Source: Acidobacteriota bacterium (GTDB lineage Bacteria; Acidobacteriota; Terriglobia; Terriglobales; SCQP01). Taken from it: a stretch of 64,000 nt of DNA. The position numbers were made by a program, and so were the translations under genes. The stretch spans positions 62,001-126,000 of the forward strand of contig DAIDIE010000040.1 of NCBI GenBank assembly GCA_027459505.1, given 5' to 3'. This document shows positions 1-64,000 of this stretch, piece after piece. The notes beneath the pieces were generated by a model, which did no database searches, had not been told where the DNA came from, and worked only from the letters and a program-made list of their open reading frames with translations. Position 1 is the first letter of the stretch, and the number at the start of each line of letters is the position of its first letter.

Positions 1-101
1 GCGCGCAAAGTCAGTTCCGGAACCTGGGCTTCAGGAGGGATAAAGGGGCGGAACTCGCGTGCTTCGGGGTTGGGGTTAGGAGCGATGTCGTTAGAGGCCA
101 T
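1..101 (-). CDS. OPT-family oligopeptide/metal-chelate transporter, N-terminus only
   Basis: Only the first 33 codons are inside the window; the gene continues past base 1. It starts at ATG 101. The peptide has an Asn/Pro-rich leader followed by EFRPFIPPEAQVPELTLR. That F-x-P-[FY]-I-P...LPELTLR pattern is how many bacterial OPT transporters begin just before the first membrane helix. OPT proteins are proton-coupled inner-membrane importers of oligopeptides or metal chelates. An AGGAC-like ribosome binding site lies just upstream. The assignment rests on a short stretch, so moderate confidence; another membrane protein with a similar start cannot be excluded. Confidence 0.5.
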   Translation of the reverse strand, partial: MASNDIAPNPNPEAREFRPFIPPEAQVPELTLR

Positions 102-749
102 AGCAGTCTGTCCTGTCCACCAGCTTCGAGGGCGTTCGGGGCTCCGGCGCGCCATGACGCACCCTTGGCGATACGGGTAAACGTCGAGGTTAACAATCCG
201 GTCTGACAGGAAGTGTCAGCGCCGGGAGCGAGAAGGCACGCCAATGATTCTAAGCTTCCGTGTTGTGCTTTCCAGCGGCTTTGACGCCCGCAAGGGTAGT
301 TGCTTCCGATCCGAATGTCGGGTTGAGCACAGCGTCGTGTGCCCGAAAATTTTTTCGCGAAGTGGCAACATTTCTTCCACAAGCTCGCATCGACTGGCCG
401 CGTCGATCATTACAGAACGATGAAAAACCCGGTGTTTTCGCGTCTACGGCCGCTTGCACCACGGTAGCGCCATTGTGGAAAACGCGGGAAACCCGCGAAA
501 TTCGCGGCAACGCCGCCCAAAGGCCCGCACCGGACGCGCAGGACAGCTTGCAACCAATTGAAAACAAAGGCATTGGCGGGGATTGACCCGCGGCCAACAT
601 GAGGCCAGGTGACGTTGTCAATGGCAAACCGCGCAATCGGAGCTGAAAACTTTTCCACTGGATTTCCACAGGCAAGAGAAAAAAAGCCGGCCTCTCTGGC
701 TGTAAAAAGGGACCGTTTGGCACCATGCGTGCGAGGCTGGCCAGGCGCT
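102..749. other. Intergenic region, nothing recognised
   Basis: This 650-base gap separates the start of the OPT-like gene from the end of hflX, both on the minus strand. Open frames here lack ribosome binding sites and give low-complexity translations unlike any family I know. I see no tRNA, strong terminator hairpin or repeat. It must contain the promoter for the leftward transporter gene. Confidence 0.4.
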
Positions 750-2057
750 TCAGGCGACGAGAAATTTTTCCATGCGGCGCACCAGTGATTCGGGGATTTG
801 AGCCTCAACTTCAACGGTTTCAGCAGCATGGCGCTCGTCCAACAGACGGCCGTACTCATGGATGAGGTGCAGCAACTTTCCAGCAGGCTGGGGAAAACGC
901 AACCTGACCAAGCGTACAGGATCGAGCGCCAGGACGGAATCCAGTCGCTGGAGCAGGCCATCAATGCCCTCGCCAGTATGAGCGCTGACGCTCAAGCCGT
1001 TGGTGAGCTCCTGAGGAAGAGGCTGCGTCCGCGAGACTTCATCGAGCAGGTCCAGCTTGTTAAGAACCAGGAGCTGGGGGGTGGCGTTCATTTCCAGCTC
1101 CGCCAGTACCTTTTGCACTTGCCGGTGCTGTTCGAGGCGGTGCGGTGAGGTGGCATCGACCACAACCAGCAGCAGCGAGGCCTGGCGGACCTCCTCCAAG
1201 GTGGCGCGAAAGGCGTTAATCAGCCCGTGAGGGAGATTGCGGAGAAAGCCGACCGTATCTGCCAGCAACAATTTGCGGCGCGAAGGTAGTTCGATGCCGC
1301 GCACGGTGGGATCAAGGGTGGCAAACATGCGCCCGGAGGTGAGGACTTCAGCGCCGGTGAGCCGATTGAACAGGGAGCTCTTGCCAGCATTGGTGTAGCC
1401 CACCAGGGCGGCGGTGGCGAGCGGAACACTGGCCCGTTTCTGCCGTTGCTGGCCACGATGACGGCGAACGTCTTCCAGGGCCTGTTTGATGGTGCGAATG
1501 CGCCGGTAAATGCGGCGCCGGTCGGTTTCCAACTGGGTTTCGCCGGGCCCGCGTGTGCCGATCCCGCCGCCCAGCCGCGACATCGCTGAACCGCGTCCGG
1601 CGAGACGTGGCAACAGGTACTCCAATTGCGCCAACTCGACCTGAAGCTGGCCTTCGCGGGTGCGCGCGTGGCGGGCGAAGATGTCAAGGATCAGCTGGGT
1701 GCGGTCAATAACGCGGACATTGAGCTCCTGCTCCAGGTTGCGAAGCTGTGTCGGTGTGAGCTCGTGGTCGAAGATGGCGACATCGGAACGGGTAGCGGCC
1801 AGTGCCCCCGCCAACTCGGCGACCTTGCCGCGCCCAAGCAGCAGAGCCGCGCTTGGACTATCGCGCCGTTGTTGCAGAGTTCCGGCGATTTCCGCGCCGG
1901 CACTGACCGCCAGCTCCCGCAATTCAGCGAGCGACTCCTCGTGGCTGAAGCCCGTCAATGATTCCGCCCCGCCCGCGTGGGACTCCCCCGCGTGGGGATA
2001 ATTCAACCCCACCAGGAAAACTCGTTCCGGACGCTCACTTCTGGGCAGGTGGTTCAA
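750..2057 (-). CDS. hflX: GTPase HflX, ribosome-associated
   Basis: HflX is a ribosome-binding GTPase that splits stalled or heat-damaged 70S ribosomes. The 435-residue product has the HflX N-terminal domain, the family signature GGGIGTRGPGETQLE at about 163-177, a P-loop GYTNAGKSS at 220-228, the G3 motif DTVGF near 265 and the G4 motif NKLD. I chose the TTG codon at 2057: AAAGGAG lies just upstream, the hfq stop is 8 bases away, and MNHLPRSERPERVFLVGLNYP is a normal HflX start. Longer in-frame versions would overlap hfq. hfq-hflX is a classic conserved pair, so co-transcription is expected. Confidence 0.93.
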   Translation of the reverse strand: MNHLPRSERPERVFLVGLNYPHAGESHAGGAESLTGFSHEESLAELRELAVSAGAEIAGTLQQRRDSPSAALLLGRGKVAELAGALAATRSDVAIFDHELTPTQLRNLEQELNVRVIDRTQLILDIFARHARTREGQLQVELAQLEYLLPRLAGRGSAMSRLGGGIGTRGPGETQLETDRRRIYRRIRTIKQALEDVRRHRGQQRQKRASVPLATAALVGYTNAGKSSLFNRLTGAEVLTSGRMFATLDPTVRGIELPSRRKLLLADTVGFLRNLPHGLINAFRATLEEVRQASLLLVVVDATSPHRLEQHRQVQKVLAELEMNATPQLLVLNKLDLLDEVSRTQPLPQELTNGLSVSAHTGEGIDGLLQRLDSVLALDPVRLVRLRFPQPAGKLLHLIHEYGRLLDERHAAETVEVEAQIPESLVRRMEKFLVA

Positions 2058-2060
2058 TGA

Positions 2061-2067
2061 CTCCTTT
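2061..2067 (-). promoter_or_regulatory. Ribosome binding site deciding the TTG start of hflX
   Basis: AAAGGAG on the minus strand overlaps the hfq stop codon (TAA at 2068-2066) and sits 3 bases before the TTG start at 2057. This supports the short non-ATG start and translational coupling with hfq. Confidence 0.6.
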
Positions 2068-2392
2068 ACTCCTCGGGAGTTTCCGGTTTGGGCGCCGCCG
2101 CGGGTGACGTGGGGCTGGCCGCGGAGTGGGCCGCCGCGCCGCTCTGCACTCCGGGATGATGCGAACGCTCTGTGCCGCCGCCATAAGAGCGCTGCAGGAC
2201 GACCGTGGAAATAGCGTGCTTGAAAATAAGCTGTTCCTGGTTGCTGGTCTCCAGCACCAGACAATATTTATCGAAGCTGCGGATGCGCCCGGAAAGCTTC
2301 ACGCCGCTCAACAGATAGAGCGTAATCGTGGTTTTCTCTTTGCGCGCATTGTTGAGAAAGGAGTCCTGAATGTTCTGAGCGGCCTTTTCCAT
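2066..2392 (-). CDS. hfq: RNA chaperone Hfq
   Basis: Hexameric Sm-like protein that pairs small RNAs with mRNAs. The Sm1 region is clear: [12 protein letters not shown] near residues 9-20, then [19 protein letters not shown]. Sm2 follows as [12 protein letters not shown] (the E. coli equivalent is [10 protein letters not shown]). The C-terminal tail of about 40 residues is rich in Ser, Ala and Pro and probably disordered. ATG 2392 is preferred because the product then begins [14 protein letters not shown], standard for the family, and a GAGGAAG ribosome binding site precedes it. Total 108 residues. It lies directly upstream of hflX. Confidence 0.95.
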
Positions 2393-2527
2393 AGTGTCTT
2401 CCTCGCCCCGTGTGTCGTTGTCCCCTTGGTGAGGAGGCCGGGGCATCACTCTGCTTTGATGCCGCAGACGGACACGTTCAGACTACGGCCTACAGCGGGA
2501 AAGGTCAAACACCACGACGGGCAAACG

Positions 2528-2551
2528 AAAAAGGCGCCCCGCTCGGGCGCC
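2528..2551 (-). terminator. Rho-independent terminator after the Ig-domain lipoprotein gene
   Basis: On the minus strand GGCGCCC and GGGCGCC form a 7-bp GC stem (2551-2545 with 2539-2533) around a 5-base loop, followed by TTTTT. It lies 28 bases past the stop of the lipoprotein gene and isolates hfq-hflX from it. Confidence 0.85.
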
Positions 2552-2578
2552 CTGTTCGCGCAGTGGAGGAATGCTCCC

Positions 2579-5548
2579 TCAGCTTGCGTTTACCGTGAAG
2601 TTCACGGTTTGGGTGCCCGTGTTGGCTGTAGGCGTGGCGCTGTCGGTAACCGTCAACGTGAAGCTGCCCGTGCCAACATCGCTGGAAGTCGGCGTACCAC
2701 TGAGAATGCCTTTGCTGGCATCGAGGGTGAGCCAGCTTGGCAGCCCTGTGGCTGACCAGGTGAGCGTGCCTTGGCCATTGACGGCGGTGAGCTGTTCATA
2801 GAAGCCGGTTCCAACCGTCGCGGTGAGCGTTGCCGGCGAAGTGATGGCCAACGGACTGATCGTTATGGTGTAGGTCTGCGAGGCGGTCTGGCCGTCATTA
2901 TCCGTGACCTGGATGGTGAAAGTGAAGGTCCCGGCGGCGGTCGGTATGCCACTGAGCAATCCCGCCGTGCTGAGGTTCAGTCCCGTTGGCAGCGAGCCGC
3001 TGGTGGTTGCAAACGTGAACGGCGCCGCGCCCCAGCTCGGGGTGAGGTCGACGCCGGACTGCATGTAGGAGACACCGACGCCACCGTTGGGGAGAGTCGA
3101 CGGCAGCGCCAAAGGCGCAACTTTCAGACTGAAAGATTGGGTGGCGGTATCCGGCGTGGTGGCGCTGTCGGTGGCAGTGACCGAGAAATTGTAGGTGCCC
3201 GCCGTGTTTGGCGTACCGGAGAGAACGCCAGTGGAATCCAGCGTGACTCCCTGCGGGAGGCTGCCCGCGGTGACTGCATAGGAGACCGTTCCCGTGCCGT
3301 TGAGCGCCTGCAGTGTCTGGCTATAGCTCTCATTAAGGGTGGCGACTGGAAGTGCGGCCGGATTGACAAAGCCGAGAGAATCATTGACGGTCAGATTCAG
3401 GTTGACGGAAGCCTTGTTCCCCAGGGTATCGGTCACCTGGACCGTAATTGTGCCTGAACCCGCCGCGCTCACCAAGGGCGTGCCGCTCAGCGCCCCATTG
3501 GCGGCGATGGTGATACCCAGCGGCAACGATCCGCTGGCAATTGCCCAACTGTAGGGCGGCACGCCGCCGACCGCCTGAAGCTGGGCGCTGTAAGCAACAT
3601 TATTGTTGGCGGCCGGGAGCGCTGAGGTAGAGATGGTCAGCGAGGGCGCCGGAAGCTCCTGGACTACCCAGAGTCCCGAATTCATGTCACTCACAACGAG
3701 GTAATTGTTGCCATTCTGGGAGTAAGCCCCAACGCCATCAACCAACGGGACCGCAGGATTGCCGCCAAGCGGATCAGCCGTCGCAGGGGGGACGAAGGCG
3801 CCGAGGATGCTTGGGGCGCCGAGGTTGGTGACGTCGGCGTCGATGACACCATCGGAATACCAGCCGATGTAGACGTGCGGGGCGGAGCTGTTACCGTTCC
3901 AGGCGAGCTGATTGGCGCTGTAATAGCCATTGGCCAGTGGCTCGGTCGAAGCCTGGCTGTCTGGGGTGTAGATTGTGCCACGCAGGCCAGTCTGGTAGGT
4001 GGCGTTGTTGGCTTGCAGCGCGAAGGTATGGGCCAGACCCCACCCGTACGAGCTGTTGAGCGGAGTGATTCCAGCGTCCGGCCCACAAACGGAACTGCTG
4101 GTGGGGTAGGTTGTGCCGGAAACGGCCGGCGCTACGCAGACCTTTTCTGTCGTCACCAGTCCGTTGGCGACAGGAAGCACCTCGTGGGTATTGCCCTCCG
4201 CGCTGACCACTGTCCCCGACGTGTTCAGGGTCGAAAGCGCCGCAGCGTAAACCAGTTGCTGGGTGACCGGGTAGGCATCGGTGTTGTTGGTAATATTGGC
4301 GGAGCCGCTCGCCAAATCCTTGGCATAGGTCAGCAACTCGGGAACATCCACCAGGACAATGCCTCCGTCCCAATATCCCAGTGCCGCCGTGGTGTCAGGT
4401 GTCGTCGTCCCCGTGTTGGCAACCAAGCTTGGCGGAATGATGTGGATGGTGTCCAGAAACTCGCGTTGATCCTGCCCCATACCCGTCCAAAGAAAGCCGG
4501 TAGGATCCTGCTGCTTGGCTGTCTCGATCCGGAAATAGGAAAGGCCCCAAATGCCGCTGCTGGTGAGGGTGTCGCCGGCATTCAACGTGAGGACGGTCAA
4601 GTCGCCGATTTGGTTGAAGTCCGGGGGAGTAAGAGTTGCCGGCAGTGGCGATGGCGCCGCATAGTTCGGCGTTGCCGCCAAAATCGTAACGCCGGCATCA
4701 GAGGCGCCGCTCGGAACGATGGCCACATCGTGAACCGGATTAGCGCTACCGGTCCAGGAAGCCACAGGCTGCGGCTGGGCGGGATTGCTGACGTCATAAA
4801 GGTAGACGCCGTTGAGGGACCCCGAGCCGCTCGTGTTGTTTGTATAGGAGACGGCATTGCAATCGGAGGCGGCGACGGCCAACAGATCTCCGCTGAATGC
4901 AGTCGAGCTCACCGTGCGGACGCGCAGACGCGCCCAGCTTTCGCCGGCCGGGGCGGGAATGGTGGCAACCACCTGCGGCGAGGAGGGGTTCTTCAGGCTG
5001 ACAATTCTGATTCCCGTCGCGGGACACTCGCCGGGGACGCCCCGTGTACCCACAAAGGCGTAATCGCCGTGAACCACAACACTCGCGTTTTCGCCGGAAT
5101 TAGACAGGCTATTCTGACCCACGCTGGAGAGTTGGACGGCGGGGGGCTGAACTTCCAACACGACGGTCTTGGACGCGGTTACCTGCGGGGTGGAACTGCT
5201 ATCGACAGCAATAACACTAAACTCAAAGAAGCCGGGCTGTTGCGGATTGCCCTCGATCGAGCCAGTGCTGGAGAGGCTGAGACCAGGAGGAAGATTTCCG
5301 CCCTGGAGCTGAAAGGTAATCGGCGCGGTCGCAGTCACTCCAGTGGATCCGAGGTTGGTCTGCAGGTCAGTCGCGTAGGGCACACCTTGCACTGCGTTGG
5401 GCAGGTAGAGATTGGTCACCACAAAAGGGGTGCTGGTGGACGTGGCTGGTGGTGCGCTGCTGCTGCCGCCGCAACCAACCAGAATGAGACCGCCAAGGCA
5501 GAGCACCAGAACACGGCTCAGCGCCGGGCGCATGAAGGCAAAATGCAT
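2579..5548 (-). CDS. Large surface lipoprotein with repeated putative Ig domains
   Basis: Predicted secreted lipoprotein of 989 residues. The N-terminus has a signal peptide with a lipobox LVGC (Cys26), followed by a Ser/Thr/Pro linker. One putative Ig domain (He_PIG type: LPPGLSLSSTGSIEGNP) lies near residues 85-130. The middle 450 residues resemble a beta-propeller or LVIVD-like region, for example DYAFVGTRG and VYLYDVSNPAQPQPV. Four more He_PIG repeats follow at the C-terminus, each with a G-L-P-x-G-[LIV]-x-L-x-x-x-G-x-[LI]-S-G-x-P core. Such proteins are common cell-surface proteins in Acidobacteriota; the ligand is unknown. ATG 5548 was chosen to give a compact signal peptide; ATG 5533 is an alternative. 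Confidence 0.75.
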   Translation of the reverse strand: MHFAFMRPALSRVLVLCLGGLILVGCGGSSSAPPATSTSTPFVVTNLYLPNAVQGVPYATDLQTNLGSTGVTATAPITFQLQGGNLPPGLSLSSTGSIEGNPQQPGFFEFSVIAVDSSSTPQVTASKTVVLEVQPPAVQLSSVGQNSLSNSGENASVVVHGDYAFVGTRGVPGECPATGIRIVSLKNPSSPQVVATIPAPAGESWARLRVRTVSSTAFSGDLLAVAASDCNAVSYTNNTSGSGSLNGVYLYDVSNPAQPQPVASWTGSANPVHDVAIVPSGASDAGVTILAATPNYAAPSPLPATLTPPDFNQIGDLTVLTLNAGDTLTSSGIWGLSYFRIETAKQQDPTGFLWTGMGQDQREFLDTIHIIPPSLVANTGTTTPDTTAALGYWDGGIVLVDVPELLTYAKDLASGSANITNNTDAYPVTQQLVYAAALSTLNTSGTVVSAEGNTHEVLPVANGLVTTEKVCVAPAVSGTTYPTSSSVCGPDAGITPLNSSYGWGLAHTFALQANNATYQTGLRGTIYTPDSQASTEPLANGYYSANQLAWNGNSSAPHVYIGWYSDGVIDADVTNLGAPSILGAFVPPATADPLGGNPAVPLVDGVGAYSQNGNNYLVVSDMNSGLWVVQELPAPSLTISTSALPAANNNVAYSAQLQAVGGVPPYSWAIASGSLPLGITIAANGALSGTPLVSAAGSGTITVQVTDTLGNKASVNLNLTVNDSLGFVNPAALPVATLNESYSQTLQALNGTGTVSYAVTAGSLPQGVTLDSTGVLSGTPNTAGTYNFSVTATDSATTPDTATQSFSLKVAPLALPSTLPNGGVGVSYMQSGVDLTPSWGAAPFTFATTSGSLPTGLNLSTAGLLSGIPTAAGTFTFTIQVTDNDGQTASQTYTITISPLAITSPATLTATVGTGFYEQLTAVNGQGTLTWSATGLPSWLTLDASKGILSGTPTSSDVGTGSFTLTVTDSATPTANTGTQTVNFTVNAS

Positions 5549-5736
5549 GAGTGAAACCCCGAGGAGTGAACTTTCAAGGTACCCGCAAAAGGGCGCTTCC
5601 GTCAAACCGGAGTAGCCGTTTTTGGCTTGAAGAACATCACTAGAGACTCCTGCCGGAGCGGGCCCGTTTCAGGGCTTGTTCCCGAGTGATACTCTGAAAC
5701 CGGTATGGGCACTCCCGAACAAGTGAGGTTCTGCTG

Positions 5737-6693
5737 ATGCGATGCGTGGTCACCGGCGGCGCCGGTTTTCTTGGGTCCCACTTCTGCGACCGTTTGCTGT
5801 CGGAAGGGCATGCAGTGGTCTGCGTGGACAACCTGGTCACCGGGGACGCGCAAAACATCGCTCATTTGCGCGCTCATCCCCGCTTTCAGTTCTTTCAACA
5901 GGACATCACGGCGCCATTCCGTGTGGACGGCCAGATCCAGGCGGTGTGCGATTTCGCTTCCCCGGCCAGCCCCATCGATTACGCGAGGCTCCCCATTGAA
6001 ACGTTGAAGGTGGGCAGCTTCGGAGTTTACAACTGCCTGGAACTAGCGAGGGAAAAGGACGCCGATTTCCTCATCACCTCGACTTCGGAATGCTACGGCG
6101 ATCCGTTAGTGCATCCGCAGCGCGAAGACTATTGGGGCAATGTCAATCCAGTCGGGCCGCGCTCCTGCTACGACGAAAGCAAGCGGTTCGCGGAAGCGCT
6201 CACCATGGCCTATCATCGCACCCATGGCCTGCGCACCCACATCGCGCGCATCTTCAATACCTATGGGCCGCGCATGCGACTCGATGATGGCCGGGTGGTG
6301 CCCACACTGATGGCGCAGGCCTTGGAAGGCGAGGAACTGACCGTTTTTGGTGATGGCAGCCAGACGCGCAGCTTCTGTTATGTTGACGACCAGATCGACG
6401 GGCTGCGGCGCCTGCTCGACTGTAAGGACCCGTACCCGATCAACATCGGCAACCCCATCGAGACCACCATCCTGGAATTTGCTGAGCGCATCCATAGATT
6501 GGTGGGGGCCAAGCGACCCATTGTCTTCCGGCCACTGCCGCAGGACGATCCCAAGCAGCGAAAGCCGGATATCACTCGGGCCAAGCAGCTGCTGGGCTGG
6601 GAGCCAAAGGTGCAGTTGGAAGAGGGACTGCGCCGCTCGCTCGACTACTTCAAAGAGAGCTTGGCCAAGTCTTCCACTAGTCCCCGCAGTTAA
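5737..6693 (+). CDS. UDP-glucuronate decarboxylase-like NAD-dependent epimerase/dehydratase
   Basis: Extended short-chain dehydrogenase of the UDP-xylose synthase group, which converts UDP-glucuronate to UDP-xylose for surface polysaccharides. The NAD-binding GGAGFLG is at residues 7-13, the Ser/Thr catalytic region is [12 protein letters not shown] and the catalytic pair is YDESK (Tyr145, Lys149). IFNTYGPRM and [15 protein letters not shown] are family signatures. The 318-residue length matches soluble bacterial UXS. It is transcribed away from the lipoprotein gene and ends 5 bases before the COX3-like gene. A dTDP-glucose 4,6-dehydratase-like activity is possible but less likely. Confidence 0.85.
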
Positions 6694-6698
6694 TTCCC

Positions 6699-7280
6699 AT
6701 GGCAGTCCGGCTTGCAGTTTTGAACCAACGCCGGCACTCTGGCGCACGGCGGCCTTCTGTGATCATTGCCGCCGCTTTGTGCACTGCGGCAATGCTGGTC
6801 TTTTTTGCGGCGCTCGGCTTTGCATATTTGGCGCGCCCGCGCGGAGCTCTGAATGCTCCTAAAATTCCGGAACTCTTCCTCATCACCAGCGTTATCTTGC
6901 TGGTGAGCAGCGCCGCGCTGCAGTGGAGCCACGCCGCACTGCGGGCTCACCGCCTTCATCGGGCACTGCTTGGATTGGGTATAGCCCTGGCGCTCGGGGT
7001 GTTGTTTTTGCTGGGACAGGCGATGGCCTGGGCGCAACTGCTGGGCAGTGGCGTCAACCTTAGGGTCTGGCCACAGAGCCGCTTTCTGTTTTTGTTCGTC
7101 GCGGCGCACGCGATCCACCTCACCGTGGGGCTGGCACTTTTGGGTTACCTGTTTAGTCTGGGGTGGCGCGGCCGCTTGCAGGCCGATCGCAGAAACTTAT
7201 TTTCCGCAGTGAGCATTTTCTGGCATGGGCTGGATGCCAGCTGGGTCTTGCTGCTCGCGATTTTGTGGACGGGGCGGTGA
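6699..7280 (+). CDS. Cytochrome c oxidase subunit III-like membrane protein
   Basis: A 193-residue protein with about five hydrophobic helices. The closing motif S-I-F-W-H-G-L-D-A-S-W-V matches the last helix of heme-copper oxidase subunit III (usually Y-x-H-x-x-D-x-x-W-V). The stretch LFLFVAAHAIHLTVGLALL matches helix IV with its conserved His residues. No subunit I or II lies nearby, so this is an orphan. COX3 homologues also include NorE of nitric oxide reduction, so the oxidase partner is uncertain. The gene follows the UDP-sugar gene by 5 bases, but a functional link is not obvious. Confidence 0.7.
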   Translation: MAVRLAVLNQRRHSGARRPSVIIAAALCTAAMLVFFAALGFAYLARPRGALNAPKIPELFLITSVILLVSSAALQWSHAALRAHRLHRALLGLGIALALGVLFLLGQAMAWAQLLGSGVNLRVWPQSRFLFLFVAAHAIHLTVGLALLGYLFSLGWRGRLQADRRNLFSAVSIFWHGLDASWVLLLAILWTGR

Positions 7281-7343
7281 CCCCGCGGCGCACCGCGTTC
7301 TCCACCGCGAACAGGCACTCCTCACTGCTAAAATCATGGAGCA

Positions 7344-9680
7344 ATGTCGTCGTCTCTTCTCTCCGGCCTTAATCCCCAACAACTCGAAGCAGTGCGGCAT
7401 GGCGCCGGGCCGCTTTTGATTCTGGCCGGCGCGGGTAGCGGCAAGACTCGCGTCATCACCCATCGCATCGCCCACCTCATCCAGGAAGAGGGCGCCTGTT
7501 CCGGCTCCATCCTGGCCATGACCTTCACCAACAAGGCCGCTCAGGAGATGCAGGAACGCGTGGCCCACCTGCTGGGTCAGGGGGCGGGCGCGCCCTGGAT
7601 TTCAACGTTTCACTCCTTCTGCGTCCGGGTCCTGAGACGCGAGTACGATTTCGTGGGCGGCAAGCGGGATTTCGTCATCTATGCCGACGACGAGCAGTTG
7701 GCGCTGGTCAAAACCATCTGCAAACAGCTTGGGCTGGAGGATAAGCAGTTCACCCCGCGCAGTGTCCTGTCGCGCATTTCCAACGCCAAAAACAAGGGGT
7801 GGGATCCCAAACGGCTGCTGGAACAATCCGCCGACCCGCGCACCGAACGTGTGGCGGTGGTTTACGAGCGCTATCAGCGCGAACTGCGCAAGGCCAACGC
7901 ACTGGATTTCGACGATCTGTTGCTGGAAACCGAGCGGCTATTCCGGGAGAGCAACGAAGTGCGTGAGCGCTACAACGAGCAACTGGCTTACGTGATGGTG
8001 GACGAATACCAGGACACCAACCGTCCGCAATACGAACTGATGCGGCTGCTCACCCGGCAACGCCAGAACATTGCGGTGGTCGGCGATGAGGATCAGAGCA
8101 TTTACTCCTGGCGCGGCGCCGACATCCGCAACATCCTGGACTTCGAACGCGATTTTCCCGACGCCAAGGTGATTCGACTGGAGCAGAACTACCGCTCCAC
8201 GAAGAACATCCTCGAGGCCGCCTCGGCTGTCGTGGCGAACAACATTGAGCGTAAAGGCAAGACGCTGTGGACCGAGGCCGCCGCGGGGGCGAAGATTGGG
8301 CTGTATGAGGCGCCCGACGGGGAAAACGAGGCGCTGTTCGTCGCTGACAGCATTCGCAGAATCGTTCGCGAACAGGCCAAAACGCATATTGCCATCCTGT
8401 ACCGCACCAATTCGCAGTCCCGCCTTTTTGAAGAAGCCCTGCGCCGCTACGGGCAGCCGTATCGTGTGGTGGGCGGTTTCAGCTTTTACGAGCGCGCCGA
8501 AATCAAGGATCTGTTGGCCTACTTGAAAGTGGCCTTGAACCCGGACGATTCCATGTCGCTGCTGCGCATTATCAACACCCCCACGCGCGGGATTGGTAAG
8601 ACGACCATCGATCTGCTGGAACGCACGGCGCTGGAGCAGAATCTCTCGATCATCGGCGCCATCGACCGGCTGACCGGCGATCCCCAGCAGGAGTTGGCGC
8701 AACGGACGCGGACCGCCTTGCGTGAGTTCCGCTCGCTGGTGCACGACATGGTGGAGCTCCGCGAGGCAGGGGGCGACACCAGCGACCTGCTGAAGCTGGT
8801 GGTGGATCGTACCGGATATGTGCGCCACCTCAAAGCGGAAGACACCCCCGAGGCGCAGACCCGGGTTGAAAACATCGAAGAACTTTTCAACGCCGCCGCG
8901 GACGCCGGCGACAGAAGCGAGACCATCGCCGGCTTTCTGGATCATGCGGCGCTGGTGAGCGATCAGGATGAATACGACGCGGCCGCGGCGGTGACGCTGA
9001 TGACGCTCCACTCCGCCAAAGGACTCGAGTTCCCTTACGTTTTCCTGGTCGGCATGGAAGATGGCCTGTTTCCCCACAGCCGCGCGGTGAACTCCAACCG
9101 CGAAATGGAAGAGGAACGGCGGTTGTGTTATGTGGGTATGACGCGCGCCCGCCAGCAGTTGACGCTCTCCTATGCCCGCTTCCGGCGACGCTTTGGAGCG
9201 GGAGCGCCAGAACCGACCATCTCCTCGCGCTTCCTCAGCGAAGTCCCCGCCGCGTTGCTGGAAGACCTATCACCTGCTGGGTCCAGCCAAACGATCGCGC
9301 GCCAAACCATCGCGCACGAAAGCGGGCCGGTGTACGTGCGGGAAGGCTACAACCAGGAAACGGGTGCGGGACGGCGCAGTTCCTACAACGAAGTCAACAA
9401 CATCAACTCTTTTTTCCGTAAGGAAAGCGCTCCGAAGCCGGCGTCCACACGGCCGGCGGCGCCGGCTAAACCCGCTGCCCCATTTACGGTCGGGAAGACT
9501 CCCTTGCCGGTGAGCGCGCGCGGTTTGAAGCCCGGAGCAAGGGTAAGGCATGCCCGCTACGGCACGGGGACCGTGTTGCGCATTGAGGGCGAGGGTGACG
9601 AGACCAAGCTGACCGTCACTTTTCCCGGGTTTGGACTGAAGAAGATGCTGGAAAAGATGGCCGGGCTGGAGCGGCTGTAA
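7344..9680 (+). CDS. pcrA: ATP-dependent DNA helicase, UvrD/PcrA family
   Basis: Superfamily 1A 3'-5' helicase for repair and replication-fork maintenance. Visible motifs include Q-motif GLNPQQLEAV, Walker A AGAGSGKT at 28-35, TFTNKAA (Ia), VDEYQDTN (II, about 219-226), VVGDEDQSIYSWRGAD (III), QNYRST (IV), TLHSAKGLEF (V) and CYVGMTRAR (VI). The C-terminal 50 residues (GARVRHARYGTGTVL...) form the Tudor-like domain that in PcrA contacts RNA polymerase. Length 778 is typical. The start has GGAG upstream. PcrA is favoured over UvrD because of the C-terminal domain and the phylum. Confidence 0.9.
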   Translation: MSSSLLSGLNPQQLEAVRHGAGPLLILAGAGSGKTRVITHRIAHLIQEEGACSGSILAMTFTNKAAQEMQERVAHLLGQGAGAPWISTFHSFCVRVLRREYDFVGGKRDFVIYADDEQLALVKTICKQLGLEDKQFTPRSVLSRISNAKNKGWDPKRLLEQSADPRTERVAVVYERYQRELRKANALDFDDLLLETERLFRESNEVRERYNEQLAYVMVDEYQDTNRPQYELMRLLTRQRQNIAVVGDEDQSIYSWRGADIRNILDFERDFPDAKVIRLEQNYRSTKNILEAASAVVANNIERKGKTLWTEAAAGAKIGLYEAPDGENEALFVADSIRRIVREQAKTHIAILYRTNSQSRLFEEALRRYGQPYRVVGGFSFYERAEIKDLLAYLKVALNPDDSMSLLRIINTPTRGIGKTTIDLLERTALEQNLSIIGAIDRLTGDPQQELAQRTRTALREFRSLVHDMVELREAGGDTSDLLKLVVDRTGYVRHLKAEDTPEAQTRVENIEELFNAAADAGDRSETIAGFLDHAALVSDQDEYDAAAAVTLMTLHSAKGLEFPYVFLVGMEDGLFPHSRAVNSNREMEEERRLCYVGMTRARQQLTLSYARFRRRFGAGAPEPTISSRFLSEVPAALLEDLSPAGSSQTIARQTIAHESGPVYVREGYNQETGAGRRSSYNEVNNINSFFRKESAPKPASTRPAAPAKPAAPFTVGKTPLPVSARGLKPGARVRHARYGTGTVLRIEGEGDETKLTVTFPGFGLKKMLEKMAGLERL

Positions 9681-9829
9681 GACGCAACGCGTTTCCGTGT
9701 GCGGTTTCCGGTTTGACGGTAGCGGGAAACATTGGGGGAAGTTGCCGTTCGATGGCCTAGCCTGTAGCGCATGGTGGTATTCACGCGTCTTATGAGAAGG
9801 AGGAAAACTGTTCTCCTTCATTCGCACTT

Positions 9830-10702
9830 ATGAAATCTTCAACCAGACTGTTTTCCTGCCGCGCCGTTTTTGTCCTATTGATGCTGGGGGTGTTGGCGCT
9901 TGGCGTGGCCGCCCAGCAGACATTTACGTCCACCGCGGCGCCGATCCCGCAAACCCCCGCCAATCGGGCCGCCCGGAAGCTTGTTGATCAAGCCATCCAG
10001 GCGCTCGGCGGCAAAGCCTTCCTGCAATACCGTTATAAGACCAGTGTGGGACGCGCCTTTGGATTCGAAAATGGCGGGAACGTCAGCAACATTGGCGTTC
10101 CGGTCTACATCTACTCCCGTTACCCTGACGCCCGTCGTATTGAGCTCACCAAGCGGCGCGATGTGATTGATTTTTTCCTGATCCGTGGCGGTAAGGCCAG
10201 CGGCTGGGAGACCACATACCGCGGCACCGAACCCCTAAAGGCGAAGCAGGTGGCTCTCTGGCAGGATGTTCATGACCACTCGCTGCCGGTGATTTTGCGC
10301 GATTGGGTGAAGGCGCCTGGCACGCTCATGATCGAACAGGCGCCTCAGCACGAGGGGGTGACCCAGATGCTGCAGGAGGTCTACATCGGGACCAACGACG
10401 GCCACGATGCGACTATCGACTTCGCGCAAGATACCCACTTGCCGGTGAAGATCTCCTGGCGACGGGTTGACCCTGACGGGGACGGCTACCTGCGCGAGAC
10501 GGAGAGCTTCGAAGACTACCAGGTGTTTGGTGGCATCAATACCCCGATGTCAGTGGAGCGGCGGGAAAACGGGGTTCGCGTGGCACAGACGTTTTTGTCG
10601 TCGGTGAATTACCAGGCACAGCCCGACACCCTTTTTGTGCAACCCACGCCGTCAACCAAGGCCGCTCCGCACAAACAGCACAAGAAATTCCACCACGCCT
10701 GA
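9830..10702 (+). CDS. Secreted protein of unknown function (periplasmic, acidobacterial type)
   Basis: A 290-residue protein with a clear Sec signal peptide ending near VAAQQ (residue 30). The mature part starts with a helix ARKLVDQAIQALGGKAFLQYR, a pattern shared by many Acidobacteriota periplasmic proteins distantly like LolA/LolB lipoprotein-binding folds. It ends in a His/Lys-rich tail. Function unknown. A short inverted repeat (GAAGGAG at 9796-9802, CTCCTTC at 9813-9819) lies in the leader, so the GGAGG there may be masked; no close ribosome binding site precedes ATG 9830. Confidence 0.7.
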   Translation: MKSSTRLFSCRAVFVLLMLGVLALGVAAQQTFTSTAAPIPQTPANRAARKLVDQAIQALGGKAFLQYRYKTSVGRAFGFENGGNVSNIGVPVYIYSRYPDARRIELTKRRDVIDFFLIRGGKASGWETTYRGTEPLKAKQVALWQDVHDHSLPVILRDWVKAPGTLMIEQAPQHEGVTQMLQEVYIGTNDGHDATIDFAQDTHLPVKISWRRVDPDGDGYLRETESFEDYQVFGGINTPMSVERRENGVRVAQTFLSSVNYQAQPDTLFVQPTPSTKAAPHKQHKKFHHA

Positions 10703-10724
10703 AGAGGGCCGTGGGTGGTCCGCG

Positions 10725-11459
10725 CTATTCGACTCCTGCCGCCGCGCGTTCCATGGCTATGGCGCGTGGGAACAGGATGTTGTTTTCCAAGTGGATGTGC
10801 TGGTGCAGGTCGGCCTCCAGTTCGGCCAGTTCCCGGTAGAGCGCGCGATAGCTGCCGCAGGCGTCCTCGGGCGGTTGATAGCCGCGCGTGGCTTCCCGAA
10901 TGGCCGCTGTGTCATGTCCGGCGGCATCGTGGTCCTGCATCATCGCGGCAATTGGGCGATCAACACTGCCAAATGGGCCCGCCATCACCGGTGCTCCGGA
11001 ATCGACGGCAAGCTCCATGCGCGTGATGAAGGGGAAGAGGATCATCTCCTCCTTAGCCATGTGGGTGGAAAGCTCTTGCGCCAGGGCGCTAAAGGTATCC
11101 CGGGCTTGCGCCAACTCGGGATGGCGGCTGCCGTGCACGGAACAAACTTTGGCGAACAGCGGCCCGAGCCGCCCAATCGCCTCGCGCGTGTACTGATGGT
11201 GGTTGCGCGCAATGTGTTCGGCAATGAGGCCCAGCTTTTCCTGTTTCCAGTTGCGTTCCGGTTCTGGCGCGGGTGTAGCGGCGGCATCCTGTAGCGCTTT
11301 CAGAACGTCGTCCACTTTGACATTGGCTCCGGCGCAGGCATTTTCAAGCGGCTTGTTTCCGCCGCAGCAATAGTCAATGCCCATCTTTTCAAAGACACGG
11401 GTGGCATGGGGCATTTCCAATACAAAGTCCCGGACTGTGCGGTCACCACTGAGTTGCAT
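10725..11459 (-). CDS. ric: Iron-sulfur cluster repair di-iron protein (RIC/YtfE/ScdA)
   Basis: RIC proteins repair Fe-S clusters damaged by nitric oxide or peroxide using a hemerythrin-like di-iron site. The N-terminal ScdA_N domain (1-55) carries the conserved GIDYCCGG. The C-terminal four-helix hemerythrin-like domain supplies His/Glu ligands in AEHIARNHHQY, HMAKEEMILFPF, MMQDHDAAGH and HQHIHLENNILFPR. Length 244 is slightly longer than E. coli YtfE (220). Start ATG 11459 has a GGAGG site 5 bases upstream. A perfect palindrome at 11521-11538 and a Crp/Fnr-type gene just beyond suggest nitrosative-stress control. It ends 22 bases from the convergent secreted-protein gene. Confidence 0.9.
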   Translation of the reverse strand: MQLSGDRTVRDFVLEMPHATRVFEKMGIDYCCGGNKPLENACAGANVKVDDVLKALQDAAATPAPEPERNWKQEKLGLIAEHIARNHHQYTREAIGRLGPLFAKVCSVHGSRHPELAQARDTFSALAQELSTHMAKEEMILFPFITRMELAVDSGAPVMAGPFGSVDRPIAAMMQDHDAAGHDTAAIREATRGYQPPEDACGSYRALYRELAELEADLHQHIHLENNILFPRAIAMERAAAGVE

Positions 11460-11520
11460 ATTTCCTCCAGACGCTGACGATTCGCGATGTTTTCAGCTTA
11501 GAAAGCGGCGGTCTGCCCAG

Positions 11521-11538
11521 CGATGACTTAAGTCATCG
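11521..11538. promoter_or_regulatory. Palindromic operator of Crp/Fnr geometry upstream of ric
   Basis: CGATGACTTAAGTCATCG is a perfect 18-base palindrome. Its TGA-N6-TCA spacing is that of CRP/FNR-family sites, and the core TGAC-N4-GTCA matches the HcpR-type motif (TTGAC-N4-GTCAA). The centre lies about 41 bases upstream of a plausible start point if TAAGCT at 11500-11495 is the -10 hexamer, which fits an activator (class II) position. The likely ligand is the regulator encoded at 11663-12361; that link is inferred. Confidence 0.6.
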
Positions 11539-11662
11539 GCGTGGATCGCCCGGAGCAGCGCTGCCGCCGGTTGTCGGCGGTGTGGTGCAGGGCCGTGGCG
11601 GTTGCTGTTCCAGGCGCGGCCTTCTAGAGGTTTGGGGGCCGGAGCGGGCGCTTCCCCGCTGC

Positions 11663-12361
11663 TCAGGATTCGGCTTCGGCGGCGGCCCGGAGGCCCTTTT
11701 TGCTCAGGATCGTCACCTGGCGGCCATCCACGCGGATCAGGCCTTCGGCCTGCAGCCGGCTCAGATTGCGAGACACCAGCTCGCGTACGGTCCCCAGGTG
11801 TGCGGCCATTTCCTGATTGCTGGATGGCAGTAGCAGAGTTGCAGCGTCGGGAGTGTTCTGTTGCTTTTGCGCCTCGCGCAACAGGAATGCCGCCAGGCGG
11901 TGGCGGACGGTCGTAAACGAAAGTTCTTCGATGATGCCGACCAGGCGCCGGAGGCGGCCGCCCACCATGCGCAGAACGCGGAGTGCCACCTGGGGATGAG
12001 CCAAACAGAGCCCCTGGAAATCCTCTTTGCTCAGGAACAACAGCGTCACGGCATCCAGAGCGGCAGCGGAGGCGGGGTAGGTGCCACCGTCAAAGACGGG
12101 AAGTTCGGCAACGGAGCTGCCCGGACCGTCAATGCTGAGGACGTGCTCGCGGCCACCGGCGGAGCTCTTGAAGATGCGCACGTGTCCAACTTCAACGATG
12201 TAAAGCCCAGTGCAGGGGTCCCCATCGACAAAAATGGTGTCCGCCGGGGCGAAATGGCGCACCACCACGCGACTGCGCAGATACTCCAGCTCCGGCTCGC
12301 TGAGTGAGCCAAAAAGCTGTGTTTTCTTCAGGGTCTCGGCGACATGGACAAGAGAGCTCAT
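11663..12361 (-). CDS. Crp/Fnr-family transcriptional regulator (DNR/HcpR-like)
   Basis: A 232-residue regulator with an N-terminal cyclic-nucleotide-binding-like beta barrel (about 20-130), a dimerisation helix (VLRMVGGRLRRLVGIIEEL) and a C-terminal winged helix. The recognition helix reads VRELVSRNLSRL, with the E-x-x-S-R arrangement of FNR/DNR/HcpR proteins that contact TGA half-sites. Only two cysteines are present (DPCTG, GLCLAH), so it is not an FNR with a [4Fe-4S] cluster; haem or another ligand is possible. ATG 12361 was chosen so that MSSLVHVAETLKKTQLFGSL starts the barrel normally. Its position beside ric and the operator argues for an NO-responsive role. Confidence 0.82.
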   Translation of the reverse strand: MSSLVHVAETLKKTQLFGSLSEPELEYLRSRVVVRHFAPADTIFVDGDPCTGLYIVEVGHVRIFKSSAGGREHVLSIDGPGSSVAELPVFDGGTYPASAAALDAVTLLFLSKEDFQGLCLAHPQVALRVLRMVGGRLRRLVGIIEELSFTTVRHRLAAFLLREAQKQQNTPDAATLLLPSSNQEMAAHLGTVRELVSRNLSRLQAEGLIRVDGRQVTILSKKGLRAAAEAES

Positions 12362-12650
12362 TAAAGTTCCATTGTAACCAGCGGCGGAAAGCCAGGCTAA
12401 GCATGCTGGGCAGCTCCTGCGCTGCACTCGCGTTTGTGCGTGTTCCTCAATCCCTACTGCCCCGGACGGTTCCGGAGTGTACCGGCGCCAGAATCTGGCC
12501 CACCATTGGGGATTAACACCTCATTGTGCGCCTCTACACCCAACTCGTTCACCATAAGGGCGGTTGGATCCCTAGTCACACTTGTCTTGGCGGGGAAGGC
12601 TTCGAGTGGCCCCGGGCGTGTAGGGACAAGCGTGGCGTTCAGGAGGTTCT

Positions 12651-13784
12651 ATGGCGACATCTCCCTCTCCGGTTGAGCATCAGACCCACTGCCACGCCCT
12701 TTGGGAAGTGGACCGCCCGCTCTCCTCTCAAAAGGGCTGGAACGCCGGGCAAACCGGCCCAGGGCCGCGCTCGCCGCGCTTTCCCTTGCAGCTCAGCTAC
12801 CGTCGTGGACTGGAGCTGCTGCAAGAGCTGCGCGCGCTTCAGTTCGACAAGGTGGTCTTCACGGGCGTTGACCCGGACCAGTTTTGCGAGCTCGAAGTGC
12901 TGGTGGGACAGGCAGCCACACTCGGGTTGCGGCCCGCCCTCGCACTGCCGCGGCTCAGCCTGACGCGGAGCGCGCTGGAACAGTTGCGCGTGGCGGGATT
13001 GGCCGAAGTGGAACTGCGTTTGGATGCGCCCACAGCCTCCCGCCATAACGCGATCACGGGACAGAGCGCATCATTTCGCCTCACGATTGCGGCGGCGAGA
13101 ATGGCCAAGAGGCTGGGCTTGGCGCTGCACATTCAAAGCCTCGTCAACAGCGAAACACTGCCCTGCCTGCGCGAGACGGCGCGGTTGGCGGAGAAGCTTG
13201 GCGCTGAGGTCTGGAGTGCGGTTTACCAGGTTCCCTTGACGGCCGTCGAGGCTTGTTCGATGCTGAGCGCCAACATTGTCGAAGAGAGCTTTGCGGTTTT
13301 GGCGGAACTGGCCCGCGACTGCCGTTTTGAGTTGCGGACCCGCTATGCGCGACACTTCCGGCGTTACGAACTGCAGCAAGGGGTGGGGCATAAGAATCCA
13401 GAAGTGCTGCCGTGGCGCAACGGCCAGCCCTGGCGCGAGCCAGTTGATAGCGGGCCCTCGCTGTACGTTTCACATACCGGAGAGGTGTTTGCCGACCCGA
13501 TGTTACCGATCAGTGCCGGCAACATAAACTTTTTGCCGCTGGCGCGTATTTATCAGGGCAGCGGGCTATTCGCCATTTTGCACAATCGCACCATGCTGAA
13601 GGGCAAGTGCGGAATCTGCGAATTCCGGGAGCTTTGTGGAGGTTCCCGCGCCCGGGCCTATGCCCTGACTGGCGACTGGATGGAAGCGGACCCAGCGTGC
13701 AGCTACGAACCCAAGCGCACGCGACCGCTTATGCGAGAGCACTTGCCGGCAGGGGATGGTTCTTCGAGGGACTTGCGGGTGTAG
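12651..13784 (+). CDS. Radical-SAM/SPASM-like protein lacking the radical-SAM cluster motif
   Basis: A 377-residue homologue of the radical-SAM proteins related to NirJ and the TIGR04053 group. The C-terminal cluster is intact: GKCGICEFRELCGGSRARAY then DPACSY (C-x2-C-x5-C...C). The TIM-barrel part is recognisable (VVFTGVDPD, VELRLDAP, LGLALHIQSLVNS, LGAEVWSAVYQVPL). At the N-terminus relatives have WEVTRAC-x3-C-x2-C, but this protein has WEVDRPLSSQKGW with no cysteines, and the GGEP-like and LDG motifs have changed too. It therefore should not bind the SAM-cleaving cluster. No CxxxCxxC appears in other frames, so this is substitution, not a frameshift. AGGAGGT lies 4 bases before ATG 12651. 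Confidence 0.7.
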   Translation: MATSPSPVEHQTHCHALWEVDRPLSSQKGWNAGQTGPGPRSPRFPLQLSYRRGLELLQELRALQFDKVVFTGVDPDQFCELEVLVGQAATLGLRPALALPRLSLTRSALEQLRVAGLAEVELRLDAPTASRHNAITGQSASFRLTIAAARMAKRLGLALHIQSLVNSETLPCLRETARLAEKLGAEVWSAVYQVPLTAVEACSMLSANIVEESFAVLAELARDCRFELRTRYARHFRRYELQQGVGHKNPEVLPWRNGQPWREPVDSGPSLYVSHTGEVFADPMLPISAGNINFLPLARIYQGSGLFAILHNRTMLKGKCGICEFRELCGGSRARAYALTGDWMEADPACSYEPKRTRPLMREHLPAGDGSSRDLRV

Positions 13785-13850
13785 ACCAGGCTTGTTTCGC
13801 CTGTGATTTCGAGCTTGAAATCCTTCGACCCGCCCCGGCTCCTCACCGGG
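13775..13850 (+). repeat. Diverged intergenic repeat, copy A (two small hairpins)
   Basis: Overlaps the end of the radical-SAM-like gene. It shares a consensus with 39906-39988: GCGGGT, AGGC...GCCT hairpin, GATTTCGAxCTxGAAA hairpin, then TTCGACxCGxCCCxGGCTC. In this copy GATTTC (13805-13810) pairs with GAAATC (13817-13822). Function unknown; it may be a structured RNA element or an old dispersed repeat. Confidence 0.35.
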
Positions 13851-13861
13851 ACGGAGCTGAG

Positions 13862-13903
13862 CAGCGGCGGGCGCCCGGCATCGGTTCCGGGTGCCCGCCG
13901 CTG
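13862..13903. terminator. Strong hairpin between convergent genes (bidirectional terminator)
   Basis: A 17-bp stem, CAGCGGCGGGC... with ...GCCCGCCGCTG, containing one G-U pair and an 8-base loop, sits between the stop of the plus-strand radical-SAM-like gene and the stop of the minus-strand M16 protease gene. There is no long T tract, so termination efficiency is uncertain. Confidence 0.6.
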
Positions 13904-13907
13904 TGTG

Positions 13908-16634
13908 TCATTGCGGCGCCGGGCCAGTGGTGACCTGCACGAAGCGCGACAGCTTCAGCCACTTGGCATAGGCGGCCTCGACCTGCTGTGCCGTCAAGGC
14001 CAGGTAGTAACGGCCGGCAATCACCGGCTCGTCCAGTGGCAAACCGGTAATTGAGCGGCTCAGCAGCCCGCCGGCGATGCTGCCTTCACTCTGCTCGGAG
14101 AGGGGAATGGAGCGCAGAAGCTGGGTGCGAGCCTGCAGCATCTCTTGAGGGGAGACGTTGGCGGTCTGCATATCATGCAGGTCGCGCAGGATAATCTGGC
14201 GTGCTTTGGAAACATTGCCGGGATCGCAACCAAAGCTGACCGAGTAAACGCCGCGCGTCCGGCCCACATTCAGCGAGCCGCCGACGAAGTAGACCAGGCC
14301 CGCCTTCTCGCGCAGGTCGCGATAAAACCGCGTCGCATAAAAGCCGCCGCCCAGGACGTTGTTGCCCAGCTCCAGCGCGTAGTAGTCGGGGTTGAAGCGG
14401 TTCATGCGCAGCACTTCCGCCAGCACCACCTTGTCCTGCTTGCGGCTACGATCGGGTACGGTGGCCACCGAGGCGGCGTTATTGGGCTCCAGCGGATAGT
14501 CGGTGACCGGCTTCGGCCCACTCGTCTTCCAAGCGCCGAAGTATTTCTCCACCTCGCTGCGCGCGTAGGCCGGATCGATGTTGCCGATCACCACGATGGT
14601 GGTCAGGTCGGGGCGGTAGGCCTTTTGGTAAAAGTCCTTGATCTGTTGCAGGTTGAGGCTCATCACCGATTGCGGCGTGGCGTGCCGCAGCGACGGATCG
14701 GTATGCGGATACAGCGCCCCCAGCAAAGCCATCTGCGACAAAAAGCCGGGGCTCTTCAAGGTTCCCGCCACGCTGCGCGCGGTCTGCATTTGGATGATCT
14801 TGAAGGCTTGCGCGGGCAGTGCGGGATGCAGCTCGTTAGCGGCCAGCAGTTGGAGCCCGCGATCGAAGTGCGGTTTCAAGACGGTCAAGTTGAAGTCCGG
14901 TCCGGCGCCTTCGCTGGCGCCAATATCGTCGAGCGCCTTGAGGAAGGCCAGCCGGTCCAGGCTGGTGGTGCCGTAGGAGAAGAGCTGGTCCAGAACTTGC
15001 CCTTCCCCTTCCTGTCCCTTGGGCTGTTCCAGGTCGGTGTTGTAGCGCATCCGCCCGACCACAGTGACCGTGTTGCTCACCGACTCCGGAACCACAATCA
15101 GCTTCAAGCCGTTGCTCAGCCGCGAGACCGTGGGGTGAACCGTCATCTTCGGCAGCACCAGCCGTCCCACCGCCTGCTGCGCCCAAGCCGGCAAGGGTAC
15201 CGGTTTGACGCTGCTGGGGGCAAACGACTCCTGGCCGCCAAAGCTCTTGTTCGAAATGGGCTTGCCCGAGGTCTGCGGCGTTAACAGTGAAGTGATGGCG
15301 TGGTCGAAATTCAGGTACTTGCGCGCCACCCGGTTCACGTCCGACGGTGTCACCCGCTCAATCGCCTGGATGTCTTCTTCCGGCGACTGCTTGCCTTCAA
15401 TCGCCAGCGCCGTCGACCAGGTAAACGCCAGCCCGGAAATCGAGTTGCGGCGCTGCTCGGCGGCGGTCAGCTCCTGCCGTTTGGCGGCTTCCACCAGGCC
15501 GGCTGGCAAGCCATTCTTCAGGTCCGCGGCAATGATCGCCTTCTCTTGCTGGATCAGCTGCTCGCCCGGCCCGCCCCGGGGAAACACCCCAATCAACATG
15601 CCCAGCCCCGCTCGCGGCAAACTGGTGTTGTAGTCGAAGCCCGCCTCCAGCGCTTTACCCTGTGGCACCAGGGCGTAGAGGCTGCCGCGCTGGCTGTTGA
15701 GCACGTCTGACAGCACTTGCGCCGCGGCATAGTCCGGGCTGCGCGCTCCCGGCATGCGGAAGGTCACCGCGGTAATGCCGACCGGGAAATCCGTGGTGGT
15801 GTCCATGCGCTGCGCTTTGAAGACGCCAAAGTGAAACTTGGGGCGCGCCGGCAGCGGCTTCGCCGGAATCGGAATGAACAGTGTTTTTACCGTCGCCAGC
15901 GTATGCTGCAGATCGATGTCGCCAGCAACAACGAGAATGGCGTTGTTGGGAACGTACCAGTCGTCGTGGAACTTCGCCAGCATCGCCGCGTTGGTCTGCT
16001 CAAACGAGGGCCGCGTCCCCAAAGGCGTCCAGGCGTAGGGGGTGCCCGCAAACATCGTCTTGAGCATCTTGGTGTACAAGACGAAGAATGGATTCGACAG
16101 GTCGTTGGACACCTCCTGCTCGATTGCCCCCCGCTCCTTCGCCCAGTCCGCTTGGGTGTTCAACGCGCTGCGCATGCGAATCGAGGCCACGTGCAGGGCC
16201 ACATCCACATCATCGGCGGGAACGGTGAAGAAGTACTGGGTGACCGAGTTCTGGGTGTCGGCGTCGAAGTCGCCGCCCATATCGGCGGTAAGCTCGGCGA
16301 GCTGGTCTGCACTCAGGCCGCGGCTGCCGCGGAACATCATGTGCTCTTCCGCGTGCGCCGTGCCGGGAAACGCCCCCGGCACCTCGTCCGATCCCACCTT
16401 GTAATTCATCACCATGGTGGCCACCGGCGCGAGCGGGTCGCGCACCAGCACCACATGAAGGCCGTTGGGCAGGGTCGCGCGCAAAATGTGCCGCTGCAGA
16501 TGGCGACGGATGCCGTGCTGGGGATGGGGACCCACTCGCCTTTGCGCGTGCAATGCGCCGGGCAGCAAGGTGAGGCTGGTCAGAAACACAATGGGGGCAG
16601 CGGCCCTCCGCAGACGTGCAGTAACGGAATTCAA
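13908..16634 (-). CDS. M16 family zinc metallopeptidase, two-unit, secreted
   Basis: A 908-residue periplasmic or outer-membrane peptidase of the insulinase/PqqL type. A signal peptide (cleavage near LHAQ, residue 31) precedes the first M16 unit with the inverted zinc motif HAEEH at 94-98 and the downstream acidic ligand region (KERGAIEQEVSND). The second M16 pair (from about residue 500) lacks the zinc motif, as usual. The start is TTG 16634, supported by AGGAGG nine bases upstream; no ATG is suitably placed. The gene converges on the radical-SAM-like gene. Confidence 0.88.
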   Translation of the reverse strand: MNSVTARLRRAAAPIVFLTSLTLLPGALHAQRRVGPHPQHGIRRHLQRHILRATLPNGLHVVLVRDPLAPVATMVMNYKVGSDEVPGAFPGTAHAEEHMMFRGSRGLSADQLAELTADMGGDFDADTQNSVTQYFFTVPADDVDVALHVASIRMRSALNTQADWAKERGAIEQEVSNDLSNPFFVLYTKMLKTMFAGTPYAWTPLGTRPSFEQTNAAMLAKFHDDWYVPNNAILVVAGDIDLQHTLATVKTLFIPIPAKPLPARPKFHFGVFKAQRMDTTTDFPVGITAVTFRMPGARSPDYAAAQVLSDVLNSQRGSLYALVPQGKALEAGFDYNTSLPRAGLGMLIGVFPRGGPGEQLIQQEKAIIAADLKNGLPAGLVEAAKRQELTAAEQRRNSISGLAFTWSTALAIEGKQSPEEDIQAIERVTPSDVNRVARKYLNFDHAITSLLTPQTSGKPISNKSFGGQESFAPSSVKPVPLPAWAQQAVGRLVLPKMTVHPTVSRLSNGLKLIVVPESVSNTVTVVGRMRYNTDLEQPKGQEGEGQVLDQLFSYGTTSLDRLAFLKALDDIGASEGAGPDFNLTVLKPHFDRGLQLLAANELHPALPAQAFKIIQMQTARSVAGTLKSPGFLSQMALLGALYPHTDPSLRHATPQSVMSLNLQQIKDFYQKAYRPDLTTIVVIGNIDPAYARSEVEKYFGAWKTSGPKPVTDYPLEPNNAASVATVPDRSRKQDKVVLAEVLRMNRFNPDYYALELGNNVLGGGFYATRFYRDLREKAGLVYFVGGSLNVGRTRGVYSVSFGCDPGNVSKARQIILRDLHDMQTANVSPQEMLQARTQLLRSIPLSEQSEGSIAGGLLSRSITGLPLDEPVIAGRYYLALTAQQVEAAYAKWLKLSRFVQVTTGPAPQ

Positions 16635-16707
16635 GCGCGGAAACCTCCTGGAATCGGCAGTGCTGAGGAATTCCTCATTATTTAAACACGGGGGGACAAA
16701 ACGGCAA

Positions 16708-16740
16708 ACGGGCGCTGGAAGGTAGTCCTCCAGCGCCCGT
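16708..16740 (-). terminator. Rho-independent terminator after the DUF3443 gene
   Basis: ACGGGCGCTGGA and TCCAGCGCCCGT form a 12-bp stem with a 9-base loop. On the minus strand it is followed by TTTGCCGTTTTG, and it lies 20 bases past the stop of the DUF3443 gene. Confidence 0.85.
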
Positions 16741-16760
16741 CAAGCTGGCACGCCGACGGC

Positions 16761-17978
16761 TCAAAACGCCCAGAACGGGCCATTGCCGGCCGGCGTGCTG
16801 GTTCCGTTGATGGCGACAAATACATTCCGCCCGAAAAAGAAGGGCAGTCCCCAGTCGAACGAGCCCGGACTGGGGCCACCCAACTCCGGCAGCGCGGCAC
16901 AGGTGTTGCACAGGCTATCGGCGTTGCCGATCGTGAAATTGATGGGACCGCTGACGGTAGTTGACGGGCTTGCCCCCTGGACCGTCGCGGTGAACTGGGT
17001 TGGCGAGGCGGGACAGTAAAATCCGCTGTTGTCAGAGCAGGTCGGCATTCCAGTAGTGCTGCTGTCGAGAAAATAGAGCCCGTTGGAACCGGTATCGAGG
17101 TAGCTGTTGGAGTAGCCCTGCCCGTTGAAGTTGGTAATGAAGTTGCCGTTGCCGTCCACGGGAAACACCTGCGCCGAGCCCAGTTGATTGTTGTTTTCCG
17201 TGGAGATCCCGAAGATCATGTTGCCGCCGTCAGTGTCTTGTCCACCGCTGGTCACGCCACCCAACGAGATCAGCACTCCGTTGTTATCTTGCGGAAACAG
17301 CCACACCGGGTTTTGCACCTGATTCTGCAGTTCCACAAATGTGGAGCTGCAGCCGCTGCTGGGGCAGGTGTAATAGGAGTTGGTGACCTGCGCCAACTCA
17401 GGAGTGCAGGCCGCGCCGCAATCATGCCGCCACAAACCCACGCCGAGAATCCCGTTGGCGCCCAAGGTAGAAACTGAATTAGCGTTGGTGAGTCCGTTGC
17501 TGCAGCTTGACGGTGGCGTCTGATAATTGGAGCCACCGATGAGCTGGATGGGCACATTGGAGGCCTTTTCGCCCGCGAGCTGCACATCGGCAGTGACCAC
17601 CGGCCCCCAGGTCACCGAGTCCAGAAAGGCGCTGCACTCAGCCAGCGGCGCTCCGGAGACGCTCTCACCGGGTAGCGACAAATTCACCTGGTCGGAAAAC
17701 AGGCGCAGACCCACTGAGCCGGTATCGACCAGAACGTCATTAATCGTCTGACAGTTGCTGGTGCCCGACTGGCAAACCGTGACGTTGGCCAGCAAAGTAT
17801 TCACGTTGTTGGCGGGACCAGGGGCGACGGTAACCGATTCAACGTTATTGCCAGTTGTGCCGCCGCCGGGAGTTGGGGTGGGGCTGCTGCTTCCTCCCCC
17901 GCCGCAGGCGGTGAGGAGCATGCTGGCGGCCAGAAACAGCACGGCCAGCGCAAGCTGTTGCCGGATGGAGAATCTCAT
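16761..17978 (-). CDS. DUF3443 family lipoprotein with two DTGS motifs
   Basis: A 405-residue secreted lipoprotein: signal peptide with lipobox LLTAC (Cys25), a Gly/Ser/Pro/Thr linker to about residue 45, then a beta-rich domain matching DUF3443. Two motifs of the form [LY]-[VL]-D-T-G-S-x-G-L occur at residues 85-88 (VDTGSVGLRLF) and 295-298 (LDTGSNGLYFL). Paired DTGS motifs are the catalytic signature of bilobal pepsin-like aspartic proteases, so a related fold is possible, but the family has no established activity known to me. The start overlaps the stop of the upstream DUF2844 gene by four bases (ATGA), so the two are translationally coupled. Confidence 0.8.
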   Translation of the reverse strand: MRFSIRQQLALAVLFLAASMLLTACGGGGSSSPTPTPGGGTTGNNVESVTVAPGPANNVNTLLANVTVCQSGTSNCQTINDVLVDTGSVGLRLFSDQVNLSLPGESVSGAPLAECSAFLDSVTWGPVVTADVQLAGEKASNVPIQLIGGSNYQTPPSSCSNGLTNANSVSTLGANGILGVGLWRHDCGAACTPELAQVTNSYYTCPSSGCSSTFVELQNQVQNPVWLFPQDNNGVLISLGGVTSGGQDTDGGNMIFGISTENNNQLGSAQVFPVDGNGNFITNFNGQGYSNSYLDTGSNGLYFLDSSTTGMPTCSDNSGFYCPASPTQFTATVQGASPSTTVSGPINFTIGNADSLCNTCAALPELGGPSPGSFDWGLPFFFGRNVFVAINGTSTPAGNGPFWAF

Positions 17979-18421
17979 CGCACTACCTCCCGGGAAACAT
18001 TGGCGGGCATTTGGCTGACCAGGATGGCGCGTCCGAACAGGGCGCGCATATGGCCGCCGAGCTGGACCACCATGTCGCCCACCCGAATCTCCACCGGGCC
18101 GCGGCTCACTCGAGTGCGCTGCTGCATGGCCTGTTTAAAAGCGCCGAAGTAGGTGCCCAGCAGTTGTTGCAGGTTGGGATGCACTGGCCCATTCCAGGCA
18201 ACGGCGAACACGTGGCCATCGGGATCGAGGTACTCGCGCACCTGCACGCCACTGGCGCTGCGCAGTTGCTGCACGCTGTAGCCTTGGCGCTGCAGACTGC
18301 GCATGGCCTTGGCGCGCATCTGTTGCTGGTCGCGGCGCACGCTGGCCGCCCCTTGTCCCAGGGTGGCCCAGGCTGGGGCGCACAAAGCGCCGGCCAGGAA
18401 AAGCACAACTGCGGTTCTCAT
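17975..18421 (-). CDS. DUF2844 family exported protein
   Basis: A 148-residue protein with a cleavable signal peptide (MRTAVVLFLAGALCAPAWA) and the DUF2844 core, including LGTYFGAFKQAMQQR. DUF2844 and DUF3443 genes are neighbours in many proteobacteria and acidobacteria, and here they overlap by four bases. The pair probably forms one exported system of unknown function. Start ATG 18421 has GGGAGGAGT upstream. Confidence 0.8.
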   Translation of the reverse strand: MRTAVVLFLAGALCAPAWATLGQGAASVRRDQQQMRAKAMRSLQRQGYSVQQLRSASGVQVREYLDPDGHVFAVAWNGPVHPNLQQLLGTYFGAFKQAMQQRTRVSRGPVEIRVGDMVVQLGGHMRALFGRAILVSQMPANVSREVVR

Positions 18422-18868
18422 GGGAACTCCTCCCGGCCTGCTCCGCGGCCGGCACGGCTGCTGTAGAGACTTTTCAGTATGGCAAACTCTTCCACGCAGG
18501 GCTTCGACGGTTTAGATGCGCGACTGGTTGCACAGGCTTTCCACCCCAGCGGGGCACGCAACTCGTGCGGCGTTTAGACCCTGCTGCTTGGTACGTGCGC
18601 GGCGGAATACGGGTTACTGCGGGGATTGTTCACCACGAGGCAGGAAAGCTGCCGGTGCCCCAACTCGCCGCGCCGGGTCCGGGACCACGCGCCCCGTTCC
18701 TCACCGAAGTAAATTCAGCAATTACGCTGTCGTCGTCGGGGTCGGGGTCGGGTGCGATGCGTTTGAGTGAAACTGGCTGGACTAAACGGGCCAATCCCGC
18801 ATACGCCTCGACAAGCTCATCCGCACTTTGCAACCTCCCAGCACTGTTCGCTGAACACTGCCCACAGC
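18422..18868. other. Intergenic region with a toxin-gene remnant
   Basis: This 447-base gap lies between the DUF2844-DUF3443 operon and the glycosyltransferase gene. Apart from a probable PIN-domain remnant (18717-18833) I see no intact gene. A short G-rich direct repeat (GGGGTC units near 18738-18750) corresponds to the DPDPDDD codons of the remnant. Confidence 0.4.
18717..18833 (-). pseudogene. Remnant of a PIN-domain (COG1569-like) toxin gene
   Basis: One minus-strand frame reads SADELVEAYAGLARLVQPV then PDPDDDSVIA. This resembles the C-terminal half of COG1569 PIN nucleases (A-E-E-L-V-x-x-Y...RDPDDxxVLACA). The expected continuation (ALAGGADLIVTGD) is missing after VIA, and the N-terminal half with its first acidic residue is replaced by the end of the glycosyltransferase gene. 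It looks like a decayed fragment. The match is short, so it remains tentative. Confidence 0.4.
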
Positions 18869-20899
18869 TCACCGTGCGCCGGTCGTTGCGCCCGCCTTTT
18901 TTAGCTTCGTCTCCAGATCGGGCACATAACTCTTTTGGGCGGCGGGATCGAGTTTCCTGGCCGTGGCCAAGGCGGCATTCCAGGCCTGCAGCGCGGCCTG
19001 CTTTTGGCCTAATGCCGCCTGCACATCCCCCAGCGCGGTCTGCGCAAACAAGTCGCTGGGCGCAATGGCCACTGCCTGTTGCGCCAGCGGCAGCGCTTGT
19101 TGCGCCTGATGCTTGGCCAGCAAAGCGCTCACCGCCTCCGCGCGGCTGAGGGCCGCGGCATGTTTCAAGTCAAAGTCTCCGCGATAGACGAAGACGGCGT
19201 CTTCAATCGCCTCCGCCGGTTTGAGGCGCTGAAAGGCGCGGTAGGGGTTCAGCCTGCCGCTTGGCCATTCGCAGCCGCTCAGGTCGCCGGCGCTGATCAG
19301 CACCGCGCCGTGCACCTGGGGAGGAACGATTTCCGATCCTCCGAGCCACCAGGTGTCCAACGTCGGCAGCGCGTGGCAGCGAATGCCGTAGACGCCCGGA
19401 TCAACCTCCGGACGCGCAAAGTAGGCAAACCAGCAGTCCACCCCTGGGTTGCGATCCTGCCATGCCTTGACCTGATAAAGCTGCTGCGCCCAGTCCACAT
19501 TGGCGTCGCTCAGTAGGTTATGGGTGTTGGCGGGGCCTCCCCACAGTTCGTTGGCATAGGCCATGTCATGCGGATAAGCGGAGAGCGATGAAACAATGTG
19601 CGCCACGACCAGGACGGCCACGACCCAGAGCCATTTGCGGGAGCGGCGCGCCAAGGTTACGGCGCCAGCGGCGGCCAGGATGGACGCCATAACAAAGTCG
19701 GGAAGCACGTGGCGGGCGCCGATATCGATTTGCGCGGCCATGGCAATCAGGAAATAGACCGCGGCAGGCGCGATCAGGTAGAGCAGTTCGCGGCGATGGC
19801 CCAGCCAACCACGCCATGCGGCCCACACTGCTAAGGCACAGAGCGCCAGCAACCCAATCGTTTCCTTGATCAAGACCACGCTGGGGAAATACCACCAGAC
19901 ACCATGGGCATAGACGTGCCCGAAGATGAAGGTGGGATAGAACTGCGCCATACGCTTCACGTCGACCAGGCCCATCAGGTAGGACTCTGGCAGCAGGTGG
20001 AGGTGGGCGGCGAACATGACCACTGCCTGGTCAAAGTGATTCAGGGGAGCAACATACTGCGCCAGCGGCGTGCTCAAATGCAGGCCGGCGGGGCGGGCGG
20101 CGTAGCGGAACCCATAAAAGGCCCAAAGCACCACCGCGGCAATGGCAATCATGGCGCAGAAGGCGCCGCTTAATCGCAAGGCGCGGCGCAGCCGCTGCCC
20201 TTTTTCCGCCGCCGCCGCCTCCCAGGCAATCACTGGGATCAGCATTGGAACCAGCAGGATGCCGGAGTGTTTGGAAACGCCCAGCAGCCCGATCACGAGT
20301 CCGGCGAAGAAGAGTCGTTTTATTGTGGGCCGGCTGACGTAGCGGTAGAAGGCGTAAATCGACGCCAAAAAGAACAGGCTCACCAGCACATCGGTGGTGA
20401 CCAGCCCGGAGTTGGCGAGAATATCCGGGTCAAACACCACCAGCGTAAGGGCCACCAGCGCGGTGGCGCTGTCAAACCATTCCCGGGCGGCAAAAAACAC
20501 CACCAGCGACAAGGCCAACGCCACCGGCAGGACCGCCATGCGCATGCGGAACACCAGTCGCTGGCGCGCGCCATCATTGCGCGCCAGCCAATCGCGGCCG
20601 TCGAGATAGGCCTCGGCTTTGAAGTCGCGGCCCTGCAGTGGTGGCACCCAAAGCTTGGCGTGCAGCACGGGAAGCGTGGCCAGCAGCTTGATGAGCGGGG
20701 GATGCTCGGGGTTCAGCCCGTAATCCGCCGTCTTCCACATCATGTAGCCGGCGAACATGTGGTTGTCTTCATCAAAGGTCAGCGATTCGCGATGCACCAT
20801 GAAGAGAACCAGCACGCTTTGCAGCGCCAGCAGCGCCAGGATGGCGCTCCAAACCCGTTTTGTGGTTATAAGTGAAGTCCCGCTCGCTCTTCGGTTCAT
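18869..20899 (-). CDS. PMT/ArnT-type membrane glycosyltransferase with C-terminal TPR region
   Basis: A 676-residue polytopic membrane protein of the GT39/GT83 class, which moves sugars from polyprenyl-phosphate donors onto proteins or lipids outside the membrane. The first periplasmic loop has the catalytic acidic pair in TFDEDNHMFAG and the typical LNPEHPPLIKLLATLPVL. About ten hydrophobic helices follow. The C-terminal 100 residues form tetratricopeptide-like helices (ALPLAQQAVAIAPSDLFAQTALGDVQAALGQ). The acceptor is unknown. Start ATG 20899. Confidence 0.8.
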   Translation of the reverse strand: MNRRASGTSLITTKRVWSAILALLALQSVLVLFMVHRESLTFDEDNHMFAGYMMWKTADYGLNPEHPPLIKLLATLPVLHAKLWVPPLQGRDFKAEAYLDGRDWLARNDGARQRLVFRMRMAVLPVALALSLVVFFAAREWFDSATALVALTLVVFDPDILANSGLVTTDVLVSLFFLASIYAFYRYVSRPTIKRLFFAGLVIGLLGVSKHSGILLVPMLIPVIAWEAAAAEKGQRLRRALRLSGAFCAMIAIAAVVLWAFYGFRYAARPAGLHLSTPLAQYVAPLNHFDQAVVMFAAHLHLLPESYLMGLVDVKRMAQFYPTFIFGHVYAHGVWWYFPSVVLIKETIGLLALCALAVWAAWRGWLGHRRELLYLIAPAAVYFLIAMAAQIDIGARHVLPDFVMASILAAAGAVTLARRSRKWLWVVAVLVVAHIVSSLSAYPHDMAYANELWGGPANTHNLLSDANVDWAQQLYQVKAWQDRNPGVDCWFAYFARPEVDPGVYGIRCHALPTLDTWWLGGSEIVPPQVHGAVLISAGDLSGCEWPSGRLNPYRAFQRLKPAEAIEDAVFVYRGDFDLKHAAALSRAEAVSALLAKHQAQQALPLAQQAVAIAPSDLFAQTALGDVQAALGQKQAALQAWNAALATARKLDPAAQKSYVPDLETKLKKAGATTGAR

Positions 20900-20957
20900 A
20901 GGAGAGTAATCGGCGCGCTCTCAACGCTACCGGAGCCGACCGTTTCCGCGGTTCGTC

Positions 20958-21983
20958 TCAACGTGTTCCCTGACGGATCTGTGGCTGCAGGTCGGCTTCG
21001 ATCTGCCGCGATTCTCCCGGCCGCAGCGTAAAGAAGTCCGGGGCCGCGCTTCCCAGCGCGGCTTTTGCAGTCCGCAAATCGACGAGCGCGTCCTCTGGTC
21101 CATCGTCGGCGAGGCGGAAGGTTCCGAAGTGCACGCCCAGGGCCGCCGCGGCTTGCACGTCGGACTGCAGCGCCAGCGCCTCCGGAGGCGACAGATGAAC
21201 TGGCGCCATGAACCAGCGCGGCAAATAGGCGCCAATGGGAATGATGGCCAAATCGAACGGACCCAGGCGGTGGCCGATCTCGTGCCCGAACTGTCCGTAG
21301 CCGGTGTCTCCAGCGAAATAGATGGCGTGTTCGAAAGGCGGGTTGAAGTGCAGCGCATACCCACACCAGCGGGTGCGGTTGCGTCTCCAGGGTTTGCGGC
21401 CGGAAAAATGCTGTGCCGGGGTCGCGGTCACGCGCACCAGACAGCGATTACAGCCGGGCACTTCGGCCCCTTGGGCGGCCAGTTCAAAGGCCGCGCGCTC
21501 CGGTACTTCGAGCTCCTCCCACCAGTCCAGCTCGCGCGGTTGGGGCAGGCCTTCGCGGCGAAACAGTTCCGCCAGCCCACGCGGAACACAAAAGACCGGC
21601 TGATGCCGCTCGGCCAGCCGTCGCAGCGTGGGAATGTCGCAATGGTCGTAATGATCGTGGCTGAGCAGCACCAGGTCAATGGCGGGCAGGTCTTCAAAGG
21701 CGACGCCGGGCGCGTGATGCCGCCGCGGCCCGATCCAGCTCAGCGGGCTGACGCGGTAGGACCAGACCGGGTCAGTGAGAATATTCCAGTCGCCGCATTG
21801 CAGGAGGACGGTGGAGTGGTTAATGAACGTGACGCGCAGCTCCGTGCTGCGCGGCTCGGGCTTGGGTTGTTGGGGGAAGTCGATCCAGTTTGGCCAAGGG
21901 GCGGCATGGCGCGTGAAGACCCAGCGCAGAAACGGGCCTAACCCGTGTTGTGCAGCGGATTCTTTGGCGATGAAGTGATCCAT
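20958..21983 (-). CDS. MBL-fold metallo-hydrolase, NAPE-PLD/UlaG-like
   Basis: A 341-residue metallo-beta-lactamase fold protein. Metal ligands are visible in LSHDHYDH (near residues 110-115), TPAQHFSGR, FAGDTGYG and MAPVHLSPPEAL. The layout (INHSTVLLQ, LTDPVWS) matches bacterial homologues of N-acylphosphatidylethanolamine phospholipase D and UlaG-like lactonases. The true substrate cannot be read from sequence. No signal peptide, so probably cytoplasmic. It lies 58 bases downstream of the start of the divergently ordered glycosyltransferase gene; a shared operon is not certain. Confidence 0.82.
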   Translation of the reverse strand: MDHFIAKESAAQHGLGPFLRWVFTRHAAPWPNWIDFPQQPKPEPRSTELRVTFINHSTVLLQCGDWNILTDPVWSYRVSPLSWIGPRRHHAPGVAFEDLPAIDLVLLSHDHYDHCDIPTLRRLAERHQPVFCVPRGLAELFRREGLPQPRELDWWEELEVPERAAFELAAQGAEVPGCNRCLVRVTATPAQHFSGRKPWRRNRTRWCGYALHFNPPFEHAIYFAGDTGYGQFGHEIGHRLGPFDLAIIPIGAYLPRWFMAPVHLSPPEALALQSDVQAAAALGVHFGTFRLADDGPEDALVDLRTAKAALGSAAPDFFTLRPGESRQIEADLQPQIRQGTR

Positions 21984-22055
21984 GGCCCTCGCGTTGTGGC
22001 CGCCGCCGGGCGTGCCTTGATCAGGCCGCCCGGTCGCCCATTGGAAGATGCGATC

Positions 22056-22835
22056 TCACGTACGGCTGCTGGCGGCCAACTGCGCCAGCAGCGTTTGCGT
22101 GGACTTGCGCAGCGCTTCCACCTTGCTCTTCCAGGCGGCAAACTGCGCCGCCTCGCCTTCGCGGAGTTCGCGCGCCACCTGCACCGCCTCCTGCAGCGGC
22201 GACGGATCTTCGCTGCATCCCACGACTTGTTTCGCCGCCTGCAGCTTTTCTCCCTCACACTTTAGTTCAAGTGTTTCCAGTCCCGACAGATCCAGATAGA
22301 TTTGTTGCGCGATGCGCGCGCCCTCCAGGTAAGGGCCCTTCTGCCCCTCATAATGAGGCGGCAGTCCACAGGTGCGTTGCAGCGAGTCGCTCATTTCCTG
22401 CACCCAGTCGCGCAACTCGCGCCCGAGCTGAGTAGTGTTGAGTCCGAGATCCTCGAGCTGGCTCATCAACTGCGGGATGCGGGTGGTAAGCTGCCGGGTG
22501 GTGGCGTTGGCCGGAATCTCCAGCAGGGGCGTGTTGCGCCGCAGCAGCAAGGTGACCGGACGGCGTCCGCCAGGCAGGCCCTGCGAGGAACCGGATTCGC
22601 TGCCCCACAGCACTTCAATCCATGGCTTTTTGAGCTGCAGCAAGGGCAGGAAGTTTTGTTGTACCTGCCGCACCAGATCCACCAGCAGTGCGCGTTCCCG
22701 TGCCGCTTCCTCCTGGCGCGCCTTTTTTTGCCCCACGGTGTAGGCGGCCACGGCGATCACTCCCGCAAGCACGATGGCGGCCGCAAGCAGCAGCGGCAGG
22801 GAGGCCAGCAACACTATGGAAGCGCACAGAAGCAT
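22056..22835 (-). CDS. Membrane-anchored protein with coiled-coil regions, unknown function
   Basis: A 259-residue protein with a long N-terminal hydrophobic segment (residues 1-33) and then a charged helix (GQKKARQEEAARERALLVDL). Helical stretches at about 95-140 and 185-250 look like coiled coil. A CGLPPHYEG motif lies in the middle. I do not recognise a family. It is most likely an inner-membrane protein with a cytoplasmic or periplasmic helical domain. Confidence 0.55.
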   Translation of the reverse strand: MLLCASIVLLASLPLLLAAAIVLAGVIAVAAYTVGQKKARQEEAARERALLVDLVRQVQQNFLPLLQLKKPWIEVLWGSESGSSQGLPGGRRPVTLLLRRNTPLLEIPANATTRQLTTRIPQLMSQLEDLGLNTTQLGRELRDWVQEMSDSLQRTCGLPPHYEGQKGPYLEGARIAQQIYLDLSGLETLELKCEGEKLQAAKQVVGCSEDPSPLQEAVQVARELREGEAAQFAAWKSKVEALRKSTQTLLAQLAASSRT

Positions 22836-22997
22836 GCGCTCCTATTCTAGACAGGAGCGGTAGGGTGTTGGCCAGTGGATCGGCAGGGAATCAATTTCAA
22901 CAACATGCGGCGGAAGCGCATGGTGCAAAGCCGCATGGGGGCGTTGATTCCACCCTGGCTTGTACGGACGGGCTCCGGCCGCTGTTTCAAGGCGGCG

Positions 22998-23555
22998 CTA
23001 CATGACCAGGCGCTTCACTTCCTGATAAATGGGCCCGCGGAAGCTCTCCAATTCGCTCTTGACCAGGTTCAAACCGTACATGCAGCGTTCAAATTCCTTT
23101 GCCAGCCGGGCGAACAGCTCTGGATAGCAGTCGTTGTCACCACGCCGCTGCTGCTGCACGTCACTGACGAACTGATAGGACTCCTTGCCGGTCTGCACGT
23201 AGGTGAAGAGGTTTTCACCCCGAAGGCGCCGGGCGCGGATTCCGTCATTGAGGCTTTCGGGAAACATTCCGGTGAAGAACAAGGCGAAGTCGGCGACATG
23301 ACGCCGGATCTCGCAGGCGCGATCCAGTTCGCCGCCACTCAACGGTCCGGCCTCAAACAACATTTCTCCTACCGTCCCAAGCGGCTCGCCGGTGGTGCTG
23401 TGGACGCGGTAAAGCTGCGAGGTGCGCTTGAAGTCATCCAGCAGTGCGCTGACGTAGCCGGTAATCGCCTCGTCGCGCAGCCCCAGGGCGGAATAATTCT
23501 TTTCCACCAATTCGTGGAAGAGGTCGCGCAGACTTTCGAAAGAGAGTTGCCCCAT
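22998..23555 (-). CDS. Conserved helical protein of unknown function
   Basis: With the start at ATG 23555 the product has 185 residues: MGQLSFESLRDLFHELVEKNYS... and is predicted almost entirely helical. A GGAG sequence 11 bases upstream supports this start; longer frames add a low-complexity Arg-rich region. There is no signal peptide or membrane segment. I do not recognise the family; the R-R-H-V-A-D-F-A-L-F-F-T-G-M-F-P-E segment looks like a conserved core. Confidence 0.6.
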   Translation of the reverse strand: MGQLSFESLRDLFHELVEKNYSALGLRDEAITGYVSALLDDFKRTSQLYRVHSTTGEPLGTVGEMLFEAGPLSGGELDRACEIRRHVADFALFFTGMFPESLNDGIRARRLRGENLFTYVQTGKESYQFVSDVQQQRRGDNDCYPELFARLAKEFERCMYGLNLVKSELESFRGPIYQEVKRLVM

Positions 23556-23812
23556 ATCCGCAGCATCTCCAATAGTTATTGCGCCGCCGCGCAACCGCCT
23601 GGCCCGCTGCGCCGCAACGCGCTTCTGGGCGGGAGCATCGCGCAAAACAAAAGGTCTGTCCAGTTCAAACTTTCTGATTGTTTGGATTCGGAAGCGCGCG
23701 GGAAAGTTTCTCTCGACGGGTTGGCACTCGCGCACTGCGAGTGCTAAACATTGGCGAGGTTTGATAGGGGCGGCAGGGCAACGCTTTTGGTGCGCTTGAT
23801 CCCGTTTCGCCA

Positions 23813-23837
23813 GGGCGGCGCCTGACGGACGCCGCCC
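23813..23837 (-). terminator. Hairpin terminator after the GH74 gene
   Basis: GGGCGGCG (23813-23820) and CGCCGCCC (23830-23837) form an 8-bp GC stem with a 9-base loop, 10 bases past the stop of the minus-strand GH74 gene. There is no strong T tract. Confidence 0.6.
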
Positions 23838-23847
23838 CGGTTGCGCT

Positions 23848-26379
23848 TCAGTGGGCCGAGTCTCCGTAGAGAATGCCGCGGCCGTTGGTGCCTATGTAGA
23901 TGCGTCCGAAGACGCGCGGATCGCCAATGACCAGCGAACCGTTGCCGAAGCCGTGTTGCGCGTCATTGATCTGGGTCCATGTTGCCCCGCCGTCGAGCGA
24001 GCGGAAGTAGCCGGTTACGTTGTTCACCGTTCCCATGAGATAAAGAGCGGGGTAGGTCTCTCCGCTGGCGGGGGCGCCGAAGCCGGTGGAGCCGGCGGAC
24101 TGGACGTTGGGGAGGACGGTGAAGCTGTTGCCTCCATCTGTGGAGTGAAACAATCCGCTACCGGAGCTCAGCCAGAGGTCGCCCTCTAATGCCGGCGTGG
24201 AGATAAGCGTTCCGTTGGCCGGGGGCGCGGCGTTGGTGAGCGCGAAGCTCGCGCCGCCATCGGTGCTGGTATAGAGCCCTGTGCTGGTCAAAATGTAGAA
24301 CGTTTTGGGATTAACCCGGTCGGCAATGACATTGAGCGATGAAGAGCCGGGGGATGGCGCGCCATTGGAGCGAATCCACGTGCTGCCATTATCGGCGGTG
24401 TAGGCAACAGCGGCATCCACTGGCGCCCAGACGAAGCGCGTCCCATCGGCGGAAACGGCAATCGATCCGGCGCCTTTACTCGTTCCCGCGGGTTGGCTGG
24501 CGAAGGGTGTCCAGCTTGTGCCTCCGTTTGTCGAGTAGCCGCCAGTTTGAGACGTGTTGCCGGCATAGCCGGTTCGCGCCATGACCGCGGGCGCCTGCTG
24601 AGCAAAGTCGAGCCCTGTGGTGGTGGTGAAGACCGGGTTGCTCATCATGCCCGTCGCCGGTGATGCCGTCAAGCTGGTGTGCACAAAACCGCCGATGTCT
24701 CCCACGCCGCTCACCAGGTTCGCTCCGGAAGGAGGGCTGATCAGGCGCAAGACCGCGGTCTCTTCAATGCCGTTGGCGCCGACTGCCCAGTGCACCGTGG
24801 TTCCGGAGTCGGCATTGCTGAGGTCGGAGGTGGACCAGATAGTGGCCCCGGTACCGTAGAGGGCGTGGCCGGAGTTAAACGGGTCGATAGCCATTGCGCC
24901 AATCCACCAGCCCGGGTAATTGTTCGTACCCCCGCCAAGCTGCAGTTGGTTGATGTAGGGGGAGAGCGAGCCGTCGTAGACCGAGTTGGCGCCCACTTCC
25001 GGCTGCTCCCAGGTCGCGCCTCCGTCGGTGCTTCTCCAGATGTCGTCGTGTAACCACCAGAGGTCCATGCTGCTGGCCATGATCGTTCCCGGCCGCTCGG
25101 GGTCGACGGCTACAATTCCGAATCCGGCGTTGCCATTACTGCTGTAGGTGGGAGCGGGTGGGGTGATGTTAGTCCAAGCGCCTGCTCCAGCGGGAGCGCT
25201 GTTGGCGGGTGGCGTGTACTTGTAAATCGCGCCACTACTCATGCCGTTGGGCCCGACGTCGTCGCCGTAAGAGAGATAGAGGCTGCCGTCAGGCCCGAAT
25301 ACGCCATGGTTCGGATACAAGCCCGTGGGTTGGTTGGGAACCGCGCTCCAGGTGGTTCCGCCGTCGGTGCTGCGGTAGAGTCCGTAAACCGGAGTGGCTT
25401 CCGTTCCGGTATCACTGACACCGGCGTAGATGACCGGCGTCGGGGTTCCCACGCTGCCACTGCTTTGCACAAAGTCAATAAAGATGACGCCCACCCCATC
25501 ATTTTTCAAGCCGGTTGTGGGACCGGTGACGGGAAAACCGCTGACCTGATTCCAGGTGAGGCCGTGATCGCCGCTCTTCCATAAGCCGTTCTGCCGCGAC
25601 CCAAAGTAAACGATGCTGCCATCGTTGGGATCGACAGCGAGGCGCTCGCCCGCTTCCCGTCCATTGTCGTTGGAGCCCATTTTGAACGGCATGGGAACGG
25701 TGGTGAAGGTATTGCCCTGATCATCGGAGACGAGAATGGCGCCGTTGCCCGCCCAGGACTCGGTGTAGGTTCCCACGGCCAGATAAAGCCGGTTGGGGTC
25801 GGAGGGATCAATGCCAATGCTCTCAATGCCAATGTTGTTGGAGCTGGGCATGGGAATCCAGTCGGTGAGGGGAATCCAGCGTCCGTTGACGGTGTCCCAG
25901 CGGTAGGCGCCTCCAATATCGGTACGCGCGTACATCAGCCCCGGCTGCGCGGGGTGCGCAACGATGCCGGTAATGAAGCCGCCGGCGATAATCTGAACGT
26001 TTTTCCAGGTGTAAGCGGGTGTGCCGGGAGAGCCCGCCACCGCATAGAAGCCCGTGCTGACCTTGCTGGCCGGCCCGCCGCTCAGCTCCGCAATCGCGCG
26101 CAAGGGCGTGGTGGCGCTGACGCTGATCGCGCCGCTATAGGGCGTCGAGGCGGTAGTCGGGGCGCTGCCGTCGGTGGTGTAGTAAACCGCCGCGCCCGAG
26201 GTCGTGCTCGCTATGGTTACCGTTTGTGGGTTGCTGTAAATACCCGGCGCTGGACTGAAGGTGGGCGCCGCCGCCTGCGCCGGCGGCGTATTGGAGGGAG
26301 AGCTGGTGGCGCCCGCGCCTCCGCCGCATCCCGACATAGCACTGGTGAACAATAACGAGCAAAGCAAAATGGTTTTCAT
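23848..26379 (-). CDS. GH74-type glycoside hydrolase lipoprotein (xyloglucanase-like)
   Basis: An 843-residue secreted lipoprotein. The signal peptide ends at a lipobox-like SAMSGC. A chitobiase C-terminal-like domain (about 45-100: VYYTTDGSAPTTASTPY) precedes a double seven-bladed propeller. Nine Asp-box/BNR motifs of the type S-[TD]-D-x-G-x-[ST]-[WF] are visible. YARTDIGGAYRWD, ESIGIDPSDPNRLYLAVGTY and the terminal RIYIGTNGRGILYGD are GH74 hallmarks. GH74 enzymes cut xyloglucan, a plant cell-wall hemicellulose, which fits a soil organism. ATG 26379 is chosen because it gives a compact signal peptide with GGAAA upstream. Confidence 0.85.
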   Translation of the reverse strand: MKTILLCSLLFTSAMSGCGGGAGATSSPSNTPPAQAAAPTFSPAPGIYSNPQTVTIASTTSGAAVYYTTDGSAPTTASTPYSGAISVSATTPLRAIAELSGGPASKVSTGFYAVAGSPGTPAYTWKNVQIIAGGFITGIVAHPAQPGLMYARTDIGGAYRWDTVNGRWIPLTDWIPMPSSNNIGIESIGIDPSDPNRLYLAVGTYTESWAGNGAILVSDDQGNTFTTVPMPFKMGSNDNGREAGERLAVDPNDGSIVYFGSRQNGLWKSGDHGLTWNQVSGFPVTGPTTGLKNDGVGVIFIDFVQSSGSVGTPTPVIYAGVSDTGTEATPVYGLYRSTDGGTTWSAVPNQPTGLYPNHGVFGPDGSLYLSYGDDVGPNGMSSGAIYKYTPPANSAPAGAGAWTNITPPAPTYSSNGNAGFGIVAVDPERPGTIMASSMDLWWLHDDIWRSTDGGATWEQPEVGANSVYDGSLSPYINQLQLGGGTNNYPGWWIGAMAIDPFNSGHALYGTGATIWSTSDLSNADSGTTVHWAVGANGIEETAVLRLISPPSGANLVSGVGDIGGFVHTSLTASPATGMMSNPVFTTTTGLDFAQQAPAVMARTGYAGNTSQTGGYSTNGGTSWTPFASQPAGTSKGAGSIAVSADGTRFVWAPVDAAVAYTADNGSTWIRSNGAPSPGSSSLNVIADRVNPKTFYILTSTGLYTSTDGGASFALTNAAPPANGTLISTPALEGDLWLSSGSGLFHSTDGGNSFTVLPNVQSAGSTGFGAPASGETYPALYLMGTVNNVTGYFRSLDGGATWTQINDAQHGFGNGSLVIGDPRVFGRIYIGTNGRGILYGDSAH

Positions 26380-26561
26380 TGCGTTTCCGGTCACTCGCCT
26401 CAAAACGTTGGTCCTGTAAGGCTAGCGCGGATGCGTTGAATTGCCACGCTTGCGCAATACCCGGTTCAAGGCTGCCGCGAAGGAACGCGTTGCACAGCTT
26501 GTAAAAGGAAGAACGAAAAGCTCTCCGCGCCCCGCTTTGGCCTACACTACCTCAGAAAGTC

Positions 26562-27689
26562 ATGACGACCCTTCGACGGCATTGGCGTTGGCTGCTGGAC
26601 CACACCTTCCTTATCGGCTGGCGCGAGCGGCCCATGCCGTTCACCGAACTGTTGCTGTCATTGTTGGCCAGCCTGGGCCTTTCCGCGGTCGCGGGCTTCT
26701 TTATCGGCGTTGCGGCACTGCCAGCGGCCCGCATCTGGCGTTTGGGGTGGGACCTCGCACCGGTGATCATTGGCCGTGCTGTCGCACTGGCGGCTCTTTA
26801 TGGCGCGTTGTTCTTTTTGACGGGAGGGTTGACGGGCGTTTATATCGTGCCCCACACACGCGCGCTGGCGCCGGGACCGCGGCGGCTGGTCTGGCTGGTG
26901 CTGTTTTTCTGCGCGGGCGCCTTCACCATGGCCGTTGGCCTGCCGGCCTACACCCGGATTACCCATCTGCCGATTCAGCCTGGACTCGGTCCAGCGGTCG
27001 TGGTGGCGGACGGCATCATTGTGGCGGTGCTGGCCATGGTCATCCTCCGTTTTCAGGAGATGGAGGCGGAAATGCGCCTCGGCTACCAAAGACTTCTGGA
27101 ACGCGAGCAGCGCGAAGCGCATTTGCGGGAACTGGCGGCGCGCTCCGAACTTTTCGCCCTGCAAGCTCAGATCAGCCCGCACTTTTTCTTTAATACTCTC
27201 AACACCATCTCCGCGCTGATTGAGGAAGACCCCACCGTTGCCAACGACGCCCTGCAGGAACTGGCGGCCCTGTTCCGTTATTCGCTTGGCGTGTCGCGGC
27301 GCGGCCAGGTTTCGCTGCGCGAGGAGTGGGGGGCTTTACGTCAATATCTGCGCCTCCAGCAGCGGCGCATGGGAGAGCGCCTGAGCGTGCGCGAGGAGGT
27401 GGATGAGCTTGCATTGGCCGCAACGATTCCCGGGCTGCTGCTCCAACCCCTGGTGGAAAATGCGGTGGAACACGGGATTGCCCCAAGTCGCCACGGTGGC
27501 TGCCTATGGCTCATTGCACGGTTACAGAATGGAAGCCTTTATCTGGAGGTACGTGACGAGTGGGCCGGCGCGGCTCGCGCGGATCATGATCCCGGCCAGG
27601 GCTCGCCAAGCGCCGGCAACGGCGTCGCACTGTGGATGGTCAGGGTCGATTGTTGCCGGGCGAGGACCACACCAACTCAAGCTCTTTAA
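26562..27689 (+). CDS. LytS/YehU-type sensor histidine kinase, 3' end lost
   Basis: A 375-residue membrane kinase. N-terminal helices span about 20-170, followed by a linker coiled coil and the His_kinase domain with QAQISPHFFFNTLNTISALI (phospho-acceptor His). The ATPase domain has LLQPLVENAVEHGIAP (N box), a degenerate VRDEWAG (D box) and GNGVALWMVR (G2 region). Homology stops at about base 27647: the last 14 residues (VDCCRARTTPTQAL) are unrelated, and the closing strand of the ATPase domain is missing. The expected partner LytTR response regulator is also missing. The last 50 bases overlap the convergent reverse-transcriptase gene, which suggests the insertion removed the end of this operon. 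Probably non-functional. Confidence 0.75.
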   Translation: MTTLRRHWRWLLDHTFLIGWRERPMPFTELLLSLLASLGLSAVAGFFIGVAALPAARIWRLGWDLAPVIIGRAVALAALYGALFFLTGGLTGVYIVPHTRALAPGPRRLVWLVLFFCAGAFTMAVGLPAYTRITHLPIQPGLGPAVVVADGIIVAVLAMVILRFQEMEAEMRLGYQRLLEREQREAHLRELAARSELFALQAQISPHFFFNTLNTISALIEEDPTVANDALQELAALFRYSLGVSRRGQVSLREEWGALRQYLRLQQRRMGERLSVREEVDELALAATIPGLLLQPLVENAVEHGIAPSRHGGCLWLIARLQNGSLYLEVRDEWAGAARADHDPGQGSPSAGNGVALWMVRVDCCRARTTPTQAL

Positions 27690-29745
27690 TCGCCCGGAGG
27701 TAGAGGCGCTTTGCTGTTTGTAGGTATGCATAGGGGACCCGAGACGTTGGCCGACCCGTGCTTCTGACAACCGGATGCGAAAGATTACTCTTCAGCCGTT
27801 CCTCGTGTATGCCATTGCAAAGATTAAGCACCGCTGGATATTTCTGCTTTAGCCGCGTACTGAACTTCACTGACCCGATGCTCCCGAGTTTATAGGTTCC
27901 CAAGGTGGAATCATGTTGGTAAAGGCGGCTCAAAAGTCGATCATTGAACACGTCTGCTGCGTTTACGAACGCGGTAACGTTCGTATCAGCAAGGGCACGC
28001 ATATTTACGGCGAGCTTCTCCGCATCGCTATAGGTGTTTCCAAAGACTGAGCGCCAATTCAAGACTGACGATTTCCCGAGAAAACGCTCAAAGCTCCATC
28101 GGATCCCGCACGATCTCCCAGTTACGCGTTTAAACACCCCAAGCTGCCGTAGCGCTTTTGCGCCGAAGGCGTTGATGCTTTCGCGCGGTGACGGAACCGC
28201 AGTGCCAAGGTTCGCAATCTGTACGGCAGCGACAAGGCTCACATCTGAATTTGAATCACAAAGGCCCTCATTCAGGATCCGCTGCAGCATCGCGTTGCCG
28301 TATTGCTTGGAATCGAGGGCGGCAACCAATTGACAGCGCACCCACCAGTCTGATACGTACTGCCGGGTTGCGTAATGCGCTTGGTTTTCCGTCAGCGCCC
28401 GCTCCCGGAGCAGGTGTGCACCAATGACCGCCTTCAACTCAGAACCAATCGATCGGGGCCGCCACCGTTGCTTTAGCGCTCTCGTCAGGTTGTCTGCTTC
28501 GCCCTTTCGCAGCCTGCCCTGAAGGACTCCGGCCCAACCAGCCGTGACGCTTTCGTACAGCTCTTTCCGGCCTACTCTTTTGAGAAGTTCCCGCGACACC
28601 CTATTCGGAAGAATTCTGTAGCGCGCGAAGTACCTCGCAACTGGGGCGGCTAGATCGGGGCGCGCCTGACTAATGGTTAGCATTCTCTGGTTCAAACGGC
28701 TGTGCGGAATTGCGTGCGCGAGCAGATACTTGAAACGGGTTTCATCTTCGATTTGCAAGGTGGGGGTGAGCCGCGGGCTCAGCTCAATCAACCGACGCGC
28801 CAATTGAAGCTGATCTACTTGCACACCCCGAACGGCGGCCTCGGTTGGGTGGCTGATTGACTTTAGCTCCTCGTTGACGTTCTTAATTCGATGAATTTCG
28901 ATCTTAGCGGCTTGGGGGAAGAGGCCTATGTCTTTGCTGAGGTGATCGAGCCGGACCAGCATCCGGCGCAGGTCTTCCTCACGCCTGGCAAAAAGGCGAA
29001 TGTCATCAACGTACCGCAGGTACACCAAACCTGCTTTGGCCCCATAATACTGATCGAAGTGTTGTAGGACCGCCTCGGATAAAAGACCTGAGCTTAGTGG
29101 GCCTTGCGGGATGCCGTGGTTCTGGTATATCCGACGGTGGTTCGCTGTCCATTTTGTGAGACAGCGGCGCAGGAAGTCACAGAAGTCCTTGTCGCAGCCC
29201 AGATCAGCAAGAAAGTGGCAGAGAACGCCGTGATCCACGCTGTCGTAGAACGCGGTGAGGTCAAAGCTGGCGCTGTACACCAGCCCCCTATTAAAGGCAT
29301 TTCGAGCCGCCGTGTTGAATGCGGCGTATCCGTCGCTCCATTTTTTGTAGAACCAGCGACTCCTCCTACCGGCGTACATATGGCCGAAGACTTGTCGAAG
29401 ATAGCGGCTGCGGATTCGTGGAGCTAGCCGCTCAGCCACGACGTTCACGAGGGCCTGAAAAACGACCTGATCGCGAACGCTCAAGATTGTATAAGGACGT
29501 AGAAGACCGGACTTTTTGGGCAGTAAAAGCTTACACGAGTGGTCCGGGTCGTAGAATTCGCGCCGGAGCTGTTGCCTCAGCTCCTCTAGCAGGAGGTCGT
29601 CGGCCACAGCAAATCGAGAATACATGCCGCCGCAGTAACGTTTGTAGGTTGGGTCAGGGTTGCTCCTGATCCAGCGCCAGGCCCGCGCGAGATTGTCACG
29701 ATCACGAAATTCGGTGAACGCACTCAAAATATTGCCTGCCAGCAC
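27640..29745 (-). CDS. Reverse transcriptase of the unknown-group (DRT/Abi-like) class
   Basis: A 701-residue protein. The N-terminal half is a reverse transcriptase: LLLPKKSGLLRPYTILSVRD (RT1-2), SASFDLTAFYDSVDH (first catalytic Asp), NHGIPQGPLSSGLLSE (RT4) and YLRYVDDIRLFA with YVDD at 245-248. The C-terminal 330 residues are helical and match no intron maturase, endonuclease or retron feature I can see. This layout, with no domain X and a long helical extension, is like the UG/Abi RTs of which several are anti-phage defence genes. Base composition (about 48-58% GC in sampled lines) is lower than in neighbours. The start appears to be GTG 29745 without a clear ribosome binding site. It interrupts a histidine kinase gene. 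Confidence 0.8.
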   Translation of the reverse strand: MLAGNILSAFTEFRDRDNLARAWRWIRSNPDPTYKRYCGGMYSRFAVADDLLLEELRQQLRREFYDPDHSCKLLLPKKSGLLRPYTILSVRDQVVFQALVNVVAERLAPRIRSRYLRQVFGHMYAGRRSRWFYKKWSDGYAAFNTAARNAFNRGLVYSASFDLTAFYDSVDHGVLCHFLADLGCDKDFCDFLRRCLTKWTANHRRIYQNHGIPQGPLSSGLLSEAVLQHFDQYYGAKAGLVYLRYVDDIRLFARREEDLRRMLVRLDHLSKDIGLFPQAAKIEIHRIKNVNEELKSISHPTEAAVRGVQVDQLQLARRLIELSPRLTPTLQIEDETRFKYLLAHAIPHSRLNQRMLTISQARPDLAAPVARYFARYRILPNRVSRELLKRVGRKELYESVTAGWAGVLQGRLRKGEADNLTRALKQRWRPRSIGSELKAVIGAHLLRERALTENQAHYATRQYVSDWWVRCQLVAALDSKQYGNAMLQRILNEGLCDSNSDVSLVAAVQIANLGTAVPSPRESINAFGAKALRQLGVFKRVTGRSCGIRWSFERFLGKSSVLNWRSVFGNTYSDAEKLAVNMRALADTNVTAFVNAADVFNDRLLSRLYQHDSTLGTYKLGSIGSVKFSTRLKQKYPAVLNLCNGIHEERLKSNLSHPVVRSTGRPTSRVPYAYLQTAKRLYLRAIKELELVWSSPGNNRP

Positions 29746-30422
29746 AACTGATTCAGTTTAACGCCAATGGGTATCGTGTCTGTGGTGAATGAGTCGCTTT
29801 GTGGTAGCGGTCGAGACGATTTAGGTGCGTGCAGCTCAAGAGGCAGGCACGTTCGCCGTTTCGCCTTGCGCAAGCGGCTGGGCAATAATAGGCGAGGCCG
29901 AGTGGCAGTGGGGGAGCGACAAGCGCCAACTTAAATTCTGGGCCACGTCAGTTCGATGCGATCGCGGGCATAACAGACGACCAGCGCTACTGATTTAGGG
30001 TTCATTATCTCCTCGGGCGTAACCCGGTCTTCGTTGTTGCTGGGCATCTCCAAACGCCCGACCCATTGCGGACGAGACGTCGGATGTCCCCATCGCGCCA
30101 ATGATGTTCTGTTGTGGGGCACAATATTCGGCCAGGACTCGGAACTTCGTGCGGCCGGCCGATCGTGGAGAGGTATTAATGGCCAGTGACGCAAATTTTG
30201 ATGCCGGTCGGCTTGGGCGTGCCGGCGGTTCGATCCCCGAGGTCAACCATGAATCGGGGGCTTTCTGGGCGAACTGCCAGGCCCTAGCTCCATGAACCCT
30301 GATGACAACCTTGGGAGCGGCCATCGCCAGTACGCCGTGTAGTCCATGGTGTTTGCCAATCAGGTGCTCAACCCGGCGGCTGGCGATTGAGTTCAGGACG
30401 CCGGCACAAACGGAGTTCGTAC
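29746..30422. other. Gene-free stretch upstream of the reverse transcriptase
   Basis: This 677-base gap precedes the RT start on the minus strand and follows the stop of the molybdopterin oxidoreductase. Open frames inside it (about 60-110 codons) lack ribosome binding sites and familiar motifs. It may hold the RT promoter and a non-coding RNA, as in several defence RT systems, or debris from the insertion. I could not identify a convincing structured RNA or boundary repeat by eye. Confidence 0.35.
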
Positions 30423-32099
30423 CTAAATATTGGGCAGCAGATCGAAGTACTCGTGGTCCTCGTTGGCGCCGCCTTCACCCTCGCCAACCTCTTTTTCCGA
30501 GGTGACGAACTCAATGCGTTCGATCCATTTCACCATCTTGTAGCCAAGCTGGTTTTCCACACGTAGCCGCAGCGGCGCACCGTAAACCAGCGGCAAAGGC
30601 TCGCCGTTCATGCGCGTGGCCAGCATGCATTCCGGTTTGAGAACGTTTGCCAGGCTTTGCGTGTCGTAGTAGAAGTCGCCAAACAATGACGGCCAGTAGG
30701 AGTAGAAGACCACCGTCTTTGCCTGCGGCAGTGGCCGCACCAGCTCGATCAGCTTGCGCATCGGAATCCCGCCCCACTGCGCTATTCCGGTCCAACCCTG
30801 GATGCAATGGTGCATGGTGATGGTTTCGACCAGGCCCAGCGCTTCAATATCCTGCAGCGAGAGTTCCACGGGTCGTTCCACCAGGCCGCCCACTTTCAGA
30901 CGATAGTTGGCGAAGTGGTCCGCAGCCAGCTCGTTCCAATGCTGGTTATGGCTGGGCAGCTTTCCGTTGGGCCAGAAATACGGCGAGATGTCCTGCTCGC
31001 GATAGTGCTGGCTGGGATTGAGCCGGTTTAAGGTCAGGCGCTGCATTGGGTAAGTCACGAACTTGAGGGCGTGTTGCAGCTTGCGGGGATAGTTCCAGGA
31101 GAGGTAATGGGCGATGATCCAGTACAACACCACCAAGCCGATCCCCAGCATGCCCAGCCAGATGCCCCGGTCGCCCAGTGTGTCGGTACCCAGCACGATG
31201 TGGTTCATATTGCGCGCGAAGCCGGTCATCACCACCAGCGTCACGTGCACCACTAAAAACGCCAGAAACCCCAGCATGGTCAGGAAGTGCAGAGAGCGCG
31301 CCGATTGCCGCCCGCCAAACAGCCGTGCATACCAGGGAAAGCGGTTTACCAGTGCGGGGGACATGGCCAGTCCCGTCAAAATGGCGAGCGGGCCGAAGAT
31401 GAAGACCACGGAGAAGTAGGCAATCTGCTGCAGCGCGTTGTATCCGTAATAGCCGTTGGGCTCGGGTGGCAGGTGGAAGGTCGCATAGTGCACCCACACA
31501 CTCCAGGCCTGCGGCAGGACAAAACGCGAGGTGGGAACGATGCGGCGCCATTGTTCCGACCCGAAAAGCATGCTGATGAAGATGACCCCGGTCAGGATGA
31601 AGCCGTGGACATTGATGAAGTGCCAGACTCGCGCCAATCCCACCGTGTGGCTGTAGCCGGGGGTGCCAACCACCGGCGAAAGATAGCGGTTGTCGTCCTT
31701 GGCCGTCCACAGGCGGTCGCGCGGCACACGCAAGGGCGTGAAGCGAATCCATTCCGTGCCAGGCGTGCAGCCATCGTTGAAATAAAGGCGAGGATGGTCA
31801 TAAAGAATCTGCAGCCCGCTGCGGATCAGCATGGTAACGAACAGGAAGTTGAAGAAATGGCTGTAGCGCACCCAGAGTGGAAATCCGTGCGGTCCGGCAA
31901 AATTGTTGGGTTCCACCTGGGGTACCTGGGGAATGTAGGGCAGCCCGCGCAACGCGTATTGCAGCCAGGCTGCCGCCACCGCCGTCCCCAGGGCGATTGC
32001 GATCCCAATCAGGATGGAGAGGCGAACCCAGAGGAAAAACCGGCGATCATCGGGATAGTAGACCTTGCGGTGGGCGGGGTCGAAAGGAATCACTTGCAA
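30423..32099 (-). CDS. Fused cytochrome b561-like / molybdopterin oxidoreductase
   Basis: A 558-residue protein. The N-terminal 340 residues hold about five transmembrane helices with His residues suited to haem b (for example WHFINVHGFILTG, RSLHFLTMLGFLAFLVVHVTLV), as in cytochrome b561/formate dehydrogenase gamma subunits. The C-terminal domain (about 380-540) is the sulfite-oxidase-type molybdopterin fold with HHCIQGWTGIAQWGGI; Cys432 is the expected Mo ligand. It resembles a one-chain version of a YedY/MsrP-YedZ pair, so transfer of quinol electrons to a Mo-dependent reductase is likely; the substrate is unknown. Start ATG 32099. Confidence 0.82.
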   Translation of the reverse strand: MQVIPFDPAHRKVYYPDDRRFFLWVRLSILIGIAIALGTAVAAAWLQYALRGLPYIPQVPQVEPNNFAGPHGFPLWVRYSHFFNFLFVTMLIRSGLQILYDHPRLYFNDGCTPGTEWIRFTPLRVPRDRLWTAKDDNRYLSPVVGTPGYSHTVGLARVWHFINVHGFILTGVIFISMLFGSEQWRRIVPTSRFVLPQAWSVWVHYATFHLPPEPNGYYGYNALQQIAYFSVVFIFGPLAILTGLAMSPALVNRFPWYARLFGGRQSARSLHFLTMLGFLAFLVVHVTLVVMTGFARNMNHIVLGTDTLGDRGIWLGMLGIGLVVLYWIIAHYLSWNYPRKLQHALKFVTYPMQRLTLNRLNPSQHYREQDISPYFWPNGKLPSHNQHWNELAADHFANYRLKVGGLVERPVELSLQDIEALGLVETITMHHCIQGWTGIAQWGGIPMRKLIELVRPLPQAKTVVFYSYWPSLFGDFYYDTQSLANVLKPECMLATRMNGEPLPLVYGAPLRLRVENQLGYKMVKWIERIEFVTSEKEVGEGEGGANEDHEYFDLLPNI

Positions 32100-32224
32100 A
32101 CTCCCTTTTTGCCTTATGATGCAATGCCTTTACAGGAAGGCGGGCTGATTCAAAGATGCCGGTCTTGGCTGGACGTTTGGCTGGGCCGCCGTTTCCCCGA
32201 CTCAAATCAGTGCACAATCGAACG

Positions 32225-32947
32225 ATGAACGCCTTTGAGCAGGCGCATGTGGAGCCCGTCGCGATTGTGGCGGGAGCATCTTCTGGAATCGGACGTGCGA
32301 TCGCCGAGGCGCTGGTGGCGCGCGGCTGGCATGTTGCCGTGCTGGGGCGGCGGCTGGAACGCTTGCAGCAGCTGGCGGCCGCCCATCCGGGGAAGATGCA
32401 CGCTTTCGCCTGCGACCTCACCGTTCCTGAACAAGTCGAGCACTGTGCCCGCACGATTGCTGCCTGGCGGCCCAGCGTGCAGGCGCTTGTCACCAGCGCT
32501 GGAGACTTCTTTGTACGCAGTATCGAATCGACTACTCCGCCGGAGTTCGAGCGTCTATGGCGGGTGAACGTCTTTTCGAAGTTTTTGCTGGTGCGCTCCT
32601 TGCTGCCGCTTTTGCAGGCTGCGGCCGGGGCGGGCGTTCCCGCCGCCATTCTCCACATCGCATCCTTGGCCGTATACCAGGATTTTGCGGACGAAAGCGC
32701 CTACGGCTCGGCCATGCACGCCATTATCGGATTGGCGCGCAGTCAGGATGTTGAGCTTCAACCGCGCGGAATACGCGTCGCAACGCTCTCTCCCGGCCTA
32801 GTGCGCACAGAACTGACCGAGCGCAGCTTTCCGGAGGAGGTATTGGCGACTGCCATGCGCCCCCAGGAAATGGCCGCGACCGCCTGCCACATGATCGAAG
32901 TGATTCGCCAGGGCGGCTACATTCCTGAGCTGTTGCACAAACGCTAG
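32225..32947 (+). CDS. Short-chain dehydrogenase/reductase lacking the catalytic lysine
   Basis: A 240-residue classical SDR fold protein. The cofactor motif AGASSGIGRA is at 16-25, with GRRLERL favouring NADP(H). The structural Asn is present (RVNVFSK) and the catalytic Ser region is HIASLAV. The active-site motif normally Y-x-x-x-K reads YGSAM: Tyr160 is kept but position 164 is Met. The usual NNAG is TSAG. Activity may be lost or altered. ATG 32225 starts MNAFEQAHVEPVAIVAGASS; upstream in-frame sequence is not SDR-like. It is divergent from the Mo oxidoreductase. Confidence 0.8.
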   Translation: MNAFEQAHVEPVAIVAGASSGIGRAIAEALVARGWHVAVLGRRLERLQQLAAAHPGKMHAFACDLTVPEQVEHCARTIAAWRPSVQALVTSAGDFFVRSIESTTPPEFERLWRVNVFSKFLLVRSLLPLLQAAAGAGVPAAILHIASLAVYQDFADESAYGSAMHAIIGLARSQDVELQPRGIRVATLSPGLVRTELTERSFPEEVLATAMRPQEMAATACHMIEVIRQGGYIPELLHKR

Positions 32948-33025
32948 CGGCGGCAGTTTGAAAGTAAGAAGTGGGATGCGCGCTCCGGGTTTTTGCGGCA
33001 TGCTGAGCTTCGCGAAAGGGAGGGT

Positions 33026-34120
33026 ATGCCTTCAACATTTCAGCGAACTCTCGCACGACCTTTGGCTGGAGACGGCGAGCGGTGGCGTGCCGTGCTGGCG
33101 CGTGATGCGACCGCAGACGGGAGCTTCGTCTACGCGGTTCGCAGCACCAGGGTGTATTGCCGCTCGTCCTGTCCGGCACGGCGACCGCGTCCAGAGCAGG
33201 TGCGATTTTTTGCTGATGGCGATGCCGCCCGGGCTGCCGGTTACCGCCCCTGCCGGCGGTGCCGTCCGGATGAAGGCGAACCGGCGGTGCGCCAAAGTGA
33301 GTTGGTCAGCCGCATTTGCCGCTTCATTGCCGCGGCGGAGACAGCCCCGTCGCTGCGGGAATTGGCACAGCGTGCCGGGTTGAGCGCTAGTCACTTCCAC
33401 CGGCTTTTCGCCGCATACACCGGAGTGACGCCACGGGCGTATTTCCACGCGGTACGGGCCAGCCGCGTTCGAAGCCAATTGCGGGATGGCCTTACGGTTA
33501 CGGCGGCGGCTTATGAAGCCGGTTTCAACTCCAGCAGCCGCTTTTATGCTGCCGCGCAACGCGTTCTAGGAATGAAGCCTGGCGCGGTTCGCCATGGCGG
33601 CGCCGGCGAGGAGATTCGCTATGCCACGGCGCACTGCGATTTGGGAACGGTTCTAGCCGCCTTGAGTGAACGGGGCATCTGCGCAATCCTGCTTGGAGAT
33701 AACAAGCGGCCCCTCTTGGCGGAGTTGCGCGGGCTTTTCCCAAACGCCACGCTGCATCCCGCCGGCGCCAATGGCGGGGCCGCCTTGCGAGCCGTAGTCG
33801 CTTTAGTGGATGGGCAGCCGGCTCTGTTGGGGAAGCTGCCGCTCGATATTCGCGGCACGGTTTTTCAGCTGCGCGTTTGGGAGATGTTGCGAAAAATTCC
33901 CGCCGGCGGCGTCGCCACTTATGCGGAGATCGCCAGCCAACTCGGCATGCCCCGCGCCGCGCGAGCGGTGGCGAATGCCTGCGCGGCCAATCGGCTGGCA
34001 GTCGCCATTCCCTGCCATCGCGTGTTGCGCGGCAACGGGGAACTTGGCGGCTACCGCTGGGGTCTGCAACGCAAGCGCGAATTGCTGCGGCGGGAGCGCG
34101 GGAGCACTCCGGGGAGTTAG
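33026..34120 (+). CDS. ada: Bifunctional Ada: methyl-sensing regulator and O6-methylguanine-DNA methyltransferase
   Basis: The 364-residue protein has all three Ada parts. An N-terminal zinc domain has Cys45, Cys49, Cys76 and Cys79 (RVYCRSSCPARR, YRPCRRCRP), with the first as methyl acceptor from phosphotriesters. An AraC helix-turn-helix region (about 90-190) includes FHRLFAAYTGVTPRAYF. The C-terminal methyltransferase has the active-site PCHRV with Cys330. It repairs alkylated DNA and switches on its own regulon. ATG 33026 follows GGGAGGG by 2-4 bases; a longer TTG start is less likely. It ends one base from the convergent guanylyltransferase gene. Confidence 0.93.
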   Translation: MPSTFQRTLARPLAGDGERWRAVLARDATADGSFVYAVRSTRVYCRSSCPARRPRPEQVRFFADGDAARAAGYRPCRRCRPDEGEPAVRQSELVSRICRFIAAAETAPSLRELAQRAGLSASHFHRLFAAYTGVTPRAYFHAVRASRVRSQLRDGLTVTAAAYEAGFNSSSRFYAAAQRVLGMKPGAVRHGGAGEEIRYATAHCDLGTVLAALSERGICAILLGDNKRPLLAELRGLFPNATLHPAGANGGAALRAVVALVDGQPALLGKLPLDIRGTVFQLRVWEMLRKIPAGGVATYAEIASQLGMPRAARAVANACAANRLAVAIPCHRVLRGNGELGGYRWGLQRKRELLRRERGSTPGS

Positions 34121-34121
34121 G

Positions 34122-35210
34122 CTAGAGCAGCTTCTCTTTGCCCTGCTTTTCCAGTTCCTTCACTATCTTGCCGACCTTTTGCGATTGTTGCCGCGGCACG
34201 ATCAGCAGTGCGTCCGCGGTTTCAACCACAACCAGGTCGTGTACCCCTACCAGCGCTACCGTCTTGTTGGGTACATTAATGTAGTTGTCAAAGGCGTCGA
34301 TTTCTATGGCCTCGCCGGCCTGAATGACGCTGCCACCCTGCGGCGCGAGCTCCTCGTAGACCGCCGCCCAGCTCCCCAGATCGTTCCACCCCATGTCGGC
34401 GGCCGCCAGACAGACCAGCCCGTGAGTCTTTTCCAGAACGGCGTAATCGATAGAGATGTTTTCGCAACCCGGGTACCAGTGCTCCAGCGCGGCGGTGAAT
34501 TTCGACTTGGGCGCCTCAGCAATCTTGCGCAGCCGTTCGCTGGTGTCGGGGAGGTGTTCGGCCAGCGCTTCCAGGATCGAGGAGGCGCGCCATACGAACA
34601 TGCCGGCGTTCCAGTAGTAGTTTCCCGCGGCCACAAATTCCTTGGCCTGCGCCAGGTTGGGTTTTTCCGTGAACCGCCGCACGCGTTGCGCCCCCACCGG
34701 CTCGCGCCGGTGCGGCTCCTCGATGACCTCAATATAGCCATAGCCGGTCTCTGGACGACTGGGTGGAATGCCCAACACCACCAGCCGGCCGGGGCGGCGC
34801 GCTTCATGGATCGCGGCCCGGATGACGCTTTGAAAACGCTCCGGGCGGCTTATCAGGTGATCGGAGGGGAACACCCCCATCGGCACGTCGCCGCGTTGGC
34901 GAAGGATCAGTTCCGCGCCCAGCCCAATGGCGGGACCGGTGTTGCGCCCTTCCGGCTCGGCAATCACCTGCGCGGGAGGAACGCGGGGGGCCTGCCGCAA
35001 AATCGCCGAGCGCAGGTCTCGGCTGGTAATGATCCAGGTGTTTTGCGGTTCGGCCAGCGGCTCCAGCCGGGCCAGCGTCTGCTCAAGCATCGTGGTCTCC
35101 CCGACGATGTTGAGCACCTGCTTCGCCGACGAGCGGCGGCTGCGAGGCCAAAACCGGGTTCCCCGGCCGCCCGCCAGCACTACTGCGCAGAACTCTTCGC
35201 GCTTGGTCAT
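34122..35210 (-). CDS. manC: Mannose-1-phosphate guanylyltransferase
   Basis: Makes GDP-mannose from mannose-1-phosphate and GTP for surface glycans. The 362-residue protein has the nucleotidyltransferase signature LAGGRGTRFWPRSR (12-25), EPEGRNTGPAIGL, FPSDHLI, FTEKPNLAQAKEF, YYWNAGMFVW and DMGWNDLGSW, all typical. Length fits the single-function ManC without the isomerase domain. ATG 35210 gives the normal MTKREEFCAVVLAGG start. No strong ribosome binding site is visible. Confidence 0.9.
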   Translation of the reverse strand: MTKREEFCAVVLAGGRGTRFWPRSRRSSAKQVLNIVGETTMLEQTLARLEPLAEPQNTWIITSRDLRSAILRQAPRVPPAQVIAEPEGRNTGPAIGLGAELILRQRGDVPMGVFPSDHLISRPERFQSVIRAAIHEARRPGRLVVLGIPPSRPETGYGYIEVIEEPHRREPVGAQRVRRFTEKPNLAQAKEFVAAGNYYWNAGMFVWRASSILEALAEHLPDTSERLRKIAEAPKSKFTAALEHWYPGCENISIDYAVLEKTHGLVCLAAADMGWNDLGSWAAVYEELAPQGGSVIQAGEAIEIDAFDNYINVPNKTVALVGVHDLVVVETADALLIVPRQQSQKVGKIVKELEKQGKEKLL

Positions 35211-35354
35211 AAGTCGGCAGAATAGCAGTTTTCCCCACTTTTGATGGAAGAATTCTGTCTGGTTATACTCACGCCCGAGCTTGCTGATTTGGCCGCTACC
35301 ACCGCAACTGATCGCAAGGACAACTGATGGCATGATTCACGCGACAATAGAGAT

Positions 35355-36545
35355 ATGAGCTCTGCTGCGGCCCCTCCTCGCGATGCTGCCCCATTGCCGC
35401 CTCCTGACCCTGCACGCGCCCGTGCTTACGCCCGCATTCACTTCCGGCTGGGACTTCTGTCGACCGCTCTGGACCTTGTCATTCTGGTTCTGGCCCTGCT
35501 TTTGGGATGGAGCCTTGGGCTGGAGCGCTGGGTCCGGCTGGGTTTGGCGCTTCAATCGCCCTGGGTGGTGGTCCTGGCCTATACGGTTGCCGGAGGCATC
35601 ATCCTCAAGCTGGTTGGGTTGCCGCTGTCTTTGGTGGGGCGCCAGGTCGAGATTCGTTTTGAGATGAACCGCCAGAGCTGGGGCGGGTGGCTGAAGGACG
35701 AGTTGAAGTCGATCGCGCTGGAGGCGGCCTTTGGTCTGGGTGCGGTGGAGCTCATCTATTGGCTCTTGCGAGCGCATCCGCACTATTGGTGGCTATGGGC
35801 TTGGGCGGCGTTTGCTACGTTTGTCGTCGTTATGGCTCAGCTTGCGCCTGTGGTGCTGCTTCCGCTGTTCTTTAATTTCCGGCCCCTGTCGCCGGAGGAC
35901 CCGGACAAGGGGGATTTGGTCCGGCGCCTAGAGGCGCTTTGCGCCCGAGCTTCGACAAAAGTAAAAGGCGTTTTTGAGTGGGAGCTCGGCAGCAAGACGG
36001 TAAAGGCCAATGCCGCGCTCACGGGCTGGGGCGCCACCCGTCGCATTATCGTTAGCGATACCTTGCTCACCGGCTCACCCGCGGAAGAGATTGAGGCAGT
36101 TCTGGCCCATGAGCTCGGCCACCACGTGCACCGGCATATCCTGCGCGCGCTGGTGTTGCAGACGGCCATCAGCTTGCTCGGTTTTTGGCTCGCAAACGTG
36201 GTCATGCGGGCATTGGCACGTCCGCTGCACCTCAGCGGTATTGCCGATATTGCCGGGTTGCCGTTATTTATCCTCGTGGTTTCGATCCTTTCGTTACTGT
36301 TGCTCCCCTTGCTCAATGCGATTTCGCGCCATGCCGAACGCCAGGCCGACGACTACTCGTTTACAGCGATGGGAAGTGCACAACCGCTGATCGCCGGCTT
36401 GGAGCGCCTCGCCGCCAAGAACCTGGCCGAGGTCCAACCGCCGCGCTGGAAGGAAGTGTTGTTTTACTCCCACCCCTCCATCGCCACCCGTGTAGCTCGC
36501 GGCAAGGCCTGGGAGGCTGCCCACGCCAGCAGGCGGGAGGGTTGA
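35355..36545 (+). CDS. M48 family zinc metallopeptidase (Ste24-like)
   Basis: A 396-residue integral membrane protease like eukaryotic CAAX protease Ste24. Several membrane helices (about 30-185) precede the zinc motif HELGH at 252-256, within AEEIEAVLAHELGHHVHRH. The third ligand region is SRHAERQADDYS. Two further helices follow the active site. Such enzymes act in membrane protein quality control in bacteria. It is divergent from manC and convergent with the deaminase gene (gap 10 bases). Confidence 0.88.
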   Translation: MSSAAAPPRDAAPLPPPDPARARAYARIHFRLGLLSTALDLVILVLALLLGWSLGLERWVRLGLALQSPWVVVLAYTVAGGIILKLVGLPLSLVGRQVEIRFEMNRQSWGGWLKDELKSIALEAAFGLGAVELIYWLLRAHPHYWWLWAWAAFATFVVVMAQLAPVVLLPLFFNFRPLSPEDPDKGDLVRRLEALCARASTKVKGVFEWELGSKTVKANAALTGWGATRRIIVSDTLLTGSPAEEIEAVLAHELGHHVHRHILRALVLQTAISLLGFWLANVVMRALARPLHLSGIADIAGLPLFILVVSILSLLLLPLLNAISRHAERQADDYSFTAMGSAQPLIAGLERLAAKNLAEVQPPRWKEVLFYSHPSIATRVARGKAWEAAHASRREG

Positions 36546-36555
36546 GCCGAACCCG

Positions 36556-37617
36556 CTAGAAGCCTGCCTCCTTGGTTAACCGGTCCAGTTCGGCCAGCCA
36601 GAACTGCTTCTTCTCCGCCGGCATGAAGCTGGCGACAAACGAGTTCCGGATCAATCGCAACTCCTCTGCCGCGCTCAGCCCCAGCGTAGTACGACAAATG
36701 TCATACTCGGTAAGCAGGCTGGTGCCGAAGATGCCCGGATCATCGCTGGAGAGGCTCACTGGCACCGCTTGCCGGAGCAGCTTTGGTAACGGATGCCGTT
36801 CAAGAAGCTGCTCTTCAGCCCTTGGGGACTCGCCTTTCCGCAGTTCGGCCAAGGCAAGGACGCCGGTCCTGAGGTTTGAGCTCGGACAAATGTCGAGCCA
36901 TGTGCTTGACCCACGTAGCTCCGCCATCAACAAGGGATCCTCTACTGCGCTCAGGCCGTGGCCTACCCGCTCTGGGCGTAGGGTGCGCAGGGCGCTCCAG
37001 AGCGCCTCCGCACCGCAGCTTTCCCCGGCATGAGCGGTCAGATGGAGACCTCCAGCCCGTGCCCGGTGAAAACACTCCTGAAACCATTCGGCCGGGCCAG
37101 CCGCCTCGTCGCCGCCGATGCCAATGCCGGCGACGCTGCCGCTTGGCTGCCGCTCCAATGCCTCGTCCACGACCCGCTCCATGGCCGCGGCGCCGAACTG
37201 CCGTACCCCGTCGAATATCCAGACCAACTCCACCCCATGACGCCGCGTACCCTCCAGCCGTGCTGCCTCCACGGCCCGCCAGACCGGCTCCACCTCCATT
37301 TGCTTCCAGTGAAGGATTCCGATGGAGAGAAACACTTCCAGCCAGACTATATGCTGGCGGGCAGCTTCGGCCATGATGCGGTCAACCACCACGGCGTAAT
37401 CAGCGGGTTCGAGCAGGTGTTGGCTGGCGGTCTTGATCGCCTGGATGAAACCGGTGAAGTCGTGAAAGCTGTAAACCCGGCGGCAGTCTTCGATGGTCTT
37501 TAGCCCCTGCGGAAAATTATGCCGTTCCGAAAGTTGGAGCAGCAGCTCGGGGCCAATGCAGCCCTCCAGGTGCAGGTGCAGTTCGGCGCGCGGCATGCTG
37601 TCGAGGCAGGAGGTCAT
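36556..37617 (-). CDS. Adenosine deaminase family protein (cytoplasmic)
   Basis: A 353-residue TIM-barrel amidohydrolase. Zinc ligands: AELHLHLEG (His14, His16) near the N-terminus, TAHAGE with the catalytic Glu following, RVGHGL, and SLSSDDPGIFG with the metal Asp. It lacks a signal peptide. Adenosine is the default substrate; the family also includes aminofutalosine deaminases of menaquinone synthesis, which cannot be told apart here. A second, exported member lies at 48957-50516. Confidence 0.82.
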   Translation of the reverse strand: MTSCLDSMPRAELHLHLEGCIGPELLLQLSERHNFPQGLKTIEDCRRVYSFHDFTGFIQAIKTASQHLLEPADYAVVVDRIMAEAARQHIVWLEVFLSIGILHWKQMEVEPVWRAVEAARLEGTRRHGVELVWIFDGVRQFGAAAMERVVDEALERQPSGSVAGIGIGGDEAAGPAEWFQECFHRARAGGLHLTAHAGESCGAEALWSALRTLRPERVGHGLSAVEDPLLMAELRGSSTWLDICPSSNLRTGVLALAELRKGESPRAEEQLLERHPLPKLLRQAVPVSLSSDDPGIFGTSLLTEYDICRTTLGLSAAEELRLIRNSFVASFMPAEKKQFWLAELDRLTKEAGF

Positions 37618-37729
37618 ATAGGTAAGAAGTTAAAATACAGTGTGCCTCAGCTTGCGGAGCTTGCCTCGGGCTGGTGTGTCCGCGGGAACTGTCCAGAAGC
37701 TGCCGAGATCCGCTGGCCCGCTGCGCTTC

Positions 37730-39130
37730 ATGAACCATTCCGTCCAACCTTCGCTAAGCCCGGGCTTTCGTCGCGCCTATGAGCTGGCCTTCGGTGACTG
37801 TGTTCGCACCGGAAAACCGGAGGCCGCGCCTGTTACCGACGCCGGCCCTGTGTCTACCGCTGGTTTGGCGGCATTGGCCGAGTTGCATCAGTTGGTGTTG
37901 CAATCCGCTCCACAAGCGGATCGGGAGGCGTTTGGCCGGGCAGAGCATTTTTTTTTGGAGACGGTTCGGGTGTGGGTGAATAGTGGGCACGATGATTTGG
38001 TTTGCCCAGAGGCATTACAGCGTCTGGCTGGCGGCGTGGCCCATCACTTCAACACCTTGCTGACGGTAATAGAGTCCAACTTGCACGCCATCCGCCGCTG
38101 TGAGTCGGTGGAGGACGCGTCCTCGCCGTTGCGCGCCGCCCAGGCCGCCAGTGCGCAAATGGCGGCCATTGCCCGGCAGTTGCTGGCATTCAGCGGACAA
38201 CAGTTTGTTGCTCCTCAACGTGTGCTTCTCGACCGCTTCCTGGAAGAACAGGCCGCCGCGTTGCGGCGCCTGCTGGGCTCCTCGGCGCAACTCCGTATCC
38301 AAACCCTGCCCGGTGTTGAAGTGCTGGCGGATCCCAAGCAACTCGAAGAGATTGTGCGTGCTCTGGTGTTGAATGCGCGAGACGCCATGCCCTCCGGCGG
38401 CGAGGTGTCGATACGGGTCGAGGCGGGTCCCGCCGCCTCTGTCAATGTCGCTGCTGGTACGAGCGCTGCCGCCATCCAAGCCTCTAGCCAAGCCTCGGTG
38501 GCATTAGTCATCCAAGACACCGGAACTGGTTTCAGCGGCGGGTGTGCGCTTTTGTTCGAGCCGTTTTACACCACCCGGCAGGAAGCTGGGCGGATTGGAC
38601 TCGGCCTCTCCGCCGTGTGGGGAGCAGTTCGCCAGTTGGGGGGACATCTGCAGTTGAGTTCCGGGGAGACTGGCGTTACGGCCCGCCTGGTCCTCCCGGT
38701 TCGGGCGGGTGCCGAACCTTCGCTTGAGGCCGTTCCGCCCGGCGGCGAGCCCTTCGCCGCCCAGCCACAGACAATTCTGCTGGTCGAAGACTACGCTCCC
38801 GGCAGGAACGCGATGCGTCAAGTCCTGGAGAGTGCTGGCTACCGGGTGTTGGAATGTGCAACGGGTCCGGAGGGGCTTCGCCTGGGTTTGCGCCCGCAGC
38901 AGGAGGTTGATCTTCTCATCACAGACATGGTGATGACCGACATCACCGGTATCGAGCTCGCCCGGAAATTGCGGGCACAGCGGCCCTCGCTGCGCGTTCT
39001 GCTGGTATCGGGACACGAGTCGGAGTGGTTTGACGAAGTGGGCCCGGAGCCGAACATGGACTTCCTGCAAAAGCCTTTTCGCCCCGACGCTCTGCTCTGC
39101 AAGGTGCGTGAGCTGCTCAGCCAACAATGA
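37730..39130 (+). CDS. Hybrid histidine kinase with C-terminal receiver domain
   Basis: About 466 residues with no membrane segment. The dimerisation/phospho-acceptor helix contains AGGVAHHFNTLLTVIESNL with acceptor His105; most relatives have HDFNN, so two positions differ. The ATPase domain has VLNARDAMP (N box), IQDTGTGFS, FEPFYTTR and GRIGLGLSAVWG. A receiver domain follows (about 345-465: ILLVEDYAPGRNAMRQVLESAGY, phosphorylated Asp in LLITDMVM, Lys in FLQKPF). It is followed by a stand-alone receiver at 39306, a plausible partner. The start is uncertain: ATG 37730 is used, but GTG 37640 is in frame. Confidence 0.8.
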   Translation: MNHSVQPSLSPGFRRAYELAFGDCVRTGKPEAAPVTDAGPVSTAGLAALAELHQLVLQSAPQADREAFGRAEHFFLETVRVWVNSGHDDLVCPEALQRLAGGVAHHFNTLLTVIESNLHAIRRCESVEDASSPLRAAQAASAQMAAIARQLLAFSGQQFVAPQRVLLDRFLEEQAAALRRLLGSSAQLRIQTLPGVEVLADPKQLEEIVRALVLNARDAMPSGGEVSIRVEAGPAASVNVAAGTSAAAIQASSQASVALVIQDTGTGFSGGCALLFEPFYTTRQEAGRIGLGLSAVWGAVRQLGGHLQLSSGETGVTARLVLPVRAGAEPSLEAVPPGGEPFAAQPQTILLVEDYAPGRNAMRQVLESAGYRVLECATGPEGLRLGLRPQQEVDLLITDMVMTDITGIELARKLRAQRPSLRVLLVSGHESEWFDEVGPEPNMDFLQKPFRPDALLCKVRELLSQQ

Positions 39131-39305
39131 CCTAAGCGGCTGTTGCTGGCCCCTGTTGCGCGGCGACATCCCTAGCAGCACACGTTTACATGCGTCGCGG
39201 AAACCCGTTTTCCCGACTCTTACAAAATATTCGTTGTTTCTTGGGCGCCGGTTAGCGATAGAATCCAATTCGCCCGCACCACAAGTCCTCTCGCCGTTGA
39301 GAGTT

Positions 39306-39671
39306 ATGCCCTTGATTCTGCTGGTCGAAGACGCCAACTCCATTCGCTTGCTGCTGCGCCAGGTTCTGGAAAAGAACGGCTACAAGGTATTGGAAGCGGG
39401 TGACGGCGTTGAAGCGCTGGAGGCGGAGGCCAACTGCTCCGAAGCGATTGATCTGCTCCTGACGGATGTGGTGATGCCGCGACTGCCGGGGCCCGCGCTG
39501 GCGGCCAGGTTTGCTCAGTTGCGGCCACAAGCCAAGCTGATCTACATGTCCGGCTACACCGATGATCCCCTGGTGCACGCCGCCACCAAAGATGGCGTTC
39601 CTTTTCTCCAGAAACCGTTTACCCCTTCGACGCTGGTCAAGAAAGTCCGCGAAGTCCTTGCGCAGGATTGA
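39306..39671 (+). CDS. Single-domain response regulator (CheY-like)
   Basis: A 121-residue receiver domain with no output module. LILLVEDANSIR carries the acidic pocket, the phospho-acceptor Asp is in IDLLLTDVVMP, the switch Ser/Thr in YMSGYTD and the Lys in FLQKPF. It is 46% or so identical by eye to the receiver of the upstream hybrid kinase in these motifs, which suggests duplication or partnership. Start ATG 39306. Confidence 0.85.
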   Translation: MPLILLVEDANSIRLLLRQVLEKNGYKVLEAGDGVEALEAEANCSEAIDLLLTDVVMPRLPGPALAARFAQLRPQAKLIYMSGYTDDPLVHAATKDGVPFLQKPFTPSTLVKKVREVLAQD

Positions 39672-39717
39672 GGCGGCACGGCCGCTTTTATTCCACCCGC
39701 TTCGGTGTCCGGCCCCA

Positions 39718-39739
39718 CCCCAAGCCGCGCGGCTTGGGG
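39718..39739. terminator. Perfect 22-base palindrome after the response regulator gene
   Basis: CCCCAAGCCGCGCGGCTTGGGG is fully self-complementary and lies 47 bases past the regulator stop. As RNA it would form a stable GC hairpin, but no T run follows, so it could also be a protein-binding site. Confidence 0.45.
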
Positions 39740-39905
39740 GCCCCGGCCGAAGCTCGCGGATGGTGGCCGCGCTTTACTAGCCCGACTTCGTCACACAACG
39801 GCGCTTCAGCGATCCAGCGGCAGGCGGCTTTTCCTGTTGAGAAAAGCCGCACCCTTCTCCGTCCCAACGTCTCGCCTGGTGACGAACTCGGGCGTCGCCA
39901 GCGGT

Positions 39906-39988
39906 GCGGGTACCTAGTAGGCAACCCTGCACTTCGGCCTGCGATTTCGAACTCGAAAGCAGTTCGACTCGGCCCTGGCTCGTGAGGG
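39906..39988 (+). repeat. Diverged intergenic repeat, copy B (two small hairpins)
   Basis: Matches copy A (13775-13850) at GCGGGT, AGGC...CCTGxGATTTCGAxCTxGAAAxC and TTCGACxCGxCCCxGGCTC. The TTTCG/CGAAA hairpin here has a G-C pair where copy A has G-U, so pairing is kept. Function unknown. Confidence 0.35.
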
Positions 39989-40144
39989 TAGCCGCCGCAC
40001 TCTGCGGACGGAAGCCGCTGCCGGTATAAAGCAACCAATTCCCGGGATGCAGCCAGTCCGCTTTGGCCTTAAAAGGCTTTGCGGCAGACCAACTGCCTCA
40101 TCGCGACGGCTCATCTTAATCTCTTAGCACCAGGGAGATCGGCT

Positions 40145-40591
40145 ATGGACAACTCCGCGGTTTTGGACACCTTGCAGGCATTGGTACAAGCGTGTCGCGA
40201 CGGCCAAATCGGCTATCGCGATGCAGCCGAACATTTGAAGGCTACGCGCCTCAAGGCATTTTGCGAGGAGCAGAGCCTGGAGCGTGCGCGTTTTGCCGGC
40301 GAGTTGGAGAATGAAATGGAGCGTCTCGGCGACCGTGATCCCAATCGCGGCGGCTCCGCGGCGGGCGCGTTGCATCGCCGCTGGATTGATCTCAAAGCCA
40401 ATCTGGGAGGCGGTGACGACACCCTCATGTCCGCCTGCGAAAGCGGAGAAGCCAGCGCGGTACGAAGCTATGAAGAGGCGCTGCAAAAGGAGCTGCCGTC
40501 CCCTCTCCGCGCCATCCTGGAGCGGCAATTGAGTTCAATCCGCTTAGGCTGCCAGCAGGCGAAGCGCTTGAGCGAGCTACCGGCGGCCTAG
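40145..40591 (+). CDS. PA2169-type four-helix-bundle protein (DUF2383)
   Basis: A 148-residue all-helical protein. The pattern LDTLQALVQACRDGQIGYRDAAEHLK and the later DLKANLGGGDDTLMSACESGE match the PA2169 family, ferritin-like bundles of unknown function often linked to stress responses. ATG 40145 has GGGAGAT upstream. Its end overlaps the convergent esterase gene by 15 bases. Confidence 0.82.
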   Translation: MDNSAVLDTLQALVQACRDGQIGYRDAAEHLKATRLKAFCEEQSLERARFAGELENEMERLGDRDPNRGGSAAGALHRRWIDLKANLGGGDDTLMSACESGEASAVRSYEEALQKELPSPLRAILERQLSSIRLGCQQAKRLSELPAA

Positions 40592-41605
40592 CGCCGGCTG
40601 CGGGAGGATGGCTGTTGGTTTTGGGATGATGCCCGTTGTTTGCAGCCACTTCTCCACAAGATGCGGCCAGTGAGTAATCGGCAAAGGGGTGGAGCGCAGT
40701 CCGAACGCGTGGCCGCCTTGCGCGTAAAGGTGCATCTCCGCCGGCACTCCAGCTCTCTCAAGCGCCAGGTAGTAGGTGAGCGCCTGATGGACCCCATCAA
40801 TGTGGTCGTCCTCCGCTTGCAGCAGGAAGGTCGGGGGCGTGTGGCGAGTGACCTGGATATAGGGATTCAGGCGCAAGGTGTTCCCGTTCCACAGGTGCCC
40901 AGGGTAGATGGCGATGGCAAAATCCGGCCGGCAGCTTTCCCGGTCGGCGGCATCAATTGGCTGGTAGAGTCTTTTGTCAAAATGCGTGCTAATTTCCGCT
41001 ACCAGGTAGCCGCCAGCGGAAAATCCCATGACTCCGGTTTTGTGCGGGTCAATGTGCCACTCCGCGGCGTGTTGACGGATAAGCCCCATCGTCCTTTGGG
41101 CGTCTTCCAGCGCGGTCTGCACCTTGGGGTGATATTCGCATCGGCAGTTCCGGTGCCAGGAGGGTCCCGAATCGGGCACGCGGTATTTCAGTAGAACGCA
41201 GGTTATGCCTTGTGAAACAAGCCAATGGCAGACCTCCGTACCCTCGAGGTCGATGGCAAGGATCTGGAAGCCGCCACCAGGAAAGACCAGGACGGCGGCC
41301 CCGGTATTAGCACCCTTGGGCGGGTAGACAGTCATTGTGGGATTCGTGACCCGACCGACCGCGGTCCATGGCCTCCCGGCCACAAGCTCTGTTTGCACAG
41401 TCCTGGCAGACTCTGCGCCCGCCGGCTTGATTGCGTCTGGAGGTGTGCCAGGCCAGATGGCGATCTGGACATGTCCGCCCGCTGATTTCCAACTCGACGT
41501 TCGCCGTTTGGAAGTCCTTGCACAAAGCGTGCCGCACGTCATGATCACTGCGATCAAGCACGTATATCGCGTCAACCCATGCCAGCTTGTAGTCATGATC
41601 CGCAT
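40577..41605 (-). CDS. Alpha/beta hydrolase, acetyl-xylan-esterase/BD-FAE-like, exported
   Basis: A 342-residue serine hydrolase with an N-terminal signal sequence (TRYTCLIAVIMTCGTLCA). The oxyanion-hole region is LVFPGGGF, the nucleophile elbow is GFSAGG, the acid is in AEDDHIDGV and the His in QGGHAFGL. The pattern fits carbohydrate esterases that remove acetyl or feruloyl groups from plant polymers. It lies 33 bases downstream of the redoxin gene on the same strand and may share its operon. Start ATG 41605; ATG 41596 is possible. Confidence 0.82.
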   Translation of the reverse strand: MRIMTTSWHGLTRYTCLIAVIMTCGTLCARTSKRRTSSWKSAGGHVQIAIWPGTPPDAIKPAGAESARTVQTELVAGRPWTAVGRVTNPTMTVYPPKGANTGAAVLVFPGGGFQILAIDLEGTEVCHWLVSQGITCVLLKYRVPDSGPSWHRNCRCEYHPKVQTALEDAQRTMGLIRQHAAEWHIDPHKTGVMGFSAGGYLVAEISTHFDKRLYQPIDAADRESCRPDFAIAIYPGHLWNGNTLRLNPYIQVTRHTPPTFLLQAEDDHIDGVHQALTYYLALERAGVPAEMHLYAQGGHAFGLRSTPLPITHWPHLVEKWLQTTGIIPKPTAILPQPALGRR

Positions 41606-41638
41606 TGAGTTACCGGTCAGGCTTGGCTGCGGCGAGAG

Positions 41639-42205
41639 TTATTTCCGCTTGCGCAGGCGCCAGGTCATGTTGCGCATGGCCATCTTCCAGGTCGCCAGAT
41701 CCTTCGCCACAAACTGCTTCTTCACCAGCCCCCCATGCTGAATGGCTGCCAGCATCTGCTCGGGCGGCACGCGCCGCATGATTCCTTCCTCGATCCGCAG
41801 CAGTTCCCGCAGCTCGCCGCCGGGAGCCGCGTCCACCAAAAGGGCCATTGGGGGTGCAATGCCAGTCTGGTCATTTGGTTTCAAGAGCTCCCAGGCATGG
41901 AGGAGTTCGCGGCTTTGGTCGCTGTATAGAGGGAATCGCAGTTGCAATTCACGGCTGATTTCGTTTAATGCCTCCGGGGGGTCAACGGAGATTCCGGCAA
42001 GTGCGATGCCCAGGTCGCGAAAGCGTTCCAGCAACCTGCTGTAGTCCGCCAACTGGCGAATACAGCTCGGTCACCAAACGCCACGGAAGAACAGCGTCAG
42101 GAGGCGGGTGCCGTTCACCAGTTCGCCAACTTGCACCCTGTGCCCTTCACCATTCACAACGGCGGCTGAACGCAGCTCTCTCGCCGGACTCAGCAGAGTG
42201 TTCAT
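41639..42205 (-). CDS. Redoxin/peroxiredoxin-like protein with in-frame TGA at the active site (selenoprotein candidate)
   Basis: Read through one TGA (42073-42071), this frame encodes 188 residues of the AhpC/TSA-redoxin fold. The N-terminal part ends LLTLFFRGVW, then TGA, then PSCIRQLADYSRLLERF, ISVDPPEALNEI and LQLRFPLYSD. Relatives have RGxWCPxC here, so TGA replaces exactly the first redox Cys, giving a U-x-x-C motif with Sec45 and Cys48. Coding is uninterrupted for 44 codons before and 143 after. A hairpin with bacterial SECIS features starts 4 bases after the TGA. It lies 32 bases downstream of a thioredoxin-domain gene on the same strand. Starts ATG 42205 and ATG 42211 are both possible; ribosome binding sites are weak. 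The alternatives are a nonsense mutation, or an N-truncated product from TTG 42052 that would lack the active site. Confidence 0.65.
42038..42073 (-). promoter_or_regulatory. Putative bacterial SECIS element following the TGA codon
   Basis: After UGA and CCGA the RNA pairs GCUGUA (42066-42061) with UACAGC (42043-42038). Inside, CGCC (42058-42055) pairs with GGCG (42050-42047), closing a loop AGUU. The loop is 16 bases from the UGA and carries G at its second position. Bacterial SECIS elements typically have a stem-loop whose apical loop lies about 16-37 bases after UGA and begins with a G-containing pair of bases. The fit is good; activity is inferred. Confidence 0.55.
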
Positions 42206-42237
42206 GGTCATATTGTGAGTGAGTCGGCGCTCAATTT

Positions 42238-43581
42238 CTAGCTCGCCTGCTGCAGCGCTTGCTGAATAGCGGCATTGAGTTGGGCCTTGTACAGCCCCTG
42301 GTCGAAGCCCGCCAGCCGGAAGGAGATGTTGCCCTTGCGGTTAAGCACAATCGTGGTTGGCAGTGAGTTGACGTTCCAGTAATCGGCAAGACCCTCATCC
42401 AGCCACGTGTCCGGCGTCCAATGGTGTGCGGCCACGAAGGGCGCCACGCGATTCTGGTCGGCGTCGGTGTTCACCGCGATAAACACCACGTTGGGATTGG
42501 AAGCGTATTGCTGGCGTAGCTGCTCGATATAGGGATGCTGTATTTGGCAGGGTCCGCACCAGGTGGCCCAAAAGTCCAGCACGATCACTTTGCCGCGATC
42601 GCTCTTGAGTTGGTGCGGCGCACCCTTCAGATCCTTCAGCGTAAAGTCGAAGGCGCTATGTGCCCTCTGCTCGCCCGGGTTGATCTCGGCTCTTTGCGCG
42701 GCATCGTGAGGCGCGACGACGTCGTTGAACTTCTGCAGGATCAGGTCGCCAAAACCTGTATCCGTTCCGTGGAGCTGTTTGTAGAGCGCCTCCGCCGTGG
42801 CAATTAAGCGAGCGCGCTCCGCGATTGTCGACCCCGGCAAGGCCAGAGCCAGGGCATAGGCGTCCACTGCTTTGGGGACATCTTGTTGTTTGGTGTAAAG
42901 CTCAGCCTCGTGTTGGGCCGCTTCCTCGGTGGGGGCCAGCACCAGCGATTCAGAGAGATATTTTTGTGCGCCGAAATTGTTCCCGGCTTTCTGATCGGCC
43001 GCTCCCAGAAAGAGATCGGCGAGGGCGCGCAACCGGTTCATGTCGATATTCCAGCGCGCGCTGCCAATTTCCTCTGGAACCGGCTCTTTGGCCTTCTGCT
43101 CCACAACCTGCCGCAATTCCGCCGCGTATTGCTGCGCTTGGTGGATGCTCGCGGCGTCGTTGTCCAGTAACAGCAGGTTCAGCACGCGAATACGCGCTTT
43201 GATGCTGGAGGGATCGAGCTTCTGCAGTGTTTCACTGTATTGAAGTACCAGCGCCTCGTCATTCAGCGCAGTGGCGTCCTTGATCATGATGGGGTAAATC
43301 TCGGCGGCCACGGGCGTATGGGGATGCGCCGCCATAAACGCTTGTAGTCCACGCAGCCGCGCGCCAGGCTCTCCTTCCGCCTTGCGCATGATGTCTTGCA
43401 GTTCCAGGGCCTGCTGCTGCAAGTCGTCGGTATTGGGAGCGGGGCGGCTCTTCAACCGGGGCGCAGCCTGGGGCGTAGGGGTGGGCGCCGGGCTTGAAGG
43501 AGTGGCGCGCTGCGCCATCAGGAAAACTGGAGAGGTCAAAAACAGAACAACTAGGAGACGGACAGTATTGCGAAGCAACAT
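42238..43581 (-). CDS. Exported TPR protein with C-terminal TlpA/ResA-type thioredoxin domain
   Basis: A 447-residue periplasmic protein. A signal peptide (LLVVLFLTSPVFLMAQ) is followed by a Pro/Ala linker, helical TPR-like repeats (about 50-290) and a thioredoxin domain with LDFWATWCGPCQIQHPY (WCGPC at 341-345) and the cis-Pro in NSLPTTIVL. TlpA/ResA proteins reduce disulfides or haem-protein cysteines outside the cytoplasm. It lies directly upstream of the candidate selenoprotein. ATG 43581 gives the best signal peptide. Confidence 0.85.
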   Translation of the reverse strand: MLLRNTVRLLVVLFLTSPVFLMAQRATPSSPAPTPTPQAAPRLKSRPAPNTDDLQQQALELQDIMRKAEGEPGARLRGLQAFMAAHPHTPVAAEIYPIMIKDATALNDEALVLQYSETLQKLDPSSIKARIRVLNLLLLDNDAASIHQAQQYAAELRQVVEQKAKEPVPEEIGSARWNIDMNRLRALADLFLGAADQKAGNNFGAQKYLSESLVLAPTEEAAQHEAELYTKQQDVPKAVDAYALALALPGSTIAERARLIATAEALYKQLHGTDTGFGDLILQKFNDVVAPHDAAQRAEINPGEQRAHSAFDFTLKDLKGAPHQLKSDRGKVIVLDFWATWCGPCQIQHPYIEQLRQQYASNPNVVFIAVNTDADQNRVAPFVAAHHWTPDTWLDEGLADYWNVNSLPTTIVLNRKGNISFRLAGFDQGLYKAQLNAAIQQALQQAS

Positions 43582-43627
43582 GCGTATACCGGAGATTCCC
43601 TGAAGATTCGACAAAAGTCGAATATGC

Positions 43628-44518
43628 CTACCGTTCAAAGAGCTCGAAGATGCGCTGGAAATCTTCCAGGCTGTAGTACTCAATGGTGATCGAGCCGCGA
43701 TTTTTTTTGTCTTTGATAACTACTTTGGTTCCCAAACGCCGGGCCAGCTGCTCTTCCGCCTCTCGGACATTCGGGTCGCGGGGCTTTTCCGGCTTAGGCG
43801 CGACGGCCGCGGGCGGCTGCAACGCCTGCGCCACCTTGTCTTCCACCTGGCGGACGCTCCACCCAAATTCGATGATCTGGGCGGCCATCTGGTTCTGTTT
43901 CTCCGGGTCGAGGGAAAGCAGAGCGCGGGCGTGTCCCATGCTGAGCCGGTTCTCTTCGACATGGGCCTGCACGTTGCTGGATAGCTTGAGCAGCCGCAGA
44001 AAATTGGCGACGGTGGCGCGGTCTTTACCGGTACGCTGCGCCACTTGTTCCTGCGTCAGTTGAAACCGGCTGGCAAGCTGTTGAAAGGCGCGCGCCTGCT
44101 CCATGGGGTTGAGGTCTTCGCGCTGCAGGTTCTCGATGATGGCCAATTCGAGTGCCTTCTCATCGCTGAAAGGGCGCACAATCGCGGGGATTTCTTTGAG
44201 TCCGGCGAGCTGAGCGGCGCGGAAGCGGCGCTCGCCCGCAATCAATTGGAATTTGCCCTGGTGGGGGCGGACCAGTACGGGTTGTAACACCCCCTGGGCG
44301 CGGATGCTCTGGGCAAGCTCCTCCAGCGCCGCGGGATCAAAGTGTGTGCGTGGCTGTTGCGGGTTGGCCTGGATTTCCGCCATCGTCAGCAGACGCGCCC
44401 CTTCCAGCTTGTCAGGATCGGCGGCGGGGACGGCAGCGGGAGCGGCAGCCGCTGGTGTTTTCAGGAGCGATTCAAGCCCGCGCCCCAGTGCTTTGCGCGG
44501 ATTTCCGGGAGTGTTCAC
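43628..44518 (-). CDS. parB: Chromosome partitioning protein ParB (Spo0J)
   Basis: A 296-residue centromere-binding CTPase. The N-terminus KALGRGLESLL is the ParA-interacting element. The ParB/Srx CTP-binding part has NPQQPRTHFDPAALEELAQSI and GERRFRAAQLAG, and the helix-turn-helix is LTQEQVAQRTGKDRATVANFLRLLKL. The C-terminus has the dimerisation helix. The start is GTG 44518 with GAGGT eight bases upstream, giving a 47-base overlap with parA. It would load on the parS sites at 45492-45614. Confidence 0.93.
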   Translation of the reverse strand: MNTPGNPRKALGRGLESLLKTPAAAAPAAVPAADPDKLEGARLLTMAEIQANPQQPRTHFDPAALEELAQSIRAQGVLQPVLVRPHQGKFQLIAGERRFRAAQLAGLKEIPAIVRPFSDEKALELAIIENLQREDLNPMEQARAFQQLASRFQLTQEQVAQRTGKDRATVANFLRLLKLSSNVQAHVEENRLSMGHARALLSLDPEKQNQMAAQIIEFGWSVRQVEDKVAQALQPPAAVAPKPEKPRDPNVREAEEQLARRLGTKVVIKDKKNRGSITIEYYSLEDFQRIFELFER

Positions 44519-45272
44519 GTTCAATGACCTCTTGAGCGAGTTGAAGGTAGGCCTCGGCGCCGCGCGAGCGGACGTCGTAGAGCAGGACAGGTTTGCCGTA
44601 GCTGGGTGCTTCGGCCAAACGCACATTGCGGGGGATGGTGGTCTGGAAGATGCGGTCACCGAAGTAGCCGCGCAGGTTGTCGGCGACCTGGCGGCTGAGA
44701 TTGGTGCGTTCGTCGAACTGGGTGAAGACCACACCCTCGACTTCAAGTCCTGGATTCCAGTTTGCTTTCACCGCCTCAACCGTTTGGATCAGCTGCGAGA
44801 CCCCCTCCAGCGCGAAGTACTCGCATTGCATCGGGATCACCAGACCATCGGCGGCCACCAAAGCATTGAGCGTCAGCAAATCCAGGGCTGGCGGGCAATC
44901 CAGGACAATGAACCCAAAGGAATTCAGCACCGGCCGCAGGGCGTTCCGGATACGGAATTCCCGGTCCTGCTGCTCCAGCAACTCCAAATTAATTCCGACC
45001 AGGTCACGGCTGGCGGGCAGGACAAAGAGGCCGTCGACTTCGGTTTTCTGGCAAATCTCAACTGCGGGCCGGCCGTCCACGAGGGCCTGGTAGAGGTTGG
45101 GGTAATCCCCCTGCCGGTCCACACCAACCCCGCTGGAGGCATTGCATTGTGGGTCGCAATCGACCAGCAAGGTAGGAATATCGGCGGCCGCCAAGGAAGC
45201 TGCGAGGTTAATGGCAGTAGTCGTTTTGCCGACTCCGCCCTTCTGATTGGTAATAGCGAGGATGCGTCCCAC
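44472..45272 (-). CDS. parA: Chromosome partitioning ATPase ParA (Soj)
   Basis: A 266-residue deviant Walker ATPase with KGGVGKTT at 11-18 (signature Lys), LLVDCDPQ (Walker A'), IVLDCPPAL (Walker B) and VVFTQFDERTNL. It drives segregation with ParB. Start ATG 45272. Three parS sites lie 220-340 bases upstream, between parA and rsmG, the common arrangement near bacterial origins. Confidence 0.94.
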   Translation of the reverse strand: MGRILAITNQKGGVGKTTTAINLAASLAAADIPTLLVDCDPQCNASSGVGVDRQGDYPNLYQALVDGRPAVEICQKTEVDGLFVLPASRDLVGINLELLEQQDREFRIRNALRPVLNSFGFIVLDCPPALDLLTLNALVAADGLVIPMQCEYFALEGVSQLIQTVEAVKANWNPGLEVEGVVFTQFDERTNLSRQVADNLRGYFGDRIFQTTIPRNVRLAEAPSYGKPVLLYDVRSRGAEAYLQLAQEVIEREHSRKSAQSTGARA

Positions 45273-45491
45273 AGGAAATCCTGACGGCGGTTGAGCCCAA
45301 GTTCTGTCGAAGTTCTTGTCGTGGCCACACGCCGGTGATCGCTATTGTGGTCACCCGTTTGTTAGCCCGGCGAGATCGGTTTGAGCGGCTTGGGAACCCA
45401 GTGTAGCAGGGGGTAGGCCGCCAAGGTAAGGGAAAAGAGGATCGGGAAGGGCAGCGGCTCGACTTTCTGGGTTTTCCAGATGCCTTGGCTG

Positions 45492-45507
45492 TGTTCCACG
45501 TGGAACA
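45492..45507. promoter_or_regulatory. parS site 1
   Basis: TGTTCCACGTGGAACA is a perfect 16-base palindrome matching the bacterial parS consensus (TGTTnCACGTGnAACA). Confidence 0.92.
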
Positions 45508-45544
45508 GGAGCTTTCGCTTCAGGCGCTTACGGCGGATCCATGG

Positions 45545-45560
45545 TGTTCCACGTGAAACA
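45545..45560. promoter_or_regulatory. parS site 2
   Basis: TGTTCCACGTGAAACA matches the parS consensus at every fixed position. Confidence 0.92.
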
Positions 45561-45598
45561 ATCATCCACTCGGGCTTTCTCGCTTCCGCCTCCTGGGC

Positions 45599-45614
45599 CG
45601 TTCCACGTGGAACA
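45599..45614. promoter_or_regulatory. parS site 3
   Basis: CGTTCCACGTGGAACA matches parS except for the first base. The three sites are spaced about 53-54 bases centre to centre, which is five helical turns. Confidence 0.85.
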
Positions 45615-45623
45615 TCCGAGTTC

Positions 45624-46232
45624 CTAACGCGCCAGAAAAATGCCGCGTTCCGTGGCTCCTGGTAGCCGCTTCCAATGGAACTCCGTCCACTGACTCGCCT
45701 TTGACCACCGCTCCGCCAGCCCCTCACTTACCCAAAGCGCTAACCAGCCACCCCGCCGTGCCTGCTGCTGCAGCACTTTCAGGTTCTCTTCCATTCGCTC
45801 TAGCGCCCGGCTCGTTACCACCTCTACCCCGAGCTCCAACTCCTCAGCCCTCTGGTGAACCACCCGCCCCAAGCCATACGTGCGGCAAACCTCGCTTAAA
45901 AACGCCGCCTTTTTGGCCTTGGACTCCACCAGGGCCACGCTTAAACCAGGAAACGCCAACTGCAGCACCAAGCCCGGGAAACCCGCACCGGAACCAATAT
46001 CGGCAAGACTCTGACTAGTTAACGGAAACACTCGCGAGAGGTAAAGCGACTCCCCCGTATGCCGGCGAATGAGCTCCACTGGCTCTGTGCTCCCCACCAA
46101 CCGCACCCGCCGATTCCATTCCGTCAACCGGGCGAGGTAGCCTGCCAGCCGCGCCCAACCCTCTTCCTCCACGCCAACCGCATACGCCCCGAGTTCGTCC
46201 TGCAACCGCTCCTTCCACTCTGCTTCCGTCAT
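45624..46232 (-). CDS. rsmG: 16S rRNA (guanine-527-N7)-methyltransferase RsmG
   Basis: SAM-dependent methyltransferase (GidB) acting on the 530 loop of 16S rRNA. The 202-residue protein has LTEWNRRVRLVGS, the SAM-binding ADIGSGAGFPGLVL, VALVESKAKKAAFLSEV and VTSRALERMEENL. Loss of this gene gives low-level streptomycin resistance in other bacteria. rsmG-parA-parB order is typical of origin regions. Start ATG 46232. Confidence 0.92.
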   Translation of the reverse strand: MTEAEWKERLQDELGAYAVGVEEEGWARLAGYLARLTEWNRRVRLVGSTEPVELIRRHTGESLYLSRVFPLTSQSLADIGSGAGFPGLVLQLAFPGLSVALVESKAKKAAFLSEVCRTYGLGRVVHQRAEELELGVEVVTSRALERMEENLKVLQQQARRGGWLALWVSEGLAERWSKASQWTEFHWKRLPGATERGIFLAR

Positions 46233-46329
46233 TCGACCCTCTTCCGCTATCCATTACTGGTATCCATCACTCCTATCCATCTCTGGAACGGCTTTGCCAG
46301 TCCGCCACTACGCGTCGTACCATATTCCC

Positions 46330-46680
46330 ATGCGTTGGTTCTTGCGGAAGCTCAGCTCGTTTTTCTGGTGGAGTTATCCCCGTATGTCGGTGGAATACGA
46401 CATCATGGTCATCCTCATCCTGGCGTTTATTTTCCTGACGCCCCAGCACCTGTTCCGCGACCAGCCTCGACCTTTCCCGGCTCATCCCGCCGCTCTCACC
46501 CTGGTCACCGAGGCGCACGGCCATGTCTACGAAGTGCTCGGCGCCTCCCCCAACGCATCTCGCGCAGACTTACAAAATATCGTCTCCAAATATGCTGGTC
46601 ACTCTGTGACCGTACAAAAGGTGAGAACAATTCGCGGCGATCAGCCCTCCAGCGTCATCTATAACGTGTGGACGGACTGA
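46330..46680 (+). CDS. Small single-pass membrane protein, unknown function
   Basis: A 116-residue protein with one membrane helix (IMVILILAFIFLTPQHLF, about 23-40) and a small soluble tail ending QPSSVIYNVWTD. It begins MRWFLRKLSSFFWW. No family recognised. Its stop is 2 bases before the LolA-like gene start, so the two are probably one operon near the origin. Confidence 0.6.
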   Translation: MRWFLRKLSSFFWWSYPRMSVEYDIMVILILAFIFLTPQHLFRDQPRPFPAHPAALTLVTEAHGHVYEVLGASPNASRADLQNIVSKYAGHSVTVQKVRTIRGDQPSSVIYNVWTD

Positions 46681-46682
46681 CT

Positions 46683-47393
46683 ATGCAAAACTGCAAATCA
46701 AGACTTTTGAGATTGGCCGCTTGGACCATCGCGTGCCTGCTGCTCGCCGCTCCTCTCCCCGGAGCTGCTAGCCCAGCTCCTTCCCTTAACTCGGTTCTTA
46801 CGTCAATCGACCGCGCCGCACCTCGCATCCACTCCATCGTCGCCAGCGCCAGTTCCACCAAGTACACCAAAATCGTTGATGACTCCACCACCGAGACCGG
46901 CACCCTCTACTTCCAAAAGACCGCAAAGGGTCCTTTGCTCAATCTCGATATCACCCAGCCCGCACCCAAAGTCTTCATTTACCGCGACGAAACGGGATGG
47001 ATGTATCAACCAACCATCCACCAGGTGGAGAAGTTCGATCTCTCGCAACACCGCTCCCTAGTCCAGCAGTTTTTGCTTCTCGGACTCGGAAGCGGCGGCC
47101 ACGTCCTCCTGAAGTCCTTTCAGGTGCGCCTCCTCGGTCAGCCCACCCTACACGGCAAGCGCACCATTGAACTCTTGCTCACCCCAAAAGATCCCAACCT
47201 CGCCCGTAATGTCACCCATATCGAGCTCTGGTTCGATCCACAAACCTGGGTTGCCGTCCAGCAGAAGTTCGATCAGCCGTCCGGCGACTACCAAATGCTC
47301 CAGTACAGCAACCCCCGCGTGAATGCTCGAATCCCTGGGGAACGTTTTAGTACCAGGTTCTCAGGAGCGACGGTTGTAGTACCGAAGCAATAG
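46683..47393 (+). CDS. lolA: LolA-like outer-membrane lipoprotein carrier
   Basis: A 236-residue periplasmic protein with a signal peptide ending near PGAAS. The mature part fits the LolA/LolB half-barrel: VLTSIDRAAPRIHSIVASAS, GTLYFQKTAKGPLLNLDIT, KVFIYRDETGWMYQP and VEKFDLSQHRSLVQQFLLLGLGS. LolA carries lipoproteins from the LolCDE exporter to the outer membrane. Similarity is moderate, so it may be a LolA-fold protein with another role. Start ATG 46683. Confidence 0.7.
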   Translation: MQNCKSRLLRLAAWTIACLLLAAPLPGAASPAPSLNSVLTSIDRAAPRIHSIVASASSTKYTKIVDDSTTETGTLYFQKTAKGPLLNLDITQPAPKVFIYRDETGWMYQPTIHQVEKFDLSQHRSLVQQFLLLGLGSGGHVLLKSFQVRLLGQPTLHGKRTIELLLTPKDPNLARNVTHIELWFDPQTWVAVQQKFDQPSGDYQMLQYSNPRVNARIPGERFSTRFSGATVVVPKQ

Positions 47394-47441
47394 AACGCTT
47401 CCCGGAAAGTTTTCTTCGCGCCCTGCCTGCTCCAGACAACC

Positions 47442-47663
47442 TTTTCCACCAAGTTCTGCACATGGGCTGTGCAAGTGCTGTGGGAAACCTGTGCCCATTG
47501 TGCAAACCTGCCCGATCATCCGCACCCATCCTGCCGCCCAGCCGGTTTTGCACTGAGCCCCATTTTGCCCTCCCCCGCACTGTGGGCCCCTCTCCCGCAC
47601 TTTTCCACCAATCCGCACTCCCTACGGCTACGGATGTCTTTCTTTCTTATTTGCATATACAAT
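47442..47663. other. oriC: Candidate chromosomal replication origin (oriC)
   Basis: Six 9-mers match the DnaA box TTWTNCACA at 8 of 9 positions: 47442-47450, 47454-47462, 47479-47487 (minus), 47499-47507 (minus), 47546-47554 and 47601-47609. Chance would give well under one in this length. An AT-rich stretch (47636-47663, with TTTCTTTCTTATTTGCATA) follows and could be the unwinding element. dnaN starts 68 bases later and parS lies 2 kb away. dnaA itself is not in the window. Confidence 0.6.
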
Positions 47664-47730
47664 GAGGCCCGTAGCAGGGTTGCTCCTCGCGTGAGTTTTT
47701 CGTCTCCGCGTTCCCCCTGCCTAAAGCGCT

Positions 47731-48867
47731 ATGGAAATCACTGTCCGCAAGTTTGATCTCCTCAAAGAGCTCCAATTGCTGCAAGGCGTGGTGGAGCGCA
47801 AAACGACCATTCCCATCCTGGGGAACGTTCTCGCCGAAGCCGGAGATGATGGCCGCCTCCGCTTGGCGGCTACGGACCTGGAACTTGCGCTTGAAACCTC
47901 CTGTCCAGCAAAAGTGCAGCGTAGCGGCTCCTGCGCCATTCCAGCGCGCAAGTTGCTCGACTACGTCAAGCTGCTGCCTGATGCGGATATCACCATCAAG
48001 CAGCTCGAAAATCACTGGATTCAGATCCGCTGCGGCCGCGCCAACACCCGCATGGTGGGCATGTCGCGGGAAAACTTTCCCGCCCTGCCGGCCTTCCCTG
48101 CCACGCCCGCGGCCCAATTGCCGGCCGCGCAGATGGAACAGATGATCCGCCGTATCATCTTCGCCATCTCTAACGAAGAGTCCCGCTACACCCTCAATGG
48201 CGCCCTGATGGTGCTCAAGCCGGAGAGCCTCTCCCTGGTAGCCACCGACGGACATCGCCTCGCGCACATCCTCAACGACAAGGTGCAATTGCAGGGGGTT
48301 TCCACCGAACTCAAGTGCCTGGTTCCCAAGAAGGCGCTGAATGAATTGCAATCGCTTCTGGCGGAAGTCCCCGAGGCCGGCAATATTGAATTCAACCGAG
48401 ACGAAACCCATTTGTTCTTCCGCGTTCCCACCGGTATGGGCAATACGCGACTGTTAACCGCGCGCCAGCTCACCGGCCAGTTCCCCAACTACGAAGCGGT
48501 TCTCCCCAAAGATAACCAGCGCCGTGTCAGCGTCCGCTCCGAAGAGGTCGGCAGCGCTATCCGCCGCGTCGCGCAGTTCGCCGATGAACGCTCTCATGCC
48601 ATCCGCATGCGCCTCGAATCGGACAAAATGGTCCTCACGTCGTCTTCCAGCGACACTGGCGAATCGGATGAAGAGCTCGACACGCAATACGCTTTCGATC
48701 CCATGGTGATCGGCTTTAATTCGCAATACTTACTGGATTTCCTCAACGCCGCCAACACGGACGAAATCCTTCTCGAGTTCAAAGACGAACAATCCGCCGG
48801 CCAGCTCCGCCCCAAAAACGGCGACGATTACCAGTACCGCTATGTGGTCATGCCGATGCGCATCTGA
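47731..48867 (+). CDS. dnaN: DNA polymerase III sliding clamp (beta subunit)
   Basis: Ring-shaped processivity factor of DNA polymerase III. The 378-residue protein has three clamp domains with VVERKTTIPILGNVL, LAATDLELAL, SRENFPALPAFP, ATDGHRLAH, RQLTGQFPNYEAVLP and the terminal YRYVVMPMRI. Start ATG 47731. It sits just downstream of the probable oriC and is followed by its own terminator. Confidence 0.96.
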   Translation: MEITVRKFDLLKELQLLQGVVERKTTIPILGNVLAEAGDDGRLRLAATDLELALETSCPAKVQRSGSCAIPARKLLDYVKLLPDADITIKQLENHWIQIRCGRANTRMVGMSRENFPALPAFPATPAAQLPAAQMEQMIRRIIFAISNEESRYTLNGALMVLKPESLSLVATDGHRLAHILNDKVQLQGVSTELKCLVPKKALNELQSLLAEVPEAGNIEFNRDETHLFFRVPTGMGNTRLLTARQLTGQFPNYEAVLPKDNQRRVSVRSEEVGSAIRRVAQFADERSHAIRMRLESDKMVLTSSSSDTGESDEELDTQYAFDPMVIGFNSQYLLDFLNAANTDEILLEFKDEQSAGQLRPKNGDDYQYRYVVMPMRI

Positions 48868-48894
48868 CCCGCTGGAAAAATAGTTCAAGAGAAA

Positions 48895-48925
48895 AGGCTC
48901 GCCACCGGTTGACCGGAGCGGGCCT
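48895..48925 (+). terminator. Hairpin terminator after dnaN
   Basis: AGGCTCG and CGGGCCT pair (one G-U), enclosing CCGG-TTGA-CCGG, and TTTCCTGTTGT follows. It lies 28 bases past the dnaN stop. Confidence 0.65.
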
Positions 48926-48956
48926 TTCCTGTTGTAGTGCTCAACGGGAGAATTCC

Positions 48957-50516
48957 TTGTTCTTGAAGAAAGCCGCTGTTCACCTCCTCACCTTGCAGCT
49001 CCTCGCTTGCGTCGCGCTGGCTCAATCCCCCAAACACAAATCCAGCTCCGCGGTGGAGGCGGCCTTCGCCCAAGCGCGGCACAACCCTCTGGAGCTGCAC
49101 CGCTTTCTGCAGCGGATGCCCAAAGGCGCCGACCTGCACAACCATCTCTCGGGCGCCATTTACGCCGAGGATTACCTGCGCTGGGCGGCCAAAGACGGCT
49201 ACTGCGTCAACCTCAAGCAGGATGCCCTGGTGAGCGCGCAAGCGAGCGCATGTCCGGCGGGAGACGCAAGCGCGGCGACGGTGGAGAGCAACGATGCGGA
49301 GCGCGACCAGCTCATCGACGCGTTCTCGATGCGCAACTTTGTCCCGCACGCCAGCTTCTCCGGGCACGATCAGTTCTTCGCCACGTTTGCCCGCTTCGGC
49401 GCGATTACGGTTGCGCGCGAAGCCTCCATGCTGGCCGAAGCGCGGCGCCAGGCGGCACGCGACCACGAACAATACCTCGAGCTGATGTTGACGCCGGATC
49501 ACGGCGGCGCCACCGCCCTCGGCAAGCGCGTCCCCTGGGACGGCAACTTCGCCCAAATGACCGCGAAGCTGCGCGCCGCTGGCCTCAATCAGGTACTGAC
49601 GGCGGCCGAAAACGACCTCAAACACAGCGAGACGGGCGAGGCGAAAATCCTGCGCTGCGGCACTCCGCGGGCCAAACCAGCCTGCGCCGTTCAGGTGCGC
49701 TACCTGTATCAAGTGGCGCGCGGCCTTCCACCCTCGATGGTTTATGCCCAGATCCTCACCGGTTTTGAGCTCGCCCAAAAAGACCCACGCGTCGTCGGAC
49801 TGAATCTCGTCATGCCGGAAGACGGTCGGCTCTCTATGACGGACTACACGCTGCACATGCGGATGCTGCAGTATCTGCACCGCCTCTATCCCAGCGTGTC
49901 GATTGCATTGCACGCCGGCGAACTTGCGCCGGGGCTGGTCCCTCCAGCGGGCTTGCGATTTCACATCAACCAGGCGGTCAACATCGCCGGCGCCAAGCGT
50001 ATCGGCCACGGGGTGGACATCATGTACGAGCGCCACCCCTATCAACTCCTCCACGAAATGGCGCGCCGGCACATCATGGTGGAGATCTGCTTGTCCAGCA
50101 ATGCGGACATTCTGGGCATCAGCGGCCCCACCCACCCGTTTCCGATCTACCGCCGCTACGGCGTTCCAGTGGCGCTGGGAACCGATGATGAAGGCGTCGC
50201 ACGCAGCACCATGACCAACCAGTTTCAACGCGCCGTGGAGACCTATGGCCTCAACTACAATGCCCTGGTGAAGCTGGCGCGCACCAGCGTGGAACACGCA
50301 TTTCTGCCGGGCGCCTCCCTCTGGCGCGCGCCGGAGGACTTCCATCCCGTGGCGGCCTGCGCGCACAGCGTACTCGGGAGTTCGCACCCGCGGGCGGCGT
50401 GCGCGGACTTCCTCAAAGGCAGTCCTAAGGCCGCCCTGGAGTGGCGCTATGAGACCGCGCGGCGCACCTTCGAAGAGGGCTTCCAAACCCCACCGCCTGG
50501 CCCTACAAACCACTGA
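48957..50516 (+). CDS. Exported adenosine deaminase family protein
   Basis: A 519-residue protein with an N-terminal signal peptide (LFLKKAAVHLLTLQLLACVA, then LAQS). It has the deaminase barrel of the CECR1/ADGF-like group: KGADLHNHLSGAIY (zinc His pair), IALHAGELAPG, RIGHGVDIMYE, EICLSSN and ALGTDDEGVARS. Secreted members deaminate extracellular adenosine. The start is TTG 48957, with GGGAG six bases upstream; extending upstream would run into the dnaN terminator. It separates dnaN from gyrB. Confidence 0.82.
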   Translation: MFLKKAAVHLLTLQLLACVALAQSPKHKSSSAVEAAFAQARHNPLELHRFLQRMPKGADLHNHLSGAIYAEDYLRWAAKDGYCVNLKQDALVSAQASACPAGDASAATVESNDAERDQLIDAFSMRNFVPHASFSGHDQFFATFARFGAITVAREASMLAEARRQAARDHEQYLELMLTPDHGGATALGKRVPWDGNFAQMTAKLRAAGLNQVLTAAENDLKHSETGEAKILRCGTPRAKPACAVQVRYLYQVARGLPPSMVYAQILTGFELAQKDPRVVGLNLVMPEDGRLSMTDYTLHMRMLQYLHRLYPSVSIALHAGELAPGLVPPAGLRFHINQAVNIAGAKRIGHGVDIMYERHPYQLLHEMARRHIMVEICLSSNADILGISGPTHPFPIYRRYGVPVALGTDDEGVARSTMTNQFQRAVETYGLNYNALVKLARTSVEHAFLPGASLWRAPEDFHPVAACAHSVLGSSHPRAACADFLKGSPKAALEWRYETARRTFEEGFQTPPPGPTNH

Positions 50517-50671
50517 AAACAGGGAACTTAAACCCTGCAATTTGCCCGCGCAACGTGCTATTCTAAACAGTGCCGGGTACAGCACGCCCAATAGACGGTG
50601 GCGGCAACTGTTTCTGATCTGCCGCCAGCGGTCGCAGTGCGGGCAAAGCCAGAGTAGAACCTGGTTCCGCA

Positions 50672-50707
50672 TGCCGCACGGCACACCATGGCGTGCCGCG
50701 AGCGGCA
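50672..50707 (+). other. Stable hairpin in the gyrB leader
   Basis: TGCCGC (50672-50677) pairs with GCGGCA (50702-50707), and CGGCAC (50679-50684) with GTGCCG (50693-50698), giving a 12-bp two-part stem ending 48 bases before the gyrB start. No T run follows. It may be an RNA structure in the 5' leader or a protein-binding palindrome. Confidence 0.4.
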
Positions 50708-50728
50708 CATGGCCCGCGGTGGACCTGA

Positions 50729-53251
<2,523 letters not shown>

Positions 53252-53301
53252 ACCCGGCCTTCAGGGTTCAACGCAGGACCGAGGCAACGAATGCAACGCA
53301 G

Positions 53302-53325
53302 AGCGCTCCCACCAGGGAGCGCTTC
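53302..53325 (+). terminator. Terminator after gyrB
   Basis: AGCGCTCCC and GGGAGCGCT form a 9-bp perfect stem with ACCA loop, followed by TCTTCAT, 50 bases past the gyrB stop. Confidence 0.75.
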
Positions 53326-53331
53326 TTCATA

Positions 53332-53359
53332 ATAGAAGCGGACGGATAGAAGCGGACGG
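53332..53359. repeat. Tandem 14-base duplication
   Basis: ATAGAAGCGGACGG occurs twice in a row without change, just after the gyrB terminator. It is probably a replication-slippage duplication. Confidence 0.8.
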
Positions 53360-53465
53360 CAGCTATCCTCAACGCTTCTGCCACAACGCTTCAGCGGCGC
53401 ACCCAGGAGTCCCTACTCTCCCGGCCCTAAAAATCGCTCCTCGGCGCAGGCGCGCATCCCCACGC

Positions 53466-53494
53466 TTGACTTTCCCCTTCCCCTCCGCTAATGT
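53466..53494 (+). promoter_or_regulatory. Sigma-70-type promoter of the cys leader
   Basis: TTGACT (53466-53471) and TAATGT (53489-53494) are separated by exactly 17 bases. The predicted start point, about 7 bases after the -10 hexamer, coincides with the A of the leader-peptide ATG at 53501, so the leader mRNA would be leaderless. Confidence 0.6.
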
Positions 53495-53500
53495 ATCCCC

Positions 53501-53584
53501 ATGGTCCGCACCTCGAGCCACATGTGTCGCTGTTGTTGTCACACCACGTGTATGTGGCCGGAGGTGGGGCGGAATCCGCGTTAG
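53501..53584 (+). CDS. Cysteine-rich leader peptide of the cysDN operon
   Basis: A 27-codon frame: MVRTSSHMCRCCCHTTCMWP then EVGRNPR and TAG. Five cysteines (codons 9, 11, 12, 13 and 17, all TGT) lie together, a density expected of an attenuator leader sensing charged tRNA-Cys. There is no ribosome binding site, but the promoter position suggests the transcript begins at or very near the AUG. It sits directly before a leader/antiterminator/terminator structure and then cysD. Too short for routine gene calling; proposed from context. Confidence 0.7.
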   Translation: MVRTSSHMCRCCCHTTCMWPEVGRNPR

Positions 53585-53654
53585 CCGATTCCTGAGATGC
53601 AAGTAGTACCCGAGATGCCCACCTCGCCGCTGGCAGGGTGGGCAGTTGTGTTTT
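53505..53654 (+). promoter_or_regulatory. Transcription attenuator: leader hairpin, antiterminator and terminator before cysD
   Basis: Three exclusive pairings are visible. Leader hairpin: CACCTC (53509-53514) with GAGGTG (53561-53566), continued by CCACAT (53518-53523) with ATGTGG (53552-53557). Antiterminator: GAGGTGGG (53561-53568) with CCCACCTC (53618-53625). Terminator: GCCCACC (53617-53623) with GGTGGGC (53637-53643), then TTGTGTTTT. A ribosome stalled at the Cys codons (53525-53539) would cover the 5' arm of the leader hairpin, freeing 53561-53568 to form the antiterminator. Low Cys-tRNA would thus turn on cysDN, as in trp-type attenuation. Confidence 0.7.
53617..53654 (+). terminator. 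Conditional (attenuator) terminator upstream of cysD
   Basis: A 7-bp stem GCCCACC/GGTGGGC with an inner GCC/GGC pair, followed by TTGTGTTTT. It lies 33 bases after the leader-peptide stop and 88 bases before the cysD start. Confidence 0.7.
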
Positions 53655-53741
53655 AGAACTTCCCTACCCTACTAGCGAGCCAGGCAATAGGCGCCCAACC
53701 GAGAGCAGCCGGTGCGGTGCCCTATAAAAAGGATGGTTCGC

Positions 53742-54728
53742 ATGAGCACAGTTCTTTCCAGCTACGCCGCCACGCAGCCGTTTCCTGGCGTCTTGCCCCG
53801 GGCCGCGGCCCCCTCCGCCACTCCACGCCGCCGCCTGACGCATCTCCAGGCCCTTGAAGCGGAAAGCATCCACATCTTCCGCGAGGTGGTCAGCGAGTTC
53901 CAGAACCCGGTGATGCTCTATTCCATCGGCAAGGACTCGTCGGTGATGCTGCGCCTGGCGCAGAAGGCGTTCTATCCCGGCAAGATTCCCTTCAAGTTGC
54001 TTCATGTGGATACCGGCTACAAGTTTCGCGAAATGATCGAGTTCCGCGATCGGTACGCCCAGGAGCTGGGGCTGGATTTGATTGTGCATCGCAATGAGGA
54101 GGCGCTGGCCGAAGGCGCCAATCCTTATAAACTCGGCACCTCCCGCTGCTGCGAGCTGCTGAAGACCAAGTCGTTGCTGGATGCGCTGCGCGAGGGCGGC
54201 TTCGACGCGGCCTTCGGCGGCGCGCGCCGCGATGAGGAGCGCTCACGCGCGAAGGAGCGCATCTACTCGGTGCGCGATCCGCGTGGTCAATGGGATCCCA
54301 AGCAGCAGCGGCCTGAACTGTGGAATCTGTTTAACAGCCGCCTCGCTCCCGGCGAGAGCATCCGTGTCTTCCCGCTCTCCAACTGGACGGAGATGGATAT
54401 CTGGCAGTACATCCACGAGGAAAACATCCCCATCGTTCCCCTCTACTTCGCCAAGCCTCGTCCCATGCTGGTGCGCGGCAACCAGTTGATCTCCACCGAA
54501 CAGGAGTTTGTGCCGCGCCTGCCCGGCGAAAAAGAACAGACCGTGATGTGCCGCATGCGTTCGCTGGGCTGCAGTCCCTGCACCGGCGCGATTCGCTCCA
54601 CCGCCACCACTCTGCCCGCCATCATCGAGGAGTTGGTTTCCTTCCGCCGCTCCGAACGCGAAAACCGCGTCATTGACCACGACCAGGACGGCTCGATGGA
54701 GCTGAAGAAGAGGCAAGGTTACTTTTGA
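53742..54728 (+). CDS. cysD: Sulfate adenylyltransferase subunit 2 (CysD)
   Basis: Catalytic subunit of ATP sulfurylase: sulfate plus ATP gives APS, the first step of assimilation. The 328-residue PP-loop ATPase has [49 protein letters not shown] and [15 protein letters not shown], all family hallmarks. ATG 53742 is preferred because AAGGA lies nine bases upstream; ATG 53733 overlaps that site. The stop overlaps the cysN start. Transcription is probably controlled by the upstream Cys attenuator. Confidence 0.93.
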
Positions 54729-56290
54729 TGCTTTCCAGTGTAATGTCCGCCGAGGAGTTCCTCAAGGCCGAACGTAATAAGGATTTGCTGCGCCTGGTCA
54801 CCGCCGGCAGCGTGGACGACGGCAAGTCCACCCTGATCGGGCGGCTCCTTTACGATTCCCAGAGCGTCTACGAAGACCAGCTCGTGGCCATGAAAAAGGC
54901 CAGCGAGCGGCACTTCGGCAACTCGATGGAGCTGGCGCTGCTCACCGACGGCCTGCGCGCCGAACGCGAGCAGGGCATCACCATTGACGTCGCATACCGC
55001 TACTTCAGCACCGCGCGACGCAAGTTCATCCTCGCCGACACGCCGGGCCACGAGCAGTACACGCGCAACATGGCCACCGGCGCCTCCACCGCCGACCTCG
55101 CCATCCTGCTGGTCGACGCGCGCCGCGGCGTTCAGCCGCAATCGCGCCGCCACGCCTATATCCTTGGCATGCTCGGCATTCGCGACCTGGTGGTGGTCAT
55201 CAACAAGATGGATCTGGTGGACTTCGACCAGTCCATCTATGAGCAGCTCACCAGCGAATTCAGCGCCATAGTCGAGCCTCTCGGCTTCGCCAAAGTGCAG
55301 TATGTCCCCATCAGCGCCGCCAAGGGCGACAACGTCGTCACCCGCAGCGACAAAACGCCCTGGTATGACGGCCCCAGCGTGCTGGAGTACCTGGAATCGG
55401 TGGAGGTCAAACGCGCCGAAGACGAGGCGGCCTTCCGTTTCCCGGTGCAGCGCGTCCTGCGGCCCACCCAGGAATTCCGCGGCTACAGCGGACAGATCAG
55501 CGCCGGCGCGGTGCGGGTTGGCGATCCCGTGATCGCGCTGCCCGGCTTTCGCCGCAGCACGGTGCAGTCCATCGTCACCTGGGATGGCGAACTGCAGGAG
55601 GCCTTTGCGCCCCAGTCCGTCAGCATCACCCTGGCCGACGAGATCGATATCAGCCGCGGCGACACCATTTGCGCCGAGCAGGACCTGCCCTCGGTTGCGA
55701 CCCGGATGCAGGCCAACCTGATCTGGTTCTCCGATCAGCCCTCCGAGACCGGACGTCCCTACCTCATCAAGCACACCAGTCACTTGACCACCGGAACCCT
55801 GAAGCCCGTCGAGCGCCTCGACATCCAGACGCTGCAGTGGCGGACGGCGGACGGTTTTGAACTTAACGATGTTGGCGTGGTCGAGTTGGAGACTGCCCGC
55901 CCGCTTTTCTTCGATCCCTACCGCCAGAGCCGCAATGCCGGCAGTTTCATCGTTATAGATCCGGCCGGCAACAATACCGTCGGCGCGGGGATGATTCTGC
56001 ACGCCATGGAGGAAGGTGACAGCGTCGCCGGCCTCACCGCCACCGCCCAGGTTTGGAACCTGAACGGACGCCAACACCGCGCCGAGCTGCTGGAGGCCAC
56101 CCTGCGAGGCCGCGGCTTGGCGGTGGTCAGTCTGCTGAGCTGGGAAGAAAAGGCCGCCCACCTGCTGCTCGCCGCCGGCTTCCAGGTCGTGGTTTTGCAC
56201 GCCCCCGGCGACATTGGCCGCCAGCTCAGCGGCGCCAGCGATGAAGAAGCCGTGCAGGGAGTGCTGCAGGAGCTGCAAGGGCTCGGTTAG
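54728..56290 (+). CDS. cysN: Sulfate adenylyltransferase subunit 1 (CysN)
   Basis: EF-Tu-like GTPase that drives CysD. The 520-residue protein has GSVDDGKSTLIGRLL (P-loop), REQGITIDVAYRYF, LADTPGHEQYTRNMATGAS, VINKMDLVDF and a C-terminal beta-barrel. It is longer than E. coli CysN (475) because of about 85 extra residues that include HLLLAAGFQVVVLHAPGD. No APS-kinase P-loop is present there, so this is either a degenerate CysC remnant or an unrelated tail. ATG 54728 overlaps the cysD stop (TGATG), indicating translational coupling. Confidence 0.92.
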   Translation: MLSSVMSAEEFLKAERNKDLLRLVTAGSVDDGKSTLIGRLLYDSQSVYEDQLVAMKKASERHFGNSMELALLTDGLRAEREQGITIDVAYRYFSTARRKFILADTPGHEQYTRNMATGASTADLAILLVDARRGVQPQSRRHAYILGMLGIRDLVVVINKMDLVDFDQSIYEQLTSEFSAIVEPLGFAKVQYVPISAAKGDNVVTRSDKTPWYDGPSVLEYLESVEVKRAEDEAAFRFPVQRVLRPTQEFRGYSGQISAGAVRVGDPVIALPGFRRSTVQSIVTWDGELQEAFAPQSVSITLADEIDISRGDTICAEQDLPSVATRMQANLIWFSDQPSETGRPYLIKHTSHLTTGTLKPVERLDIQTLQWRTADGFELNDVGVVELETARPLFFDPYRQSRNAGSFIVIDPAGNNTVGAGMILHAMEEGDSVAGLTATAQVWNLNGRQHRAELLEATLRGRGLAVVSLLSWEEKAAHLLLAAGFQVVVLHAPGDIGRQLSGASDEEAVQGVLQELQGLG

Positions 56291-56354
56291 GCAGCACCGG
56301 CAGGGCGGGCCTGGCCCCGGCTCGCGGGAGGAGCTTCCCCCCGGGTCCAACCCT

Positions 56355-58064
56355 TTATCGGGACTTCGTGACGAAGAGCAGACGTGAGGGCCGCGATGAA
56401 ATGGTCACTCGCGTTCCCCACGCAATCCACCTTGGCATGAGTGACTCATCGGGCCGGAGCTGGACAAATGCCGACGGGCGCTTGCCAAGCAGACCACAGC
56501 GCTTGAGCGGAAAGCGCGTTCCTGCCGCCAGTCGGATGGGCATATCCAATAAGCCGTTGGCCACGTAAAGACCGATCGGCCGGCGATTCCGGCAGATCAC
56601 TTCAGTGATCTGCCCCTGCCAGCTATAAGAATCATGAAGGCGGTGCTTCGACGGGGCTCCGGTCCGGCGCATGCCGGCGGCGGCGTAGCGCTCCATCACG
56701 GTGTACTGCGCCAGCTTGTCGAGCTTTGCCCAGCTCTGGTGTGCCAATGCCGTTTCGTGTTCCTTTTCCAGCGACCTCGCCAGAATGTAATCGCCGATCA
56801 TCCCAATACCCTGCTCGTTGAGGGGCGAAAACTGTGCCGCACCTGCGGCGGCGGCCCAATCTCCCGCCTGATATGCGATCAGCGCCTGCCAGTAAAGCAG
56901 GTCCTGCCCAATGACGAGCTTATCCGGCCGAATGCGCAGGTAATAGCTGAATGGATCCAGAGCGAGCGCCTTCCTTGCAACGGCGAGCTCAACAGGCGAC
57001 ATTCGGCTTAACGGTGTTGGGGCGGGGGCAGCCGTCACCGAAGCACGCGTCAGATCGGCCAGTGCGGCCGGGAATTGCTTTTTTTCCGCCAGCGCACGCG
57101 CGCGCAAAATGCTGATGGCCTGCGGCTCGCCGGTCCGAAACTCCCCCAATTGCCGCAAAGCACCATCCGGGTCGCCGGTGTCAATCAAGCGGACGGCCTT
57201 CATCGAAGCTAACCGCACCAGCTCCCTTTTTAAGCCGCTGTTATTGGGATGTCGCTTCATTGCCGCGCTGGCCCAGGCGTTGGCCGCCTCATACTGGTGT
57301 TGGGCCTCCAACCAGCGCACCCGCCAAACGTCAAACTTGGGATCTTCTCCGAAGCTTGTGGTGGCGCTGTCGAGAATCGAAAGTACCTCTTTGCGATGAG
57401 GCATGACGCGCGTGCGCTGCAGCAGGCTGACATAAGAATTGAGCGACAGTAAGCCAGGGGAAACCGCCCTGGTAAGTAGTGAGCTCACCGCTGTCTCCTG
57501 CATAGATGGCGGCAACCCGGCCTGCTTCACCCACGCGAAGATCTCATTCCTTGATTCCCGAACCGCCAGGGCGGCAAACGCTAGTGAAACAGCGCTCTTT
57601 TGTGGAGGCGATTCAATTAATTCCCGCAGTTGACTCAGTCCGGCCGCTTGCTGCTCCGCATCCGGACTCGCAAAACGTAAAAGATCGGCTTCCACTTGCC
57701 CCGCCATCGATAAACCGGAACCTCCCGCGCGCGCGTCGTCTGCCAGCGCGGCGGACCAGTGGTTTAAGCAAGCCTCGCTGTAAGCCCGTAGCAGGTAAAC
57801 TCCGCCCCACGCGGGCGCGGTTGCCACCATGCGTTCTGCCTGATGCAGCGCCCCGGTACAATCCGACCAGCGCGCCGCGCCTTGCCATCGGGCATACTGG
57901 ACCTGCAACTGCTGCCACTGCGAAACGGCGCGCTGTGGCTGCTGAGCTTCCATCCGGCTGCATGTTACGAGTGGCCATACCAGTACCAGCGCAAGCCAGA
58001 ACCGCGGCTGACTACCACCCCTGCGCTTATTGAGTATTGGAGTGCTTCGGTGGCGGACAGACAT
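56355..58064 (-). CDS. Secreted helical-repeat (TPR-like) protein, unknown function
   Basis: A 569-residue protein with an N-terminal signal-like segment (FWLALVLVWPLVTC, possible lipobox) and helical repeats across about 45-450, for example CTGALHQAERMVATAPAWGGVYLLRAYSEACLNHWSAAL. The C-terminal 100 residues are basic and beta-rich. Its start overlaps the end of the upstream DUF3857 gene by 38 bases, so the two are co-expressed. Function unknown; TPR-like proteins usually mediate protein contacts. Confidence 0.6.
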   Translation of the reverse strand: MSVRHRSTPILNKRRGGSQPRFWLALVLVWPLVTCSRMEAQQPQRAVSQWQQLQVQYARWQGAARWSDCTGALHQAERMVATAPAWGGVYLLRAYSEACLNHWSAALADDARAGGSGLSMAGQVEADLLRFASPDAEQQAAGLSQLRELIESPPQKSAVSLAFAALAVRESRNEIFAWVKQAGLPPSMQETAVSSLLTRAVSPGLLSLNSYVSLLQRTRVMPHRKEVLSILDSATTSFGEDPKFDVWRVRWLEAQHQYEAANAWASAAMKRHPNNSGLKRELVRLASMKAVRLIDTGDPDGALRQLGEFRTGEPQAISILRARALAEKKQFPAALADLTRASVTAAPAPTPLSRMSPVELAVARKALALDPFSYYLRIRPDKLVIGQDLLYWQALIAYQAGDWAAAAGAAQFSPLNEQGIGMIGDYILARSLEKEHETALAHQSWAKLDKLAQYTVMERYAAAGMRRTGAPSKHRLHDSYSWQGQITEVICRNRRPIGLYVANGLLDMPIRLAAGTRFPLKRCGLLGKRPSAFVQLRPDESLMPRWIAWGTRVTISSRPSRLLFVTKSR

Positions 58065-61000
58065 AAGGCGTCCCTTTCCCGTCAGTGCAGACGTACAGCT
58101 CGTAAATCAACGCATGCCCCCCAACCTCCGGATCGGGCCAGGAGCGCTGCGTCACCTGTTTTCTGGAAAACTCCCAGCCCGGACCGCTCCCATAAACAGT
58201 TCCCCCCGACACCAGTACCTTGAAGCCATCCACCGAGGTTGGCTTTAAGGGAAGCGTTCCCCATTTTAAAAGCCCGGGATGCTGCAGCAAATACACGTTT
58301 ACCGGCACAGTGGAGTCCGGAGCGGCCTTGGAATAAACGTTGAGAAGCTGGGAAAACACCGCATCGGGCGCATCCGGCAGGTGCACCTCCAGAGCAAGCA
58401 TCGCCAATGCTTGCTCATAGCGTCCCTCCTGAATCTCCAGTGCGACCGCCTGCCGCAAAATCCTGAGGTCGTTTGGACGCATCGCGCACGCCAAGTCTAG
58501 TAGCCCGTAACCTTGCGCTAGGCGTTGGGGGGTAGTCTGGGAGGCGGGAAAAAAGTCCGCGCGGGCAATCGCGAGCAGGAGGCCAGGCAATTGCCGCAGC
58601 GCCTCTCGTCCGGCCCCGGTCACATCAGGAGTGCTGGCGCCGCTGAGGCTCTGCTGCCATTCCCCTAGCGCCCGCAGCAGGTAGGCGCGCGCTCGATTCA
58701 TTGGGGCGGGGCCGCCCAGCAGCGCCGCACCCATTTCCCCATAGTCGCGCGCGGTGGCCATCCCCGATTGGTCGATCTCCGTAAACAGGGCGTCTGCCTG
58801 CACCACTTGCCCCGTATGCAACTCCGCCACTCCCTCCGCAACTTTCAAACTAATATTGTCGGGGGCGATGCCACTGGCCCGCTGATAGGCAGCAAGAGCT
58901 TGTGCCCACTGCCCCGACTTGAATGCCGCATCGCCGCGCAGCCGCAAGGTGTCTACGTCGTAGGGCGTCCTTTGAACCTGCAGGTCCAGCTCGCGTTGCG
59001 CGTCGCTGTATTGCCCGCGCTTCAAGTCCAGCAGTGCGAGTTCCCGGTGCACGTAGGGGTCGTTTGGAAAGCGTTTTAGTTGAGCCTTCAAAACAGGTGC
59101 GGCTTCACTCACCTTCCCCTGCTCTAGCAATGCGTGTGCCAGGGAATCGCGCACCAGCGCGTTGCCGGGAGCGGCCAACAGCAAAGCCTTTGCCAAAGTC
59201 ACTGCCTGCGCCCAATTCTCCTCCCGCTCCGCCGTTCGCAAACCACGCCAACTAGCGGACAAAGCCTCCGGTGAAGCCGCCGCATCTAGGTGCAACTCGA
59301 TCTGATCCACCAGCGCCTTGTCCGCGGCGGACTGAAACTGCCGGTATTCCCCTTCGCGCGAAGCCGGTAGCCGGTCCAGCAACGGTGCGAGCGAGGAGCG
59401 GGCCACCAACTGGTGATGTTTTGCGTCCCAGGCGTAATGCACACTGAACTGCGCGAAATCAGGATTCAACCGGACATCTTTGGGAAGAACCGGTACCTCA
59501 CCCAGCGGCAACGTGATGCGAATCGTTTGTTCGTAGGGCAACACGATCTGTGAAAGCACCAGGGGACTAACCCGGCTTGGTGTACTGCTCCCCAAATCGC
59601 CCGGTCCGCCATGCCACCATAGAGGCACCTCGACCGGGTTCTTCGTCCAGTCCACTTCTCCCGTCATCTGGCGCGAGGTTTCCAACAGCATTGGCGAGGC
59701 CAAGTCGTCGGCACCGGTTGCTTTGAAGCTCAGCAGGCTGGTGCCGCTCAAGGTGGCGCGAGCCAGCTGCTTCTTGAGTTTCTCCAAATCGTCGCCCGAG
59801 GTGTAGCGCAACTCCACCCGAGTTAAAACGCCCATCGGCCCGCCCAGCACCTCGCGAGTGTCACTGCTAATACTGCCGTCCCTGCTCAGCACCTCGTTGT
59901 TGACTTCTACGGTTCGCATCAGCGCGGTTGGTGCGGGCGGAATCTCGATGACGGCGGGGGAATGCGCTGAAACCAGAACGCCATGTTCGGTCGCGAGTGA
60001 GGTATTGACCAGTCCGAAAGGATATACCCCGGTGGTAGGATCCAACAGTACTGGTTGCGGCAAGCGCGCCTGTACGATCACGTGATTCAGTTGCGAAATA
60101 CTAGGCAGGGCGGGCAAATCCTCGTCGGCATGGACAAGAACCAGTCTCCCGTCCAAGCCGGCGGCGCGCAGCATGGCCAACAACAAAACGGCCTTGTCTT
60201 TGCAATCCCCATACTGCCGTCCGAAGGTGACGGCCGCCGCGTGGGGCCGATACGCCCCCGCCCCCAGCGAAAGACTTACATAGCGGTACTGCGTACTGAC
60301 ATAGTTATAAAGGGTTTTTGCAACAGCTTCCGGATCCTTCAGCCCGGCGGTAAGTGTCTGCACGCGCGAACGAATGGCGCCGTCCGGCCGCGCCATCCCC
60401 TGCGCGATCTTTGCATACCAGCGCGCCACCTGTTCCCAGTCCGGCAAGGTGCTGTACTGCAACAGCGGCGGCGCGGGAGGCTGGGCTCTATCCTGGGGAG
60501 CGGGAGGCACGTTTCGCAGAATCCAGGAATATATGGTCATTCCGGCGTTGTGCCGCACGCCGGAGGTGAATTTGAAGCCAACATTTCCGCCCGCCCCCAA
60601 CGGAGGCTGCGCTTTCCAAAACACCTTTCCTGGCTCCCGAAGCGCGCAACTGACGTCTTCCCGGAGAACCGGTAACGTGCTTTGAAAAACCCCTTCATCA
60701 ACCAGCGGTAACCCTTCTCCGGAAATAAAGCGGTACTGCAGGTGAAGCACCAAAATGCTTCCGCTGCGCACGGCGGGCATGGGAAAGACGCGCTCCCGCA
60801 AGCTCGTGTATTCGGGAAACCGTTGTGACACGGGCGCATCCAGATCCTGCACCGTATCCTCGGCAACGGCGAGCGTGCCATCGGGGTTAACGGTTTTTGC
60901 CGCCGCCGACACAATCCGGACGCGGTCCGCGTTGTAAGGAACAACCAGATTTCCTTCGGGAATGGCATCAGGGGCGAGGATGGCCTCCACTAACGTAGTG

Positions 61001-61200
61001 TCTAATAAAACGGTGCCATCCGCCTGCTGCACATAGTTACGAGAGATCTGCAACAGTGCCGCGCTCTTGCCCTTCAACAGAGGGCTCTGCAGCGCGGATG
61101 CATAGGCGTTGTAATCCGGATTGGAAGCGGCGCGCGCAGTTTGGCAAAAAAACAACGCTCCGGCTACTAAAAGGGCGGATCTTAACTTGACTCGAATCAC
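58027..61200 (-). CDS. DUF3857 / transglutaminase-like protein with TPR repeats
   Basis: A 1057-residue exported protein (signal peptide ending TARA). An N-terminal DUF3857 domain (about 30-240) precedes a transglutaminase-like domain with GRQYGDCKDKAVLLLAMLRAAG (catalytic Cys), LNHVIVQARLP (His) and LLDPTTGVYPFG (Asp). TPR repeats fill about 640-960. This layout is common in Bacteroidetes and Acidobacteria, where it is thought to act in peptide crosslinking or cleavage in the envelope. The start is probably GTG 61200. It overlaps the next gene by 38 bases. Confidence 0.82.
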   Translation of the reverse strand: MIRVKLRSALLVAGALFFCQTARAASNPDYNAYASALQSPLLKGKSAALLQISRNYVQQADGTVLLDTTLVEAILAPDAIPEGNLVVPYNADRVRIVSAAAKTVNPDGTLAVAEDTVQDLDAPVSQRFPEYTSLRERVFPMPAVRSGSILVLHLQYRFISGEGLPLVDEGVFQSTLPVLREDVSCALREPGKVFWKAQPPLGAGGNVGFKFTSGVRHNAGMTIYSWILRNVPPAPQDRAQPPAPPLLQYSTLPDWEQVARWYAKIAQGMARPDGAIRSRVQTLTAGLKDPEAVAKTLYNYVSTQYRYVSLSLGAGAYRPHAAAVTFGRQYGDCKDKAVLLLAMLRAAGLDGRLVLVHADEDLPALPSISQLNHVIVQARLPQPVLLDPTTGVYPFGLVNTSLATEHGVLVSAHSPAVIEIPPAPTALMRTVEVNNEVLSRDGSISSDTREVLGGPMGVLTRVELRYTSGDDLEKLKKQLARATLSGTSLLSFKATGADDLASPMLLETSRQMTGEVDWTKNPVEVPLWWHGGPGDLGSSTPSRVSPLVLSQIVLPYEQTIRITLPLGEVPVLPKDVRLNPDFAQFSVHYAWDAKHHQLVARSSLAPLLDRLPASREGEYRQFQSAADKALVDQIELHLDAAASPEALSASWRGLRTAEREENWAQAVTLAKALLLAAPGNALVRDSLAHALLEQGKVSEAAPVLKAQLKRFPNDPYVHRELALLDLKRGQYSDAQRELDLQVQRTPYDVDTLRLRGDAAFKSGQWAQALAAYQRASGIAPDNISLKVAEGVAELHTGQVVQADALFTEIDQSGMATARDYGEMGAALLGGPAPMNRARAYLLRALGEWQQSLSGASTPDVTGAGREALRQLPGLLLAIARADFFPASQTTPQRLAQGYGLLDLACAMRPNDLRILRQAVALEIQEGRYEQALAMLALEVHLPDAPDAVFSQLLNVYSKAAPDSTVPVNVYLLQHPGLLKWGTLPLKPTSVDGFKVLVSGGTVYGSGPGWEFSRKQVTQRSWPDPEVGGHALIYELYVCTDGKGTPYVCPPPKHSNTQ

Positions 61201-61352
61201 CAGTGGTTCCCTGCCGGCAAGATAGGCTCTATGCTTACGCCGCTGAGTGTAATGCAGAGTTTAAGGTTGGCGCAATTGAAAGTTGCTGACCGGCTGAAGC
61301 CAGGCGCCAGCGAGACGGGCAGCGCCAGCGGCAGACAAGCCGCGCTCGCCCT

Positions 61353-62456
61353 TCACGCTATCAGCATGCAGTCCCCGTAGCTGAGAAAGCGGTACTCCTT
61401 CTCCAGTGCGTGGCGGTAAGCCTGCCGCATCACTTCCGTTCCGGCAAACGCCGCCACCAGCAAGAGCAGCGTCGAGCGGGGGGCATGAAAATTGGTCAGC
61501 AGTGCGTCCACGCTGGCGATTTGCTGGCCGGGATACAAAAACAGCTGGGTCTCGCCGCTCGCCGCGCGCACTTGGCCGCCATGCTGGCGCGCGCTGGTCT
61601 CCAGCGTGCGCACCACCGTGGTTCCCACCGCGACCACGCGCCCGCCCGCCGCGCGCGTGGACTGTATGGCCGCCGCGGTCTCCTCGCTGATGCTGAAGCT
61701 TTCCGCGTGCATGACATGCTCTTCAACCACATCCACATGCATGGGCTGGAATGTGCCCAGGCCAACGTGCAACGTGACCTCCGCCGTCCGCACGCCCCGG
61801 GCGCGAAGCTGCTCGAAAATCTCCGGCGTGAAGTGCAGCCCCGCGGTGGGCGCGGCAACCGATCCCGTTGAGCGCGCAAACACCGTCTGGTAGCGTTCGC
61901 GATCTTCCAAACGGTCTGGCGCTCCGCGCTCACGATGAATATAGGGCGGCAGCGGCATGTGCCCCAGGCGGTCGAGGAGCGTCTGGAATGCTTCCTGCCC
62001 ACCATTCCAGGTGAAGCGCAGCTGCCGTTCCCCAAAGGCGCCGCGGCCAATGATTTCGGCCGAGAGCTCCTCCCCAAAAGACAGCCGCTCCCCATTGGCC
62101 AGTTTGCGCCCCGGGCGGACCAGCCCCTCCCAGCAATCGTCCGCAAGCTGCCTTGTCAGCAGCACTTCAATGAGCCCATGCAGGTAGTCGCGATGCGCCG
62201 GGTTGCGCAGGGACGGGGGCGGTTGGGCGTGAACACCCTGGCGATAACCATAGAGGCGGGCGGGAAAGACCCGGCTGTTGTTCACTACCAGCAGGTCGCC
62301 CGTTTGCAGCAGGCTGGGGAGATCGCGAAACCAGCGGTCTTCCAGCCGCCCGCCGCGCCGCTCCACCAGCAACATGCGCGAGGCGTCGCGCTGCGCCGCC
62401 GGCGCCTGCGCAATGCGCTCCTCCGGCAGTTCGTAATCAAACTCCTCAACCCGCAT
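61353..62456 (-). CDS. queA: tRNA preQ1(34) S-adenosylmethionine ribosyltransferase-isomerase QueA
   Basis: Adds the ribosyl part of SAM to preQ1 in tRNA, giving epoxyqueuosine. The 367-residue protein has MRVEEFDYELPEERIAQAP, DLLVVNNSRVFPARL, TAGLHFTPEIFEQL, VTLHVGLGTFQPM and LLTNFHAPRSTLLLLVAAF, all typical. ATG 62456 gives the normal start. It is divergent from the aldolase gene. Confidence 0.95.
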   Translation of the reverse strand: MRVEEFDYELPEERIAQAPAAQRDASRMLLVERRGGRLEDRWFRDLPSLLQTGDLLVVNNSRVFPARLYGYRQGVHAQPPPSLRNPAHRDYLHGLIEVLLTRQLADDCWEGLVRPGRKLANGERLSFGEELSAEIIGRGAFGERQLRFTWNGGQEAFQTLLDRLGHMPLPPYIHRERGAPDRLEDRERYQTVFARSTGSVAAPTAGLHFTPEIFEQLRARGVRTAEVTLHVGLGTFQPMHVDVVEEHVMHAESFSISEETAAAIQSTRAAGGRVVAVGTTVVRTLETSARQHGGQVRAASGETQLFLYPGQQIASVDALLTNFHAPRSTLLLLVAAFAGTEVMRQAYRHALEKEYRFLSYGDCMLIA

Positions 62457-62557
62457 AGATTCAGCATGACATGCTGGCCTGGGCCTCGCATTTGTGCAAC
62501 CCCCATCCAGTGGCGTACCCTTAGGAGCGCAGCGCTCCGAGTGCACGCAATCCGGCC

Positions 62558-63349
62558 ATGCAGACCGAACACGAACTTCGCCAAACCATCCTCAAGATCG
62601 GCAAGCTGCTGCACGAGCGCCAGCTCGTGGCCGCCTCCGACGGCAACATCTCGATTCGCTTGGGCGATGGCCGTATCCTGACCACCCCAACCTCCATGAG
62701 CAAGGGCATGATGGAGGCCGAAGATCTGGTCATTACCGACGCCAACGGCAAAAAGCTCAGTGGACGGCGCAACGCTTCCAGCGAGCTGGCCATGCACCTG
62801 CTGATCTATAAACTGCGCCCCGAGGTGAATGGCGTGGTCCATGCCCACCCGCCGGTATCGACCGGCTTCGCCGCCGCCGGCTTGCCGTTGAATCAGGCGC
62901 TGCTGGCGGAGGTGGTGTTGGCGCTGGGCTGCGTCCCCCTCGCTCCCTACGGCACCACGGGAACACCCGAACTGAGCGACGCCCTGCGCCCCCTCATCCC
63001 GCAATTCGACGCCATCCTCATGGCGAACCATGGTGTGGTGACCTACGCGGAAGACGTCATGCGCGCCTACTTCAAAATGGAAACTGTCGAGCACTTTGCC
63101 AAGATTGCCCTGGTCACCCACCAGCTCGGGCGTCAGGTGCTGCTGGGGCCGCAGGAAGTTGAGAAGCTGATGGAGGCACGCCGCCGCTATGAGGGCATCA
63201 CGACGGCCGCCAATCCCATGGTGGGCTGTCCCGTCACTGCGCCCGCGGGGGGGGCCTCTGATGACCCAGCCGCTCAGCGCTTCTGGGTCACGGAAAAGGA
63301 GTTGGCCGAAATGGTGGAACGCGCTGTGGCCAGGCTCACCCAGCATTAA
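62558..63349 (+). CDS. Class II aldolase/adducin family protein
   Basis: A 263-residue zinc aldolase like L-fuculose-1-phosphate aldolase. Visible features: ASDGNISIRLGDGRILTTPTSMSKG (phosphate site), SSELAMHLLIYKLRPEVNGVVHAHPPV (catalytic Glu, zinc His pair) and LMANHGVVTYAED (third His). The substrate may be a sugar phosphate or a related hydroxy-acid; no pathway genes lie nearby. ATG 62558. Confidence 0.85.
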   Translation: MQTEHELRQTILKIGKLLHERQLVAASDGNISIRLGDGRILTTPTSMSKGMMEAEDLVITDANGKKLSGRRNASSELAMHLLIYKLRPEVNGVVHAHPPVSTGFAAAGLPLNQALLAEVVLALGCVPLAPYGTTGTPELSDALRPLIPQFDAILMANHGVVTYAEDVMRAYFKMETVEHFAKIALVTHQLGRQVLLGPQEVEKLMEARRRYEGITTAANPMVGCPVTAPAGGASDDPAAQRFWVTEKELAEMVERAVARLTQH

Positions 63350-63452
63350 CCAGTATTTGTTCTCCCGTCCGCGACAACCCCCCCCCTCCAACCCGCCGTC
63401 TAACATAGAGCGAGATTGCGCTCGATGCCGGGGCGTGCTCTCCTCCCCGGTT

Positions 63453-64000
63453 ATGTTCCCGTTCCGAAAATACTTTGTGCCTCCCCTCGTCGCCGCCGGC
63501 ATCGCCGCGATGGCTACGATTGGCTTGTTTCTGGCCCACGGAGACCGTGAAATCCCCCTGCTCGTCTTTCTGCCCGGCATCGCCCTCGTTGATTACTTGT
63601 TTGGCGCTCTGGGTGGGGTGAGCGCCGTCGCCTTCAGCGTTCTGGGAACGGTCTGGTTCCGCTCGGTCAAGTACCAGACGGGCTACATGCCACACCGGCT
63701 CTACGTCGCACCCAGACTGGAAGACGAAATCATTCTGCTCCTGGTCGGACTGTTTACCGTGTGGATCATGGAGCAACGCCGCAAAAGCGGCGAACAGGCG
63801 CAGAGCGGACAACAACAGTTCTGGCAGCTGTTGCAGACCATGCCGGATGCCGTGCTCATCTTTGACCGCGACGCCCGGCTCATCAAAGCCAATCCCGCCG
63901 CCTACAGGATGAGCGGCCGCAGCCCGGAGGAGATCCTTGGAAAGACCGCCGGGGAACTGCGCCAGCTGGTTTACACCAGCGGCAATGAGCCGGCGCACCG
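63453..64000 (+). CDS. Membrane PAS-domain sensor protein, N-terminal part
   Basis: The frame from ATG 63453 is open to the end of the window (182 codons). Hydrophobic segments (about 8-28, 36-62 and 90-106) resemble a short DUF4118-like membrane sensor. A coiled linker (EQRRKSGEQAQSGQQQFWQL) follows, then a PAS domain (LLQTMPDAVLIFDRDARLIKANPAAYRMSG...). A histidine kinase or diguanylate cyclase is expected downstream but lies outside the window. Confidence 0.7.
   Translation, partial: MFPFRKYFVPPLVAAGIAAMATIGLFLAHGDREIPLLVFLPGIALVDYLFGALGGVSAVAFSVLGTVWFRSVKYQTGYMPHRLYVAPRLEDEIILLLVGLFTVWIMEQRRKSGEQAQSGQQQFWQLLQTMPDAVLIFDRDARLIKANPAAYRMSGRSPEEILGKTAGELRQLVYTSGNEPAH

Follow-up and report, generated by a model that had tools for sequence, protein, structure and literature searches.

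The minus-strand frame at 41639-42211 of the window (the whole 64-kb stretch of DNA analysed) very probably encodes a real selenoprotein. Its sequence argues, with little room for doubt, for a functional gene in which the UGA at 42073-42071 would be translated as selenocysteine (Sec) to give one 190 aa Prx-like thiol:disulfide oxidoreductase; it is likewise from sequence that we infer Sec insertion in the cell, the redox direction and the substrate. The preliminary description had proposed a candidate selenoprotein redoxin with RGVW-[TGA]-PSC in an open frame, and this reading is supported by the Sec machinery of the genome, the TGA column in relatives and a hairpin downstream of the TGA.

The frame of the AhpC-TSA/redoxin-fold protein starts at an ATG at 42211, with an alternative ATG at 42205, and ends at a TAA (41641-41639). 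The only internal stop is a TGA at 42071-42073 of the minus strand, codon 47 from the first ATG (Sec47), in the context FFRGVW-[TGA]-PSC; 44 codons precede it, counted from the second ATG, and 143 follow, as first described. Composition by codon position is 0.65/0.46/0.70 before the TGA and 0.66/0.42/0.73 after it, resembling that of neighbouring genes, and 143 open codons are reached in 136 of 20,000 base shuffles. The read-through protein matches PF00578 (AhpC-TSA) at 66.1 bits against a curated cut-off of 26 bits, the match covering residues 17-128 on both sides of the TGA. Standard gene calling yields a 46 aa ORF from the ATG (42211-42071) and a 137 aa ORF started by a TTG (42052-41639), so the earlier expectation of a truncated, TTG-started gene call holds. 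Automatic annotation of the related genes described below would give the same kind of 46 aa and TTG-started fragments, or a pseudogene; the catalytic residue would be missed because the genes would be split at the TGA.

Relatives were sought in a set of 150 related genomes that includes the window's own, at a match threshold of E 1e-10 or better; the read-through protein has 24 matches in 23 of these genomes. Exactly one internal stop is present in 22 of the 24, always a TGA and always in the same column (22 copies, 21 genomes); the two matches without a stop, L047 and L051, are members of a longer family and carry a Cys codon, TGC, at this position. The alignment suggested in the preliminary description thus finds Sec or Cys at this position, and the random stop codons in relatives that were to count against the proposal do not appear. 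The TGA could in principle be a Cys codon (TGC/TGT) altered by mutation, in a plain pseudogene, or by a sequencing error, as one base change separates TGA from a Cys codon and Cys homologues exist; the recurrence of this TGA in 22 copies, the abundance of TGA copies in the phylum at large, the co-occurrence of the TGA gene with selA and a covarying SECIS that is missing from most Cys copies leave this explanation a negligible probability. Sequencing error, also raised at the outset, is excluded for practical purposes because the same TGA is found in 20 other genomes.

A second explanation, that the UGA is read through or reassigned to an amino acid other than Sec (such as Trp, by a near-cognate tRNA), would account for a frame that is open through the TGA; however, the column is Cys and never Trp in homologues lacking the TGA, full Sec machinery and a SECIS are present, and TGA is the true terminator of the same gene in five relatives (L030, L031, L032, L035 and L037). 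The genetic code is considered unchanged because several relatives stop this gene with TGA, and such a reading is extremely improbable. A profile search of 396 genomes of the phylum finds TGA forms in many families alongside Cys forms; some members (L059, L063, L065, L076 and L081) are listed as having two TGA within the match. A search of the genome's contigs returns distant Cys relatives only.

A tree of 55 domains puts the window protein in a 16-member clade that is entirely Sec (support 100/96), where it is the most divergent member and has the longest end branch of the whole tree (1.84). This branch, together with an identity to clade members of only 28-36%, compared with 53% between the upstream neighbour and its homologue, would be expected of a decaying selenoprotein gene, with ancestral Sec, function being lost in this genome and a frame still open through recency. 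Against decay, the window copy retains all invariant residues (F41, RG, WUP, C50, QL and G117-I-A-P121), 143 codons remain open past the TGA with a codon-position composition like that of real genes, the SECIS hairpin is intact, and the fold is confidently predicted; as this is the most divergent copy of its clade, slow decay keeps a very small probability, and a functional selenoprotein gene is the preferred reading.

Six of the relatives (L044, L045, L046, L048, L049 and L050) form a subfamily B of about 265-280 aa with the motif FYRGYWU and a SECIS form of its own; the N-terminal part of these proteins is hydrophobic with several likely membrane helices, and L049 has USSC around the TGA instead of UPxC.

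The machinery for Sec insertion is found in the genome from which the window comes (4.06 Mb, 96.9% complete), where the preliminary description had advised looking for selA, selB, selC and selD and had taken their absence as a reason to abandon the proposal. Matches to selA (543 bits), selB (325 bits summed over pieces) and selD (351 bits) are accompanied by a tRNA-Sec (79.7 bits) whose anticodon is TCA as read by ARAGORN. Across the sampled genomes, selA is detected in 20 of the 21 that carry the TGA gene versus 41 of the 129 others (Fisher p 2.5e-8, a value inflated by relatedness); the exception, G011, has the TGA gene in a genome that is 82% complete and gives no selA or tRNA-Sec match. 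SelD of the host genome (L011:1420-2560) has an in-frame TGA of its own, AAGUAGKMGP, followed by a SECIS-like hairpin of 7 bp with the loop CGGTG (GGTCCAA-CGGTG-TTGGACC). SelD is apparently a selenoprotein itself, so that at least two Sec genes appear to be present in the genome.

The bacterial SECIS model as published calls for a loop of 3-9 nt on a stem of 4-16 bp located 16-37 nt from the UGA, a G at loop position 1 or 2 and a minimum free energy of at most -7.5 kcal/mol (PMC13188914). The hairpin of SECIS geometry noted earlier after the TGA bears this out on all four rules of that model: the upper stem-loop, UUCGCC-AGUU-GGCGGA (42045-42060, minus strand), has 6 bp, a UGA-to-loop distance of 16 nt and a loop AGUU whose second base is G and third is U, and the hairpin folds at -11.0 kcal/mol over 30 nt. 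In the window copy it extends to a longer hairpin (42038-42066, minus strand) through a lower stem, GCUGUA...UACAGC, with one bulged C; the 69 nt containing this longer form fold at -29.4 kcal/mol (z -3.1 against dinucleotide shuffles). Compared with synonymous shuffles, the 27 nt core of the window copy does not stand out (p 0.18); of the 22 sequences put to this test 11 reach significance at 0.05, the window copy not among them. This is a weak point, put down to the pairing that the amino acids themselves already favour, and the argument for a SECIS is instead carried by covariation, by the bias in Leu codons and by the Cys copies as controls.

Within the 16 members of subfamily A, three stem pairs show changes in both partners, and none of 500 shuffles and no slid register attains the covariation score; the six members of subfamily B have the loop AGUUR and two pairs that change on both sides, with a score reached in 3 of 500 shuffles, the shuffle statistics of both subfamilies being inflated by relatedness. 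Examples are G-C replaced by A-U and U-A by G-C. Every one of the 22 copies uses TTG or TTA for the Leu encoded in the loop, while TTR makes up 24% of the Leu codons elsewhere in these genes. In the wider set, the hairpin rule is satisfied by 43 of 44 Sec copies versus 3 of 11 Cys copies (p 1e-6). Built only from subfamily B, a covariance model has a single match in the 64-kb window, which is this hairpin (E 5.5e-4, a score derived partly from coding similarity). Code reassignment, sequencing error and pseudogene formation are all rejected on the TGA column, the machinery, the SECIS and the TGA terminators.

It is proposed that SelB, with Sec-tRNA(UCA), reads the UGA at 42073-42071 as Sec by virtue of binding to the in-frame hairpin that follows at 16 nt; through this decoding the two apparent ORFs would become one protein of 190 aa and ~21 kDa. 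Recognition of a SECIS can differ between lineages. The product is predicted to be a soluble, thioredoxin-fold, peroxiredoxin-like thiol:disulfide oxidoreductase, and no signal peptide is evident from its sequence. The AlphaFold model has a mean pLDDT of 87.4 and matches the folds of peroxiredoxins and ResA, the best by fold being 3hjp; the best profile match among solved structures is the BCP 2cx3 (E 1.4e-23). Profile alignment pairs WUPFC with WCPHC in a ResA variant and with FSPVC in BCP 2cx3; Sec47 therefore occupies the Thr/Ser position of peroxiredoxins, which is that of the first Cys of thioredoxins. Cys50 (TGT, 42062-42064, minus strand), the second member of the UxxC, is invariant in alignments A3 and A4 and falls in the column of the peroxidatic Cys in BCP/peroxiredoxins. 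Pro121 of the GIAxP motif (41849-41851, minus strand) lies at the cis-Pro position of thioredoxin folds and, judging by its alignment with ResA, would itself be a cis-Pro; in 2cx3 the aligned residue is Arg.

Given a selenoprotein, a Sec peroxidase with true peroxiredoxin activity is a possible but unlikely alternative to a thioredoxin-like oxidoreductase. AhpC-TSA is the best Pfam match, BCP/peroxiredoxins are the best matches by sequence and fold, and Cys50 sits in the peroxidatic column, all of which would suit a peroxidase; however, the protein has U-x-x-C where peroxiredoxins have T/S-x-x-C, resembling the CxxC of ResA, and known Sec peroxiredoxins carry TxxU (PMC13188914). The column of the Thr/Ser found three residues before the peroxidatic residue of peroxiredoxins holds Sec here, and that of the catalytic Arg, as aligned with 2cx3, holds Pro; in the strict sense the protein is no peroxiredoxin. 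The position of Sec at the Thr/Ser rather than the peroxidatic-Cys site refines the earlier reading and indicates a thioredoxin/ResA-like active site, and the protein is probably thioredoxin/ResA-like rather than a peroxidase. As a thioredoxin-like oxidoreductase it would most likely reduce or relay disulfides; by analogy with thioredoxin chemistry, Sec47 is the probable attacking residue and Cys50 would resolve the selenenyl-sulfide.

The gene directly upstream, which has the same orientation and ends 26 bases from the ATG at 42211, codes for a TlpA/ResA-like thioredoxin-domain protein with the motif FWATWCGPC (42238-43683, minus strand), and the two genes are possibly co-transcribed. A homologue of the TlpA-like protein (53% identity) is also encoded upstream of the Sec gene in L034; this shared arrangement suggests that the two proteins may act in one redox pathway. 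A DUF2383 protein (PF09537, 95.5 bits) encoded at 40079-40591 on the strand opposite to the Sec gene is considered an ordinary neighbour. Eight of the 16 clade members (L030, L031, L033, L034, L035, L038, L039 and L040) have a TAnnnT hexamer starting 11-13 bases before the start codon, in the forms TATACT, TAGAAT, TAGACT, TACACT and TATAGT; the window copy does not have the hexamer, and selD in L011 has TATACT at a comparable place, near 1466-1471. Genes with the hexamer seem to be transcribed without a leader, each from a -10 element of its own.

More tentatively, and with the odds against it, the 16-member clade may be a distinct Sec-obligate family, for which no Cys form has been found and in which Se serves a specific partner, possibly the upstream TlpA-like protein; if so, the clade would be a selenoprotein family in its own right and not a Cys enzyme that occurs sporadically in a Sec form. 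Among the open-licence papers searched none dealing with this clade was found, and no NCBIfam model reaches its cut-off for the window protein or the Sec relatives tested; the all-Sec clade seems to be uncurated, and would be a well-supported addition to the selenoproteins. The phylum-wide set, with many TGA copies, covarying SECIS elements and natural Cys controls, would be useful in training SECIS finders and in asking why some redoxin clades keep Sec.

The BCP/PrxQ and AhpC peroxiredoxins are the best solved-structure matches of the window protein by both profile and fold; they differ in having T/SxxC, with Thr/Ser at the position of Sec47, and in the Arg that 2cx3 has at the position of Pro121. 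The ResA/TlpA thiol-disulfide oxidoreductases carry CxxC in exactly the columns of the UxxC, with an NCBIfam score of 28 bits versus a cut-off of 170; ResA is extracytoplasmic and Cys-based. The thioredoxin-fold SelL-related redox protein (NF040769) ranks with the best NCBIfam matches for every Sec member tested, at 29.2 bits for the window protein and 51.4 for the best relative tested, both far below the cut-off of 120; SelL proper has UxxU, whereas the window protein has UxxC.

The closest likeness is to the Prx-like UxxC selenoproteins, including the 'Prx-like 1' of ocean metagenomes (PMC1088965, PMC1794560, PMC2398784, PMC13188914). Sec-containing Prx-like proteins in which UxxC replaces TxxU were described in 2005 (PMC1088965), in line with the earlier statement that Sec is established in bacterial peroxiredoxin-like UxxC proteins. 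The current list of prokaryotic selenoproteins includes a 'Prx-like thiol:disulfide oxidoreductase, PF00578, UxxC' (PMC13188914), of which WP_010940744 is a published member. The window gene has the features tested for this kind, namely PF00578, UxxC and an in-frame UGA followed by a bacterial SECIS, and on these shared features it is assigned to it; its clade would differ from the other Prx-like UxxC selenoproteins in the motif RGxWUPxC and in being all-Sec in the genomes searched.

Follow-up and report, generated by a model that had tools for sequence, protein, structure and literature searches.

Does the in-frame TGA of a redoxin gene in this 64,000-nt stretch of acidobacterial DNA (the whole stretch analysed, hereafter the window) end the reading frame, or is it decoded as selenocysteine (Sec) under the direction of a hairpin that follows it immediately in the mRNA? 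We examined the gene, the hairpin, its relatives with TGA or with a Cys codon at the same position, and the Sec machinery of the genome.

A redoxin gene interrupted by TGA

The relevant features of the locus are listed below.

41639..42211, minus strand: AhpC/TSA (Prx-like) redoxin gene of about 190 aa, with TGA predicted to encode Sec (translation with TGA as U, PF00578, TGA homologues)
42071..42073, minus strand: in-frame TGA, predicted Sec codon of the motif FFRGVW-U-PSC
42038..42066, minus strand: whole hairpin, consisting of the core, the lower stem GCUGUA (42061-42066)/UACAGC (42038-42043) and a bulged C at 42044
42045..42060, minus strand: putative SECIS core, with upper stem UUCGCC/GGCGGA and apical loop AGUU (42051-42054)
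42238..43683, minus strand: TlpA/ResA-like thioredoxin-domain protein (CGPC), upstream, about 26 bp before the ATG (ORF and Pfam)

The reading frame ends at a stop codon at 41639-41641 and probably starts at ATG 42211 or 42205. Its translation matches PF00578 with 65.9 bits (cut-off 26), and the active site, W-U-P-S-C within FFRGVW-U-PSC, is of the U-x-x-C type. Mechanical ORF calling splits the gene at the TGA and begins a separate ORF at 42052, and the window protein lies on a long branch of the family tree. Both observations would suit a TGA that genuinely terminates translation or results from a sequencing error, with the downstream frame being a pseudogene remnant or having an internal start (TTG 42052). 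We regard this as very unlikely, given that 109 homologues have TGA at this point of the motif and 32 have TGC or TGT (among the matches listed), that residues invariant in 12 subfamily members flank the TGA on both sides, and that all Sec genes are present in the genome. Judged from these sequence comparisons, the gene that ORF calling cuts in two is very probably that of a full-length selenoprotein.

Downstream of the redoxin gene lies an alpha/beta hydrolase gene, and parB and parA are found further upstream. The TlpA/ResA-like neighbour is a possible redox partner of the redoxin, encoded in one operon with it. A relative of this neighbour (53% identity over 360 aa) is also located upstream of one redoxin homologue (L013), which makes two of the 14 loci compared, counting the window's own; the compared flanks were at most ~1.5 kb and some were shorter, so the absence of such a neighbour elsewhere means little. 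A search for relatives in the genome contigs returned six loci, all distant (28-36% identity), and these were set aside.

The hairpin in the window gene

The first-pass annotation had proposed a SECIS-like hairpin right after the UGA, with a lower stem GCUGUA/UACAGC, an upper stem CGCC/GGCG and an AGUU loop that begins 16 bases past the UGA and carries a G in its first two positions. The hairpin is indeed predicted to be stable, with a minimum free energy (MFE) of -16.4 kcal/mol and a structure adopted by 92% of the ensemble; none of 200 dinucleotide shuffles was as stable (z = -4.46). The loop and its 16-nt spacing are as described, with the G at loop position 2. The proposed 4 bp of the upper stem are present but incomplete, as a U-A and a U.G pair extend this stem to 6 bp (UUCGCC 42060-42055 with GGCGGA 42050-42045). 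The lower stem likewise exists in the window sequence (6 bp, GCUGUA 42066-42061 with UACAGC 42043-42038), together with a bulged C at 42044 that had not been mentioned. In total, the hairpin has 12 bp and a one-base bulge, and the element runs on the minus strand, which the first-pass annotation had left unstated, from the TGA at 42073 down to the 3' stem end at 42038.

We compared the hairpin with recodings of the same peptide by random synonymous codons, with codon usage taken from seven window ORFs. Only 0.6% of the recodings were as stable, and both stems were fully paired in 0.34% of them. Taken separately, the lower stem was fully paired in 3% of the recodings and the upper stem in 11.6%. 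The upper stem alone (-7.3 kcal/mol) is accordingly unexceptional in this gene under either of two earlier scores described below (P = 0.088 with the first, P = 0.12 with the second). The identical 12-pair geometry occurs three times over both strands of the window, the hairpin itself included. Since the upper stem is not rare under recoding, selection on it cannot be demonstrated from one gene, and the case for a SECIS element rests on the relatives.

An Rfam scan of the 64-kb window gave no matches at the gathering score. RF00031 (SECIS_1) had no matches in the window's own genome and none in any of 14 control genomes, so its silence is uninformative on bacterial SECIS elements.

The hairpin follows the Sec codon among homologues

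Homologues were collected from 298 genomes of the order (14 genomes of the family included) and 396 genomes of the phylum, 44 of which were common to both samples, and homologue counts were drawn from part of the matches listed. From 181 loci we removed 33 without the W[U/C]xxC motif, six duplicates and one with an N, which left 109 TGA and 32 Cys genes (among the matches listed). The final hairpin score required a loop of 3-9 nt located 16-37 nt from the UGA, a stem of at least 4 bp and a G as first or second loop nucleotide; G[G/U] was made obligatory, though the published model gives G or U after the G as usual. The stem-energy cut of -4.5 was chosen after earlier results had been seen.

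With this post-hoc cut the hairpin was found in 104 of 109 TGA genes and in none of 32 Cys genes (among the matches listed), as the first-pass annotation had anticipated in expecting the stem only where TGA is present. Synonymous recoding predicts 17.3 of the 109 TGA genes and 1.8 of the 32 Cys genes. Individually, 75/109 TGA genes and 0/32 Cys genes reached P ≤ 0.05 against recoding (among the matches listed). Without any cut, the median stem energies were -7.9 for TGA and 0.0 for Cys genes (among the matches listed; rank test, P = 1.3e-16, a value that overstates the independent evidence because the rows are related).

The two earlier scores also gave higher values for TGA genes. The first, with a loop offset of 13-33 nt, had a median z of 2.13 for 91 TGA genes, 55 of them with P ≤ 0.05, and of -0.09 for 24 Cys genes, none with P ≤ 0.05 (among the matches listed). 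The second, with a broad motif and a limit of -7.5 kcal/mol, was passed by 63/109 TGA and 2/35 Cys genes (among the matches listed); these counts include hits judged false by eye, namely L022 and L031 for TGA and L028, L052, L104 and L128 for Cys. The two Cys genes that passed (L096 and L118) have loops without G[G/U].

The contrast holds within smaller groups. In the RSADW[U/C]PYC subfamily the hairpin is present in 15/15 TGA genes (L094, L149, L160, L171, L174, L175, L177-L179, L182-L185, L196 and L203) versus 0/6 Cys genes (L100, L115, L119, L120, L127 and L137; among the matches listed). A well-supported clade (100/97) of nine rows has it in both of its Sec genes (L150 and L158, with 6- and 8-bp stems) and in none of its seven Cys genes. 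When independent Sec/Cys pairs were drawn on supported branches (five pairs), the hairpin followed the codon in 4.9 of 5 on average, with 0.0 opposite and 0.1 showing no difference (median P = 0.0625, the lowest attainable value). Every Cys row falls outside the window's own branch of the tree, and the window's subfamily therefore lacks a direct Cys contrast.

These data bear on the possibility that codon and amino-acid constraint alone produced the hairpin, in which case the palindrome would be encoded by chance in R-Q-L-A-E/D. The 11.6% of window-peptide recodings with a fully paired upper stem would allow such a coincidence in one gene, but it can hardly account for 104 TGA genes where 17.3 are expected and for none of 32 Cys genes (among the matches listed). 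Moreover, one Cys gene of the nine-row clade (L114) shares the peptide RQLAD with the window gene, yet its CGG in place of CGC disrupts one pair. Together with the paired substitutions described in the next section, this makes constraint alone a highly improbable explanation.

Five of the 109 TGA genes failed the hairpin cut (L082, L083, L085, L200 and L204; among the matches listed). By eye, the stem of L200 and L204 is broken by a C.A mismatch, and their sisters L194, L199, L201 and L205 are intact at the same place. The stem of L085 appears by eye as 3 bp plus 4 bp with a bulged C. Among the Cys genes, L091 seems by eye to retain part of the stem.

Compensatory changes in the upper stem

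Covariation had been suggested as a check on the hairpin. We analysed it in 13 gap-free sequences out of the 15 of the window's subfamily, omitting L016 and L044, which are near-copies of L015 and L043. Here the two stems behave differently. In the upper stem 98.7% of cells are paired, and two pairs have changed on both sides. Pair 17-26 changes from GC to AU in two of the 13 sequences, accompanied by a change from R-Q-L-A to H-Q-L-V (R to H, A to V), and pair 14-29 changes from UA to GC in one sequence, accompanied by a change from Leu/Glu to Arg/Ala. Hence, in these compensatory changes both encoded amino acids shift together while pairing is kept, which speaks against a hairpin due to constraint on the peptide.

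In the lower stem only 53.8% of cells are paired in the same 13 sequences. Four of its pairs cannot form in 7 to 9 of the 13 sequences, and of the 15 subfamily sequences the window's gene is the only one with all six; for comparison, slid versions of the whole structure are 33-55% paired. Two of the six lower-stem pairs have changed on both sides (four cells). Despite these, we rejected the lower stem as part of the conserved element, and covariation therefore bears out the hairpin in its upper part only.

Selenocysteine machinery

The window's genome (45 contigs, 96.85% complete) encodes a full set of Sec genes: selA (543 bits), selB (325 bits over its pieces), selD (351 bits) and a tRNA-Sec with anticodon TCA (UCA). 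Its selD (L206, G000:C24:313736-314662) likewise contains an in-frame TGA (locus position 1531) and a hairpin GGUCCAAC GGU GUUGGACC whose loop lies 20 nt past the UGA. This gene is a second selenoprotein gene of the genome and a positive control for the hairpin. The two are alike in that both genes contain TGA and a hairpin loop with an early G, which in selD begins the loop; they differ in stem sequence, in the 3-nt loop of selD and in the offset of 20 nt.

Among sampled genomes with a TGA homologue, selA (E ≤ 1e-60) was found in 83/87 (among the matches listed; first-score motif), against a background of 379 of the 650 distinct sampled genomes (order and phylum samples minus the 44 shared, by subtraction). 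The four genomes in which it was not found are all incomplete or fragmented assemblies: G012 (82% complete), G371 (75%), G424 (91%, ~650 contigs) and G500 (77%). Genomes with a Cys homologue carry selA in 16 of 24 cases (among the matches listed), so a lack of machinery does not by itself explain why the hairpin is absent from these homologues. The distribution of selA is patchy, with 136/298 genomes of the order and 252/396 of the phylum; genus g9, with many genomes in the order sample, contributes only G155 to the 136 carriers.

A hairpin with another RNA role (attenuation, mRNA stability or frameshifting) beside a UGA read otherwise, for example as Trp or Cys, is the least probable of the alternatives, since the non-TGA homologues examined hold Cys at this position (though the selecting motif allowed only Cys), since loop, spacing and G position fit the published SECIS limits, and since selA, selB, selD and tRNA-Sec are all present.

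Overall, we conclude that the hairpin is almost certainly a bacterial SECIS element in the gene of a Prx-like UxxC selenoprotein. Elements of this kind are already known, and the window gene is an additional member. In the proposed mechanism, the upper stem and AGUU loop of the mRNA would be read by SelB carrying Sec-tRNA(Sec), and the ribosome at the UGA would insert selenocysteine and not terminate. The resulting protein, with its U-x-x-C active site, would act as a Prx-like thiol:disulfide oxidoreductase or peroxidase, and the thioredoxin-like product of the gene immediately upstream would probably return it to the reduced state. Binding by SelB, insertion of Sec, the catalytic activity and the redox partner are what we infer from sequence. 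The 109 Sec-type and 32 Cys-type relatives (among the matches listed) amount to a natural experiment on how a coding sequence carries a SECIS element.

Comparison with known systems

The published bSECIS model has a loop of 3-9 nt, an upper stem of 4-16 bp, a spacing of 16-37 nt, an MFE of at most -7.5 kcal/mol and a G at loop position 1 or 2, after which G or U is usual (PMC13188914). The window element resembles this consensus in its 4-nt loop, 6-bp upper stem, G followed by U, 16-nt spacing and MFE of -16.4; its spacing of 16 nt equals the lower limit (PMC13188914). At -7.3 kcal/mol, the upper stem alone falls just short of the energy limit of -7.5, which the element reaches only when the lower stem is counted.

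Selenoproteins of the Prx-like UxxC type are known from the Sargasso Sea set (PMC1088965). A 2026 review lists a Prx-like thiol:disulfide oxidoreductase (PF00578) with UxxC or UxxU (PMC13188914), and the family also appears in the list of PMC5029168. Like these proteins, the window protein has a PF00578 domain and a thioredoxin-like UxxC that replaces the TxxU of Sec peroxiredoxin, and 32 CxxC homologues (among the matches listed) have Cys at the U position. Unlike them it is divergent, and its subfamily FYRGxWUPFCxRQLA is absent from those portions of the published descriptions with which it was compared. The best NCBIfam match of the window protein (residues 27-121) is the SelL-related redox protein NF040769, but its score of 29.1 bits lies below the cut-off of 120, and membership was rejected.

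According to a 2006 survey, some Cys genes that descend from Sec genes still contain remnants of SECIS-like structures (PMC1794560). In our set none of 32 Cys genes passes the cut (among the matches listed), with L091 the partial case seen by eye. Selenoproteins in Acidobacteriota have already been published: the deep-Sep paper credits Occallatibacter riparius with three known selenoprotein genes (PMC12013277). Within the accessible portions of the literature on selenoproteins of Acidobacteria/Acidobacteriota, we found no description of the SECIS element of the Prx-like family.

Hairpin register across the family

Among TGA genes with the hairpin, the loop offset falls into three classes: 16-17 nt (50 rows), 20-21 nt (36 rows) and 23-26 nt (18 rows; among the matches listed). 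On a family tree built from sequences with the SECIS-coding codons left out, these classes need at least nine changes, versus 45-50 in five shuffles. This suggests that SECIS elements may shift position within a gene as it evolves. Because the tree was built by a quick method without bootstraps and its deep branches are uncertain (long branches), we treat the register changes as a lead. We give roughly even chances to the reading that the hairpin has moved at least nine times among a few offsets (16-17, 20-21 and 23-26 nt), with stem sequences differing and the peptide adapting to the RNA. If so, simple inheritance would not account for the SECIS element: it would have been re-made repeatedly within coding sequence, and amino acids beside the active site would be dictated by the RNA. 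The redoxin family could serve for testing which variation a SECIS element tolerates in its stem, loop and offset.

L045-L047, L049-L052, L055-L057, L059 and others form a second subfamily, of longer proteins (FYRGYWU..CxxELR). By eye, the redoxin domain of most members is preceded by hydrophobic stretches. Its SECIS sequence differs, being CUCCG-AGUUR-CGGAG or CCUCG-AGUUR-CGAGG.

Follow-up and report, generated by a model that had tools for sequence, protein, structure and literature searches.

A putative cysteine-sensing transcription attenuator upstream of cysD-cysN in an Acidobacteriota bacterium and similar leaders at other sulfate assimilation genes

Our analysis of the window, the whole stretch of 64,000 nucleotides from an Acidobacteriota bacterium, indicates that its cysDN operon is very probably controlled by a ribosome-mediated transcription attenuator sensing charged tRNA-Cys, which would be one of several switches in the same genome that jointly cover sulfate assimilation. 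The sequence comparison behind this reading revealed a leader with Cys codons, the position of its promoter, a terminator, antiterminator pairing specific to each leader's own terminator arm, and the recurrence of such units at other genes of the pathway. The coupling of sulfate activation to tRNA-Cys charging put forward in a preliminary description of this DNA is supported, on computational grounds, by the conserved leaders, the terminators and the own-specific pairing.

Organisation of the cysD-cysN upstream region in the window

The leader region lies downstream of gyrB, which ends at 53251. The promoter, the 27-codon peptide with five TGT codons, the leader hairpin, the antiterminator and the terminator were all recovered by sequence reading and folding where the preliminary description had placed them (Table 1). 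The leader ATG at 53501 is preceded by six bases and then by TAATGT. The cysD gene starts with the ATG at 53742, and since cysN overlaps cysD by 4 nt and the gene after cysN lies on the opposite strand, the operon consists of cysDN. Segment 2 is located in the final codons of the leader and is the full complement of segment 3, giving eight contiguous pairs, and segment 3 makes up most of the 5' arm of the terminator. The bases of segment 2 have a second possible partner upstream, in the first leader codons; the resulting 1:2 hairpin encloses the Cys codons and, from the predicted fold, would permit terminator formation in the absence of leader translation. The product of cysN has a C-terminal extension of about 85 aa past its GTPase and C-terminal domains, which had no Pfam match in the search.

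Table 1. Features of the cysD-cysN region of the window (positions in the window) and loci with variant leaders in relatives
Feature	Position or loci	Strand	Basis
Promoter: -35 TTGACT (53466-53471), 17-nt spacer, -10-like TAATGT (53489-53494)	53466..53494	+	sequence; family-wide TTGAC-N17-TANNNT layout
Leader peptide ORF, 27 codons, MVRTSSHMCRCCCHTTCMWPEVGRNPR and stop; probably near-leaderless start	53501..53584	+	ORF reading, shuffles, promoter spacing
Sensor: five Cys codons, all TGT (53525, 53531, 53534, 53537, 53549)	53525..53551	+	sequence; codon counts
Leader (1:2) hairpin enclosing the Cys codons	53504..53570	+	minimum-energy fold
Segment 2, antiterminator 5' strand, GAGGTGGG	53561..53568	+	sequence; own-specific pairing across family
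Segment 3, antiterminator 3' strand, CCCACCTC, overlapping terminator 5' arm	53618..53625	+	sequence, folding
Intrinsic terminator: stem 53616-53624/53636-53644, inner stem 53626-53628/53632-53634, then U-rich GTTGTGTTTT	53616..53654	+	folding, shuffles
cysD, sulfate adenylyltransferase small subunit, regulated gene	53742..54728	+	TIGR02039, NF009214 above cut-off
cysN, sulfate adenylyltransferase large subunit, regulated gene	54725..56290	+	TIGR02034, NF003478 above cut-off
Leaders before cysD without convincing intrinsic terminator (relatives)	L091-L100, L103-L112, L039		
Cys leaders on the strand opposite cysD (relatives)	L014 2092-2172, L037 2147-2215, L084 1003-1098, L085 1067-1138, L089 248-283	-	

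Some of these parts exceed chance in the window by themselves. The Cys density of the leader was higher than in all 100 dinucleotide shuffles, the terminator (-21.3 kcal/mol, with an interrupted U tract) was equalled in 0 of 20 shuffles, and the whole leader folded with z = -3.1. The window antiterminator taken by itself was matched by shuffles (p = 0.18-0.35, and 0.30 in a second test), as an 8-bp match is unremarkable in a sequence so rich in GC. The -10 hexamer TAATGT is weak, with three of six matches, and for this reason a generic sigma-70 promoter scan of the window returned no site. Both the antiterminator and the -10 element reach significance only across the family and not at the window locus; because the window antiterminator lies within chance, the case depends on relatives.

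Leaders, promoters and terminators in relatives

Homologues of cysD were taken from GTDB genomes and from whole-genome sequences within the window's family, order and phylum. Conservation of Cys runs upstream of cysD, which the preliminary description had named as a check, was found in many relatives: a short Cys-run ORF ending no more than a few hundred bases before the gene was present in 53 of about 109 loci, with peptides such as MSLCSTPATCCACCCVTRRTVG, MVPTLCPCACCCCPRPCEGSRARGL and MRACCQCRNCCPACPVAVCCRVR, which differ between groups outside the Cys runs. In the unselected set, 31 of 109 loci exceeded all 100 shuffles in Cys density, and none of the 22 non-acidobacterial control loci (L061-L082) had a Cys-run leader, none of them exceeding two Cys per eight codons in the sense direction. 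Two pairs of loci (L028/L090 and L022/L114) each appear to be one contig recorded twice. A same-family genome (G011, locus L135) carries the leader MSLNPLMPVSCRCRACACCQSAEGCDLG and a terminator of -27.3 kcal/mol. The leader precedes whichever gene comes first: a TauE/SafE permease gene in L040, L045, L046 and L119, and a PALP-family cysteine-synthase-like gene ahead of cysD in L023. No recognisable leader was seen at most Bryobacterales-type cysD loci or, in the family of the window, at cysD copies of about 50% identity. Several genomes of this family (L136-L140) have only such a copy, and close cysD homologues occur in other families, which could point to exchange or loss of the gene.

A TTGAC-N17-TANNNT element was strongly enriched just before the leader, 22 of 70 loci matching it at 9 or more of 12 positions against 1.1 in shuffles, and the commonest distance from -10 to start codon across relatives was 7 nt. 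With this spacing, a transcript from the usual start point would begin at or beside the start codon, and translation of the leader is therefore probably leaderless or nearly so. The family-wide position of the promoter, just ahead of the leader start, also argues against a transcript start downstream of 53584. The Cys codons of the leaders are TGT 234 : TGC 77, and those of the downstream cysD genes TGT 16 : TGC 225. The rarer Cys codon might raise the sensitivity of stalling, and structural reasons for TGT are also conceivable.

A hairpin of -12 kcal/mol or stronger with a T run followed the leader in 34 of the 53 loci, compared with 5.1 expected from shuffles, and in the cysD family the terminator begins at a median of about 34 nt past the leader stop. 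Cultured relatives in which the arrangement is complete include Acidipila rosea (L018), Edaphobacter lichenicola (L037) and Granulicella sp. dw_53 (L025); the leader of Terriglobus roseus (L039) has no convincing terminator. Leader ends and terminator arms covary, for example TATGGGA/TCCCATA in L004 vs TGGGATA/TATCCCA in L036, and the corresponding pair in L101 is CGTGGGTGTG/CGCACCCACG. Column-wise covariation on clade alignments was unsuitable, because the core of the terminator hardly varies and the antiterminator shifts its register from one relative to the next; it was dropped and replaced by comparison of own and swapped pairing energies with permutation. The mean duplex energy was -24.6 kcal/mol for leader ends paired with their own arm, against -18.7 kcal/mol with the arms of other loci (n = 46, permutation p = 5e-5, z = -9.4); these p-values are optimistic in that the loci share ancestry, which is answered in part by restricting partner swaps to within clades (p = 0.0004, 0.005 and 0.001 in three clades). 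The same test on siroheme reductase leaders, a set whose only leader in common with the cysD set is that of the window's own genome (L126/L181), gave z = -7.5 (n = 25), and the small cysH set gave p = 0.13. The compensatory stem changes that the preliminary description had looked to thus appear as own-specific pairing of terminator and antiterminator, kept despite sequence change.

Outside the window, the same genome carries a second Cys leader, MRHTAVCCRCSGATRPGCV, with a terminator (-21.1) before cysH-cysC (L002/L211; L002 is on contig C34, 1342-1401, minus strand), and a further leader, MSHAKRNSAPCCCRCSLSLPGER, with a terminator before a siroheme reductase gene followed by a tetrapyrrole methylase gene, cobA (L126/L181; L126 is on C10, 911-982). 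The presence of the same leader units at cysH-cysC and at siroheme reductase-cobA in one genome points to a pathway-wide regulon and not a single site. A related peptide, ...GCCRCRLSLAR, precedes a second siroheme reductase gene (L125; C35, 861-956), where a terminator was not recognised. Among relatives, 25 of the 29 loci for siroheme reductase had leader and terminator, as did five of the six cysH loci at family level, either before cysH or before the gene ahead of it. In the window's genome, the cysS, TauE-family and cysK-like (PALP) genes showed no recognisable leader, and a SulP sulfate transporter was not found. NCBIfam scores the siroheme enzymes ambiguously as nitrite or sulfite reductase; the Cys leader and terminator at L126 suggest that the enzyme, at least at this locus, is a sulfite reductase.

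Folding behaviour, proposed mechanism and alternative explanations

All 47 leaders tested folded into the terminator when a ribosome was placed at the stop codon. When the ribosome was instead kept on the Cys run, with RNA polymerase not yet beyond the terminator loop, a mean of 0.78 of the terminator 5' arm was paired with the leader, vs 0.54 with shuffled leader ends (z = 7.0). In the window, a ribosome on the first Cys codon and a polymerase at 53635 allowed all eight antiterminator pairs to form. The switch was seen in this co-transcriptional intermediate only; it did not appear when the full leader carrying a stalled ribosome was folded at equilibrium. Once the transcript was complete, 42 of 47 loci still had the terminator as the stabler fold despite the stall, so the choice must be kinetic and made during transcription. 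Escherichia coli trpL gave the same pattern in the identical calculation, including the stabler terminator in the complete transcript.

Considering these results, we have drawn up a model in which translation of the leader, stalling, termination and the response to cysteine are the steps that we infer from sequence. RNA polymerase would initiate at or next to the leader ATG, and a ribosome would load at the nearly leaderless 5' end. Under a shortage of Cys-tRNA(Cys), this ribosome would stall at the TGT run and leave segment 2 free to pair with the emerging segment 3, so that the terminator would be blocked and cysDN transcribed. When Cys-tRNA is ample, the ribosome would reach the stop codon (53582-53584) and cover segment 2, the terminator would form and transcription would stop at about 53650.

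The output of such a leader need not be the same everywhere. About 19 relatives, concentrated in the family-level group f2, have a Cys leader before cysD without an intrinsic terminator, and at some of these loci (for example L091 and L098) an ACTCC-N4-GGAGT hairpin lies over the cysD ribosome-binding region; output may there be exerted at translation or via Rho. Some of these genomes without a cysD terminator do have one at the siroheme reductase leader (L206 of G054 and L210 of G044). Together with the absence of terminators from mycobacterial leaders (PMC1262725), these loci speak for an explanation in which the Cys run is the sensor and the output is exposure of the cysD start site or ribosome-dependent Rho termination, as proposed for mycobacteria. 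However, this explanation has no need of the strong terminator and own-specific antiterminator found in the window and 33 other loci, and we regard it as improbable for the window.

It is still less probable that the product of the Cys-rich ORF is a small peptide with a function of its own, such as metal or redox binding, and that the terminator only insulates cysDN from gyrB. Small Cys-rich proteins exist and gyrB is indeed the upstream neighbour, but the peptides of different groups are alike only in their Cys runs, their Cys codons favour the otherwise rare TGT, and the end of the ORF pairs with its own terminator arm; nor would one expect insulators at several sulfur operons to lie 3' of a unit made up of promoter and ORF. 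We give equally little credence to a metabolite-binding riboswitch (for SAM, cysteine or O-acetylserine) acting through the hairpins beside a fortuitous ORF, although the leader is long and structured, as its folding score shows. The window had no match to Rfam leader RNAs or riboswitches at the curated gathering score, six leader loci searched at E <= 0.5 yielded one sub-threshold match, and it is the Cys codons that are conserved between clades, with no conserved aptamer-like sequence.

Relation to known leaders and breadth of the predicted regulon

Trp-type attenuation is a classical mechanism, and the cysDN leader resembles it in its parts. A Cys-rich leader ORF, with Cys at 5 of 27 codons, lies directly upstream of the operon in the window; an intrinsic terminator, absent in the roughly 19 relatives mentioned above, stands between this ORF and the first gene; and an antiterminator sharing an arm of the terminator is found across the family, with p of about 0.2-0.3 for the window alone. 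Like E. coli trpL, the cysDN leader has codons for the end product in its peptide, an overlapping antiterminator and intrinsic terminator, and the same co-transcriptional outcome. It differs from trpL in that it would sense Cys and not Trp, in a start codon probably almost at the transcription start, in its unrelated phylum and sequence, and in that several operons of one pathway carry the unit.

The uORFC-8-2 motif upstream of cysS in Rhodobacterales, with tandem Cys codons and an intrinsic terminator, has been proposed to sense tRNA-Cys charging (PMC8632094). It shares with the cysDN leader the succession of a short ORF with Cys codons and an intrinsic terminator; however, it belongs to Alphaproteobacteria, precedes cysS, and has UGC as the dominant codon with Cys at positions 14-15 (PMC8632094), whereas the acidobacterial leaders precede sulfate assimilation genes and are dominated by UGU. 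Assignment of the window unit to uORFC-8-2 was ruled out, as it precedes cysD, its codons are TGT, and no Cys leader-terminator was recognised at cysS of the genome. In Actinobacteria, cys leader peptides with Cys runs have been reported in which terminators were not found (PMC1262725). Polycysteine leaderless sORFs of mycobacteria have been studied as attenuators (PMC4633059, PMC9031893, PMC13236596) and described as translation attenuation (PMC13236596); Canestrari et al. (2020) is cited for such sORFs as well. These leaders are similar to the acidobacterial ones in being leaderless or nearly so and in preceding several cysteine or sulfur operons, but most acidobacterial loci have strong intrinsic terminators with antiterminators, and no terminators were found in the former. 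The window unit was also considered as a mycobacterial-type sORF and rejected; it is near-leaderless by promoter spacing, yet has an intrinsic terminator.

In open-licence papers, we found no description of such leaders in Acidobacteriota, nor of leaders with terminators before cysDN, cysH or siroheme reductase. The suggestion in the preliminary description that the arrangement may be undescribed holds for Acidobacteriota within this literature, but a Cys attenuator with an intrinsic terminator has been published for Rhodobacterales cysS (PMC8632094). The acidobacterial leaders are a new family within a known mechanism, with unusually complete coverage of the pathway. The pathway-wide spread, the probable near-leaderless start, the terminator-less clades and the TGT preference go beyond what had been described at the outset.

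Acidobacteriota are among the most abundant soil bacteria, and we found no earlier description of how they control sulfur assimilation. In an earlier survey of attenuators, almost all of those predicted in this phylum were without an assigned function (PMC2965389). The leader is recognisable by eye and could serve as a ready marker for cysteine and sulfur genes, and the acidobacterial leaders are a natural case for comparing different outputs of a single sensor peptide.

We lean slightly towards a broader view, in which much of acidobacterial sulfate assimilation would be under parallel near-leaderless Cys-tRNA attenuators, covering ATP sulfurylase, APS/PAPS reductase, siroheme-dependent sulfite reductase and its cofactor genes and, in some lineages, a permease of the TauE type and an outer-membrane protein resembling TonB receptors. 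The main cysteine signal would then be tRNA charging and not a metabolite-binding regulator, and some clades would have given up the terminator and shifted the output to a different mechanism. Five loci carry an extra Cys-run leader on the strand opposite cysD, mostly with a terminator (Table 1). In the four of these with a readable gene, its start resembles CarboxypepD_reg/outer-membrane beta-barrel proteins of the TonB-receptor type (confirmed by Pfam for L014 only), which suggests that this protein, encoded divergently from cysD, has a role in sulfur acquisition as a sulfur-regulated uptake receptor.
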